Shown: one piece after another, positions 1 through 44,373 of the stretch
Numbering within the stretch: position 1 is the first letter of the stretch
How the letters are laid out: each line of letters begins with the position of its first letter
Assembly: GCA_016873845.1 (NCBI GenBank)
Contig: VGVX01000016.1
Span: forward strand, 1-44,373
DNA: 44,373 nt
Direction of reading: 5' to 3'
Origin: Ignavibacteria bacterium
GTDB lineage: Bacteria > Bacteroidota > Ignavibacteria > Ch128b
The notes under the pieces: model-generated
Told to the model about the DNA's origin: nothing
The model's input: the letters and a program-made list of their open reading frames with translations, nothing else
The model's database searches: none
Made by a program: the position numbers and the translations under genes

Positions 1-9
1 TTGTTGCAT
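1..9 (-). CDS. Start of the next cassette gene (three codons only)
   Basis: On the minus strand an ATG at position 9 is preceded by AAAGGA with about nine bases of spacing, a good ribosome binding site. It lies about 110 bases inside the cassette left of the first attC, where the other cassettes also begin their genes. Only the codons for Met-Gln-Gln fall in the window, so the product cannot be named. The call rests on position and ribosome binding site alone. Confidence 0.4.
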
Positions 10-119
10 AAAGATTTATCCTTTCGTTTTCGAGTAGGAGTTATCAGACTCGAAAAACTTCGAGACGGTCACAGGCGAACTCCATCGCCCTTTGTTTATT
101 AATGAGGCGGCACAATGAC

Positions 120-301
120 GCCTAACGTTTGGCAAAACACCGCAGTGATGTTGCGAACTCAAAAACGATGTGGCGACCGCCGCTATGAAAGACAAATTTT
201 CTTGCGGCGGGCGACACAAACCATATTCGTGAGCAACAGCATTGAGCGACAACTATAATTCCTTTTCAAATGTTGGAGCGTCGTTGTTGGGCGTGTTATG
301 T
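120..301 (-). repeat. attC site 1 (long cassette recombination site)
   Basis: The left core is GCCTAAC (120-126), which reads GTTAGGC on the cassette strand, and the right core is GTTATGT (295-301). Inside, GCGAACT (153-159) and GTGAGC (229-234) are flanked by GTTGC and GCAAC arms that pair. The centre forms a further GC-rich hairpin, with TGTGGCGACCGCCGC near 170-184 facing GCGGCGGGCGACACA near 204-218. At about 182 bp it is the longest site of the array. It ends the protease/AbiJ-like cassette, whose last gene stops 18 bases away. Confidence 0.75.
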
Positions 302-319
302 GAAGTGCGCCAACGGTCA

Positions 320-1117
320 TTATGCAATCTTTGATTTCTTCGCTAAGTATGTTGCAACAACAGCGGAGAGACCGACAATCAATTCAGCTTCTTCGCGAGT
401 CGGGATTCGTCCCTCGCGAAGATGTCTGGCCATCTCGGAAGCATAACCCCACGCTTTGGAAACAGAATCGTCCAAAGGTTTGGGAAGTAAATCGGGATAA
501 CGCTTGAGAATATCACCAAGTGTGGCCTTGTCGTTGCTTACATCTCGGGCAACACATTCGAGCGCGGCCATTGCATGCTGAACTGCGCCTGTTAGATCAG
601 CCTCAGGTCTGCGTGAGAGATCTCGAAGTGCCTCATGAATCTCGCTCTTAGCGGTAGTTCTCTTTGATGCCTCAAGAGCTTCAACCGCATTATTAACTGC
701 GGACTCAAATGATTCTGATCCTCGCGTTTCAATGATTCCTCCAACCATTTGCCAGCCAATGCCCGCTAGGCGGAAGAACGAGTTTATCTCGTCTTGAAAC
801 TGATTGGCTTGGCCCATTTGAAGGAGAGAGCGATATATTTCTTCTGTGATATCGTATACATAGAACCACTCACAACTCTGAACAAGCTGACTTACTTCGT
901 AGTCTATATTGGGATATTCAGACCAGTTGTTTGAATCTGGAATCTCCCGAAGAACTCTACAAATGATTTCCCTGAGATTCGATGGCTTCAGACCCAGTTC
1001 TTTTGCAATCTGAATGACAGCACCTCGAAATCGTGCTGGAGCATCTTCACGTATTGTGATTTCCCTCTCCTGTCCGGAAAGACTATGTCTACTGGAGAAG
1101 CGTGGTTGCTGTGCCAT
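320..1117 (-). CDS. AbiJ-like abortive-infection family protein
   Basis: This 265-residue protein resembles the AbiJ N-terminal domain 4 family. Recognisable features are an FSxRH start, an IREDAP segment (22-27), an NWSEYPNI stretch (64-71), CEWFYVYD (82-89), and NSFF..AGIGW then a TRG motif (112-133). The C-terminal part (about 160-260) looks like the helical Abi C-terminal module, with an ALRDLS...RPEADLTGAVQHAMAA pattern and ARHLREGR at 230-237, where AbiJ-type and HEPN-related proteins often carry a conserved R/H. Family members are linked to phage-triggered growth arrest. That role is inferred here. The start follows the protease stop by three bases, so the two genes are one transcription unit in one cassette. 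A direct RNase active site cannot be confirmed by eye. Confidence 0.7.
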   Translation of the reverse strand: MAQQPRFSSRHSLSGQEREITIREDAPARFRGAVIQIAKELGLKPSNLREIICRVLREIPDSNNWSEYPNIDYEVSQLVQSCEWFYVYDITEEIYRSLLQMGQANQFQDEINSFFRLAGIGWQMVGGIIETRGSESFESAVNNAVEALEASKRTTAKSEIHEALRDLSRRPEADLTGAVQHAMAALECVARDVSNDKATLGDILKRYPDLLPKPLDDSVSKAWGYASEMARHLREGRIPTREEAELIVGLSAVVATYLAKKSKIA

Positions 1118-1120
1118 TCA

Positions 1121-2197
1121 TTAATCCTCAACAAGCTCAAAATATAGAATGCGAAACTCAACTGTCGTGGAGGGAGTATCGTCCGCCATGAACTGATTCT
1201 CAGGCGATGTTCTTGTTGTGAGCTTCTTTATGCTTGGGTCAACTGCGCCCGTAACTCGCCTTGCTAAGCCGGCTGGCACAAGCTGTTTGTATTCTATTGG
1301 ATCTATGTCGATAACGTTGCCATCACGTCCGTAGAAGATGATCAGGCCGTATATGTTTCTCACATTAGTTCTGGAAACATTGCGCAAGGAATAGGAATAG
1401 TCTCCATAGCTCCAAAGAGTTTTTCGTGGATCGCCGTTCCACCGGAACTCGGAACCAACGATAGCGTCTTGCTGCGATCCCGACTCAAGGTATCGAAACA
1501 GGCCAACCTCTTTTTTCTGTAATTGAGTGAAGGGCTTTGGATGTTCACTGCCTACAACGGAAGGAAGGAAAGTGGAGGGAATGCAAAAATTGAGATTCTG
1601 TCCTCCCTTGAGTGTGGCAACAGCCACACCAATTACGTACCCCTTTTCATTAACGATGGGGCCTCCACTTGAACCGGGAGAAATCGGCGCGGTTATCTGA
1701 ATCAGTTTGCTGCTGCTAGTTTCATCAAGCGTGCGGATTCCGCTCACGATTCCCTGAGAGAAAGTGCCCTCAAGACCTCTCGGATTGCCGATTGCATACA
1801 CGACCTCTCCGATTTCGGGCAATTGGGTTAGAACCTTGACGGTCTTACCTTTCAGATCCGGAACAGAGAGAACAGCAATATCATTTGTTTCATCTACGTG
1901 GATTACACCGATAATCTCGCACTTCTGCTTCTTGTTCACGAGTTTTGCATAACCGCTCTTCGCTCCACGGATGACATGGTAGTTCGTTACAATGAAGCCC
2001 TCCTTTAGGATGAATCCGCTTCCGAATGCTAATGGTTGCCTATTCTCGTCTTCCGTCGATATCAGAACAGTGGATTCGAACAACTCCTTTGCAATCTCTT
2101 TGGGCTTTTGCGAAAGAGCGAGGGTCGGAAACAGAAACGAAAAGAGAATGAAACAAATAATGGCTTTCACATTGACGTTGGTTATTGATGGTATCAT
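1121..2197 (-). CDS. Exported trypsin-like (HtrA/DegP-type) serine protease
   Basis: Starting at the ATG at 2197 the protein has 358 residues. A GGAG ribosome binding site lies about 11 bases upstream. It begins with a hydrophobic signal segment (residues about 10-28, ending near ALSQ). The chymotrypsin fold carries its triad as His74 in TNYHVI, Asp106 in ETNDIAVL and Ser177 in SPGSSGGP. GNPRG (about 137-141) is also typical of DegP-like proteases. No PDZ domain follows. The C-terminal 120 residues are an unrecognised, probably beta-rich domain. The open frame extends upstream to 2479, but that part crosses attC site 2 and is not taken as coding. It sits directly upstream of the AbiJ-like gene. 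A secreted protease and a cytoplasmic toxin-like partner make an odd pair. Confidence 0.8.
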   Translation of the reverse strand: MIPSITNVNVKAIICFILFSFLFPTLALSQKPKEIAKELFESTVLISTEDENRQPLAFGSGFILKEGFIVTNYHVIRGAKSGYAKLVNKKQKCEIIGVIHVDETNDIAVLSVPDLKGKTVKVLTQLPEIGEVVYAIGNPRGLEGTFSQGIVSGIRTLDETSSSKLIQITAPISPGSSGGPIVNEKGYVIGVAVATLKGGQNLNFCIPSTFLPSVVGSEHPKPFTQLQKKEVGLFRYLESGSQQDAIVGSEFRWNGDPRKTLWSYGDYSYSLRNVSRTNVRNIYGLIIFYGRDGNVIDIDPIEYKQLVPAGLARRVTGAVDPSIKKLTTRTSPENQFMADDTPSTTVEFRILYFELVED

Positions 2198-2230
2198 CGG
2201 TTTTTGTTCTCCGAATAGTTGGCGCATTTC

Positions 2231-2355
2231 ACATAACGTTTGGCGTAACAACGCAACGCTGGAGCGAACTCCGATAAATCCAATTCCGTGAGCGAAAGCG
2301 TTGAGCCACAATAATCTCCTATCAAATGATGGCGACGTTGTTACGCTTGTTAGCT
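2231..2355 (-). repeat. attC site 2
   Basis: The cores are ACATAAC (2231-2237) and GTTAGCT (2349-2355). GCGTAACAACG in the left arm is perfectly complementary to CGTTGTTACGC in the right arm (11 bp). GCGAACT lies at 2264-2270, 33 bases from the left core start, and GTGAGC at 2288-2293. The site closes the hydrolase/oxidoreductase cassette and abuts the 5' end of the protease cassette. Confidence 0.85.
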
Positions 2356-2402
2356 GCCGCGTAGCCGTCATGAGATGATTATGCAGGTGACTGTCCATGT
2401 AG

Positions 2403-3344
2403 TCAGTTAACCTTAATTGCAACATTACCTTTCTTGTGTCCTTGTTCAACATACCTATGAGCATCGATGATATGCTCAAGAGGGAAGCACTTGTCGGTGA
2501 TTGGTTTGACTACGCCAGATTCTATGAGTTCCCTTATCCTGCCCAAGCGCTCTGAGCTACAAATGAGTGCGCTGTCGTCTATAGAGAGAAATTTGTGCTT
2601 GTCCGACATCCGGGCCCTGCAAGCCTGTTTCAATTCAGAAGTTCTTGCTTTTCCGACAGCGTCGAGCACGTAGTTGTATTCTTCCAACTTGGCGAGAGAA
2701 TCTTTGTGGGTATAATCCAGCGTTTTGTCTGCCCCCAATGATTTTACAAGATCGATTTTCTCTGTACTGCATACACCTGTTACTTCCGCACCAAGATGTT
2801 TTGCGTACTGGACGGCTATGGTACCAGAAGTCCCAGACGCGCCATAGATGAGAACCTTTTGTTTAGGTTGGATATGTGCTTGTTCAAGGAACTGCAAAGC
2901 GAGAAGACCACCGTATGCAGCTGAAGTTGCATCTTCAAAACCGATATTGCGCGGCTTTAGCGCAATACATCCCTGCTTAGAATCCGTTTCTTTCATGCAC
3001 TTGTAGTCTGCATATGCTCCAAGTGAAAAACCTGTTAGCCCGAATATTTGATCACCAACTTGGAAACGTCGTATTTTCGAGCCCACTTGTACAATTTCTC
3101 CAGACAATACTTCTCCGAGGATATCGTTCCTCGGTCTCGTAATGCCGATCATGATCCGCATCGGAATCCGAAACCTCAGCGGGATATCAGAACTGCGGAT
3201 AAAGATGTCACTATTCGTTACTGAGGCTGCAAATACCTTTATGAGGACTTCGTCATCGTTGGGCACGGGTACGTCACGCTCTACTATCTTAAATACTTCA
3301 GGTGGACCATACTTGGTGCAGATTGCTGCTTTCATTTTGTTCAT
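2403..3344 (-). CDS. MDR-family NAD(P)-dependent zinc-free oxidoreductase
   Basis: The protein has 313 residues and belongs to the medium-chain dehydrogenase/reductase superfamily of quinone-oxidoreductase type. The N-terminal GroES-like domain begins with MKAAICTKYGPPEV and includes an HtdxF-like segment (SVTNSDIFIR), a G(D/E)V-like ILGEVLSGEIVQVG and FQVGDQIFG. The Rossmann domain carries the nucleotide motif YGASGTSGTIAVQYAK (about residues 168-183). The catalytic-zinc Cys/His set of true alcohol dehydrogenases is not apparent, so reduction of a quinone or enone is more likely than alcohol oxidation. The ribosome binding site TAGGAG overlaps the stop codon of the upstream hydrolase gene, so the pair is translationally linked. 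The substrate cannot be told from sequence. Confidence 0.85.
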   Translation of the reverse strand: MNKMKAAICTKYGPPEVFKIVERDVPVPNDDEVLIKVFAASVTNSDIFIRSSDIPLRFRIPMRIMIGITRPRNDILGEVLSGEIVQVGSKIRRFQVGDQIFGLTGFSLGAYADYKCMKETDSKQGCIALKPRNIGFEDATSAAYGGLLALQFLEQAHIQPKQKVLIYGASGTSGTIAVQYAKHLGAEVTGVCSTEKIDLVKSLGADKTLDYTHKDSLAKLEEYNYVLDAVGKARTSELKQACRARMSDKHKFLSIDDSALICSSERLGRIRELIESGVVKPITDKCFPLEHIIDAHRYVEQGHKKGNVAIKVN

Positions 3345-3353
3345 TTTTCGCTC

Positions 3354-4406
3354 CTAAGGGTACTGAATGCTAAGGACTATGAGTCTCTGGAACAGATCGC
3401 TCAATTGTGACGGTCCAATATTATGGGCTGAAGCGATGTAGAAAATTGATCCCCTGACGCGAGCGAGAATCATTTGGCACGGTCCCATGTTACCTTCGTA
3501 CACTACTGCCTCACCCAGACCGGCGAAGTTTGATTTGCCAAATACTCCGAGTCCAAGTAAGTGGTCGCTGGTCTCATCGGAAACCGAGCCTCCGGCCGAG
3601 TACCATCGGGTCATTATCTTGAATTCTGGTTGTGTAGAGATATATGCGAAAGTGCGCATCGCATCAGTAGCACTTCCGATGAAACCGCCTGCGTAGCCGG
3701 GAGAAATCCAGTGGTACGGCCATGGCTTTGGATAACCTCGTGGATAATTTCCTTTCCCGTCGTCGATTCTGAGCGACACCGCATATGCACCGAAATACTG
3801 GCGGAATAGTTGCTGAACTGTCTTGCCTGTATGTAATTCGAGGATGCGACCGACAATGTTGAAGTTCGTATTGGAATACTCGAATCCAGTACCGGGAGAA
3901 AAAAGCAATGGTTGGTTGCGATATGCACAATCGATGGAATTCGTAGGAGTAATTGCCGAATCTGAGTGGATAGGTATTAGTGGTACATAGTCGCGAATCC
4001 CGCTGGAGTTTAGCAACAAGTGATTGATGGTGATAACGTGTGACTTAGTGAATCCACTGTCTTCGGGAAACCAGCGATCAATCGTTGTACCGAGATCGAT
4101 TCTTTCTTTCAAAACGATGAATGCAAGGCAGGGTTTTGATGTGGGGCATCCAAGTCTCAAATCATTCTTCTCGTCAATTGCTCCCTCTGTCCAGATTCGG
4201 GCGTTGGTATTCAGGCTATCGAGCCTTCCAAAAAGTATTCCAGCAACCCCACTCGTATCTGTTTGGAGAAAACTAGAAAGCACGGTTGTCAGGCTATCCT
4301 TCTTATCTCCTTTGACAACTGAGAAAGAGATGGAGAAGCTAAAAGCTATAAAAAAGAGAAGAAGCCCAAAGGCTCTTATCCTGGATTGTGTTAGTTGCTT
4401 GTTCAT
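3354..4406 (-). CDS. Beta-lactamase/DD-peptidase-fold protein with altered active site
   Basis: This 350-residue protein starts with an ATG eight bases after AGGAG and has a hydrophobic signal segment (residues 13-31). The fold is that of class C beta-lactamase/penicillin-binding-protein-type serine hydrolases: LLLNSSGIRDY (131-140) matches the family's LLxHTSG motif, and Y177-S-N179 is the YxN motif. The expected SxxK nucleophile motif reads P88-T-S-K91, because the codon is CCC where Ser would be TCC. The usual H-x-G third motif seems to be YEG. As read, the protein lacks the canonical nucleophile, so it may bind rather than cleave peptides, or it may be decaying. Ser90 next to the Lys is a possible but unusual substitute. 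It forms an operon with the oxidoreductase nine bases downstream. Confidence 0.75.
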   Translation of the reverse strand: MNKQLTQSRIRAFGLLLFFIAFSFSISFSVVKGDKKDSLTTVLSSFLQTDTSGVAGILFGRLDSLNTNARIWTEGAIDEKNDLRLGCPTSKPCLAFIVLKERIDLGTTIDRWFPEDSGFTKSHVITINHLLLNSSGIRDYVPLIPIHSDSAITPTNSIDCAYRNQPLLFSPGTGFEYSNTNFNIVGRILELHTGKTVQQLFRQYFGAYAVSLRIDDGKGNYPRGYPKPWPYHWISPGYAGGFIGSATDAMRTFAYISTQPEFKIMTRWYSAGGSVSDETSDHLLGLGVFGKSNFAGLGEAVVYEGNMGPCQMILARVRGSIFYIASAHNIGPSQLSDLFQRLIVLSIQYP

Positions 4407-4520
4407 AATTGTTCTCCTAAGCTTTCTTACGGCCAGCCGTGACGCATAATGTTGCTCATAAAGTCTACATGAGGGCGAACGTGATGATAAACCGCTTAAC
4501 TTCCAGCTCGGCTGCGTGGC

Positions 4521-4651
4521 AGCTAACGTGTCGGCAAATTACGCCGCCGTTTTGCGAACTATCAAATGACAAATTTCTCGTGAGCAAAACGGTGGAACGA
4601 ATACAATAACTCATCTCAATAAAATGAGTGACGTAATTTGCCGTGTTAGGC
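4521..4651 (-). repeat. attC site 3
   Basis: The cores are AGCTAAC (4521-4527) and GTTAGGC (4645-4651). The outer stem is a perfect 12-bp match, CGGCAAATTACG (4532-4543) with CGTAATTTGCCG (4632-4643). The inner stem pairs CCGTTTTGC with GCAAAACGG around GCGAACT (4554-4560) and GTGAGC (4580-4585). The right arm carries an extra small hairpin, ACTCAT/ATGAGT. This is the clearest attC of the array. Confidence 0.9.
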
Positions 4652-5122
4652 GAAGCGGCGGCGAACGTTTTTGTTCTCATTTTTATCACCTTGCGTCTGC
4701 TTTATAGGCACTTTGTTCTCTCTGTATTGTGACCAAGGAATTGAGGAATCAACAAGAGAAATAAACGAGAACCTTCGCCTGAATGACAGTATCTTCTCTA
4801 TTGAACTTTCAGAAGTCGAAATATCACGTGCAACAGTTTCGTTTTGCTTCACAAGATAGAAACCTAGAGAATCTAGGCGTTCAAAAAAAGAAAGGAGATA
4901 ATCGCCGATAAGCCAAAGGATTCGGGGGTCGGATTTCTGTGCAGACTTTGAAGAAGTGAGGAGCTCCCGAAGAACCCGTACGAGGGAGCCGTAGTCTTGT
5001 TCGATGTAACCCAATTCTTGCCGAATACTCTTGCGATTATCGTACAAAGTGTCTACAGAGGTAGTCGCTTTGAGATTACCACCTTGTTTAATAATTCTTA
5101 TAGGGAGCTTGGGAATTGTCAT
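4646..5122 (-). CDS. Uncharacterised partner of the GHKL ATPase
   Basis: The product of about 158 residues is not recognised. The ATG at 5122 overlaps the upstream stop codon as ATGA, the usual mark of translational coupling. A GTG 12 bases further up is a weaker alternative start. The protein is mostly helical and charged, with a central hydrophobic patch (ILWLIGDYLLSFF) and no clear signal peptide. The end is basic, NKNVRRRFA, and is encoded by the flank and arm of attC site 3. The stop TAA lies in the attC core itself. Its dependence on the ATPase gene suggests a two-component module. Function unknown. Confidence 0.65.
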   Translation of the reverse strand: MTIPKLPIRIIKQGGNLKATTSVDTLYDNRKSIRQELGYIEQDYGSLVRVLRELLTSSKSAQKSDPRILWLIGDYLLSFFERLDSLGFYLVKQNETVARDISTSESSIEKILSFRRRFSFISLVDSSIPWSQYRENKVPIKQTQGDKNENKNVRRRFA

Positions 5123-6648
5123 TGTCGACCCCACGCTCCGAGAAATCGGTTAAGAAATGCAAGAGGAGATTTTTCCGTGTCCAAGAAACTAGAGAGAACC
5201 CAAGCTACAGAAAGAGCAATGTGGTAGTTCTCGGATTGGCTATCTGATGCTTTTGTATAAGCTGAATGTGCCTTGTTTATCCAAATGGTACTGTCGGTAA
5301 GCCAACCGAGTTCAGGACGATCCGGATCATCATCAAACCCAAGCATTAGACCGGGGCGTTTCCGATGACCTTCATGTTTAGTTCCAGCTTCAGTAGGATC
5401 AAGAGAAGGTTCGATGCGTTCACCAGGTAAGTCGCCAGGGGCTACTTCAATTCCTTCTCCAGTCGTCTGTCCACCCCGTGTGCCTGTCATTGTATCAACA
5501 CCTTGTACGATTTGACCAATATTGGGTGCGTTTGGATCGGGGATGATTCCGGTTATAGGCGTACCTCTGCCTCTCCTTCCTAATAGTGGATTCAGTTCCG
5601 GAAATTCCGGGAGTAGGTTGACAATAATTTCTTCGATTTGCTTTTGCAGTGGACGTAGGTCTCGTTCGATTTGCTCTCGTTGAGTGCTGACTTCGCCAAG
5701 CTCTCGGAGTATCGGTTCAATTGCTTCTTGGATTGCTTTGCGATAGCGATAGTATTTTTGGAGACTGTTTACGTCTTTCAAGAAGTCGGCTTTATTCAAC
5801 GTGAGTATTTCCGAGAGTTGAGGTAGTTCAACGATGCCGGTTAGTCGAGCGGGGTTTCGTGGAGTAACGCCAATCCAGTCCCATCCACGCTTGATGACTT
5901 TGCCGTAGGTCGAGATGGCAATTCCTCGCTCTTCTTCTGGGAGTTCTTGTTTGTTCTTTGTTAGGAAACCGACGCCAACAGGACTGGCTTTCTTACCAAG
6001 CTGAACAAGAAACACGTTTGATGGTTGAGCGTCTTCATGTTCTGGCAGTCTCACAGGAACCTGATTGATTGTAAATTCTACCCCTTGCTTATAAATGTAT
6101 TTTAGGATTTTCTCCATGAAATCTGGATGCAAGAGAGGATAGAAATGTGTTTGGATAACATTAGCAACGAAGCTGGACTTGAGCAGGTCAGAATCTTTAT
6201 TGGGAAGCAAAAAAGTCACCGCAGTTCCAGTCGAAGACTTGACTAGATTCCCGGGGGCTACAAGTTGCCATGGTGCTCGTTGCGAATCATCAAGACGCCA
6301 CGTTGTAGATTTGTGATTGCTTTTGTTCTTTGTTTCTGTGATAACCTTGTCTGAAAGCAGTAGAGAAAGCTTTACTCCGACTCCAGCGAAACCGATTCCC
6401 TTGCCCCGTATTTTTGTTGTTGCGGCAATGTCATGGTATTCTTCGAAATCTTTCTCAGACATTCCCTTGCCGTTGTCGACAATAGAAAAAGTTTGTTTCG
6501 ATGAATCAATAAAGAAGTGTATTTGAGAAGCACCAGAATCAAGAGCATTTGCAATGAGTTCAGTAATGATTGCTTCCTCCTGTGGAAAAGGATAACTGTC
6601 CCGTATGTCTTCAAGAAGATGCTTAAGATTTACTCTTGTCTCACCCAT
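5119..6648 (-). CDS. GHKL (Hsp90/histidine-kinase-like) ATPase
   Basis: The protein has 509 residues and opens with a GHKL ATP-binding domain. The N box has E30...N34 in TELIANALDSGA, the G1 box is D58-N-G-K-G62, and the G2 box GKGIGFAGVG lies at 82-91. This arrangement is closest to Hsp90/MORC/MutL-type ATPases rather than two-component sensors, because no dimerisation His or receiver partner is present. The middle part (about 130-290) looks like a second alpha/beta domain. Residues 300-345 form a probable coiled coil. A Gly/Pro-rich linker (about 355-430) leads to a small helical C-terminus. GHKL ATPases paired with a small unknown gene recur in conflict and anti-phage loci, so defence is a reasonable inference but not shown. 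It sits alone with its overlapping partner in one cassette. Confidence 0.8.
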   Translation of the reverse strand: MGETRVNLKHLLEDIRDSYPFPQEEAIITELIANALDSGASQIHFFIDSSKQTFSIVDNGKGMSEKDFEEYHDIAATTKIRGKGIGFAGVGVKLSLLLSDKVITETKNKSNHKSTTWRLDDSQRAPWQLVAPGNLVKSSTGTAVTFLLPNKDSDLLKSSFVANVIQTHFYPLLHPDFMEKILKYIYKQGVEFTINQVPVRLPEHEDAQPSNVFLVQLGKKASPVGVGFLTKNKQELPEEERGIAISTYGKVIKRGWDWIGVTPRNPARLTGIVELPQLSEILTLNKADFLKDVNSLQKYYRYRKAIQEAIEPILRELGEVSTQREQIERDLRPLQKQIEEIIVNLLPEFPELNPLLGRRGRGTPITGIIPDPNAPNIGQIVQGVDTMTGTRGGQTTGEGIEVAPGDLPGERIEPSLDPTEAGTKHEGHRKRPGLMLGFDDDPDRPELGWLTDSTIWINKAHSAYTKASDSQSENYHIALSVAWVLSSFLDTEKSPLAFLNRFLGAWGRQ

Positions 6649-6681
6649 TGGATTTCCTTAATGTCTGTTCGCCGCCGTTTC

Positions 6682-6790
6682 GCCTAACGTATGCAATAAA
6701 AACGAATGTATGAAGCGAACTATAAATAAATATCGAATACCAAAATGTGAGCGGAATATTTTTCATTCTACGTTTTTATTGCTGTTAGCC
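6682..6790 (-). repeat. attC site 4
   Basis: The cores are GCCTAAC (6682-6688) and GTTAGCC (6784-6790). The outer stem pairs GCAATAAAAACG with CGTTTTTATTGC, a perfect 12 bp. GCGAACT lies at 6715-6721, again 33 bases from the core start, and GTGAGC at 6747-6752. At 109 bp this is the shortest site, lacking the roughly 28-base extra segment seen in the right arm of sites 1 to 3. The last codons of the membrane-protein gene lie inside it. Confidence 0.9.
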
Positions 6791-7176
6791 GCCGTGCTTA
6801 TAGTATTAATTGTTTGCCGAAATACGCCGATTAATCCATCGAAAATATTTATGAGTTTATCGGTGACTGAGAATAGAATTATAGTTATTACATTGTAAAC
6901 AAATAATCCAACGGAGAAAGCAATGAGAACAAAAGATGATAGTGGGCTTGACTTAAAAGACAATAATCCCCAGACAAACATAGCGAGCGACAATACAAAA
7001 TTGAATATTCGCAGAAGCAATATTAGTCTATTCTTGCCGACGGTTGTGTCTTGGTTTGGTTGGTTTACACTTGGGTTTGCAATAGCCCGCATAGTTTTTA
7101 CCTGCCAATACGAACCGAACAAGGTAGTCGCAGATGGTATGATGATAATGGCTATGGTTATCCAGTCTATATTCAT
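6763..7176 (-). CDS. Small multi-spanning membrane protein of a single-gene cassette
   Basis: This 137-residue protein has about three hydrophobic segments (residues 4-22, 50-72 and 80-104), with a polar loop rich in Asn and Gln between the first two. No family is recognised. The final residues NSNKNVE and the stop are encoded within attC site 4. It is collinear with the other cassette genes but has no strong ribosome binding site. An opposite-strand frame at 6923-7240 has a good GGAG ribosome binding site, encodes 105 residues with two hydrophobic segments, and ends inside attC site 5, so it is a real competitor. Length, orientation and smoother membrane-protein character favour the minus strand. 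Confidence 0.5.
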   Translation of the reverse strand: MNIDWITIAIIIIPSATTLFGSYWQVKTMRAIANPSVNQPNQDTTVGKNRLILLLRIFNFVLSLAMFVWGLLSFKSSPLSSFVLIAFSVGLFVYNVITIILFSVTDKLINIFDGLIGVFRQTINTISTAANSNKNVE

Positions 7177-7234
7177 TTTACTATTTATAGGATATTATGC
7201 TTTCGGCATAATAAAATCTTTATCAAAGCATGGC

Positions 7235-7367
7235 GGCTAACGTTTGCTGCTAAATTTCGTTGGGGAGTTCGAAGCAGCGGTCTTGTCCCCCGCTAAAATA
7301 GTTGCCAATATACAAAAATAATTCCTATCTAACCATCTGCCCCAATGGAATTTAGCAGCTGTTAGGT
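7235..7367 (-). repeat. attC site 5 (nearest the recombinase)
   Basis: The cores are GGCTAAC (7235-7241) and GTTAGGT (7361-7367). The left arm from about 7246 and the right arm before 7361 are complementary over roughly 20 positions with two mismatches (GCTGCTAAATT...TTGGGG). It lacks the GCGAACT/GTGAGC pair of the other four sites, having GAGTTCGAAGC instead, so it belongs to a different attC subtype. It closes the CNNM cassette. Confidence 0.85.
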
Positions 7368-7375
7368 GGCGTTTT

Positions 7376-8440
7376 TTATTCGTCCTTTTTCTGAATTTGC
7401 TCTAAAATATTGTACTTAGTCTGACGAGCCTTCCATCTATCGCGTGCAAACTTTTGCATATCTGTTATGGTATCCTTTTCGTCAATTATTTCTAGACCAA
7501 GTAATGTTTCAATTATGTCTTCTAATGTTACAATGCCGTCTAGCCCACCGTATTCATCAACTATCAAAGCGATGTGCTCCTTTTCTTCCAGTAATTTTTC
7601 CCAGAGGGTAAAAAGAAACATGGTTTCAGGTACGACTATAATTTCTCTTTTAATATCTCTAAGTTTTAGTTCGTGTTGGTCTTCTGCTAGTTTCTCAAAA
7701 ACAGATTGCCTAAAAACATAACCCATTATGTTCTCGTCTTTTCCCGAGTAAATGGGAATTCTTGAGAATTTCAAGTAATCCTTATTTTTTAAAAAATCTG
7801 CTAACGAAAGATTCTCATCGGCAACTACCAAAACAACTCTGGGCGTCATTATTTCGGTAACCCTAACATTTTTAAGTTTCAGAAGATTCTGAATTATTTT
7901 ATGTTCTTTGTCGGAAAAAACTCCTTCATCATTCCCAATGCTAGCAAGCGCAGCAATTTCTTCCCTACTCGTTGTTTGCTCTTGACGATTTTTAGAAATG
8001 GCTTTTGTTATAAATGCAGAAATCAGAACCAGAGGATAGGTAATAAAAATCATTACACGGATAATCGATGAAGTATACTTCGCCAAACTTCTCCAGTATC
8101 TGGCACCAATTGTTTTAGGAAAGATTTCGGTCAGAACTAAGATTAGGATTGTAAGTATTGCTGAAACTAATCCAAAGTATTCATCCCCAAATATTATAAC
8201 AGCTTGAGCACCTACACCGGCTGCACCAATCGTGTGAGCAACAGTATTCAACGAAAGTATTGCCGACAGTGGTTTGTCAATATTACTCTTGAGTTTTAAA
8301 AGTTTATTTGCCCAAGAGTTTCCATTTTCATATTTAACAATCAGAAATGAATTTGGAGTAGAAAGCAAAACAGCCTCCATTATTGAACAAATGAACGAAA
8401 TAATCAGGGCAAGAAATAGATAGGAAAGAAGTAGTACCAT
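7376..8440 (-). CDS. CNNM/CBS-domain membrane protein (hemolysin C/CorC-related family)
   Basis: Starting at the ATG at 8440 the protein has 354 residues. A TTG four codons upstream is possible but would only add MKEK. Residues 1 to about 150 form the CNNM transmembrane domain, with LLSYLFLALIISFICSIMEA at the N-terminus and the family signature TEIFPKTIGARY. Two CBS domains follow, with EIMTPR just before the first and DEYGGLDGIVTLEDIIE in the second. Relatives export Mg2+ or Co2+ or confer divalent-metal tolerance. The usual C-terminal CorC/HlyC domain is absent, and the protein ends soon after the second CBS domain. It is the first cassette after the attI-like site and has lower G+C than the next ones, close to the host background. 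Confidence 0.9.
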   Translation of the reverse strand: MVLLLSYLFLALIISFICSIMEAVLLSTPNSFLIVKYENGNSWANKLLKLKSNIDKPLSAILSLNTVAHTIGAAGVGAQAVIIFGDEYFGLVSAILTILILVLTEIFPKTIGARYWRSLAKYTSSIIRVMIFITYPLVLISAFITKAISKNRQEQTTSREEIAALASIGNDEGVFSDKEHKIIQNLLKLKNVRVTEIMTPRVVLVVADENLSLADFLKNKDYLKFSRIPIYSGKDENIMGYVFRQSVFEKLAEDQHELKLRDIKREIIVVPETMFLFTLWEKLLEEKEHIALIVDEYGGLDGIVTLEDIIETLLGLEIIDEKDTITDMQKFARDRWKARQTKYNILEQIQKKDE

Positions 8441-8502
8441 TTTTTCTTTCAAAGATAAATATTTTTCAAAGGAGATTGTTGTTTACATCAGTTCAAAATG
8501 CC

Positions 8503-8581
8503 ACCTAACTAGTGTAACAAAGCCATATGGCGTCTTTCATACCAATTTGGTTGGATAAACGCCATAATATTATTTTAACTT
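8503..8581 (-). other. attI-like primary recombination site
   Basis: The core ACCTAAC (8503-8509) reads GTTAGGT on the cassette strand and is identical to the right core of attC site 5, so it marks the start of the first cassette. The 72 bases between it and the recombinase stop codon hold nested symmetry: GCCATATGGC (8522-8531), ATGGCGT (8527-8533) pairing with ACGCCAT (8559-8565), and ACCAATTTGGT (8541-8551) inside that loop. It lacks the double long arms of an attC. Placement beside the recombinase and one single core fit an attI. The hairpin could also act as the recombinase terminator. Confidence 0.65.
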
Positions 8582-9457
8582 TCATTTAATTCCCTTTAAC
8601 ATTACCGCTTTATCTAATGGATTAACAATATTAGTCATAGATTTCTTACTCACGTGTGTATAAATTTCTGTTGTTTTTGAACTGCTGTGTCCAAGCAGTT
8701 CTTGTATGAACCTTAAATCTGTTCCGCCTTCTAATAAGTGTGTGGCAAATGAATGCCTAAGTGTATGTACTGTTACTCTTTTTTTAATACCGGTTTTTTC
8801 AACAGCACGGTTAAAAACATTTTGTATACTTCTTTCTGCTAAATGTACTCTTCCATTTCCACCTTCAAATAAGAATTCTTTAGGCTTATATTCTTTGTAG
8901 TATTGCTTAAGTTTTTCAAGCATGAATTCAGATAACAAAGTATATCTATCCTTTTTACCTTTTGCTTGCCTAATATGTATAAGTTTTCTGATACTATCAA
9001 TATCTCCTATTTTAATTCTTACGGCTTCACCTACACGTAACCCTGCAGAGTAAATCAACATCAGTAATGTTTTATGTTTTAGGTTATTAATAGAGTTAAA
9101 TATACTGATCACTTCTTCTTGGCTCAATATATCGGGGAGTTTTTTCTGCTTTTTTGGTCGTGGAATAGAATTAATAATTAAGGGTATTTTATAAAGCTCG
9201 ATGTAAAGAAATCGAAGAGCATTAATCATTTGATTTATCGAAGATGTTTTCTGTTTCTTATCTTCAATCAAATAAAGCAAATATTTTTTAATCTCATCGT
9301 TCAAAATATTTCTTGGGTGAACAGGCTTAAAGTAATTAACAAATGCTCTCAGACAGCTTAAATAAGATTTGATTGTTTTATAACTATAATTCCGTAATCT
9401 CATCTCGCTTCGGATGGTTTCAAAAAATCCTGGTGTTTTAGATAGAATTGTTTTCAA
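8582..9457 (-). CDS. Tyrosine recombinase of the cassette array (XerC/D-like, not classical IntI)
   Basis: This 291-residue tyrosine recombinase has a SAM-like N-terminal core-binding domain (about 10-95) and a complete catalytic set: Arg141 (SAGLRVGE), a Lys near 167 (AKGKKDR), His231 and Arg234 (HTLRHSF), His257 (LLGHSS) and Tyr266 (YTHVS). Classical IntI enzymes carry an extra segment of roughly 20-35 residues before the HTLRH motif, used to hold the folded attC. Here the stretch from 170 to 231 is the short Xer form, with no such insertion. No ATG precedes residue 19, so TTG at 9457 is the likely start. It is the only recombinase seen, 73 bases from the attI-like core, and reads toward the cassettes. 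Inference: it may integrate them, or the true IntI may be elsewhere. Confidence 0.85.
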   Translation of the reverse strand: MKTILSKTPGFFETIRSEMRLRNYSYKTIKSYLSCLRAFVNYFKPVHPRNILNDEIKKYLLYLIEDKKQKTSSINQMINALRFLYIELYKIPLIINSIPRPKKQKKLPDILSQEEVISIFNSINNLKHKTLLMLIYSAGLRVGEAVRIKIGDIDSIRKLIHIRQAKGKKDRYTLLSEFMLEKLKQYYKEYKPKEFLFEGGNGRVHLAERSIQNVFNRAVEKTGIKKRVTVHTLRHSFATHLLEGGTDLRFIQELLGHSSSKTTEIYTHVSKKSMTNIVNPLDKAVMLKGIK

Positions 9458-9780
9458 ATTTTTACTAATCGACTGAGATAAATTTTAAAGCTCCGCTTTG
9501 TAAGTCACACTTTAAAAAGAAAATCGCATTTCTATTACACCAACTCAGAGTTTAATTGCCTAATTCTATTTCTACTATGGTAAACCGCCTCAACATACTC
9601 AAAGGAATTGTTCTTTTCAAGCAAAAAGGTTGAAAAACGAATTTTTGTAAAAATAGTGAGTTATTGAATAGTAAAACTATAGTGAAACTAAGACTAAGAT
9701 TCAGATGAAGTATTCAATGATTTTTTACTCGATTAAAACTAAGAGTGGATCAGGAAAGTTTTTACGCTAAGTCAACTGCG
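9458..9780. other. Intergenic region between recombinase and T9SS-protein gene
   Basis: No convincing gene, RNA or strong hairpin was found in these 323 AT-rich bases. The region must hold the promoter of the recombinase. No LexA-type operator, as found before many intI genes, could be recognised. It also marks the junction between the array and the chromosomal genes. Confidence 0.5.
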
Positions 9781-10800
9781 TTATTTGAGCAGGATAAATT
9801 TCTTTGTAATTGAAAAAGCTCCGGATTTCAATTGGTAATAATATATTCCGCTGGATAATGGATAATGATTCGTCAGTTGATGGATGGAGAATGAAAAATT
9901 ATGAACGCCACTTTCTTTTAATCCATCCTCTAATGTGGCAACTTCTCTTCCAAGTGCATCGAAGAGTTTTAATGTGACGTGGTCACGGTTCATTAATGAA
10001 TACCTGATATTGGTCTGTCCGTTGAATGGATTGGGAAAATTTTGTGAGAGATTAAATTCATTGATCGGGGGATTATCGTTCACTTCTGTTGATAAATTCA
10101 AAAGCCATTGAATTCCATTTTGAAATATTTTTTTCCTTTCTTCAACGCTTTCATGAACTCCGCCAAGATAGGTTAAGCAATTTTGAGTTAAAACCTTTGC
10201 AGGCAAACCATTGTATGCGAGAATAGCATCGTAATCGCCGGATCTTGCAAGAACAACTTCACCGGTATATGTTTGCATTGCTCCATCTATATCAAGAGTA
10301 TAGGAGAAATTTTCAGCGCTGCCGTAAAATCCATTTGTTACTGGGTGGGTATGATTTACAATTGTTACAGAATCTGTGAAGTTGAAATTAGCTTCACCAT
10401 AAAGATGCAGCATAGAAGTCCACATACTGGCATGAATACTGTCAAGATTTATTACAGAATAAGCAAGATCATCGCCGATGAAATATACAGGTCTTCCCGA
10501 ATGATAAAACTGAAAGATTAAATCTACTATCTCATTGTAAATACCGCCTGATTGGTAGCTAAGATCGTTCCAAATTAATAAGTCGCTTCCATCGAGTGTT
10601 TCATAAGTAAGCGAATCTTTAACAACATCTGAATTTTGGATACCCATTGATGTGAGGTAGCTTTTGATCGAATCGATTTCATCTGTATAAAAATCGAAGT
10701 TCTTAACTATTGTAACTTTTTTTATCGACTGACTGTGCGAATCATGGCTAATCGAAAAGAAAACTATTAATGAAAAAACGATTGCGATCCTATTTCTCAT
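9781..10800 (-). CDS. T9SS type A sorting-domain protein with flavodoxin-like N-terminal domain
   Basis: The protein of 339 residues starts at the ATG at 10800, five bases after GGGAG. It has a Sec signal (IAIVFSLIVFFSISHDSHSQ). Residues about 30-235 look like a Rossmann/GATase-like alpha-beta domain (KKVTIVKNFDFYTDEIDSI, DLLIWNDLSY, GRPVYFIGDDLAYS) of unknown activity. The last 85 residues are a type IX secretion sorting domain: NFPNPFNGQTNIRYSL, then VTLKLFDALGREV, then SGIYYYQL and a basic KKFILLK end. The product is therefore expected to cross the outer membrane and be released or anchored. This is a strong marker of the Bacteroidota/Ignavibacteriota group. Confidence 0.85.
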   Translation of the reverse strand: MRNRIAIVFSLIVFFSISHDSHSQSIKKVTIVKNFDFYTDEIDSIKSYLTSMGIQNSDVVKDSLTYETLDGSDLLIWNDLSYQSGGIYNEIVDLIFQFYHSGRPVYFIGDDLAYSVINLDSIHASMWTSMLHLYGEANFNFTDSVTIVNHTHPVTNGFYGSAENFSYTLDIDGAMQTYTGEVVLARSGDYDAILAYNGLPAKVLTQNCLTYLGGVHESVEERKKIFQNGIQWLLNLSTEVNDNPPINEFNLSQNFPNPFNGQTNIRYSLMNRDHVTLKLFDALGREVATLEDGLKESGVHNFSFSIHQLTNHYPLSSGIYYYQLKSGAFSITKKFILLK

Positions 10801-11159
10801 ACACACTCCCAAAATTTTTGAAAAGATAAAAATATCCTCATCGGGTCATCTCTCCTAAATAAGCCTGCAGTTCAATCACTTTTGAGAATTATTGATCTTA
10901 GATGGTCTTATTTACCTCTTTGCTGTTACCTTCTGAAAACCAATCCAATATGCACAATCGGAAAAATCTTGTCAAGAGGAAAGGTTTTGGAAAATGGTCG
11001 TGAAGTTTTTATAAAAGTGCAAAATAAATTTAAGCTGAGGCGGAGACAAAAGTTTAGAGGTGTATTAGAGGATTACTTTTAACTATGGTTCTTAACAGCA
11101 CAAAAAAGTTTTTTTGTCTTAAAAACGTTGAAAATTTTTTTGTTAATAAATATCGTAGG
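10801..11159. other. Intergenic region upstream of the T9SS-protein gene
   Basis: No supported gene was seen. A plus-strand open frame at 10882-11082 has no ribosome binding site or recognisable product. AT-rich stretches near 11090-11150 could hold a promoter for the T9SS-protein gene, but no precise site is evident. Confidence 0.4.
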
Positions 11160-11186
11160 AACCCATCCGATAAATCTGGATGGGTT
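11160..11186 (-). terminator. Stem-loop after the lipoprotein gene
   Basis: AACCCATCC (11160-11168) pairs perfectly with GGATGGGTT (11178-11186) around a nine-base loop, 15 bases past the stop codon at 11201. The T-rich stretch that follows on the minus strand is interrupted, so termination is likely but may be incomplete. Confidence 0.6.
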
Positions 11187-11200
11187 TTACGATTCAGAAA

Positions 11201-11746
11201 CTAATCAGAGAGCAATTTAACTTTTAATCTAAAAGCGACATCTGCACTCGCGCGGAAATTAAATGGTGTTGGAGAAATTCCAGTAGCAGAAAGCGTCGCA
11301 GTGAAACGTCTATTAGTTGATGTGCTCAAGTAATTATTCATTGCTGTGACTTCTGCATCAGTCAATGTTAATGGAGCCGGCGTAGTAACAAAGTTAGCTA
11401 TATTCACTCCAGTAAATGTTTTCACAAAAAGTGGTGAACCGGTTAAATTTGCAATAGTGAGAGTTAGATTTCCGGTTGCACCAGTACCGACATCGATTGT
11501 TCTGAATGCAGACGTTACAAATTGAATACTTTCGACTTTATCTGCATAATCACGATAGACCTGAGTTGTATCGAGCCAGATTGATTTGCTTACTGATGCT
11601 GTCGAGGTCGAACCGCTCACGTTAAATGTTGCAGGCATCCAGATATTAATGTACATAAAATCGAATGCGTCAAGTATACAGCTTTGAAAAGAAAAGCTTG
11701 ATACGATTGTAAATGCTATTAGTAATGTTGATAAATTCTTTTTCAT
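11201..11746 (-). CDS. Hypothetical secreted lipoprotein
   Basis: The 181-residue product has a signal segment ending in FSFQSC, a plausible lipobox with Cys23, so it is probably a lipoprotein. The remainder is Thr/Ser/Ala-rich and beta-strand-like, with no domain I recognise. ATG follows GGAGG by nine bases. The gene lies 17 bases after the DUF6588-like barrel gene and ends at a stem-loop, so the two form an operon and the lipoprotein may be a partner of that outer-membrane protein. The partnership is an inference from position only. Confidence 0.7.
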   Translation of the reverse strand: MKKNLSTLLIAFTIVSSFSFQSCILDAFDFMYINIWMPATFNVSGSTSTASVSKSIWLDTTQVYRDYADKVESIQFVTSAFRTIDVGTGATGNLTLTIANLTGSPLFVKTFTGVNIANFVTTPAPLTLTDAEVTAMNNYLSTSTNRRFTATLSATGISPTPFNFRASADVAFRLKVKLLSD

Positions 11747-11763
11747 AATTTCTTTTCCTCCAA

Positions 11764-12645
11764 TTAAAATCCAAATGTTAATCCGCCGGTAAAGACTGAC
11801 TGAGAGCCAAGACTATAATCGGCGCTTAATGTTAAGAATGCTAAATTCAATGCCCCTCCGACTACTACACGAAATGTATTATCCCCATCAATATCAACGG
11901 AAATATTTCTGTCAACTCTTAGCAAAGGATTGCCGCTTGCAGGATCTCCTTTAATCTTGTAATCGAGCTTGAAGTTTGATGATTCATACTGCAATCCGCC
12001 ATAAGCTGTAAATACACCAAATGATTTACTCGCATGTGCATTGAATGCAAGATTTGTTGATGAAATTAGATTTGTAACTTCAAGTTTATTGTAAAGAACT
12101 TGAACTGCAACATCAAGAGGGATCAGCGGGATCCATTGGCTGATATTGTGTTTCACCCCAATTCCAAGAAAATTAAATTCGTTTTCATTGATATTGACAG
12201 AGGGAATAAAGCGAACAAGAAGTTCCGTCCCAAATGTGCTAATAGTAGCTTGAGGCACACCAAATGGAACACTTGTTTGATTGAAACCATCAGGATAAGT
12301 AACAAAACCGAATGGTCCGGAATAAATTCCCCCTTTGTTTCCCCAAATCGTTGCAGATGGATCACCAGAAGCGTATCCGGTTGGGAGCTTAGGATCAAAT
12401 GTTAGTTGGTCATTTGGAATAAAGATCATCATTCCTTTAATGCCGATCGAGAATCCAAAAATCTTTGCGACTTTTGCAGAATGAAATCCACCGGAATTTA
12501 ATCCAGTTCCAAGCGTAGTGACCATTGGCTTTACGTAGCTGATAATATCGTTTTCATCGATTTTACCGAATCGGTCATCTAATTGGGAATACGCCTGTCC
12601 AGTTAATAAACCGAAAATTGTAACTATAAAAATTAACTTTTTCAA
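11764..12645 (-). CDS. Outer-membrane beta-barrel protein, DUF6588-like
   Basis: The 293-residue protein has a Sec signal (MKKLIFIVTIFGLLTGQAYSQ). It then shows the pattern of an outer-membrane barrel: alternating strands, many Gly and aromatic residues and the terminal strand FTGGLTFGF ending in Phe. The arrangement resembles the DUF6588 family of Bacteroidota and Ignavibacteria, whose function is unknown. The start is TTG at 12645, preceded by GGAG at five bases. It leads the two-gene operon with the lipoprotein gene. Confidence 0.7.
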   Translation of the reverse strand: MKKLIFIVTIFGLLTGQAYSQLDDRFGKIDENDIISYVKPMVTTLGTGLNSGGFHSAKVAKIFGFSIGIKGMMIFIPNDQLTFDPKLPTGYASGDPSATIWGNKGGIYSGPFGFVTYPDGFNQTSVPFGVPQATISTFGTELLVRFIPSVNINENEFNFLGIGVKHNISQWIPLIPLDVAVQVLYNKLEVTNLISSTNLAFNAHASKSFGVFTAYGGLQYESSNFKLDYKIKGDPASGNPLLRVDRNISVDIDGDNTFRVVVGGALNLAFLTLSADYSLGSQSVFTGGLTFGF

Positions 12646-12858
12646 AGTAACTCCTATATTATTTTTTTAATATTTATAAGCGCCCTCACATATAAAAATA
12701 ATGTGATTCATTTAGGTGAATAATACAATTTTGTTTATTAAAAAAGAATTCCTTTTTCTTTTTTTATCGATAAATTCTAATTGAACACGATGTGAATGTT
12801 AAAATCATTATTCAAAAGAAAAAAATTTATCCGATAATGATTGTAAATCAATAAATAT

Positions 12859-12866
12859 TAAATTTG
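12859..12866 (+). promoter_or_regulatory. Possible Bacteroidota-type -7 element
   Basis: TAAATTTG matches the TAnnTTTG -7 consensus known from Bacteroidota, about 25 bases upstream of the vWA lipoprotein start. A weak ATTG lies roughly 15 bases further up. The 245-base divergent region 12646-12890 is very AT-rich, so a chance match is quite possible. Confidence 0.3.
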
Positions 12867-12890
12867 TATTGAAAATTCTTGGAGATCTGT

Positions 12891-13949
12891 ATGTTTTCGA
12901 ACTCTATCAGGCTTTTATTTTTACTCTCTGTAATTTTATTAATTTCAAACTGCCGGGAGACTCCTTCTGACAGTGAACTACCTCAAATTCCCCCTGATCC
13001 AAGCGGAAGTGTTCCAGTGTTGGTTAGGAATAATTTAGTTCCTTCAGGGAGTTTTGCAACAGTCAATGGTGAAAGAAGAAAATTAAATCTTTCTGGTATA
13101 GTCATAAATAATTATTCAGTCGACTTAAAAGGGACAAACGACGCCGGACAGAATGTTTGGATCGAGGTAGACAGCGTGAATAAAGGTATACTCGTAAATA
13201 GAGTCAGCCGTGGAAATATTCTTCCTGCTGATGTGGTTTTTTGTGTGGATGTGTCTGGAAGCATGCCAGCTGCCGTGGTTGATTCAATTTTGAACACAAT
13301 AAGTATTTTCGCAGATGTTTTATATAATTACGGAATAGATTTGAGATTTGGCGGAATTGGCTATGTAGGGGACATTCGAGGATATAAAAATCTTACAGGC
13401 GATGTTGCGAATTTTAAAAATTGGGTGCGCTCAACAAAGTTTGAAGATCCATCTACTGAGGTTTTATTTCCGGCTTATGGTTCAAGTTCGCTTTCTCAAA
13501 ATTCAGTAACAGCAATAAAATTTGCAGATTCTGCTTTTTCGTGGCGAAGCGGAGCTCAGAAAATTTATATTTTATTTACGGATGCACCAGTTAGTCCAAG
13601 CTCTCAAGTCAATTGGGCAAATGAATGGGTTGTTGCAAATCAAAAAGGCAAAGCTTCTGTAAATGTTGTATTCTTCGGTGACACCACAAAATATACAAAT
13701 CAATGGTATCCGCTGAATTTATCGAATCAAAATCCTAAGGACATTGCTTACGCCACAGGCGGAAGCTTCTCGCTCTTTCCCGGAACGGCTGAAGGCTTGG
13801 ATATTTCCAAACTTCCGATTACAAACGCATTAGCATCAAGTCATTCAATTGAGTTTTTATCAAAATCCGGATCGAGAAAAGTCAGAGTAATTCTTTCAGT
13901 CAGTTCGAATTACGACGGGCAATCGAGCTTCGTTGTAAATTTTCCGTAG
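12891..13949 (+). CDS. von Willebrand factor A-domain lipoprotein
   Basis: Starting at the ATG at 12891, six bases after GGAG, the protein has 352 residues. The signal ends in LISNC, a lipobox, so it should be lipid-anchored in the envelope. After a short Pro-rich linker and a beta-rich domain comes a vWA domain with the metal-binding MIDAS motif DVSGS near residue 120 and a later FTDAP that can supply a further ligand. vWA domains bind protein partners in a metal-dependent way. The partner is not identified by the neighbourhood, since the gene stands alone between divergent and unrelated units. Confidence 0.85.
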   Translation: MFSNSIRLLFLLSVILLISNCRETPSDSELPQIPPDPSGSVPVLVRNNLVPSGSFATVNGERRKLNLSGIVINNYSVDLKGTNDAGQNVWIEVDSVNKGILVNRVSRGNILPADVVFCVDVSGSMPAAVVDSILNTISIFADVLYNYGIDLRFGGIGYVGDIRGYKNLTGDVANFKNWVRSTKFEDPSTEVLFPAYGSSSLSQNSVTAIKFADSAFSWRSGAQKIYILFTDAPVSPSSQVNWANEWVVANQKGKASVNVVFFGDTTKYTNQWYPLNLSNQNPKDIAYATGGSFSLFPGTAEGLDISKLPITNALASSHSIEFLSKSGSRKVRVILSVSSNYDGQSSFVVNFP

Positions 13950-13967
13950 TTTGATCTTTAAAAAACG

Positions 13968-13990
13968 GAGGGATAATAATTTTATCCCTC
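13968..13990. terminator. Stem-loop after the vWA gene
   Basis: GAGGGATAA (13968-13976) pairs perfectly with TTATCCCTC (13982-13990), loop of five bases, 18 bases after the stop codon. There is no T run on the plus strand after it, although an A run precedes it, so the structure would be a better terminator in the reverse direction. Function as a terminator is uncertain. Confidence 0.5.
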
Positions 13991-14068
13991 TGCTATAATA
14001 AAAAATCTTCCTCAGAAATTTTCGTTTAGGGCATATTTTGTTTGAGTAAAAATATTTTAAAATAGTTC

Positions 14069-14116
14069 TTGACTTACAGTATACGTTAACGTATACTTGT
14101 ACAGAAAATATACGTA
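14069..14116 (+). promoter_or_regulatory. Sigma-70-type promoter with embedded 20-bp palindromic operator
   Basis: TTGACT (14069-14074) and TATACT (14092-14097) are separated by exactly 17 bases, a near-consensus promoter. The 20-bp perfect palindrome AGTATACGTTAACGTATACT (14078-14097) fills the spacer and covers the -10 box, and another half-site TATACGTA lies at 14109-14116. A dimer bound here would block polymerase. The tandem-MerR protein encoded 30 bases downstream is the obvious candidate, giving autorepression or induced expression. The normal 17-bp spacer is unlike classical MerR activator promoters, which need 19-20 bp, and points to repression. Confidence 0.8.
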
Positions 14117-14126
14117 AAAGGACACA

Positions 14127-14828
14127 ATGAAGAATAATTTTTACACTGAAGAAGAGCTCTTAAACAAAATTTCACTTTCCACGAAAGATTTTGAAGAGCT
14201 GAAATCTCATGCACTAATTGCTCCGGTAATTAAAAACAAAGGGAACACGGCCTTGTATGACAGCGATTCTATATTGGCTCTCGAAAAAATTATTCATCTC
14301 AAAGAGCTTGGTTATGGGATTGAAGAGATCAAGAAGATAATAAAAAAAGTTGGGCTGCCTGTAAAATCCGAACAAGAGCAAAAAGCAGAAAGCTTGAACT
14401 TTATAACAATTGGTGAACTATCTGAAAAGATAGGAGTCAATGCTCGTACTCTGAAGCACTGGGAAGAAAAGGGAATTATTGAGCCTGATGCACGGAGTGA
14501 GGGCGGAGTGCGATTGTATCAAGAAATATATGTTTTTTTTGGAGAATTGATTTTAGATCTCCAAATGTTTGGCTATTCGCTTGATGAAATTAAGGAAGTT
14601 TCGGATATGTTCAGAGATTTTGTTGCCTTGAGCAGCAAAGAAAATATTTATCCATTAAGTGAGTCAGTCGATAAACTAAAAAAGATGCAGGAAAAAATTA
14701 CTAACCTTTATTCGAAAATAAAAAAACTTACTGAGGGAATTGAGCGTTGGGATGAACTTCTTAAAAAGAAAAAAAAGGAAATAAATCAATTACTTCAGAA
14801 GTATGAAAAACAAAATCCGAAAAAATAA
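14127..14828 (+). CDS. Tandem MerR-type HTH transcription regulator
   Basis: The 233-residue protein has two MerR-like winged-helix units. The first (about 5-72) is divergent, with YTEEELLNKISLS, ALYDSDSILALEKIIHLKELGYGIEEI. The second (about 91-160) is canonical, with TIGELSEKIGVNARTLKHWEEKG, GGVRLYQE and MFGYSLDEIKEV. A Lys-rich coiled coil (about 175-233) follows in place of a sensor domain, so no metal-binding Cys set or B12-binding domain is present. The ribosome binding site AAAGGA lies four bases before ATG. A strong palindromic operator sits in its own promoter, and a radical SAM gene follows after 16 bases. Double MerR units in one chain are unusual, and may let one protein occupy the multiple half-sites seen upstream. 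Confidence 0.85.
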   Translation: MKNNFYTEEELLNKISLSTKDFEELKSHALIAPVIKNKGNTALYDSDSILALEKIIHLKELGYGIEEIKKIIKKVGLPVKSEQEQKAESLNFITIGELSEKIGVNARTLKHWEEKGIIEPDARSEGGVRLYQEIYVFFGELILDLQMFGYSLDEIKEVSDMFRDFVALSSKENIYPLSESVDKLKKMQEKITNLYSKIKKLTEGIERWDELLKKKKKEINQLLQKYEKQNPKK

Positions 14829-14844
14829 TCACGAAAGAAATTAA

Positions 14845-16284
14845 ATGATCAACAGAATATTATTTATAGAACCAAAATCACCTGACCTCCACATTTTTTC
14901 AACATTTGCACTTCCGAGATTGGGAACAATCCTTCTTGCAACAATTGCCAAAGAACATGGATATGAGTGTCGAGTATTAATTGAAAATATTGAAGAGCTG
15001 AATTCAGAACTGCTTTGGGAATTTGATCTCGTTGCAATTTCTACAATTACTTCAACTGCACCTCGTGCTTACGCCATCGCAGATTATTGCAGGAAAATTG
15101 GAATCCCAGTTGTGCTCGGCGGTTCTCATGTAACGTTTTGTAAAGATGAAGCACTCGAGCATGCTGACTTTGTTATTCGTGGTGAAGGAGAAAAAGCTTT
15201 TCTGAAATTGGTGGATGCTTTAAATTATGATTACTCCTTGAATGATGTTCCAAACCTTTCCTTCAAAAATGGTTCTGAAATTATTCACAATTCAACCGAA
15301 GAACATATCTTCAATCTTGATGAACTTCCTCACCCGGATTTTACTTTGATACAGGGGGGGATGAAGAATTTAAATAACACCCGAATTATTCCTGTTCAAA
15401 CCTCTCGCGGCTGTCCGTTCGATTGCACATTTTGCTCAGTAACTACGATGTTTGGGCATAAATATCGTTTTAACTCAGTGGAGTATGTCCTCGAAGAAAT
15501 TTTTGAATACAATGATGATCCAAACAATTTTATTTTCTTTTACGACGATCATTTCCTCGCTAATAGAAAAAGGACAAAACAATTGCTTGAAGAAATGATC
15601 AGGAGAAAGTTCAGACTGAAATGGTCTGCACAAGTGAGAGCTGATATTTCGAAAGATGAGGAATTGATTCGATTGATGAAACAGGCAGGCTGTCAGACGG
15701 TGTTCATAGGATTTGAATCAACAAATCCTGATAGTTTACTGAGCATGAAGAAAAAGCAAGATGTAAATGACAGTATCCAAGCAATTTACATTTTAAAGAA
15801 ATACAAAATTGCTATACACGGAATGTTTGTATTTGGATTTGATGAAGACACTGCCAAATCCTGCAATGCGACTATCAAATTTGCGAAGAGACACAAGCTA
15901 AGCTCTGTACAGTTTTTATTACTCACTCCATTTCCAGGAACAAGTCTTTATGAAAAATTAATTAATGAAAATCGAATTTTATTGAACGATTGGAGCTTTT
16001 ACGATGCTCATCATGTAGTTTTTCAACCAAGGAACTTTTCAATTCTGGAATTACAATTAGCTCAAATGAAAGGGCACAAGAAATTTTATTCGCAGATTCA
16101 ATTGATGAGAAGAATATTTTTATTGCGGATTGAAGAGGCGGTAATCAATATTTATGCTCGGAGATTAAATAGATTCTGGAAGAAGTTGAATAAACCTTAT
16201 TTGAAGCTTGCAAACCTTGTCAGGAATTCAAAATGTTTCGAAATCAAGTTTAACATCAAAAAGCCAGTAAATATTTTAGAGTAA
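14845..16284 (+). CDS. B12-binding-domain radical SAM protein
   Basis: The protein has 479 residues. An N-terminal cobalamin-binding-type Rossmann domain (about 1-125) includes LVAISTITS and IPVVLGGSHVTF. The radical SAM core carries the iron-sulfur cysteines Cys190, Cys194 and Cys197 in RGCPFDCTFCSV, and FYDDHFLANRK and GFESTNPDSL in later strands. The last 90 residues are basic and helical. Relatives include BchE-, methylase- and hopanoid-modifying enzymes, and the substrate cannot be deduced. It is co-transcribed with the tandem-MerR regulator. Many class B enzymes lack the DxHxxG cobalamin motif, and none is visible here, so actual B12 binding is uncertain. Confidence 0.85.
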   Translation: MINRILFIEPKSPDLHIFSTFALPRLGTILLATIAKEHGYECRVLIENIEELNSELLWEFDLVAISTITSTAPRAYAIADYCRKIGIPVVLGGSHVTFCKDEALEHADFVIRGEGEKAFLKLVDALNYDYSLNDVPNLSFKNGSEIIHNSTEEHIFNLDELPHPDFTLIQGGMKNLNNTRIIPVQTSRGCPFDCTFCSVTTMFGHKYRFNSVEYVLEEIFEYNDDPNNFIFFYDDHFLANRKRTKQLLEEMIRRKFRLKWSAQVRADISKDEELIRLMKQAGCQTVFIGFESTNPDSLLSMKKKQDVNDSIQAIYILKKYKIAIHGMFVFGFDEDTAKSCNATIKFAKRHKLSSVQFLLLTPFPGTSLYEKLINENRILLNDWSFYDAHHVVFQPRNFSILELQLAQMKGHKKFYSQIQLMRRIFLLRIEEAVINIYARRLNRFWKKLNKPYLKLANLVRNSKCFEIKFNIKKPVNILE

Positions 16285-16428
16285 CGATTACCGACTGATG
16301 ATTCAGCACGATATCTAACTTCAGCTACAAATGAGCCTGCTCTAAATAGGTTGCAGCATTGATTTAGAATCGGATGTTAGTTGAAAAACGAAAAATTTTT
16401 TCATCAATTGTACCTTTTTAGATTCGGC

Positions 16429-17820
16429 TCATAAATTAAAATACATCTTGTATTCGAAAGGATGCGGCATTGTAGCAATTGATTTTATTTCTTCCTCTTT
16501 CAACTTAATCCATTGTTCAAGAAGTTTGTCTGTGAATACACTATCGCGTTTCAAAAATTCATTATCCAATTCAAGGGCATCCAAAGCTTCTGCTAAATTT
16601 CTTGGGAGAAAGTGAATGGTCTTATCTTTTCCTAAATCAAAAATGTTCGTATCGTACGGACCGAATCCTTCTTGGGAAGGCTCAATCTTATTTATGATTC
16701 CATCTAATCCAGCCATCAGCATTGCACTATAACATAAGTATGGGTTTGAGGTTGCATCCGGTGGGCGATATTCCATTCGCGTCATCTTTGGATCGTTAAT
16801 GTACTTTGGAATTCGTATCGCTGAAGAACGATTTGCTTGGCCAAATGTAATTGCAACCGGAGCTTCGAAACCTGGAACGAGTCGTTTATAAGAATTTGTA
16901 CTTGGATTTGTAAATGCACACAAAGCAGGTGCATGTTTCAATAATCCGCCGATGTAGTATAAAGCTGTCTTGCTTAGATTTCCGTATTCACCCTTTTTGT
17001 AAAATACATTTTTGCTTTTCTTTGTAAGAAATTGATGAACATGAAGTCCATTTCCAGCTTGATGGAACATTGGTTTGGGCATGAAAGTGACGAATAAGTT
17101 TTTAATGCGTGATAAATTGAAAAGGGTATACTTGCTGATGATTGTTTTATCTGCCGCCTCGAGAAGATTCATGAAATGAGTTTCTATCTCTTGTTGTCCG
17201 CGTTCACCGACTTCATGATGATGATATTTAACTTTTACACCAAATTTTTTCAGATAGCTGCACGCTTCATCACGGAAATCATCGTAGATATCGAACGGAT
17301 TTGCGGCATGATAGGCGTTTGCATAAAACTCTTCTCCGTGTTCAATTCTATAATAAGACGAAGCTGTGCGAGTATCATATTCAACTTTACTGAAAATGTA
17401 AAACTCGAATTCGGGTCCCCACCAAGATCGATCGGCAACGCTGTGTTTCTTCAAAATGCCTTCTGCTTTTTCAGCGATGTATCTGCCGTCTTGTTCAAAA
17501 CGAGATCTTTTTAAATCAGTTAAATGTATATTCGTAAAGAAACTTAAAGTTGGAGCTTCTCTAAATGGATCGATCACTGCTGTTTCCAAGTCGGGAATTA
17601 AAATCATATCACTGTTTTCGACTTTTGAGAATTTATAACTCGAACCGTCGAATCCAACTCCATTCTTCACAATGTCGTCAAGTGTCATATCTGAAATTGG
17701 AAGTGAGATGTGATGAAGCTTGCCGATCAAATCGGTGCATTTCAAATCAATCACTTCGATGTGTCGTTTTTTGATCAGTGCATTCAGTTCTGAAATTTTT
17801 TTCTTTGTGTTCATATTCAT
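16429..17820 (-). CDS. glnA: Glutamine synthetase, type I
   Basis: It ligates ammonia to glutamate with ATP. The protein has about 463 residues from the ATG at 17820. Another ATG two codons later and a TTG at 17844 are alternatives, and none has a strong ribosome binding site. Motifs include the N-terminal FDGSS..... ENSDM, the metal-binding GPEFEFYIF, NGLHVHQFL, and NRSSAIRIP of the active site. In the adenylylation loop the usual Tyr is Phe (NIFDLGKD), so control by adenylylation is not expected. The C-terminus MPHPFEYKMYFNL is typical of this group. It is monocistronic. No amt or PII gene is adjacent, although an SbtB-type PII-like gene lies at 23354. Confidence 0.93.
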   Translation of the reverse strand: MNMNTKKKISELNALIKKRHIEVIDLKCTDLIGKLHHISLPISDMTLDDIVKNGVGFDGSSYKFSKVENSDMILIPDLETAVIDPFREAPTLSFFTNIHLTDLKRSRFEQDGRYIAEKAEGILKKHSVADRSWWGPEFEFYIFSKVEYDTRTASSYYRIEHGEEFYANAYHAANPFDIYDDFRDEACSYLKKFGVKVKYHHHEVGERGQQEIETHFMNLLEAADKTIISKYTLFNLSRIKNLFVTFMPKPMFHQAGNGLHVHQFLTKKSKNVFYKKGEYGNLSKTALYYIGGLLKHAPALCAFTNPSTNSYKRLVPGFEAPVAITFGQANRSSAIRIPKYINDPKMTRMEYRPPDATSNPYLCYSAMLMAGLDGIINKIEPSQEGFGPYDTNIFDLGKDKTIHFLPRNLAEALDALELDNEFLKRDSVFTDKLLEQWIKLKEEEIKSIATMPHPFEYKMYFNL

Positions 17821-17869
17821 TAATTTATTAATGTAGAGATACAAATCATTGCATCTCTATGGTTATTAA

Positions 17870-19363
17870 TTATTCAAAAACGTTTTCAACGTTTATAATT
17901 TTAATTTTGTCTGGATTAATCTTAAAAGAATATTTTTGGATGTCTCTATCTTCATCCAAAATGTGCTGTGAAATATTTGAATGTTGATAAGTCATTGGAG
18001 AAACATTGTTCTCTAGAAGATCCTTCATAAACATTTGTGCGTTTTCGGACACTACTGCGACTTTGATATTTTTTGTATTTAAATATTTTCGAACTGCATC
18101 ATCGACTTGCTTTTTAGAGATCTTTGGCATTTTCTTTGCAATTTCGTCTATGAGATATTTTGTCTTATAGAAGTCTGAGTCCATTTGATATCCAAGTCTG
18201 CGTGATTGCGTCTGTACCCAAAGCTTTGAGTAGTTGATTAGAAATTTCTTCGTCTCTTCAAAATCTTTTTCTGGAATTCCATTTTTAATTAGAAGTTCAA
18301 TTTCCCGAATTGCCATTCGCAGAGAAAAATGCCTGTTCGCATTTGCAACGGGGCGAATCCATACACTGAAAAATTGCTGCTGACGCGGAATGTTCGGAAG
18401 CGGAAATGTACTTCCCCCTTCTTGAATAAAATTTTCAATATAAGAGTAGTCACCGTAATTTAATCCGCGGTCACCTCTCATTTTATTCATCAATACTCCA
18501 TTGAATGTCCTATGCTCTCCGAGATAAGAATTGGCAATCATCAAGGCAAGGAACTCCTTACTCGAACGAGTCAGATTAACGGGAAATCCAAATGAGAGGG
18601 CAGTTGAAATTGTTTTCTTTTCAATGAGATTAATTTCAACGTCTTGAATTTTGTTTGGTTGAGTCAGTTTAACAACATTTGTTTTTCCCTTTGGAAGCTT
18701 CACAAGATCGAATTTAATTTTGTCGATGAATTTTTTATCAAAGTTACCGGCTATCCCAACAGTTAGATTCGTCTGCGTGTAATATTTCTTATAGAAGTTT
18801 TTTGCATCATCGAGATTTATTGAGTTGAGACTCGATATTTTTCCTGCTTCGATATTTCCATATGGATGATTTTCATAAAGCATCTCTTCTAAAACAGCTT
18901 TACCGAGATTTTCATCATTCTCATTTCGTAAAGTGTTTTTAATGTAATTCAACTGTAAATCTTTGAGCCGTATAAAATCATTTTCATCCATTCGCGGGTT
19001 GGTGATAACCTGTTCAAAAATATTCCAGAATTTTTCAAGATTGTCTTTGTGAATTTCCGCGACAAATGTTGTAACTTCTTTATTCGGGATCACACCGATT
19101 CTCCCTGCCATTGGATAAAGTTTTTCGAGCATTTCTTTGTAGGTGACTAAGCCGTATCCGCCTTGTGAAATAAGATCTGCAGTTAATTGGTTTAATCCTT
19201 CTTTACCATCTGGTTCGTTTACACTTCCGACTCGGAACTGAATTCTAAACGAGATGATAGGAGAATCTGTAATTTTAATTGAAGTAAATTTCATACTTTG
19301 CGCCATAGAGTCAAACATAAATATTTGAAGGAAAATAACTGATAGACTAATAATCTTTTTCAT
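17870..19363 (-). CDS. M16-family peptidase, non-catalytic partner subunit
   Basis: The start is the ATG at 19363, eight bases after AGGAGG, which lies inside the last codons of the upstream gene. This gives about 497 residues with a Sec signal ending near MAQ. It has the two-lobed M16 fold, with NEPDGKEGLNQLTADLISQGG where active members have GxxHxxEH, so the zinc-binding HxxEH is replaced by NQLTA and the protein cannot be catalytic. A typical M16 C-terminal R/Y pair appears in RGDRGLNYGDYSY. It overlaps functionally with the catalytic gene one base upstream, forming the usual active/inactive heterodimer (as in mitochondrial processing peptidase). It probably works in the periplasm. Confidence 0.85.
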   Translation of the reverse strand: MKKIISLSVIFLQIFMFDSMAQSMKFTSIKITDSPIISFRIQFRVGSVNEPDGKEGLNQLTADLISQGGYGLVTYKEMLEKLYPMAGRIGVIPNKEVTTFVAEIHKDNLEKFWNIFEQVITNPRMDENDFIRLKDLQLNYIKNTLRNENDENLGKAVLEEMLYENHPYGNIEAGKISSLNSINLDDAKNFYKKYYTQTNLTVGIAGNFDKKFIDKIKFDLVKLPKGKTNVVKLTQPNKIQDVEINLIEKKTISTALSFGFPVNLTRSSKEFLALMIANSYLGEHRTFNGVLMNKMRGDRGLNYGDYSYIENFIQEGGSTFPLPNIPRQQQFFSVWIRPVANANRHFSLRMAIREIELLIKNGIPEKDFEETKKFLINYSKLWVQTQSRRLGYQMDSDFYKTKYLIDEIAKKMPKISKKQVDDAVRKYLNTKNIKVAVVSENAQMFMKDLLENNVSPMTYQHSNISQHILDEDRDIQKYSFKINPDKIKIINVENVFE

Positions 19364-19364
19364 T

Positions 19365-20699
19365 TTAGTTTCCTCCTGATGTAAGTAATACAACATTCCT
19401 GCTTTCACTGCCGAAATATTTTTTTGCTGCAGCTTGAATATCATCCGGAGTGATATTTGATATTGTCGAATAAAATCTGTTCAAACTGATAGGATCGTTA
19501 GTCAGGTTAACGTAATAAGAAACTGTCGATGCAACATCATCCGGATTATCAAGCCCGTGAATGAATGAATATTTCAGATTGGAAATTACATCGTTCAATT
19601 TCTTTGGAGAGACGGGATTCGATTTTAGCTCATCAATTGCATTGTAGATTGAATTTTTTACCTTATCAATGTCGCCTTCTTTTTTTATTCGCCCATAAAT
19701 TCGGAATAATGAAGGATCACGGTTCAAAGGCGCGCTTCCAGAAACAAAGTCGACAAGCTTTTCATCGAGAACTAATTTTTGATAAAGTTCAGAGGTCTCT
19801 GCAAAGAGAAGCCGTGAGATAACATTCAAAGCAGCAATATCTTTACTGAGATCATTAAACTCTGGGACTTTGTATCCAACATAAAGATAAGGTAAAGTTT
19901 TGTGCGGAGCTTTAGCATCAAGCGTCCTTTCTGCTTTTTGTTCGGGCTCTTTGGGAATGTTCGGTATGAAGGAACCTCGTTTCCAATTTCCATAATATTT
20001 ATCGACAAGTGATTTCGCTTTGTCGAAATTCACATCGCCGACAATTACAACTGTGCAATATTCCGGACGATAGTATCTATCAAAAAATTGAAGACTGTAT
20101 TCATATTGATTCGGCATTTCTTTTATGTCTTCTAAATAACCAATAGTAGTATGGCGGTAAGTGTGAGAGTTAAAAGCGAGCTTCGACATTTCTTCATTCA
20201 AAATTTGAAAAGGATTCATTGCGCTTTTATTGTACTCACCAAGAATTGCACCGGCTTCGGTTTGAAATTGCTCCTTACTGTACTTTAAGTTTTGAAATCT
20301 ATCTGACTCAATATCGATTATTGTTTCGAGTGCATCTGCACTTGCGACTATATGGTACGCGGTTAAATCCAATGATGTAAACGCATTTGAATCTGCGCCG
20401 AGCAATTTCAAAACACGGTTATACTCAACATCTGAATATTTTTCAGTTCCTCGAAACATCATGTGTTCGAAAAAGTGTGCGAATCCTGTTTTGCCTGGTT
20501 CAACTTCATTTCTTGAACCTGTACGAACAATTGTGTAATAGGCAACAACGCCAGGACTATTGTATGGGATCACTACAAGATTTAAACCATTATTTAAAGA
20601 ATATTGTTTAATCTCGTAAGGAAAAATATTTTCAGAGTGCGAAGTCATTGTCAATCCTAAAGAAAAAGTTAATATCAGTATGCTTTTTATAAGTTTCAT
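19365..20699 (-). CDS. M16-family zinc metallopeptidase, catalytic subunit
   Basis: This 444-residue secreted protein has a Sec signal (ILILTFSLGLTMTSHS) and the catalytic zinc motif HFFEH near residue 82, within GKTGFAHFFEHMMFRGTEKY. The second glutamate ligand is expected about 70 residues downstream, near EAGAILGEYNKS. ATG follows AGGAGG by seven bases. It precedes the inactive M16 partner by one base, so the pair is made together. M16 enzymes cleave small peptides or signal remnants inside a closed chamber. A specific substrate cannot be told. Confidence 0.9.
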   Translation of the reverse strand: MKLIKSILILTFSLGLTMTSHSENIFPYEIKQYSLNNGLNLVVIPYNSPGVVAYYTIVRTGSRNEVEPGKTGFAHFFEHMMFRGTEKYSDVEYNRVLKLLGADSNAFTSLDLTAYHIVASADALETIIDIESDRFQNLKYSKEQFQTEAGAILGEYNKSAMNPFQILNEEMSKLAFNSHTYRHTTIGYLEDIKEMPNQYEYSLQFFDRYYRPEYCTVVIVGDVNFDKAKSLVDKYYGNWKRGSFIPNIPKEPEQKAERTLDAKAPHKTLPYLYVGYKVPEFNDLSKDIAALNVISRLLFAETSELYQKLVLDEKLVDFVSGSAPLNRDPSLFRIYGRIKKEGDIDKVKNSIYNAIDELKSNPVSPKKLNDVISNLKYSFIHGLDNPDDVASTVSYYVNLTNDPISLNRFYSTISNITPDDIQAAAKKYFGSESRNVVLLTSGGN

Positions 20700-20826
20700 A
20701 ATTTTACCTCCTATTTTTTTTTCAAATCCATGAAAACTTGTACTGAGCTAGTTGAAGTATCTGTTCAATCCGCTAAATCCGCATTCTATTTCGTAATTAC
20801 AGTTTGAATTTAAAACAGTTGAGATT

Positions 20827-22143
<1,317 letters not shown>

Positions 22144-22374
22144 TTATACTAAATTACCGAGAAAGGGATGCAAAGGCAATCCTGCTTCTTTATAGTTATT
22201 TGCTTATCAATAGGAATTTATTATTTTATCGCCGAAGTTAAATCAAATCGTAAACTTTTTTCAAATTTCGAAACGAAATTCGATTTAAATATTAACTTAA
22301 AGTAAGTCCTTTATAAACAACTTTACAACAATCAATTCTGAACTTGGTCTATAGAAAATAAGTAGGATTATCCG

Positions 22375-23352
22375 ATGAGTCTAGATTTTATCTTATCAAA
22401 TCTACTTAATCCACCAATTTTATTCTTCTTTTTGGGAATTCTCGCTGTGATTGTTAAATCTGACTTAGATATTCCTCAGCCCGTTCCAAAATTACTCTCC
22501 TTATATTTATTGTTTTCAATTGGTTTTCACGGTGGAACTTCATTAGCTAATAGCGGATTGAATCAAGATGTCATTCTAATTCTTTTTGCTGCAATTTTTA
22601 TGGCGATGTTCGTTCCCATTTGTGCCTTTTTTATTTTAAGGTGGAAATTTGATGTATACAATGCTGCAGCAATTGCTGCTGCTTATGGATCAGTTAGTGC
22701 AGTAACTTTTATAACCGCAGGATCATTTTTAAAACAATTACAAATAAGTTATAGCGGACATTTAGTGGCAGGTATGGCTATCATGGAATCTCCTGCGATT
22801 GTAATTGGACTTATATTGATCAGGCTATTTACAGGAAAATTCAAACTCAGGGAAAGCATTTTCAGTTTTGCAGAAGTAATTAAAAAATCAATTGTTAACG
22901 GATCTGTTTTCTTGCTGATCGGCAGTCTTTTAATTGGATTCATTTCTGGAGAGAAGGGGGATGAAGCCCTTTCACCCTTTACAGATTTAATATTCAAGGG
23001 TGTGCTATCATTTTTTCTACTTGATATGGGTTTGATTGCAACAAAGAGAATTAGTGATATAAAGCAAGTTGGGATCTTCAGCACTTCATTCGCAATTATT
23101 GTTCCTTTGTTAAATGCTGCCATTGGAATTTTAATCTCGTTTCTAATCGGAGTCTCGAAAGGTGATGCAATGATGTTCACGATTCTTTGTGCAAGTGCAT
23201 CTTATATAGCTGTTCCAGCTGCTATGCGATACGCTGTACCCGAAGCCAATCCGAGTTTGTACGTTACAATGGCTTTAGTGATTACTTTTCCCATGAATAT
23301 ACTCCTCGGTATTCCAATTTACTATTACGTTATCAATTTAATCTGGATGTAA
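22375..23352 (+). CDS. sbtA: SbtA-type sodium-dependent bicarbonate permease
   Basis: The 325-residue integral membrane protein has about ten hydrophobic segments in two inverted halves. It matches the SbtA family, with KLLSLYLLFSIGFHGG, AAAYGSVSAVTF and the second-half ASASYIAVPAAMRYAVPEANPSLY. SbtA imports bicarbonate with sodium, best known from cyanobacterial carbon concentration. The ribosome binding site AGGA sits seven bases before ATG. The PII-like partner follows after one base, the conserved SbtA-SbtB arrangement. In a presumably heterotrophic organism it may supply bicarbonate for carboxylases rather than for Rubisco (inference). Confidence 0.9.
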   Translation: MSLDFILSNLLNPPILFFFLGILAVIVKSDLDIPQPVPKLLSLYLLFSIGFHGGTSLANSGLNQDVILILFAAIFMAMFVPICAFFILRWKFDVYNAAAIAAAYGSVSAVTFITAGSFLKQLQISYSGHLVAGMAIMESPAIVIGLILIRLFTGKFKLRESIFSFAEVIKKSIVNGSVFLLIGSLLIGFISGEKGDEALSPFTDLIFKGVLSFFLLDMGLIATKRISDIKQVGIFSTSFAIIVPLLNAAIGILISFLIGVSKGDAMMFTILCASASYIAVPAAMRYAVPEANPSLYVTMALVITFPMNILLGIPIYYYVINLIWM

Positions 23353-23353
23353 A

Positions 23354-23647
23354 ATGAAAACTCTAAAAAAAGTAGAAATAATAACGGATTCAATTGTACT
23401 GGAAAAAATTACTTCTCTCCTTGAAAAGTTGGAAGTGGGTTATACGGTCATCCCAGAGGTATTTGGTAAGGGAAGTCGTGAAAAAAGATTTGATGATGAT
23501 GTTACGGATACATTCCGGAATATAATGGTAATAATCTGTTGCGATGAACCAACAGCTGTTAAAATTTCTGAGGGTGTTGAAAAAATAATTCTGGATCGAG
23601 GTGGAATTGTATTAATTTATGATGTTGATATGATATATCACGGGTAA
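23354..23647 (+). CDS. sbtB: SbtB-like PII-family regulator
   Basis: This 97-residue ferredoxin-fold PII-like protein starts VEIITDSIVLEKITSLLEKL and shows the VIPEVFGKGSREKRFDD T-loop region and the C-terminal ILDRGGIVLIYDVDMI. SbtB binds adenine nucleotides such as cAMP, AMP, ADP or ATP and inhibits or tunes SbtA. The C-terminal Cys pair of cyanobacterial SbtB, used for redox control, is absent, so that control is not expected. Its gene lies one base after sbtA and is cotranscribed with it. Confidence 0.85.
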   Translation: MKTLKKVEIITDSIVLEKITSLLEKLEVGYTVIPEVFGKGSREKRFDDDVTDTFRNIMVIICCDEPTAVKISEGVEKIILDRGGIVLIYDVDMIYHG

Positions 23648-23862
23648 TTGTTCTGGATTGGAATGCTCATCTTAGAATGAATCTTTCGAATTTTTTCAAT
23701 AATAAATATTAATTAAACCAACATTTAAATAATAGAAAAAACCAGTGGCATTCGATTCAATTGAGAGTTGTTTTTTGGATTCTTGATGTTTGAAATAAAA
23801 CTCTTGTAAGTTATCTTTGTCATAGTGAACCACTATTAATTAAACAATTAGAGAGGAATGAA

Positions 23863-25326
23863 ATGACGTACATTACCGAATCGGGAAAGAAATTAGTTAC
23901 GTTAATCCCAGGCGATGGAATTGGACCTGAGGTTGTTAATTCAGCAAGAAAAATTATTGAAGCTGCTGGTGTAGCGATAGAGTGGGAAGAAAGAGAGGCA
24001 GGATTCAGTGTTTTTAAAAAAGGTCTCGAATCCGGTGTTCCAAAAGAAACAATCGAATCAATTGGCAAAACAAGAGTTGTATTAAAAGGCCCTCTTGAAA
24101 CCCCAGTCGGCTTCGGCGAAAAAAGTGCAAACGTTACACTCCGAAAACTTTTTGAAACATTTGCTAATATTCGGCCCGTTAGAGAACTGCCTGGCATAAT
24201 CACTCCTTATAGCGGCCGTAATATTGATTTAGTTGTTGTGCGAGAAAATGTTGAAGACCTTTACGCCGGGATTGAGCACATGCAAACTCCAGGCGTTGCC
24301 CAATGTCTAAAATTAATTTCCAAAAAAGGTTGTGAAAAGATAATTCGATTAGCCTTTGAATTTGCGATATCAGAAGGAAGAACCAAAGTTCATTGTGCTA
24401 CTAAATCAAATATCATGAAATTCACAGAAGGCATGCTAAAGAAAACCTTCGAGGAAATTGCACCTGAATATCCAGATATCGAATCTTCACATATAATAAT
24501 TGATAACTGCGCTCATCAGTTGGTAAAAAAACCTGAGCAGTTTGAAGTGATTGTAACCACAAATATGAATGGTGATATCATCAGCGATTTGACTTCAGCG
24601 CTGATCGGCGGATTGGGTTTTGCACCTTCTGCAAATCTCGGTAATGAAGTGGCTATTTTTGAAGCTGTTCATGGTTCTGCGCCAAAATATGCAGGGAAGA
24701 ATGTGATCAATCCTACCGCTCTTATCTTTTCGGCCATCATGATGCTGAGATATTTGGATGAGTTTGAAGCCGCTTCTAAAATAGAACATGCTGTCCTTGT
24801 AACTTTGGAAGAAGGAAAGGTAAAAACTGGTGACGTTGTTGGCTACGATAAGGGAACTCCAACAACAAAATATACTGATACAATAATCGGCAACTTAGGA
24901 AAAACTGCTAAGAAATGGAGTGTTCGGGACTATAAGAAAATTAAATTACCAGCTGTAGATAAAGCTCCTGATATTGTTAAGATAGAAAATCATAAATTGA
25001 TTGGTTCGGACATCTTCATTGAATCTCCACTTTTTCCGGATAGCTTAGGTAAAAGTCTTGACGAGATTTGTAAATCAACTAAATTAAAACTGAAAATGAT
25101 TTCCAACAGAGGAACAAAGGTATATCCTGCAACAGGTGCAATCACCGATGTTGTAGATCATTATAGATGCAGATTCATCAGACGAGATGAGACTGCCTCA
25201 CTAAATGATGAAAATATATTTGAACTTTTACAAAAAGTCGCCGCTCTGCACAAATGGATGCATGTTGAAAAATTAAGAGAATTCAATGGGCAGCCATCGT
25301 TCACCAAAGCTCAGGGTGAAGATTAA
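23863..25326 (+). CDS. icd: Isocitrate dehydrogenase (NADP+), Thermus-type
   Basis: It oxidatively decarboxylates isocitrate to 2-oxoglutarate in the TCA cycle. The 487-residue protein is longer than E. coli-type enzymes and resembles the Thermus thermophilus form along its whole length, including a C-terminal domain (about 365-487) with LKMISNRGTKVYP, DHYRCRFIRRDE and KAQGED. The active-site block VHGSAPKYAGKNVINPTAL has the Lys-Tyr pair usually associated with NADP+ preference. That is an inference from the family. ATG follows GAGAGGA. It is a single gene with a strong hairpin downstream. Confidence 0.92.
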   Translation: MTYITESGKKLVTLIPGDGIGPEVVNSARKIIEAAGVAIEWEEREAGFSVFKKGLESGVPKETIESIGKTRVVLKGPLETPVGFGEKSANVTLRKLFETFANIRPVRELPGIITPYSGRNIDLVVVRENVEDLYAGIEHMQTPGVAQCLKLISKKGCEKIIRLAFEFAISEGRTKVHCATKSNIMKFTEGMLKKTFEEIAPEYPDIESSHIIIDNCAHQLVKKPEQFEVIVTTNMNGDIISDLTSALIGGLGFAPSANLGNEVAIFEAVHGSAPKYAGKNVINPTALIFSAIMMLRYLDEFEAASKIEHAVLVTLEEGKVKTGDVVGYDKGTPTTKYTDTIIGNLGKTAKKWSVRDYKKIKLPAVDKAPDIVKIENHKLIGSDIFIESPLFPDSLGKSLDEICKSTKLKLKMISNRGTKVYPATGAITDVVDHYRCRFIRRDETASLNDENIFELLQKVAALHKWMHVEKLREFNGQPSFTKAQGED

Positions 25327-25364
25327 AAAATAAAATTCTTTGGATAAACCCATCAGGTTATTAA

Positions 25365-25390
25365 GGAATAGCTGCTTCGGCAGTTATTCC
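25365..25390. terminator. UUCG-capped hairpin after icd
   Basis: GGAATAGCTGC and GCAGTTATTCC form an 11-bp stem with one G-T wobble and a stable CUUCGG tetraloop, 39 bases after the icd stop codon. No T run follows directly, so it may stabilise the mRNA 3' end or be Rho-independent only in part. Confidence 0.6.
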
Positions 25391-25571
25391 TACCGTATTA
25401 ATTGCACGATAGATATAACAGTGAGTGAAGTCTGAATCTCATAAAAACTTTCCTCTGCCATATTTTCAATTTTATTAATCCAATTTATTAAAGCTTAATG
25501 AACCTGCTCTATTAAGCCGATATGTTTTATTAAGTTGAGTTATTCATTATATTTAATAAAAATTATTCAGC

Positions 25572-26981
25572 ATGGCTATAAAGTTTTATAATACTCTCAC
25601 TAAAAAACTTGAAGAATTCCAACCTCTGATTCCAGAAAAGATTTCAATGTATATGTGCGGACCAACAGTTTACGATTATTTTCACATTGGGAATGCACGT
25701 TCATTCGTAATGGCTGATATTATTAATAGATATTTCCGTTATAAGGGATTTGATGTAAAATTTGTGATGAACCTAACGGACATTGATGATAAAATAATTA
25801 ATAAAGCCATTGAAGAAAAAATTGATGCGAAATTAGTTGCAGAAAAATACACTCGCGCCTTTTTTGAAGACATCGAAAAATTGAAAATCAAACCTGCGGA
25901 TTTTTATCCAAAAGCTACAGATAATTTTGATGGAATCGTTAATCTAATTTCTAAACTTGTTGAAAATGGAAGTGCTTATGTAGTCGATGGGGATGTTTTT
26001 TTTAATGTCGAAAATTTTAATGGGTATGGAAAACTTTCCGGAAAAAAGCTTGAAGATTTAATCAGCGGGGCGCGTGTGGATGTTAATGAGCAAAAGAAAA
26101 ATCCGGCCGATTTTGCATTATGGAAATCAACAAAACCAGGAGAACCTTTTTGGGAAAGCCCGTGGGGAAAAGGGCGACCTGGATGGCACATTGAATGTTC
26201 TGTGATGTCTATGAAAAACCTTGGAGAGACTTTTGATATTCATGCCGGCGGCAACGATTTGATATTTCCACATCACGAAAATGAAATTGCACAAAGTGAA
26301 GCTGCTACGAAAAAACCGCTTGCAAGATATTGGATTCACTTTGGCTTTTTGAATATTGATAATCAAAAAATGTCAAAGTCATTGGGAAACTTTTTCACGC
26401 TGCGGGATGTACTAAAAAAATTTTCTGCAGAAGCTTTAAGACTTCTATATTGCCAGACTCTTTACAGCGCACCGTTAAATTTTAGCGATGATTTACTCGC
26501 TAGTTCAGAAACTGCATTGAAAAGAATAAAAAATACTATCCATCAAATTAATACGTCCTTATATGCTGAAGAAAATCAAGAGAAATTTAGTACAGAAAAA
26601 TTCATATCTCAGTTTGAAAGTTCAATGGATGATAATTTCAATACTCCGCAGGCTTTAGCAACCATTTTCGATCTGTGCAAGGAAATAAATCTATTTATTT
26701 CGAGACATGAAAAATTATCTGAAGAAAATAGAAAACAGATGTTGAGCACAATTAAATTAATTGGAGGAGATGTTTTGGGAATTATAGACTTCACTGAAAA
26801 AACCGGGCACGGTGAAACTCTGTTAAATAATTTAATGAATATTATTATTTCTATTCGAAATGACGCTCGAAATGAAAAACGTTTTGAAGTCTCTGATAAA
26901 ATTAGAGATGAATTGAAAAAACTTCAGATTGAGTTAGAAGATAAAAAAGGGCAAACAACCTGGAAAATAAATAGGAGTTGA
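25572..26981 (+). CDS. cysS: Cysteinyl-tRNA synthetase
   Basis: It charges tRNA-Cys. The 469 residues match the class I enzyme of this name. Visible motifs are MCGPTVYD with the first zinc cysteine, HIGN (the HIGH motif) near residue 38, the zinc-site WHIECSVMSM and HHENE, and KMSKS near residue 269. The C-terminal anticodon-binding helices follow, ending in KKGQTTWK. No strong ribosome binding site is seen before ATG. The stop TGA lies two bases before the next gene, so it is transcribed with the hydrolase gene at 26984. That pairing has no obvious functional logic. Confidence 0.97.
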   Translation: MAIKFYNTLTKKLEEFQPLIPEKISMYMCGPTVYDYFHIGNARSFVMADIINRYFRYKGFDVKFVMNLTDIDDKIINKAIEEKIDAKLVAEKYTRAFFEDIEKLKIKPADFYPKATDNFDGIVNLISKLVENGSAYVVDGDVFFNVENFNGYGKLSGKKLEDLISGARVDVNEQKKNPADFALWKSTKPGEPFWESPWGKGRPGWHIECSVMSMKNLGETFDIHAGGNDLIFPHHENEIAQSEAATKKPLARYWIHFGFLNIDNQKMSKSLGNFFTLRDVLKKFSAEALRLLYCQTLYSAPLNFSDDLLASSETALKRIKNTIHQINTSLYAEENQEKFSTEKFISQFESSMDDNFNTPQALATIFDLCKEINLFISRHEKLSEENRKQMLSTIKLIGGDVLGIIDFTEKTGHGETLLNNLMNIIISIRNDARNEKRFEVSDKIRDELKKLQIELEDKKGQTTWKINRS

Positions 26982-26983
26982 TT

Positions 26984-27979
26984 ATGAAAAAGGTCAACAG
27001 AAGAAAATTCATTACAAATGCGGCCGTTGCCGGAGCAGGTATTGCTCTGATTGGCAATGAGACATTCGCTTCGTCAAAACATTCATTTTCTGGAAAAGTT
27101 GAGAAACCCGTAGTCATTACGACTTGGGATCGTGGTCATGAACCGAATATTAAAGCTTGGGAAATATTGGCTAAGGGGGGAAACTCGCTCGATGCTGTCG
27201 AAGCTGGAGTTCGAGTTGCAGAAGACGATCCAAATAATATGTCTGTTGGTTATGGCGGACTGCCTGATGAAACTGGTGTTGTCACTCTCGATGCTAGTAT
27301 CATGGATTGGCGCGGACGTGCTGGGGCTGTTGGGTATATTCAAAATATTCGTAATCCAATTTCCGTTGCTCGGAAAGTAATGGAAAAAACTCGTCACATA
27401 ATGTTAGCAGGAGAAGGGGCAAAAAGATTTGCGCTGGCGAATGGATTCAAAACGGAAAATCTTCTTACTGAAGCAAGTCTGAAACGCTGGAATCAATTGA
27501 AAGAAAAAGGTGCGGAAACAGATTTTCGCCGATTAGAAGAAAATCACGATACAATCACCATGCTCGCAATTGATAACAACGGAAATTTATCGGGCGCCTG
27601 TACGACGAGCGGGCTTGCATGGAAAATTCATGGACGTGTTGGCGATTCTCCAATTATTGGTGCAGGACTTTATCTCGATAATGATGTTGGTGCTGCCGGA
27701 GGAACGGGAATTGGCGAAGCAATTTGGCGTTCATTAGCTTCATTTTTGATTGTTGAAAAAATGAGAGACGGGATGTCTCCACAAGAAGCCTGTGTATTTG
27801 CAGTAAAAAGAGTAATCAAAGTCAGTAAGCAATATTTAACGGATATAGGTCAAGCTGCTTTTATTGCGATGAACAGCAAGGGGGAAACTGGCGCATATTC
27901 AGTTCGAACAGGTTTTGACTACATGCTAACCAAAAATGGAGAAACGAAGGGGATAAAAGCATCCTTTGAATTAAAGTAA
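26984..27979 (+). CDS. Glycosylasparaginase-like N-terminal-nucleophile hydrolase
   Basis: The 331-residue precursor (from ATG at 26984, six bases after AGGAG) has a twin-arginine-like signal, RRKFITNAAVAGAGIALIG. It matches the N4-(beta-N-acetylglucosaminyl)-L-asparaginase family: GGNSLDAVEAGVRVAEDDP at the start of the mature chain, MSVGYGGLPDETG, and HDTITML. The Thr in HDT is the nucleophile exposed by self-cleavage after Asp. GDSPIIGAGLY and GTGIGEA complete the substrate pocket. It probably acts in the periplasm on asparagine-linked N-acetylglucosamine or isoaspartyl-type substrates. The exact substrate is uncertain. Confidence 0.9.
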   Translation: MKKVNRRKFITNAAVAGAGIALIGNETFASSKHSFSGKVEKPVVITTWDRGHEPNIKAWEILAKGGNSLDAVEAGVRVAEDDPNNMSVGYGGLPDETGVVTLDASIMDWRGRAGAVGYIQNIRNPISVARKVMEKTRHIMLAGEGAKRFALANGFKTENLLTEASLKRWNQLKEKGAETDFRRLEENHDTITMLAIDNNGNLSGACTTSGLAWKIHGRVGDSPIIGAGLYLDNDVGAAGGTGIGEAIWRSLASFLIVEKMRDGMSPQEACVFAVKRVIKVSKQYLTDIGQAAFIAMNSKGETGAYSVRTGFDYMLTKNGETKGIKASFELK

Positions 27980-28034
27980 ACAAGTGATTGTTAAATTCTT
28001 AGAAAAACATTTATAAAAGAGAAAGTATACTTCG

Positions 28035-28823
28035 ATGAAGATAGTTAATTTTTTACGGCTAACATTTCTAATGTTTATAACTCTGATTTCATTTACAAAT
28101 GTGTTAAAAGCCCAAGGTAGTGCTGGTGCAAAGTCAACTGTTGAGCCTCGATATTTAATAGATATGAATACAGCAGGACTTCTCTCGCGGGGAATGTTTG
28201 CAATTGGTACAGAACATTTACCGGATGGAGTTTTCATTTTGAAAATTGATGTTGGGATTTTCAATCAATTCAATTTCGGAATTTCATATGGTGCGAGTAA
28301 TTTTATCGGACGCGGTGATATGAAATTTTACAACTATCCGGGCGTGAACGTGAAGTTTCGTGTCTTCGAAGAGGAGGTCGCTTTTCCTGCTATTTTACTT
28401 GGTTTCGATTCACAAGGTAAGGGACATTTTTTTAAAGACTTAAAACGATTTGAAATAAAATCTCCTGGATTTTATTTAGTAGCAAGTAAAAATTTGAATG
28501 TGATGGGAATGCTCAGTATTCATGGTGCCTTAAATTATAGTCTTGAAACTCAGGACGATGATAATAATTTAAACTTAACCATCGGAGCGGAAAAAACAAT
28601 CGGGAGCCAGGTATCAGTCGTAGCAGAGTATGACATCGGATTGAACGATGACTCCAAAATAGTTGGCAGAGGAAGGGGATATTTGAATTTCGGAGTTCGT
28701 TGGTCTATTGCTGATGGTCTAACCATCGGCTTTGATTTCAGGAATATCGTGTCGAATAGAATAAAAGACAGCTTTGGAGTAGATCGCTCATTCAGAATTG
28801 AATTTGCTAGAAATATTTTCTGA
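28035..28823 (+). CDS. Outer-membrane beta-barrel protein (YjbH-like)
   Basis: The 262-residue protein has a signal segment (FLRLTFLMFITLISFTNVLKAQ) and alternating strands ending in FRIEFARNIF, typical of an outer-membrane barrel. EPRYLIDMNTAGLLSRGMFAIGT and LNFGVRWSIADGLTIGFDFRN recall YjbH-type proteins linked to exopolysaccharide export, but the similarity is weak. It stands alone between the hydrolase gene and the lipoprotein operon. Specific function unknown. Confidence 0.65.
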   Translation: MKIVNFLRLTFLMFITLISFTNVLKAQGSAGAKSTVEPRYLIDMNTAGLLSRGMFAIGTEHLPDGVFILKIDVGIFNQFNFGISYGASNFIGRGDMKFYNYPGVNVKFRVFEEEVAFPAILLGFDSQGKGHFFKDLKRFEIKSPGFYLVASKNLNVMGMLSIHGALNYSLETQDDDNNLNLTIGAEKTIGSQVSVVAEYDIGLNDDSKIVGRGRGYLNFGVRWSIADGLTIGFDFRNIVSNRIKDSFGVDRSFRIEFARNIF

Positions 28824-29024
28824 TTGTCTTTTTTTATGAACAGAATTTTAATTTTATAGACAAATTGAAGCTATATTGTTCAGAATCATCAAGAATGATA
28901 GAAATATTAAAGCAAAACATTAAAATTTTAATTAAAACAGAAATTTTTTAAAGTGGAGCAAATTATAAAGGCACAAAAATTGACGATCAAAAGTTAAAGA
29001 ATTTGTATGATGGAGGAATCTAAA

Positions 29025-30278
29025 ATGAGAACGAGAATTTCACTAGGACTAATTGCAGCATTCTTCATGCTGTTAATTTCTGGATGTTACACACAAGTTG
29101 TTTGGCGTGATGGTGATTATGGATATCGTACCAAACAGAAACCAAAAGCACAAGTTGAAACTCAAGAACAAATTGAAGAGAATCAGTCAGAGTATTCAGA
29201 GGAAGATTCAGCTGCATACATAGACGAATACGAATCTGAATATTATGATGATGATTATTATTACTACCCAAGGCATCGCCGAGGGTATAAATATTATCAT
29301 CCATCAATCACCATATCCTTTGGTTCATCTTCTTTCTATGATCCTTGGTTCTTCGACGGTTGGTATTATCCCTGGGATTGGTGCAGAACTTATTACTTCT
29401 ATAATCCTTGGAGCTGGTGGTATCGACCTTATTTCAGTTGGAATTCATGGGCATACTATCCCTCGTATTACTATGGTTACTATTGGAATGACTATTGGGC
29501 ATGGAATTGGGGATATTGGTATCAACCAGTTTCTCAATATCGAAAAAACGATTACACAAGATTGCGTGATAATGATGGTGGAAGAGGAAGAATTGTTGGA
29601 AGCGGAAATCTTGGAAGAGATGTGAATGTTCGAACTTCTCAAGGTACACGGTTGAGAGATGTGAATGATCGTAGAATCGATTCAGGTAGAGATAGAACTC
29701 GTGAGCGAGAGATTAAGCGTGACGACCGGACACCGGCAAGGACTTTCGAAACAGAACGAAAGAGAATTGATCGGGACGTTGATACTCGCACACCTTCAAC
29801 ACGTGACCGAACTTTGGATAGAGAACCGAAGCGCGATGACAGAAAAGAAACTCCACAAGTTCGTGACCGTAAACCGACTGTAACACCAGAACGTGAAAGA
29901 AAAATTGACAATCGTGATACGCGAAAAAACGACCGAGAACCGCAAAGAAAACTCAATGATCGAAATACGAGAAGTAACGATAAAGATGTCGAGAAACGAA
30001 TTGAAAGAAAAGAAAGGCCACGAATCGATTATCAACCGCCTCGAAGAGAGTACACTCCACCAAAACGCGACAATGAACCTCGCAGAGAATATACTCCTCC
30101 TCCCAGAAGAGATCCTGAACCGAGACGTGAATCAACACCGCCGCAGCGTAGTTATGAACCACCTAGAAGAGAATCTTCTCCACCTCCGCAGAGGTCATCA
30201 CCGCCTCCTTCGTATAATCCACCATCGGGAAGGTCTTCAACTCCGAGTTCACCGCCACCAGACAGAAGAAGAGATTGA
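29025..30278 (+). CDS. Tyr/Trp-rich, Arg-rich low-complexity lipoprotein
   Basis: From the ATG at 29025, eight bases after GGAGG, the protein has 417 residues. The signal ends in LISGC, a lipobox. The mature chain has three compositional zones: an acidic Glu/Asp/Tyr segment (about 40-75), a zone of dense Tyr, Trp and Phe (about 75-165) with motifs such as YDPWFFDGWYYPWDW, and a long Arg/Asp-rich zone of RDR/DDR-type repeats that becomes Pro/Arg-rich (PPRRE) to the end. No enzymatic domain is seen. A surface or cell-contact role is possible. The aromatic zone may fold into a compact patch, the charged zone is likely disordered. First gene of a three-gene operon. Confidence 0.8.
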   Translation: MRTRISLGLIAAFFMLLISGCYTQVVWRDGDYGYRTKQKPKAQVETQEQIEENQSEYSEEDSAAYIDEYESEYYDDDYYYYPRHRRGYKYYHPSITISFGSSSFYDPWFFDGWYYPWDWCRTYYFYNPWSWWYRPYFSWNSWAYYPSYYYGYYWNDYWAWNWGYWYQPVSQYRKNDYTRLRDNDGGRGRIVGSGNLGRDVNVRTSQGTRLRDVNDRRIDSGRDRTREREIKRDDRTPARTFETERKRIDRDVDTRTPSTRDRTLDREPKRDDRKETPQVRDRKPTVTPERERKIDNRDTRKNDREPQRKLNDRNTRSNDKDVEKRIERKERPRIDYQPPRREYTPPKRDNEPRREYTPPPRRDPEPRRESTPPQRSYEPPRRESSPPPQRSSPPPSYNPPSGRSSTPSSPPPDRRRD

Positions 30279-30281
30279 TAT

Positions 30282-30851
30282 ATGAAATTTAGAATGTTAG
30301 TAAGATATTGTGTATTAGTTTTTACCAACGCTATCATATTTAGCGCTTGCTATACAATGATTTCACATCCGAAAGTAAGTAAAAAAGCAAGTGATAGTGA
30401 TTTTGTAACTCATCGTGTAAGTATAATCGATGACTGTCTCTCCTGTCACTCAGAAATGGAACTGAGGGAGTTTAATACATATCATCAATATTATTACCAA
30501 TCAGCAAATGTTTACAGACCGGAACGGCAGTACATCTACTATGATCCATATTACTCATATCCATGGTGGTATGATATTAAAGCTGCGACAACTTATGATG
30601 CGCCTTCATCTTCAAAGCCAAGTAGAAGTTATGATGGAAACTTACGAAATAATGACGGCGGAAGAACAAGAGATAACTCTTCTCCGATAGCCCTCCCATC
30701 GCCCTCGAGAAATGAGGATTCTAATCGAAGCGGATCTTCAGTTAAAACAGACACTTCTACGGATCGGAAAACAGATAGTAATTCAAACTCACGCGAGAGA
30801 GAAAGTCAGTCAACTAAAACCAGAGAAAATTCAGGCGAAAGAAAGAGATAA
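30282..30851 (+). CDS. Small lipoprotein with a CxxCH motif
   Basis: The 189-residue protein has a signal ending in FSAC (lipobox) and then DDCLSCH, a c-type haem-binding CxxCH. This single motif, in a protein of otherwise low complexity, is not proof of haem attachment. The central part is Tyr-rich (YHQYYYQSANVYRPERQYIYYDPYYSYPWWYD), resembling the aromatic zone of the upstream lipoprotein. The C-terminal third is Ser/Arg/Asp-rich and likely disordered. It starts three bases after the upstream gene and ends two bases before the next, so it is in the same operon. Function unknown. Confidence 0.75.
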   Translation: MKFRMLVRYCVLVFTNAIIFSACYTMISHPKVSKKASDSDFVTHRVSIIDDCLSCHSEMELREFNTYHQYYYQSANVYRPERQYIYYDPYYSYPWWYDIKAATTYDAPSSSKPSRSYDGNLRNNDGGRTRDNSSPIALPSPSRNEDSNRSGSSVKTDTSTDRKTDSNSNSRERESQSTKTRENSGERKR

Positions 30852-30853
30852 TT

Positions 30854-32278
30854 ATGAAAGCTGTTAAAATTCTTATATCAATATTTATTTTTTTTACTTT
30901 AACTTCTGTGCTTAATGCTCAAAACCTCAATGATGCGCTTAGACTCAGTACACCCGGAATCGGAGTTGGTGCAAAAGCATTAGGAATGGGTGGCGCGTTT
31001 ACAGCAATAAGTGATGATTATTCCGCTACATATTGGAATCCTGCGGGTTTATTCCAGGTTAAGCGAATGGAATTCAATGCTGGTTTGAGTTACAATAATT
31101 TGAAAAATGATGCTTCCTTCTTTGGAACTTCGACAAACTTTGAAAACAGCAGTACAAGTATAAACAACTTGGGTTTTGTTTTTCCTTTCCCGACTATTCG
31201 CGGCAGTTTAGTCTTTGGACTTGGTTATAACAGAACTAATAATTTTAATGAAGCAATGGCATTTAGCGGATTTAATTCCTCAAATACTTCGATGATACAA
31301 ACTCTTCTTGGAAAAGGAGATGTTTCCTACTTGTTATATCTAACTGATTCGACTGGGAACTTCACGCCAATAAATGGCAGACTGCATCAGGAAGGATCGA
31401 TACTTGCATCAGGAAATGAAAATCGCTGGGTGCTTAGCGGTACAATCGAGGTTGCAAAAGATTTAGCAGTCGGTGTTTCAATTGATATATTAGGCGGAAC
31501 ATTCGAGAAAAATCGGGATTACTCAGAAATTGATACGAAAGATTATTACGGTACTGGAGTAAAAACCGATCCAGCAGATTCGCGAACAGCAGATTTTCAA
31601 GAATTCCAATTTAATGAAACATTAAAATGGGAATTAGGTGGATTTAGTGCTAAAGCTGGTTTTATGTACAGGTTTAAAGATATGCTGAGATTCGGAGCGG
31701 CAATCAAGTTTCCAAGTTCATTTAATATTAAAGAAGATTATCTTGTCAGCGGGTCTGCAAAATTTGGTACAGGTTTTACACCGGATATAAGTCCAGCTCT
31801 CGAAAGTAACATTGAATACGAAATTATTACCCCCTATCAATTTTCTGCGGGAATATCCGTCACCAGATCTTTTTTCACAATTTCTGGAGATATCAATTTA
31901 ACCGATTACACTCAAATGGAGTTTAAGAATCTCAGTGCCTCAAAAACGGTTCAAAACAATAAAGACATAAAAACGCTATTTAAAAGTGTGATGGATTACT
32001 CCGTTGGGGGGGAATTCAAAGTGATGAATACCGGATTGAAGCTTCGGGGTGGATACATGGTTAGGAATTCACCATTTAAAAACGATCCGTCTGAGTTCAA
32101 TAGAAAATATATCACACTCGGCGCCGGTTTCCATGCCGATGAATCGTTTGCTTTCGATATTGCTTACATCATGGGAAAATGGAAAACTTTTGGTGATAAC
32201 TACGGTATTGATGTTTCGCGAACTTACCAGGATATAAAAACTACAGATATAGTCTTTACTACAACTTTCAGATTTTGA
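30854..32278 (+). CDS. FadL/OmpP1-like outer-membrane transport protein
   Basis: The 474-residue protein has a Sec signal ending near LNAQ. The start of the mature chain, GIGVGAKALGMGGAFTAISDDYSATYWNPAG, is characteristic of the OmpP1/FadL/TodX barrel family, which takes up hydrophobic compounds across the outer membrane. The barrel ends with TTDIVFTTTFRF. It is the last gene of the operon with the two aromatic-rich lipoproteins and is followed by a perfect intrinsic terminator. Substrate unknown. Long-chain fatty acids or aromatics are the family's usual cargo. Confidence 0.85.
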   Translation: MKAVKILISIFIFFTLTSVLNAQNLNDALRLSTPGIGVGAKALGMGGAFTAISDDYSATYWNPAGLFQVKRMEFNAGLSYNNLKNDASFFGTSTNFENSSTSINNLGFVFPFPTIRGSLVFGLGYNRTNNFNEAMAFSGFNSSNTSMIQTLLGKGDVSYLLYLTDSTGNFTPINGRLHQEGSILASGNENRWVLSGTIEVAKDLAVGVSIDILGGTFEKNRDYSEIDTKDYYGTGVKTDPADSRTADFQEFQFNETLKWELGGFSAKAGFMYRFKDMLRFGAAIKFPSSFNIKEDYLVSGSAKFGTGFTPDISPALESNIEYEIITPYQFSAGISVTRSFFTISGDINLTDYTQMEFKNLSASKTVQNNKDIKTLFKSVMDYSVGGEFKVMNTGLKLRGGYMVRNSPFKNDPSEFNRKYITLGAGFHADESFAFDIAYIMGKWKTFGDNYGIDVSRTYQDIKTTDIVFTTTFRF

Positions 32279-32328
32279 ATAATTTACTTTCTTAATGAAG
32301 TAAGTTAAGAGTCAAGTCATTTTTAATG

Positions 32329-32360
32329 AATTCCCGCAAAATATGCGGGAATTTTTTTTC
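32329..32360 (+). terminator. Intrinsic terminator after the FadL-like gene
   Basis: AATTCCCGCA (32329-32338) pairs with TGCGGGAATT (32344-32353), loop of five bases, followed by a run of T's. This is the best intrinsic terminator in the window and ends the lipoprotein/FadL operon. Confidence 0.9.
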
Positions 32361-32445
32361 CTGTACTTAGTCTAAAATGAATTTTTTTTTACATTCTAAT
32401 ATTATTTATTTTGGGTAGAATTAGTAAGCTATCTTAAGGAACTTT

Positions 32446-33513
32446 ATGAAAAATAAAAGAAGAATCATCATATGGCCGGTTATAATTGTGATTCTCGTAA
32501 TACTGATTATTCCAAAGCTAAATCTGAATAATAGTGTTAAGGATCTGGAAGTTGATAAGCAATCATCGGATAAGAGAATTGGAGTAAAAGCAGTTTTAAT
32601 TCGAGGTAAATCTCTTCAGAATAAAATATTTGCAAGTGGAACATTGATCAGCAACGAAGAAGTAGAGCTGAGAAGTGAAATTTCAGGAAAAATAACAAAC
32701 ATTTTTTTTACAGAGGGAAAGCATGTTAAAAAAGATGAAGTCCTGCTCAAAATTAACGATTCAGAACTTCAGGCAACTTTGAAAAAAAATAAATCCAAAG
32801 TTGTTCTTGCTCAGGATAAGGAATTCAGAGCAAAGCAGCTTCTCGAAAAGAATTTGATAAGCCAGCAAGAATACGAAATCATACTCGGTGACCTTGTATC
32901 AGTTCTTGCTGATGTAGAGATCAATGAAGCCCAGTTAGAAAAAACTGAAATTAAAGCTCCATTCGATGGAATAGTAGGACTTCGTTCTGTAAGTGTGGGA
33001 AGTTATATTTCTCCGCAAACCAGAATTGCGACTTTACAGAGCATCAATCCAATTAAGATAGATTTTTTTGTTCCGCAAAAATATTTTGGACTCTTAAAGG
33101 AGAAGCAGCAAATTTTAGTAAAACTTTCTGCTACTGGTCAAGTTTATAAAGGAAAAGTTTATGCGGTTGAACCTAAGATAGACCAAAATACACGTACTGT
33201 TCAAGTACGAGCGTTAATTCCGAATATATCTGGAGAGTTAACGCCCGGTGCATATGTTGAGATAGAAATTGTTTTAGAGGAAATCAAAAACGCAATTATG
33301 GTCCCATCCGAGGCTGTTATACCGGATATTCAGGGAGAGAAAGTTTTTTTGTATAAATCTGGAAAAGCCGTTCAACAGATTGTTACACCAAACATCCGGA
33401 CGGAAAACGAAATTCAAATTATTAAGGGATTAAATGTTAACGATACTTTGATCACTTCCGGCATTATCCAGCTTCGTCCTAATACACCAGTAAAAATTAA
33501 TATAGTTAATTAA
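32446..33513 (+). CDS. RND efflux pump periplasmic adaptor (membrane fusion protein)
   Basis: This 355-residue protein has an N-terminal anchor (IIIWPVIIVILVILIIP) and the adaptor architecture: lipoyl-like halves around a helical hairpin (EISGKITNIFFTEGKHVKKDEVLLKI, then KAPFDGIVGLRSVSVGSYI), a beta-barrel domain and a membrane-proximal domain ending PNTPVKINIV. It connects the pump encoded two bases downstream to an outer-membrane channel. No such channel gene is adjacent, so a shared one must be used. A strong terminator precedes the operon. Confidence 0.93.
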   Translation: MKNKRRIIIWPVIIVILVILIIPKLNLNNSVKDLEVDKQSSDKRIGVKAVLIRGKSLQNKIFASGTLISNEEVELRSEISGKITNIFFTEGKHVKKDEVLLKINDSELQATLKKNKSKVVLAQDKEFRAKQLLEKNLISQQEYEIILGDLVSVLADVEINEAQLEKTEIKAPFDGIVGLRSVSVGSYISPQTRIATLQSINPIKIDFFVPQKYFGLLKEKQQILVKLSATGQVYKGKVYAVEPKIDQNTRTVQVRALIPNISGELTPGAYVEIEIVLEEIKNAIMVPSEAVIPDIQGEKVFLYKSGKAVQQIVTPNIRTENEIQIIKGLNVNDTLITSGIIQLRPNTPVKINIVN

Positions 33514-33515
33514 TT

Positions 33516-36500
33516 ATGAGTTTATCATCTGTAAGTATTCGCAGACCTGTTCTCTCCATTGTCATGTCGATCGTGATTATGATTTTTGGGATAATTGGTT
33601 ACACATTTTTAGGTGTGCGGGAATATCCGAGTATCGATCCTCCAATTATCACTGTCTCAACTAGCTATCCTGGAGCTAATGCTGATGTAATTGAATCTCA
33701 GATCACAGAACCTCTTGAAGAACAAATTAATGGTATTGCAGGAATCAGATCCTTAACATCAAACAGTCGGGATGGGAGAAGTCAAATAACTGTGGAATTT
33801 GATGTCGCAATTGATCTTGAAACCGCTGCAAATGATGTTCGAGATCGAGTTTCAATTGCGAGATCGAGATTGCCGCAGGATGTTGATCCGCCAACAGTGG
33901 CAAAAGCTGATGCTGATGCTATCCCGATAGTATTCTTGAATGTAAAAAGCGATAATAAAACTTTACTTGAATTATCTGATATAGCACAAAACATTTTCAA
34001 GGAAAGACTTCAAACAATTCCGGGAGTAAGTCAAGTAAACATTTGGGGGGAGAAAAGATATTCGATGCGGCTTTGGATGGATCCTGCAAAGCTTGCTGCT
34101 TACAATGTAACACCAATCGATGTCAGAACTGCACTGAATCGAGAAAATATAGAACTCCCTTCAGGTCGGCTTGAAGGAAGTAAAACGGAATTGACAGTAA
34201 GAACACTCGGCAGATTAGCTACAGTCGATGATTTTAATAATCTGATTATCAAAGAGTCAAATCGTGTCATAGTTCGTTTTCAGGATATCGGACGGGCTGA
34301 ATTGTATCCTGAAAATGACCGATCAATTTTAAGAAGAGACGGCATCCCAATGGTAGGTGTTGTTCTCATTCCTCAGTCCGGAGCAAATTTCATTCAAATT
34401 GTTGATGAGTTCTATCGTCGAATCGATCAGATTAAAAAGGATTTACCTGAAGATGTTGAACTCGGAATTGGATTCGACGTAACCAAGTACATTCGTAACT
34501 CTATCTCTGAAGTACAGGAAACTATTTTCTTAGCATTGGGACTTGTCATCTTAATTATATTTTTATTTTTAAGAGATTGGCGGACTACGCTCATTCCAAT
34601 TTTAGCAATACCTGTTTCGCTCATTGGTACATTTTTCATTATGTACCTCGCGGAGTTTTCGATAAATGTTCTTACACTGCTTGGAATTGTTTTGGCAATA
34701 GGAATCGTAGTTGACGATGCAATAGTTGTATTAGAAAATATCTATAAAAAAATTGAAGCCGGATTCCGCCCCTTCGAAGCTGCCGTGAAAGGTTCTGCTG
34801 AGATATTCTTTGCTATAATCTCAACTACAGTTGCACTCGTTGCTGTATTTTTACCCATAATGTTTTTGCAGGGTATTACCGGAAGATTGTTCATAGAATT
34901 TGGTGTTGTCATTGCAGGTTCAGTAATAATTTCTTCTTTTGTTGCTCTTACTCTTACTCCAATGCTGAGTTCAAGGTTGTTAAAGGAAAAAGAAAAACAT
35001 AGTTGGTTTTACTATAAATCGGAACCATTTTTCAGTTGGTTGGAAAAATCCTATCGGAATGCACTTAATTCGTTTATGAAAAAACGATGGATCGCATTTG
35101 CAATTATGGCTTCCGCAGGTTTAATGATTTACTTTTTTGGTTCTTCACTGCAATCTGAACTAGCACCGATTGAAGATAGAGGAGAAATGCGTGTGCAATC
35201 TACAATGCCCGAAGGGACTTCATTTGAATTGATGGATTCGTACATTATGGAGATGGTGCATACACTTCAGGATTCAATTAAAGAAACCACTGCGATGATC
35301 TCACTTACAAGCGGCGGGGGTGGAGGAATGGCTTCAACTAACAGCGGATTTGTGAGGCTGACTTTAACCGATGCCAATCGAAGGGAAAGAAGCCAGCAAG
35401 ATATTGCAGAAACGGTGACTTCTATAACGCGAAAATTAAATGACGCCCGCTCTTTTGTTGTACAGAGTCAATCGATCTCTACTCGGCGCGGAGGTCTTCC
35501 GGTTCAATACGTTATTCAAGCGTCCGATTTTGAACAGCTTAGAGAAATTATTCCAAAATTTATGGACGAAGCATTGGACGATCCAACTTTTGCTAATGTA
35601 GATGTTAATTTAAAATTCAACAAACCTGAAATAGTCGTTGATATTAATAGAACAAAAGCTCGTGAGCTGGGTGTATCAGCGATTGACATTGCTCAAACAC
35701 TTCAGCTTGCTTACAGCGGACAGCGGTTTGGTTACTACGTAATGAGCGGCAAGCAATATCAGGTTATTGGTCAGGTTTCAAGAGAAAACAGAAATAAACC
35801 GATTGATCTTGCCTCACTCTATGTTCGTAATAATCGAGGCGGTTTAATTCAACTGGATAATCTTGTTACGCTACGAGAAAAAAGCAGTCCTCCTCAAATC
35901 TACAGATTCAATCGATACGTGAGTGCAACTTTTTCGGCTAGCTTAGTTTCCGGGAAGACTATTAGTGATGGAATAAAAGCTATGGATGGAATTGCAGCTC
36001 GAGTTCTTGATGAAAGATTTTCTACTGCACTTGAGGGGGCATCCAAAGATTTTGTCGAGAGTTCATCAAGTTTATTATTTACGTTTTTGCTTGCATTGGT
36101 CTTGATTTATTTAACACTTGCAGCTCAGTTTGAAAGCTTTCGCGATCCATTCATTATTATGTTTACCGTCCCATTGGCGATTGCCGGTTCAGTATTTTCA
36201 CTCTGGTATTTTGATCAAACATTGAACATCTTCAGTCAGATAGGACAAATAATGCTCATCGGATTGGTTACAAAAAATGGAATATTAATAGTTGAGTTTG
36301 CCAATCAGAAGAAAACTTTAGGATTAACAGTCATTAATGCGGTTAAAGAAGCTGCACAATTAAGATTAAGACCAATTCTTATGACAAGCTTCTCTACTAT
36401 ATTAGGAACACTTCCGATTGCATTGGCGCTCGGTGCAGGAGCCGAGAGCAGAATGTCTATGGGAATTGCCGTTATCGGCGGTTTAGTCTTTTCAACATTG

Positions 36501-36629
36501 CTAACGCTTTTTATAATCCCGGCAGTTTACTCTGTTTTCTCTGAGAAGACAAAGTCTGTTAGTAATGTCGCATTTGATGGTGTTGAACAAAAAATTGTCA
36601 ATCAGCCTGTTGAGGCAAATATCGTATAG
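33516..36629 (+). CDS. RND-family multidrug efflux permease (HAE1, AcrB-like)
   Basis: The 1037-residue length is typical of AcrB-type permeases. It has twelve membrane segments, in two repeats of one plus five, and two large periplasmic loops. The proton-relay aspartates are present in GIVVDDAIVVLENI of TM4 and the relay Lys in GLVTKNGILIVEF of TM10. The start SIRRPVLSIVMSIVIMIFG and YPSIDPPIITVSTSYPGA are family hallmarks. It exports drugs, bile-like or organic compounds with the adaptor at 32446. No regulator gene is adjacent. Confidence 0.96.
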   Translation: MSLSSVSIRRPVLSIVMSIVIMIFGIIGYTFLGVREYPSIDPPIITVSTSYPGANADVIESQITEPLEEQINGIAGIRSLTSNSRDGRSQITVEFDVAIDLETAANDVRDRVSIARSRLPQDVDPPTVAKADADAIPIVFLNVKSDNKTLLELSDIAQNIFKERLQTIPGVSQVNIWGEKRYSMRLWMDPAKLAAYNVTPIDVRTALNRENIELPSGRLEGSKTELTVRTLGRLATVDDFNNLIIKESNRVIVRFQDIGRAELYPENDRSILRRDGIPMVGVVLIPQSGANFIQIVDEFYRRIDQIKKDLPEDVELGIGFDVTKYIRNSISEVQETIFLALGLVILIIFLFLRDWRTTLIPILAIPVSLIGTFFIMYLAEFSINVLTLLGIVLAIGIVVDDAIVVLENIYKKIEAGFRPFEAAVKGSAEIFFAIISTTVALVAVFLPIMFLQGITGRLFIEFGVVIAGSVIISSFVALTLTPMLSSRLLKEKEKHSWFYYKSEPFFSWLEKSYRNALNSFMKKRWIAFAIMASAGLMIYFFGSSLQSELAPIEDRGEMRVQSTMPEGTSFELMDSYIMEMVHTLQDSIKETTAMISLTSGGGGGMASTNSGFVRLTLTDANRRERSQQDIAETVTSITRKLNDARSFVVQSQSISTRRGGLPVQYVIQASDFEQLREIIPKFMDEALDDPTFANVDVNLKFNKPEIVVDINRTKARELGVSAIDIAQTLQLAYSGQRFGYYVMSGKQYQVIGQVSRENRNKPIDLASLYVRNNRGGLIQLDNLVTLREKSSPPQIYRFNRYVSATFSASLVSGKTISDGIKAMDGIAARVLDERFSTALEGASKDFVESSSSLLFTFLLALVLIYLTLAAQFESFRDPFIIMFTVPLAIAGSVFSLWYFDQTLNIFSQIGQIMLIGLVTKNGILIVEFANQKKTLGLTVINAVKEAAQLRLRPILMTSFSTILGTLPIALALGAGAESRMSMGIAVIGGLVFSTLLTLFIIPAVYSVFSEKTKSVSNVAFDGVEQKIVNQPVEANIV

Positions 36630-36694
36630 TAAATGGGGAAAACTTTTAGAAAGATTTATCCGAAACGCAAACTGATATAATTAAGTAAATCGAT

Positions 36695-37642
36695 ATGAAA
36701 GGTATTGTAACTCGTATTGAGAGCAAAGATTATTACATCTTATATGATGGAAAAGAAATCCGTTGCACGATTCGAGGTAAGCTCCGTCTAGAAGCAGAAT
36801 GGAAAAAAGATAAACTCCTTTATACCGATTTAGTTGTCGTTGGTGATTACGTTGAATTTTCTATGAACGAAGATACAACTGGCGTAATAGAAGAACTTCC
36901 AGAAAGAAAAAATTATCTCTCACGAAAAGCACCGCGGATAAAAGGGATTTCAGAAAAGGGAAAACGATTTGAACAAATCATTGCGGCTAATATTGATTAT
37001 ACTGTCTGTGTTACCTCAATAAAAAATCCAAAGTTCAACAATCGCGTACTCGATCGGATGATCGTTGCTGCAGAAAGCTGCGAGACAAAACCATTAATTG
37101 TAATCAACAAAATAGATCTTGAGAAAAAAAAGAAAAAAAGTTTTTGGCACGAGATTTACTCTAATTTAGGATATAATGTTTTTTCGTGTTCGGCAGAAAC
37201 CGGAAAAGGAATAAAAGAACTTCATGAATTCCTTAGAGGAAAAGTATCAGTATTTATTGGGCATTCAGGCGTGGGAAAATCATCTATTTTAAATTCCTTC
37301 AGTGAATCTATTGATCAAAACGTTGAAGAAGTCAGCGAGGTGTGGGATAAAGGAGTTCATACAACAGTAACCTCGGTGTTATTTAAATTGGATAATTCGA
37401 CTTACGTAATTGACACTCCGGGAATTCGTGAGATTGAACCTTTCGGAATTTCGAAAGAAGACATTACACATTATTTTCGGGATGTAGCTTATTTTTCGCG
37501 AGAGTGCAAATTCAGCACCTGCACACATACTCATGAACCAGACTGTCAAGTAAAAGAAGCTGTTGAAGATGGCAAAATAGTCGAAGAAAGATATGATAGT
37601 TACCTTCGTTTGATCGAATCTTTGGATGAAGAAGAATTTTGA
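36695..37642 (+). CDS. rsgA: Ribosome small-subunit GTPase A
   Basis: This 315-residue GTPase, a checkpoint in late 30S maturation, has the circularly permuted motif order: NKID (G4) before GHSGVGKSS (G1) and DTPG (G3). An N-terminal OB-fold and a C-terminal zinc finger, with ligands in CKFSTCTHTHEPDC, complete it. The length and order match RsgA. It follows the RND pump by 65 bases, probably by chance. A GC-rich repeat follows its stop codon. Confidence 0.95.
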   Translation: MKGIVTRIESKDYYILYDGKEIRCTIRGKLRLEAEWKKDKLLYTDLVVVGDYVEFSMNEDTTGVIEELPERKNYLSRKAPRIKGISEKGKRFEQIIAANIDYTVCVTSIKNPKFNNRVLDRMIVAAESCETKPLIVINKIDLEKKKKKSFWHEIYSNLGYNVFSCSAETGKGIKELHEFLRGKVSVFIGHSGVGKSSILNSFSESIDQNVEEVSEVWDKGVHTTVTSVLFKLDNSTYVIDTPGIREIEPFGISKEDITHYFRDVAYFSRECKFSTCTHTHEPDCQVKEAVEDGKIVEERYDSYLRLIESLDEEEF

Positions 37643-37652
37643 TCTGCCTTCG

Positions 37653-37701
37653 CTTTCCGCTTCGGCGGACGGCGGAAAAGGATTCAGAGCTTGTCCTGAG
37701 G
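37653..37701. repeat. GC-rich palindromic short repeat between convergent genes
   Basis: CTTTCCGC and GCGGAAAAG frame CCGC-TTCG-GCGG, which folds into a UUCG hairpin. CCTCAGGACAAGCTC (as read on the minus strand, near 37685-37701) is a type of short intergenic repeat I know from many bacterial genomes. The stretch is far richer in G+C than its surroundings and sits between two convergent genes, where it can also act as a bidirectional terminator. Confidence 0.55.
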
Positions 37702-37702
37702 T

Positions 37703-38617
37703 TTAAACCATTGCTTGGCGTGATGATTTGATAAACTTAAGTAATGCTTTAACTATTCCATCAACAACCTCATCCGGTACACCGTCAAAATGTTTTGATT
37801 GAAAACGCATATCGCAAATCTCATTGACATAATCCACCACAATGAACTTGCCATATTCATTCAAAGCAATTTCAGTGGAGAAGAAATCCAATCCACAAAT
37901 CTTTTGAATTTTTTTTATCACTCTAGAAAGTTGTTTGAGATCATAGCGCTCAATTTCATTTTCTGTAACAACTGTATATTGATGTGTCACATCATCCCAC
38001 CAGCACGGAAATACTTTTCCGAAAGCCCAAAAACATCTGAACCAAAATCTTTTATTATCCATTTCTAAAGGAAGAACTCTTCCTTGTAGTAAATATTTAT
38101 CATCACGGAGATATTGACGTTCTCGCAGAATGTCGTTTAAACTTTCTGCTCCGGTAACAACGCCAAGTCCGCCGCCGGTAGTATTCGCTGGTTTGATGAT
38201 AAATGGTCTTCCTAATTTTGCAAGTTCAGAAACCGAGAGAACTATTTCATTTTTTTTACTAAATGGGGATATAATAATTGTGAAAGGTGTATTTATCCCT
38301 CTTGAAATAAATTCAAGGTGCATAGTAGCTTTATCGGTGGCGATCTCAACTTGCGAATAGTTATTTATAATATAAGTTTTCTTTTTCGTCAACAGTTTGG
38401 CAAGAGGAAGAAAACAGTCATCTGCATCGGAGGCACGGTCTAAATAATGATTAAATCTAAGCTCATTAGTTTGAATTCGGAAATGAACTTCTTCATAATT
38501 ATGAAATTGAACTGTAAATGTACTTAGTCCATTTTCCTGAAGGATTTTTTCAATCAAATCAACAAAATCCTTATCGTATTCCCATGTATGAGCAATGGCT
38601 AAATCGAATTCTTTCAA
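37703..38617 (-). CDS. ATP-grasp family protein
   Basis: The 304-residue protein begins at TTG (38617) six bases after AAGG. It has the ATP-grasp fold: TDKATMHLEFISRGINTPFT, then the ATP-binding FIIKPANTTGGGLGVVTGAESL, with metal/phosphate residues in a DYVNEICDMRFQSKHFDG stretch near the end. Relatives ligate small molecules or peptides such as a carboxylate to an amine. The gene is isolated and convergent with rsgA and divergent from the TPR operon, so no substrate can be proposed. Amino-acid ligation or a RimK-like role remains a guess. Confidence 0.8.
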   Translation of the reverse strand: MKEFDLAIAHTWEYDKDFVDLIEKILQENGLSTFTVQFHNYEEVHFRIQTNELRFNHYLDRASDADDCFLPLAKLLTKKKTYIINNYSQVEIATDKATMHLEFISRGINTPFTIIISPFSKKNEIVLSVSELAKLGRPFIIKPANTTGGGLGVVTGAESLNDILRERQYLRDDKYLLQGRVLPLEMDNKRFWFRCFWAFGKVFPCWWDDVTHQYTVVTENEIERYDLKQLSRVIKKIQKICGLDFFSTEIALNEYGKFIVVDYVNEICDMRFQSKHFDGVPDEVVDGIVKALLKFIKSSRQAMV

Positions 38618-38712
38618 TCGAAACCTTTAGTTATTTCATTAGTTCATTTGGCATTATATTGTAACTAATTTTCTTGTAAATTAAAACTAGTTTGAATAAT
38701 TTTTCAATAATT

Positions 38713-40533
38713 ATGAATTATATCCGAAACCTGCTGATAGTAACTTTGATTTCAATCCTAATTTCATGTTCGAGCAGCAGGGATACAATTATTTTATCTT
38801 CTAAGGATTCCGAAAATAAATCTACTTCGGGGGATAAGATTGAATCCACACAAGCGTTGGAACATTTTATCCAAGGTTCAATCTTAGAACAAAAAGGGGA
38901 GAATGAAAAAGCTGTAATAGAATATCAAGAGGCACTTCTATATGAGCAGCAGGCAGGAATTTATTTTGTATTGGGAAAGGTATACAGGAATTTAGGAAAG
39001 TATGCTCTATCAGCTTCGAATCTTAAAAAAGCTGTAGAATTAGAACCGGATAACACACACTATAAATTAGTTCTCGCACAACTATATGCAGCTACAAGAC
39101 AGCAAGATGACGCAATAAAAATCTATGACTCAATCTTGGAAAAAGATTCTTCGAACATTGAAATACTTTATGAGCTAGCGGTACTGCATACACAAAACCG
39201 TCCAAGATTAGCCCTTGAATATTATAATCGGCTTGTAAAGAAAGTCGGTGAAGATTGGGGATTGATTTATACAATGATCGAAATCTATAACAGATTAGGG
39301 GAGTATGACAACGCAGCTCAACTTTATGAAAGGTTGTTATTCCTTGATCCTTCGAATCTTTCTATCAAACAGGCGCTGGCAGAAGTTTATTTAATTAACG
39401 GCAATTTTGAAAAAGCGGAAAGAATATTGACTGATCTTTTAACCGATTATCCGAAAGATCATACAGCAAGAGTTCTTTATGCTCAGATGTTTGTTAAGAA
39501 AAATGATTGGGAAAAAGCATCGGAACAATTTAAAAATATTTTATCAGATGATTCTGTCGATAACGAAACCAAGATCCAAATCGCTGTCGAATATTTTGAA
39601 AGATCAGTGAAAGATTCTACTGTAATTTCGCTTGCGAAGAATTTGCTGCATGAAATCGAAGAAGAAGTTGAAGACTGGCGAATTCCCATGTATCTCGGAG
39701 CTATTTACGAGACTGAACGAGATACTCAAAAAGCAATAACGTATTTTTCGAAAGTTACAAAGCTCGCCGAGTGGAACATTGAAGCATGGGTAAGATTGGG
39801 CGGACTTTATTTTGATAATGGAAAATATGATGAAGCAATAAATGTTATGAATCGTGCTCATAAAATTTTTCCGAATGAGTTTACCGTGAATCTTCTACTC
39901 GGTTTATCTTACTTGCAGAGTGAAAAACATGATGAATCAATCCAATATCTTAACAAAGCAAAATCACTGAATCCAAAAGATCTTACAACTTTATCCTCGC
40001 TTGGTTTTGCATTCGGAAAATTAGACCGATACGAAGAAGCAATATCAGTACTCGAAGAAGCATTCAGAATTGATGATTCTAATCTGAATGTTGTAAGCAC
40101 GCTCGGAATGATTTACGATAACGCAGAAGAATTTAACAAGTGCGATAAATTGTATGAGCATGCTTTTAAAATCTTTCCAAATAATTCTCTGTTGCTTAAT
40201 AATTATGCATATAGTCTTGCTGAGCGAGGAATACGTTTGGAGGAAGCACTTCAAATGTCGAAAAAAAGTCTTGAAGTCGATTCGTTGAATGGTTCCTATT
40301 TAGATACACTCGGATGGATCTATTTTCAGATGGGTGATTATTCTCTTGCGGAAAAATATGTAAAATTATCGATAGAACATGGCTCAGCAAGTTCAGAAGT
40401 TCTCGAACATATGGGCGATATTTATTTTAAATTGAATAACAAAGAAGCTGCAATCGATTATTGGAACAAAGCACATGAAAAAGATGCATCGAATAAAAAA
40501 TTAGAGATAAAAATAAAAAAAGGTGAAATTTGA
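38713..40533 (+). CDS. TPR-repeat lipoprotein
   Basis: From ATG at 38713 the protein has about 606 residues and a lipobox, LISC. Nearly the whole chain is tetratricopeptide repeats, about a dozen, visible as repeats of the pattern A..LYxxLGKYDEAI..Y..AL..DP. TPR lipoproteins scaffold complexes at the cell envelope. The stop codon overlaps the next start as TTGA, so it is tightly coupled to the DUF4292 gene. The order TPR, DUF4292, EnvC-like is a conserved gene order in Bacteroidota relatives (family knowledge). Confidence 0.88.
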   Translation: MNYIRNLLIVTLISILISCSSSRDTIILSSKDSENKSTSGDKIESTQALEHFIQGSILEQKGENEKAVIEYQEALLYEQQAGIYFVLGKVYRNLGKYALSASNLKKAVELEPDNTHYKLVLAQLYAATRQQDDAIKIYDSILEKDSSNIEILYELAVLHTQNRPRLALEYYNRLVKKVGEDWGLIYTMIEIYNRLGEYDNAAQLYERLLFLDPSNLSIKQALAEVYLINGNFEKAERILTDLLTDYPKDHTARVLYAQMFVKKNDWEKASEQFKNILSDDSVDNETKIQIAVEYFERSVKDSTVISLAKNLLHEIEEEVEDWRIPMYLGAIYETERDTQKAITYFSKVTKLAEWNIEAWVRLGGLYFDNGKYDEAINVMNRAHKIFPNEFTVNLLLGLSYLQSEKHDESIQYLNKAKSLNPKDLTTLSSLGFAFGKLDRYEEAISVLEEAFRIDDSNLNVVSTLGMIYDNAEEFNKCDKLYEHAFKIFPNNSLLLNNYAYSLAERGIRLEEALQMSKKSLEVDSLNGSYLDTLGWIYFQMGDYSLAEKYVKLSIEHGSASSEVLEHMGDIYFKLNNKEAAIDYWNKAHEKDASNKKLEIKIKKGEI

Positions 40534-41303
40534 AATTCTTGAATCTATTACTTGGGATTTCCTGTGTGTTAATGATTGGCTTTTATTCTTGTACGCCGGT
40601 GCAGAAAAGAGTTAGTCCACCGTTGCCAATTGAAAGAATTTTTCAAAGATTAGAAGAAAATTGCAAATCGTTCGAAACATTTGAAGCAGCTGGTACAATT
40701 TCGGTCGATTCGAAAACTTTTAAGAACAGTGGTGATTTCAAACTTCTAATAAAAAAACCTGATTCACTCTTGATCAATATTACCGGTCCATTCGGTATTA
40801 ATTTTGCAACTGCGGCGGTTTCTAAAACACGATTGATCTATTTGAATGAGTTAACAAATCAAGTTTTATACACGAATACAACTCAAGAAAATATAAAAAA
40901 ACTACTGCGAGTTGATATTTCCTTCGAAGAGTTAATTGACATCTTGATTGGATGTATCGTAATAAATCCCGAAGGCTCAGTTAAACAATCTGCAAGGGTG
41001 GAAGAAGATCAATACGTAATTACTCAAGAGCGAAATGGATATTTGTATAAATATTGGATTGACATTAGAAATCTTGCAGTTTCGAAAAACTTAATTCACG
41101 ATAAAGGAGGAAACATTCTGATCGATCTTCAATTCGGTAATTTTACAGAAATCGATGGCATCGTAATTCCGAGAGTAATAAATCTTACAAATTCAGTTCG
41201 CAATGAAAGTATCAAAATAAATTATTCGAAAGTTTATCCAAACAAAAGAAATATAGATTTGAAAATTTATGTACCTGAGGATGCAGAGGTTATTGAGTGG
41301 TAA
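40530..41303 (+). CDS. DUF4292 lipoprotein (LolB-like fold)
   Basis: The 257-residue protein starts at TTG (40530), overlapping the upstream stop. Its signal ends in FYSC, a lipobox. ENCKSFETFEAAGTISVDSKTFKNSGDF and LLINITGPFGINFATAAVSKTRLIYLNELTNQV match the DUF4292 family, a LolA/LolB-like fold with a lipid-binding cavity. A role in outer-membrane lipid or lipoprotein handling is inferred. It sits between the TPR lipoprotein and the EnvC-like gene, overlapping the latter by seven bases. Confidence 0.85.
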   Translation: MKFLNLLLGISCVLMIGFYSCTPVQKRVSPPLPIERIFQRLEENCKSFETFEAAGTISVDSKTFKNSGDFKLLIKKPDSLLINITGPFGINFATAAVSKTRLIYLNELTNQVLYTNTTQENIKKLLRVDISFEELIDILIGCIVINPEGSVKQSARVEEDQYVITQERNGYLYKYWIDIRNLAVSKNLIHDKGGNILIDLQFGNFTEIDGIVIPRVINLTNSVRNESIKINYSKVYPNKRNIDLKIYVPEDAEVIEW

Positions 41304-42619
41304 ATGCTCTTATTAAAATATGTTGCATAGCTTTGATATTCTTTGTTCCATCGGATATAAATTCACAATCGCAAACTCGAAGAGACATTAGAAAGAAAGA
41401 AAAGGAGCTTCAATCACTAAGGAATGAAATAAAATCTCTCGATCAAAAAATTCGGGAAAGCGTATCTAAGGAGAAAAAAGAACTCAGCATTATTGATGAT
41501 TACGACAATCAACTTCGGTTGTTAAAGAGACTTCTAAATGAACTAGAAGTTGAAGAAAAATCTCTAAGTGAACAAATCACCGAAAAACAAAATGAGTTGA
41601 AAGTTTCTGAATCTGAATTGAATTCACTTCGTTCTGAATATGCAAAACAAATCGTGAATCTTTACAAATTCGGGCGGAAGAATGAATGGGAACTCCTCCT
41701 TACAAGCGGCTCAATTAATCAAGCATTGATACGATACAAATATCTTGAAAAGTTTTCGGAAGAAAGAAGAAGAAGAATTGATCAAATAGTCGAAAAAGCA
41801 GAAGAAGTAAAAGAAGAAAGGGAGTCGCTTTCAAAAACTCTTGGTGAGAAAGAAGCTTTAAGACAAGTTAAAATTAAAGATGAATCAAGTTTAAAAATAA
41901 AAATTTCCAATAAACGTGAATTTATCGCTTCATTACGAAATGATAAATCTGCTTTAATGAAAGACCTTGAACGTAAAAAATCTTCTGTGCAAAAAATTAC
42001 AAGTTTAATAAGTGATCTAATCATCAGAGAGCAGAGGGAAAGGGAATTAGTTCGTCAAAGAGAGTTAGAACGGCAGCGTGAAATCGAAAGAAAACGTGCT
42101 GAAGAAGCAGCGAATAGAAGCACGGTACGAAATGAATCTCGACCCAAACCGGTTGTTCCTCCGCCAAGCAAAACTGAGTTAGATACTTATTTCGAAATTC
42201 TGCCGACTTTCAATTTGTTTTCAAAAGCAAAAGGAGTTCTACCCTGGCCTGTTTCAAGCCGAAGAATAATAAATAAATTTGGCGAACAAAGAAACGAACA
42301 ATTAAATACTGTCACTTTAAATTATGGAGTTGACATTGCATCAGCTTTTGGTTCGAATGTTCAAGTAATTGCAGATGGAAGAGTATCAATTGTGCATTGG
42401 CTGCCGGGATTCGGAACAGTTGTGATTGTAACTCATACTGAAGAATATAGAACAGTCTATGCTTATTTGTCAGACGTTCTGGTAAGTGAAGGCGCAATCG
42501 TGAGACGCGGCGATGTTATTGCACGCAGCGGCGAAAGTCTCTATGGCGAAATGCTCCACTTTGAAATCTGGAAGGAGCGAGAAAAACAAAATCCAGAAAT
42601 GTGGCTTGCGAGGAGATGA
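41297..42619 (+). CDS. EnvC-like murein hydrolase activator (degenerate M23 domain)
   Basis: The 440-residue protein starts at GTG (41297), with GAGG seven bases upstream, overlaps the previous gene by seven bases and has a hydrophobic signal (LIKICCIALIFFVPSDINSQ). A long coiled coil (about 28-265) leads to a C-terminal LytM/M23 domain. The zinc ligands are incomplete: the first His of HxxxD is replaced in NYGVDIAS, the HxH-type YAH is YAY (VYAYLSDV), while MLHFEIW keeps one His. Like EnvC it should activate an amidase for cell separation rather than cut murein itself. The stop overlaps the methyltransferase start as ATGA. Confidence 0.88.
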   Translation: MVNALIKICCIALIFFVPSDINSQSQTRRDIRKKEKELQSLRNEIKSLDQKIRESVSKEKKELSIIDDYDNQLRLLKRLLNELEVEEKSLSEQITEKQNELKVSESELNSLRSEYAKQIVNLYKFGRKNEWELLLTSGSINQALIRYKYLEKFSEERRRRIDQIVEKAEEVKEERESLSKTLGEKEALRQVKIKDESSLKIKISNKREFIASLRNDKSALMKDLERKKSSVQKITSLISDLIIREQRERELVRQRELERQREIERKRAEEAANRSTVRNESRPKPVVPPPSKTELDTYFEILPTFNLFSKAKGVLPWPVSSRRIINKFGEQRNEQLNTVTLNYGVDIASAFGSNVQVIADGRVSIVHWLPGFGTVVIVTHTEEYRTVYAYLSDVLVSEGAIVRRGDVIARSGESLYGEMLHFEIWKEREKQNPEMWLARR

Positions 42620-43275
42620 AGTGGTTAACTAGATTCGCCTCGCAATTGGATGAAAAAAGTTTAAGCTCCAAACTAAGACAAAAACGAGCAAAGTATTTTT
42701 GTCAGTTTATCGAAAATTTAAATTCACAGTCTCCTCGGATAATTGACATTGGAGGTAATGTAAATTTTTGATAGCAATTCAATAAAAATAATTGTGTTAA
42801 TTATAATCCCATACTTGTAAATTTAAATAATAATGAATTGATCGGTGAAAATTATTTGCGTGTAATCGGTGATGGGAAAACTTTATCCTTTTTTAAGGAT
42901 AAATCATTTGATGTCGCATTTTCAAATTCTGTGATTGAACATCTAAGCACTTTTGAAGATCAAGAACTGATGGCTTATAATATTCAAAGGATATCAAATC
43001 ATTATTTCATTCAGACACCGGCATTCATTTTTCCAATCGAACCTCATTTTCTTTTTCCCTTTTTCCACTGGCTTCCAAAATCATTAAAAATTTTGTTTGT
43101 AAAATATTTTAATTTAGGCTGGTTTGAGAAACAGAAAAATATTGCTCATGCACGAGAGTTAATCTTGTTCATTCGAATTTTGAAAAAAAGAGAAATTAAA
43201 AAATTATTTCCTAATAGTATCGTAATACACGAATGGGTATTTGGATTTGTGAAATCATATCTGATAAATAAATAG
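42616..43275 (+). pseudogene. Class I SAM methyltransferase gene with two in-frame stops
   Basis: From the ATG overlapping the EnvC-like stop (42616), one frame runs 220 codons to 43275, interrupted only by adjacent TGA and TAG at 42769-42774. Before the stops it reads RIIDIGGNVNF, matching the SAM-binding motif I. After them it reads NNNELIGENYLRVIGDGK, then DKSFDVAFSNSVIEHL, FIQTPAFIFPIEPHFLFPFF and NLGWFE, all typical of this methyltransferase family. No frame change is needed. In family members motif I is followed by FW, so TGA sits where Trp would be. Either the gene is recently dead, the sequence has an error, or there is recoding (unlikely given two different stops). Confidence 0.8.
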
Positions 43276-43286
43276 TGCCCGTTATT

Positions 43287-44373
43287 ATGAAAAAAATGAG
43301 CAAGATATTTTCGCAACTGCTATTGAAAGGTAAATATATATTTTTTATTTCTCTGATCGAAAAACTTACATTTTTTATTGTTTATTTAATTATCGCTCGT
43401 TATTACTCGAAGTATGAATTCGGACTAGTTACAACTATCTTCGCATTTGCAAATATTGTAAGTTCACTCTTGGATTTTGGATTTACAATTTATTTCCAGC
43501 GAGAATCTGCAATAAATGGGATAGAACTTTCTAAAAAGTTTTTAAGTGCTTTAAACATTCGTCTGCTTGCAGTAGTTATCTTTATTGTTTTCTGTATCGG
43601 ATATTTTTATAAAGAGATGCACATTGAACCTTTGAGCATAATTTTATTTTCCTTCTCAATTTATATAGTCAGCTTTGGATATTTCCTCAATAGTATGCTT
43701 TATGGAAAAAGCTTGTATAAAAAATCTTTCCTTGGAATATTTATTAGTCGTTCTATACTAATATTGATCTCTCTCTGCATATTTATTTTCAAATTTGACT
43801 TAAGTGTTCTTTCATTCATCTTTGTTTTATCCTTTGGTGTTCATTTAGTTTTTCTAAACATTAATCTGGATGAGATTGAAATTCCAATTAAAATTGATTT
43901 CAAGCTGATTAACCCAGGTTATGGTTTATTAAAATCAGTTTTACCATTTGGATTAGGGATTTTGTCTGTCTGGATATACGACCGCTCGGCTTTTTTGATT
44001 TTACATAAGTTAAACGGTTTTGAGTCGGTGGCAATATTTGGAGTTGCTTATTCATTATATAAAATTCCTCAATCATTTTTGGGAATAATATTAACGCCGT
44101 TGTTCACCGAGCTCTCAGCTTTTTATCATGCCAATCATTTTATAGAAGGAAGGAAAATCAAATCATTAGTGAAATGGATTATAATTATTTCTATTGGATT
44201 GATTGCATTCTATTTATTAACGAACCGATTATTGATTAAATTAACATTTGGAGATAAATTTATAGAAGCATCGAATATGCTTTCACTGATTAGTATAGCT
44301 ATTCCAGGACTGTTTTTGAATAATTTAACCGGGATTGTGTTAAACTCTGCCTATAAAGAAAAATTAGCGATGA
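43287..44373 (+). CDS. Wzx-type oligosaccharide flippase (partial)
   Basis: The frame from the ATG at 43287 is open to the window edge, 362 codons without a stop. It is very hydrophobic, with at least eight membrane segments. The N-terminus FISLIEKLTFFIVYLIIARYYSKYEFGLVTTIFAFANIVSSLLDFGF and later GFESVAIFGVAYSLYKIPQSF match polysaccharide flippases of the MATE/Wzx type, which turn lipid-linked O-antigen or capsule units over the inner membrane. It follows the broken methyltransferase gene by 11 bases, so both may belong to a surface-polysaccharide locus continuing rightwards. The C-terminus is not seen. Confidence 0.85.
   Translation, partial: MKKMSKIFSQLLLKGKYIFFISLIEKLTFFIVYLIIARYYSKYEFGLVTTIFAFANIVSSLLDFGFTIYFQRESAINGIELSKKFLSALNIRLLAVVIFIVFCIGYFYKEMHIEPLSIILFSFSIYIVSFGYFLNSMLYGKSLYKKSFLGIFISRSILILISLCIFIFKFDLSVLSFIFVLSFGVHLVFLNINLDEIEIPIKIDFKLINPGYGLLKSVLPFGLGILSVWIYDRSAFLILHKLNGFESVAIFGVAYSLYKIPQSFLGIILTPLFTELSAFYHANHFIEGRKIKSLVKWIIIISIGLIAFYLLTNRLLIKLTFGDKFIEASNMLSLISIAIPGLFLNNLTGIVLNSAYKEKLAM

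Follow-up and report, generated by a model that had tools for sequence, protein, structure and literature searches.

This analysis indicated that the tyrosine recombinase encoded at 8582..9457 (minus strand) in the window, i.e., the whole 44,373-nucleotide stretch of DNA from an Ignavibacteria bacterium analysed here, is probably the integrase of an integron of reverse layout, which lacks the IntI-specific additional (I2) domain and which, judging from the organisation of the locus and its relatives, would recombine folded attC sites without extrahelical bases with a double-stranded attI. This integrase is not a chance neighbour of the array beside it. There appears to be a second way of capturing genes, which standard searches would miss.

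The Recombinase and Its Missing Domain

The 291-aa protein (TTG start) combines the Pfam domains Phage_integrase and Phage_int_SAM_4, and its catalytic set is complete, namely R141, K166, H231, R234, H257, and Y266. The first-pass annotation had indeed described all catalytic residues as present, its Lys167 being K166 in ORF numbering. The residues R, H, R, H, and Y are kept in 59/59 aligned I2-less relatives, and the lysine in 58/59. The same annotation had read the stretch between this lysine and His231 as the short Xer form, devoid of the IntI segment, and this is confirmed by spacing, segment length, the integron integrase model and the closest structure. The distance from the lysine patch to HxxR is 58-64 aa in the window protein and most I2-less relatives, as compared with 59-66 aa in Xer and exactly 100 in 29/29 canonical IntIs. 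Between window residues 187 and 212, nearly all I2-less proteins have 25-28 residues, where Xer proteins have 26-33 and all 29 canonical IntIs have 67. The TIGR02249 model (integron integrase) gives the window protein 233 bits, under the curated cut-off of 265, and the six-frame match is split into model positions 2-179 and 233-314; positions 180-232 being unmatched, the IntI-specific stretch is missing. The top PDB match, V. cholerae IntI4 (2a3v), is also aligned in two pieces, with chain residues ~181-238 lacking a counterpart in the window protein. The HMM alignment thus finds no additional domain around patch III.

NF040815, a model whose name (site-specific tyrosine recombinase XerA / integron integrase) takes in integron integrases too, was passed with 232.5 bits (cut-off 220), while the XerD and XerC models gave 189 and 185 bits. 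An AlphaFold2 prediction from three sequences reached a mean pLDDT of 54.5 and was set aside. No relative of the window protein was found in a viral contig collection.

The Cassette Array and Its Putative attI

An attI-like site and five attC lie directly 3' of the integrase, on the same strand. The putative attI (8503..8567, minus strand), with repeated AAACGCCAT-type arms, has its G^TT crossover between 8509 and 8508, 75 nt past the first base of the integrase stop codon; it is recognised by sequence, from its position and from a homology break seen between related loci (see below). Six cassette starts follow this crossover on the minus strand, five of them with a complete attC, before the array runs into the contig end. 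Cassette 1 (7241..8508) encodes a CNNM/CBS-domain protein (ORF 7376-8452) and ends in attC1 (7235..7367; covariance model score 59.5 bits), which has a bulge-free L stem and whose R'' GCCACCTAAC is the complement of the same cassette's start GTTAGGTGGC. Cassette 2 (6688..7240) encodes a 137-aa protein without family (ORF 6763-7176) and is followed by attC2 (6682..6790; 71.4 bits). Cassette 3 (4527..6687) carries a gene for a HATPase_c protein (5119-6648) together with a 162-aa ORF (4646-5134), and ends in attC3 (4521..4651; 116.8 bits). In cassette 4 (2237..4526), a beta-lactamase-fold serine hydrolase (3354-4406) precedes a zinc-type alcohol dehydrogenase (2403-3344) and attC4 (2231..2355; 99.1 bits). 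Cassette 5 (126..2236) holds genes for a trypsin-like peptidase (1121-2230) and an AbiJ_NTD4 protein (320-1117), and its attC5 (120..301; 65.6 bits) is longer and less regular. Of cassette 6 (1..125), cut by the contig end, only the start is present. All these features are on the minus strand. A stem-based scan at a strict threshold found four attC on the integrase strand, versus none in five dinucleotide shuffles, and the fifth was recovered by a covariance model built from attC sites of this type.

Two observations concern the cargo. A fluoride riboswitch (28-98, minus strand) lies in the leader of the truncated sixth cassette, which makes it a riboswitch inside a gene cassette. The AbiJ_NTD4 protein of cassette 5 is PDC-S32-like, and its companion peptidase resembles those of defence systems; this cassette is possibly a phage-defence cassette.

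The start of a true cassette (GTTNNNNNN) completes the R box of its own attC once the cassette is excised. In the window, consecutive pairs of start and own R'' match at 6/6 in 3/3 testable cases, so that the array consists of cassettes ending in an attC with an R'' complementary to their own start. Over ten loci, the start core matched its own R'' at 5/6 or better in 20/22 pairs, with a mean match of 5.41 versus 3.37 for other pairings within the same arrays. In a wider automatic set, this level was reached by 33/45 pairs, versus 13.5% by chance.

The attI was also recognisable in relatives. Where the first cassette could be followed back to attI, most loci have G^TT at 40-107 nt beyond the stop codon; a palindrome such as AAAAACGAATGTCGTTTTT, with arms similar to the attC L box, often comes before it. 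In the orthologous pairs L037/L146, L143/L148, and L145/L148 (70-87% identity), homology is unbroken through the integrase and stops at +67-69 nt, about 10 nt past G^TT. Beyond the crossover, cassettes are unrelated between orthologous loci, L145, with only 87 nt of 3' sequence, showing the end of homology and little of the cassette. Such a break just past G^TT, followed by unrelated cassettes, is what cassette exchange at attI produces.

attC Hairpins Without Extrahelical Bases

In four window attC, folding of the bottom strand gives an L stem that is continuous and without bulge (z -3.2 to -6.0), and extrahelical bases are lacking from their L'' box. Using a bulge-tolerant stem alignment for both groups, an extrahelical pair was found in 3/90 attC beside I2-less genes versus 20/24 beside canonical IntI of the same class (Fisher p=1.7e-15), the canonical set being small (24 sites, 10 loci); GGCGCT[C]AAGCTG[A]CGG is an example from the canonical side. 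In a class 1 integron plasmid (L181) scanned as a control, no more than two attC were detected; their scores were weak, which fits bulged stems, and the plasmid was left out of the counts.

The hairpin stems are kept by covariation. A 12-pair stem, which starts 1 nt after AAC (A in 44/44) and ends 4 nt before GTT (NNAC), is common to 44 I2-less sites in 17 loci. Pairing holds in 94% of cells, versus 56% (max 63%) when arms are permuted among sites and 38-44% when they are slid, and 49 pair types are seen over the 12 pairs. This bears on the reading in which the I2-less enzyme acts by double-stranded, Xer-like recombination at GTT junctions, the hairpins serving another use, e.g., termination. 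The Xer-length catalytic domain, the score above the NF040815 cut-off and an attI that is a palindromic site of double-stranded type would all suit such an enzyme. We nevertheless consider it unlikely, since R'' complements the start of its own cassette, which restores the full stem only in the excised circle, since the stems covary, and since the spacer asymmetry is constant; these are signatures of a recombination hairpin.

Association of I2-Less Enzymes With Arrays

Relatives of the I2-less type (E<=1e-48) were found in 71/294 genomes of the class and canonical IntI in 52/294, the latter in 5/16 of the genomes holding the I2-less type. The loci sampled comprised 64 I2-less and 26 canonical ones, and were searched with attC scanners derived from sites in the window. 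Around the 26 closest loci (at least 300 bits), 54 attC were located on the 3' side (4.11 per 10 kb) and one 5' of the gene (0.06 per 10 kb), which is about a 65-fold enrichment. Many relatives come from metagenome or fragmented assemblies which end just after the integrase; where at least 1 kb of 3' sequence was available, 15/17 of the closest loci had attC there. Considering all I2-less loci, 86/90 of the 3' sites have the orientation of the integrase. At 170-240 bits, attC density was 0.91 per 10 kb 3' versus 0.94 5', with no overall enrichment. Not every I2-less relative is therefore an array enzyme, and we keep the claim of association to near relatives and to the clear cases L044, L045, L047, and L176.

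Layout varies in the class. A more distant I2-less relative (L061/L049, G005:C7, 7426-8984) has attC-like sites 5', in the divergent classical layout, and is an exception to the 3' one. Canonical integrons of the class occur in both layouts, divergent (attC 5' of intI: L130, L134, L122, L123, L133) and co-directional (attC 3' of intI: L119, L054, L120).

The first-pass annotation had left a choice between a cassette recombinase of a new type and a gene set beside the array by chance. The comparative data favour the former, as arrays beside such genes are seen again in distant genera, several genomes with arrays have no canonical IntI, and the attC beside I2-less enzymes are without extrahelical bases. 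Alternatively, a canonical IntI from another locus could mobilise the array in trans, or one that has since decayed could have done so formerly, with the I2-less gene as a bystander. Besides the canonical enzymes present in the class and in some genomes holding the I2-less type, this reading draws on relics of canonical IntI in the same genome (C29:4208-4396, C126:650-718, C86:110-184; L064-L066), which retain about 50 N-terminal residues (identity at most 63%) and, from the C-terminal part, 23 residues that are the same as in other IntIs. They suggest from sequence that this lineage once carried a canonical integron, and past action of another enzyme is thus possible. The search for another intI, proposed in the first-pass annotation, found only these decayed fragments and no intact second canonical IntI in this 98% complete genome. 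Arrays also stand beside I2-less genes in G011, G012, G022, G039 (a single contig), G055, and G057, where no TIGR02249 match exceeds the cut-off. Together with the 3' enrichment and an attC type that tracks the neighbouring integrase, this makes mobilisation in trans very improbable.

Elsewhere in the same genome, the covariance model located two attC on C109, one on C76, two on C5 and one on C4. These sites of the same type are away from the integrase, and those at C5:61201-62149 and C4:59100-59246 are inside long contigs. Near an IntI relic of this genome (L066 3932-4019, minus strand) and inside an I2-less array of another genome (L037, 3' +3168), there is another type of hairpin, whose TTTTATCCG/CGGATAAAA stem ends in AACGTTAG.

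Phylogeny

Placement in a tree, also proposed in the first-pass annotation, grouped the window protein with IntI and not with Xer, the split between Xer and the group of I2-less proteins plus canonical IntI having 100/100 support. All canonical IntIs fall into one clade (100/100) with no I2-less row inside, and the trees gave no support for loss of I2 within canonical IntI. In a quick larger tree, the 28-member clade of the window protein stands beside IntI (support 93), and an AU test favoured neither one clade nor a grade for the I2-less proteins (p=0.485). Secondary loss of I2, which would make the enzyme a dead or weakened remnant next to an array that no longer changes, is hardly credible: stops do break part of the I2-less family and integron debris exists in the same genome, but the catalytic residues are conserved among relatives, the canonical clade excludes I2-less rows, and related genomes have exchanged the cassettes at attI.

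Proposed Mechanism and Implications

From a mechanistic point of view, the I2-less integrase would exchange one strand of a folded attC, with the crossover in the AAC/GTT R box, and join it at G^TT to a double-stranded attI, while attC x attC recombination would shuffle cassettes. The unpaired spacer, with 1 nt ("A") on one side and 4 nt ("NNAC") on the other, may set polarity by its asymmetry in place of extrahelical bases, and second-strand exchange would be blocked otherwise, perhaps by an uninterrupted L stem which offers no cleavable site. Integrase and cassettes being co-directional, one promoter could serve both.

In IntI, the I2 domain docks the extrahelical bases and blocks the second strand exchange, and it is said to be absent from other proteins (PMC7790495, PMC4792948). 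The pairing of I2 with the extrahelical bases of attC is regarded as what permits the use of single-stranded hairpins and averts a lethal second strand exchange (PMC4792948, PMC7790495). According to Messier & Roy (2001), as cited in PMC7790495, I2 is necessary for cassette capture by IntI, which counts against the explanation preferred here. A related lineage with full arrays, and with neither I2 nor extrahelical bases, makes the necessity of both directly testable, and bears on how polarity is otherwise set and on the order of integron evolution. We propose, tentatively, that hairpin cassette recombination might be older than both the I2 helix and the extrahelical bases. The I2-less lineage would then be a surviving early integron with another device for polarity and second-strand control, and its enzymes would be the overlooked recombinases of many attC clusters without an integrase in Bacteroidota-related bacteria. 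A search of the open-access literature, with preprints and subscription papers outside its scope, found no prior description of I2-less integrons.

Relatives also occur on plasmids. On resistance plasmids (L184 6028-8260; FJ012881.1 and several Acinetobacter plasmids), the tnpF gene directly before tet(X3) encodes an incomplete relative of the I2-less type, which shares 54% identity with the window protein; an attI-like ACGCCATTTGGCGT..G^TTATGTGCC comes after tnpF and the 5' half of an attC-like site after tet(X3). This arrangement of sites suggests that an I2-less integron may have brought in tet(X3) as a cassette. Plasmid-borne I2-less integrases were also seen in Chryseobacterium sp. SNU WT5 (L050 11749-24783) and Rufibacter (L053 9346-20804), and behind them lie series of small ORFs in the same orientation, with attC-like sites; in the former, a conserved 142-nt palindromic repeat occurs three times between genes.

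Comparison With Known Systems

The window protein shares with IntI (TIGR02249; IntI1, V. cholerae IntI4 2a3v), its nearest group in the tree, a SAM-like N-terminal domain, the R-K-H-R-H-Y catalytic domain and an IntI-type C-terminal end (..NPLD/..SPLD), and the two systems have in common an attI beside the gene and a cassette array with hairpin attC and R''/R' complementarity. It differs from IntI by the absence of I2, which shortens the distance to HxxR by ~40 aa, and by its score below the TIGR02249 cut-off, while the attC of the window type differ by an uninterrupted L stem, with no extrahelical bases and with a 1/4-nt asymmetric spacer. With XerA/XerC/XerD, it shares the catalytic-region length, the domain plan and the passing of NF040815; however, it falls outside Xer and adjoins attI and attC instead of standing alone with dif, and separate XerC/XerD-like genes exist in its genome (C1:95761, C26:27166).

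Homology-independent integration of resistance genes was described in 2026 in Riemerella anatipestifer (PMC13148043), also a member of the Bacteroidota, where a gene whose 3' side carries a hairpin of 140 nt, compared there to attC, is inserted site-specifically; unlike here, no recombinase was identified there. By analogy, a recombinase of the I2-less type could explain this integration. A plasmid search with the Chryseobacterium I2-less protein for a Riemerella relative returned only two Chryseobacterium records at E<=1e-70.

IntegronFinder tells IntI by its extra domain, and attC clusters lacking an integron integrase are labelled CALIN (PMC9024848). Standard integron callers would probably list arrays such as that of the window under this label. 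Since tools which recognise integrases by the extra domain would call such arrays integrase-less, integron counts outside Proteobacteria may be too low. Unlike a CALIN, the window array has a dedicated recombinase, of a type which the search does not recognise.
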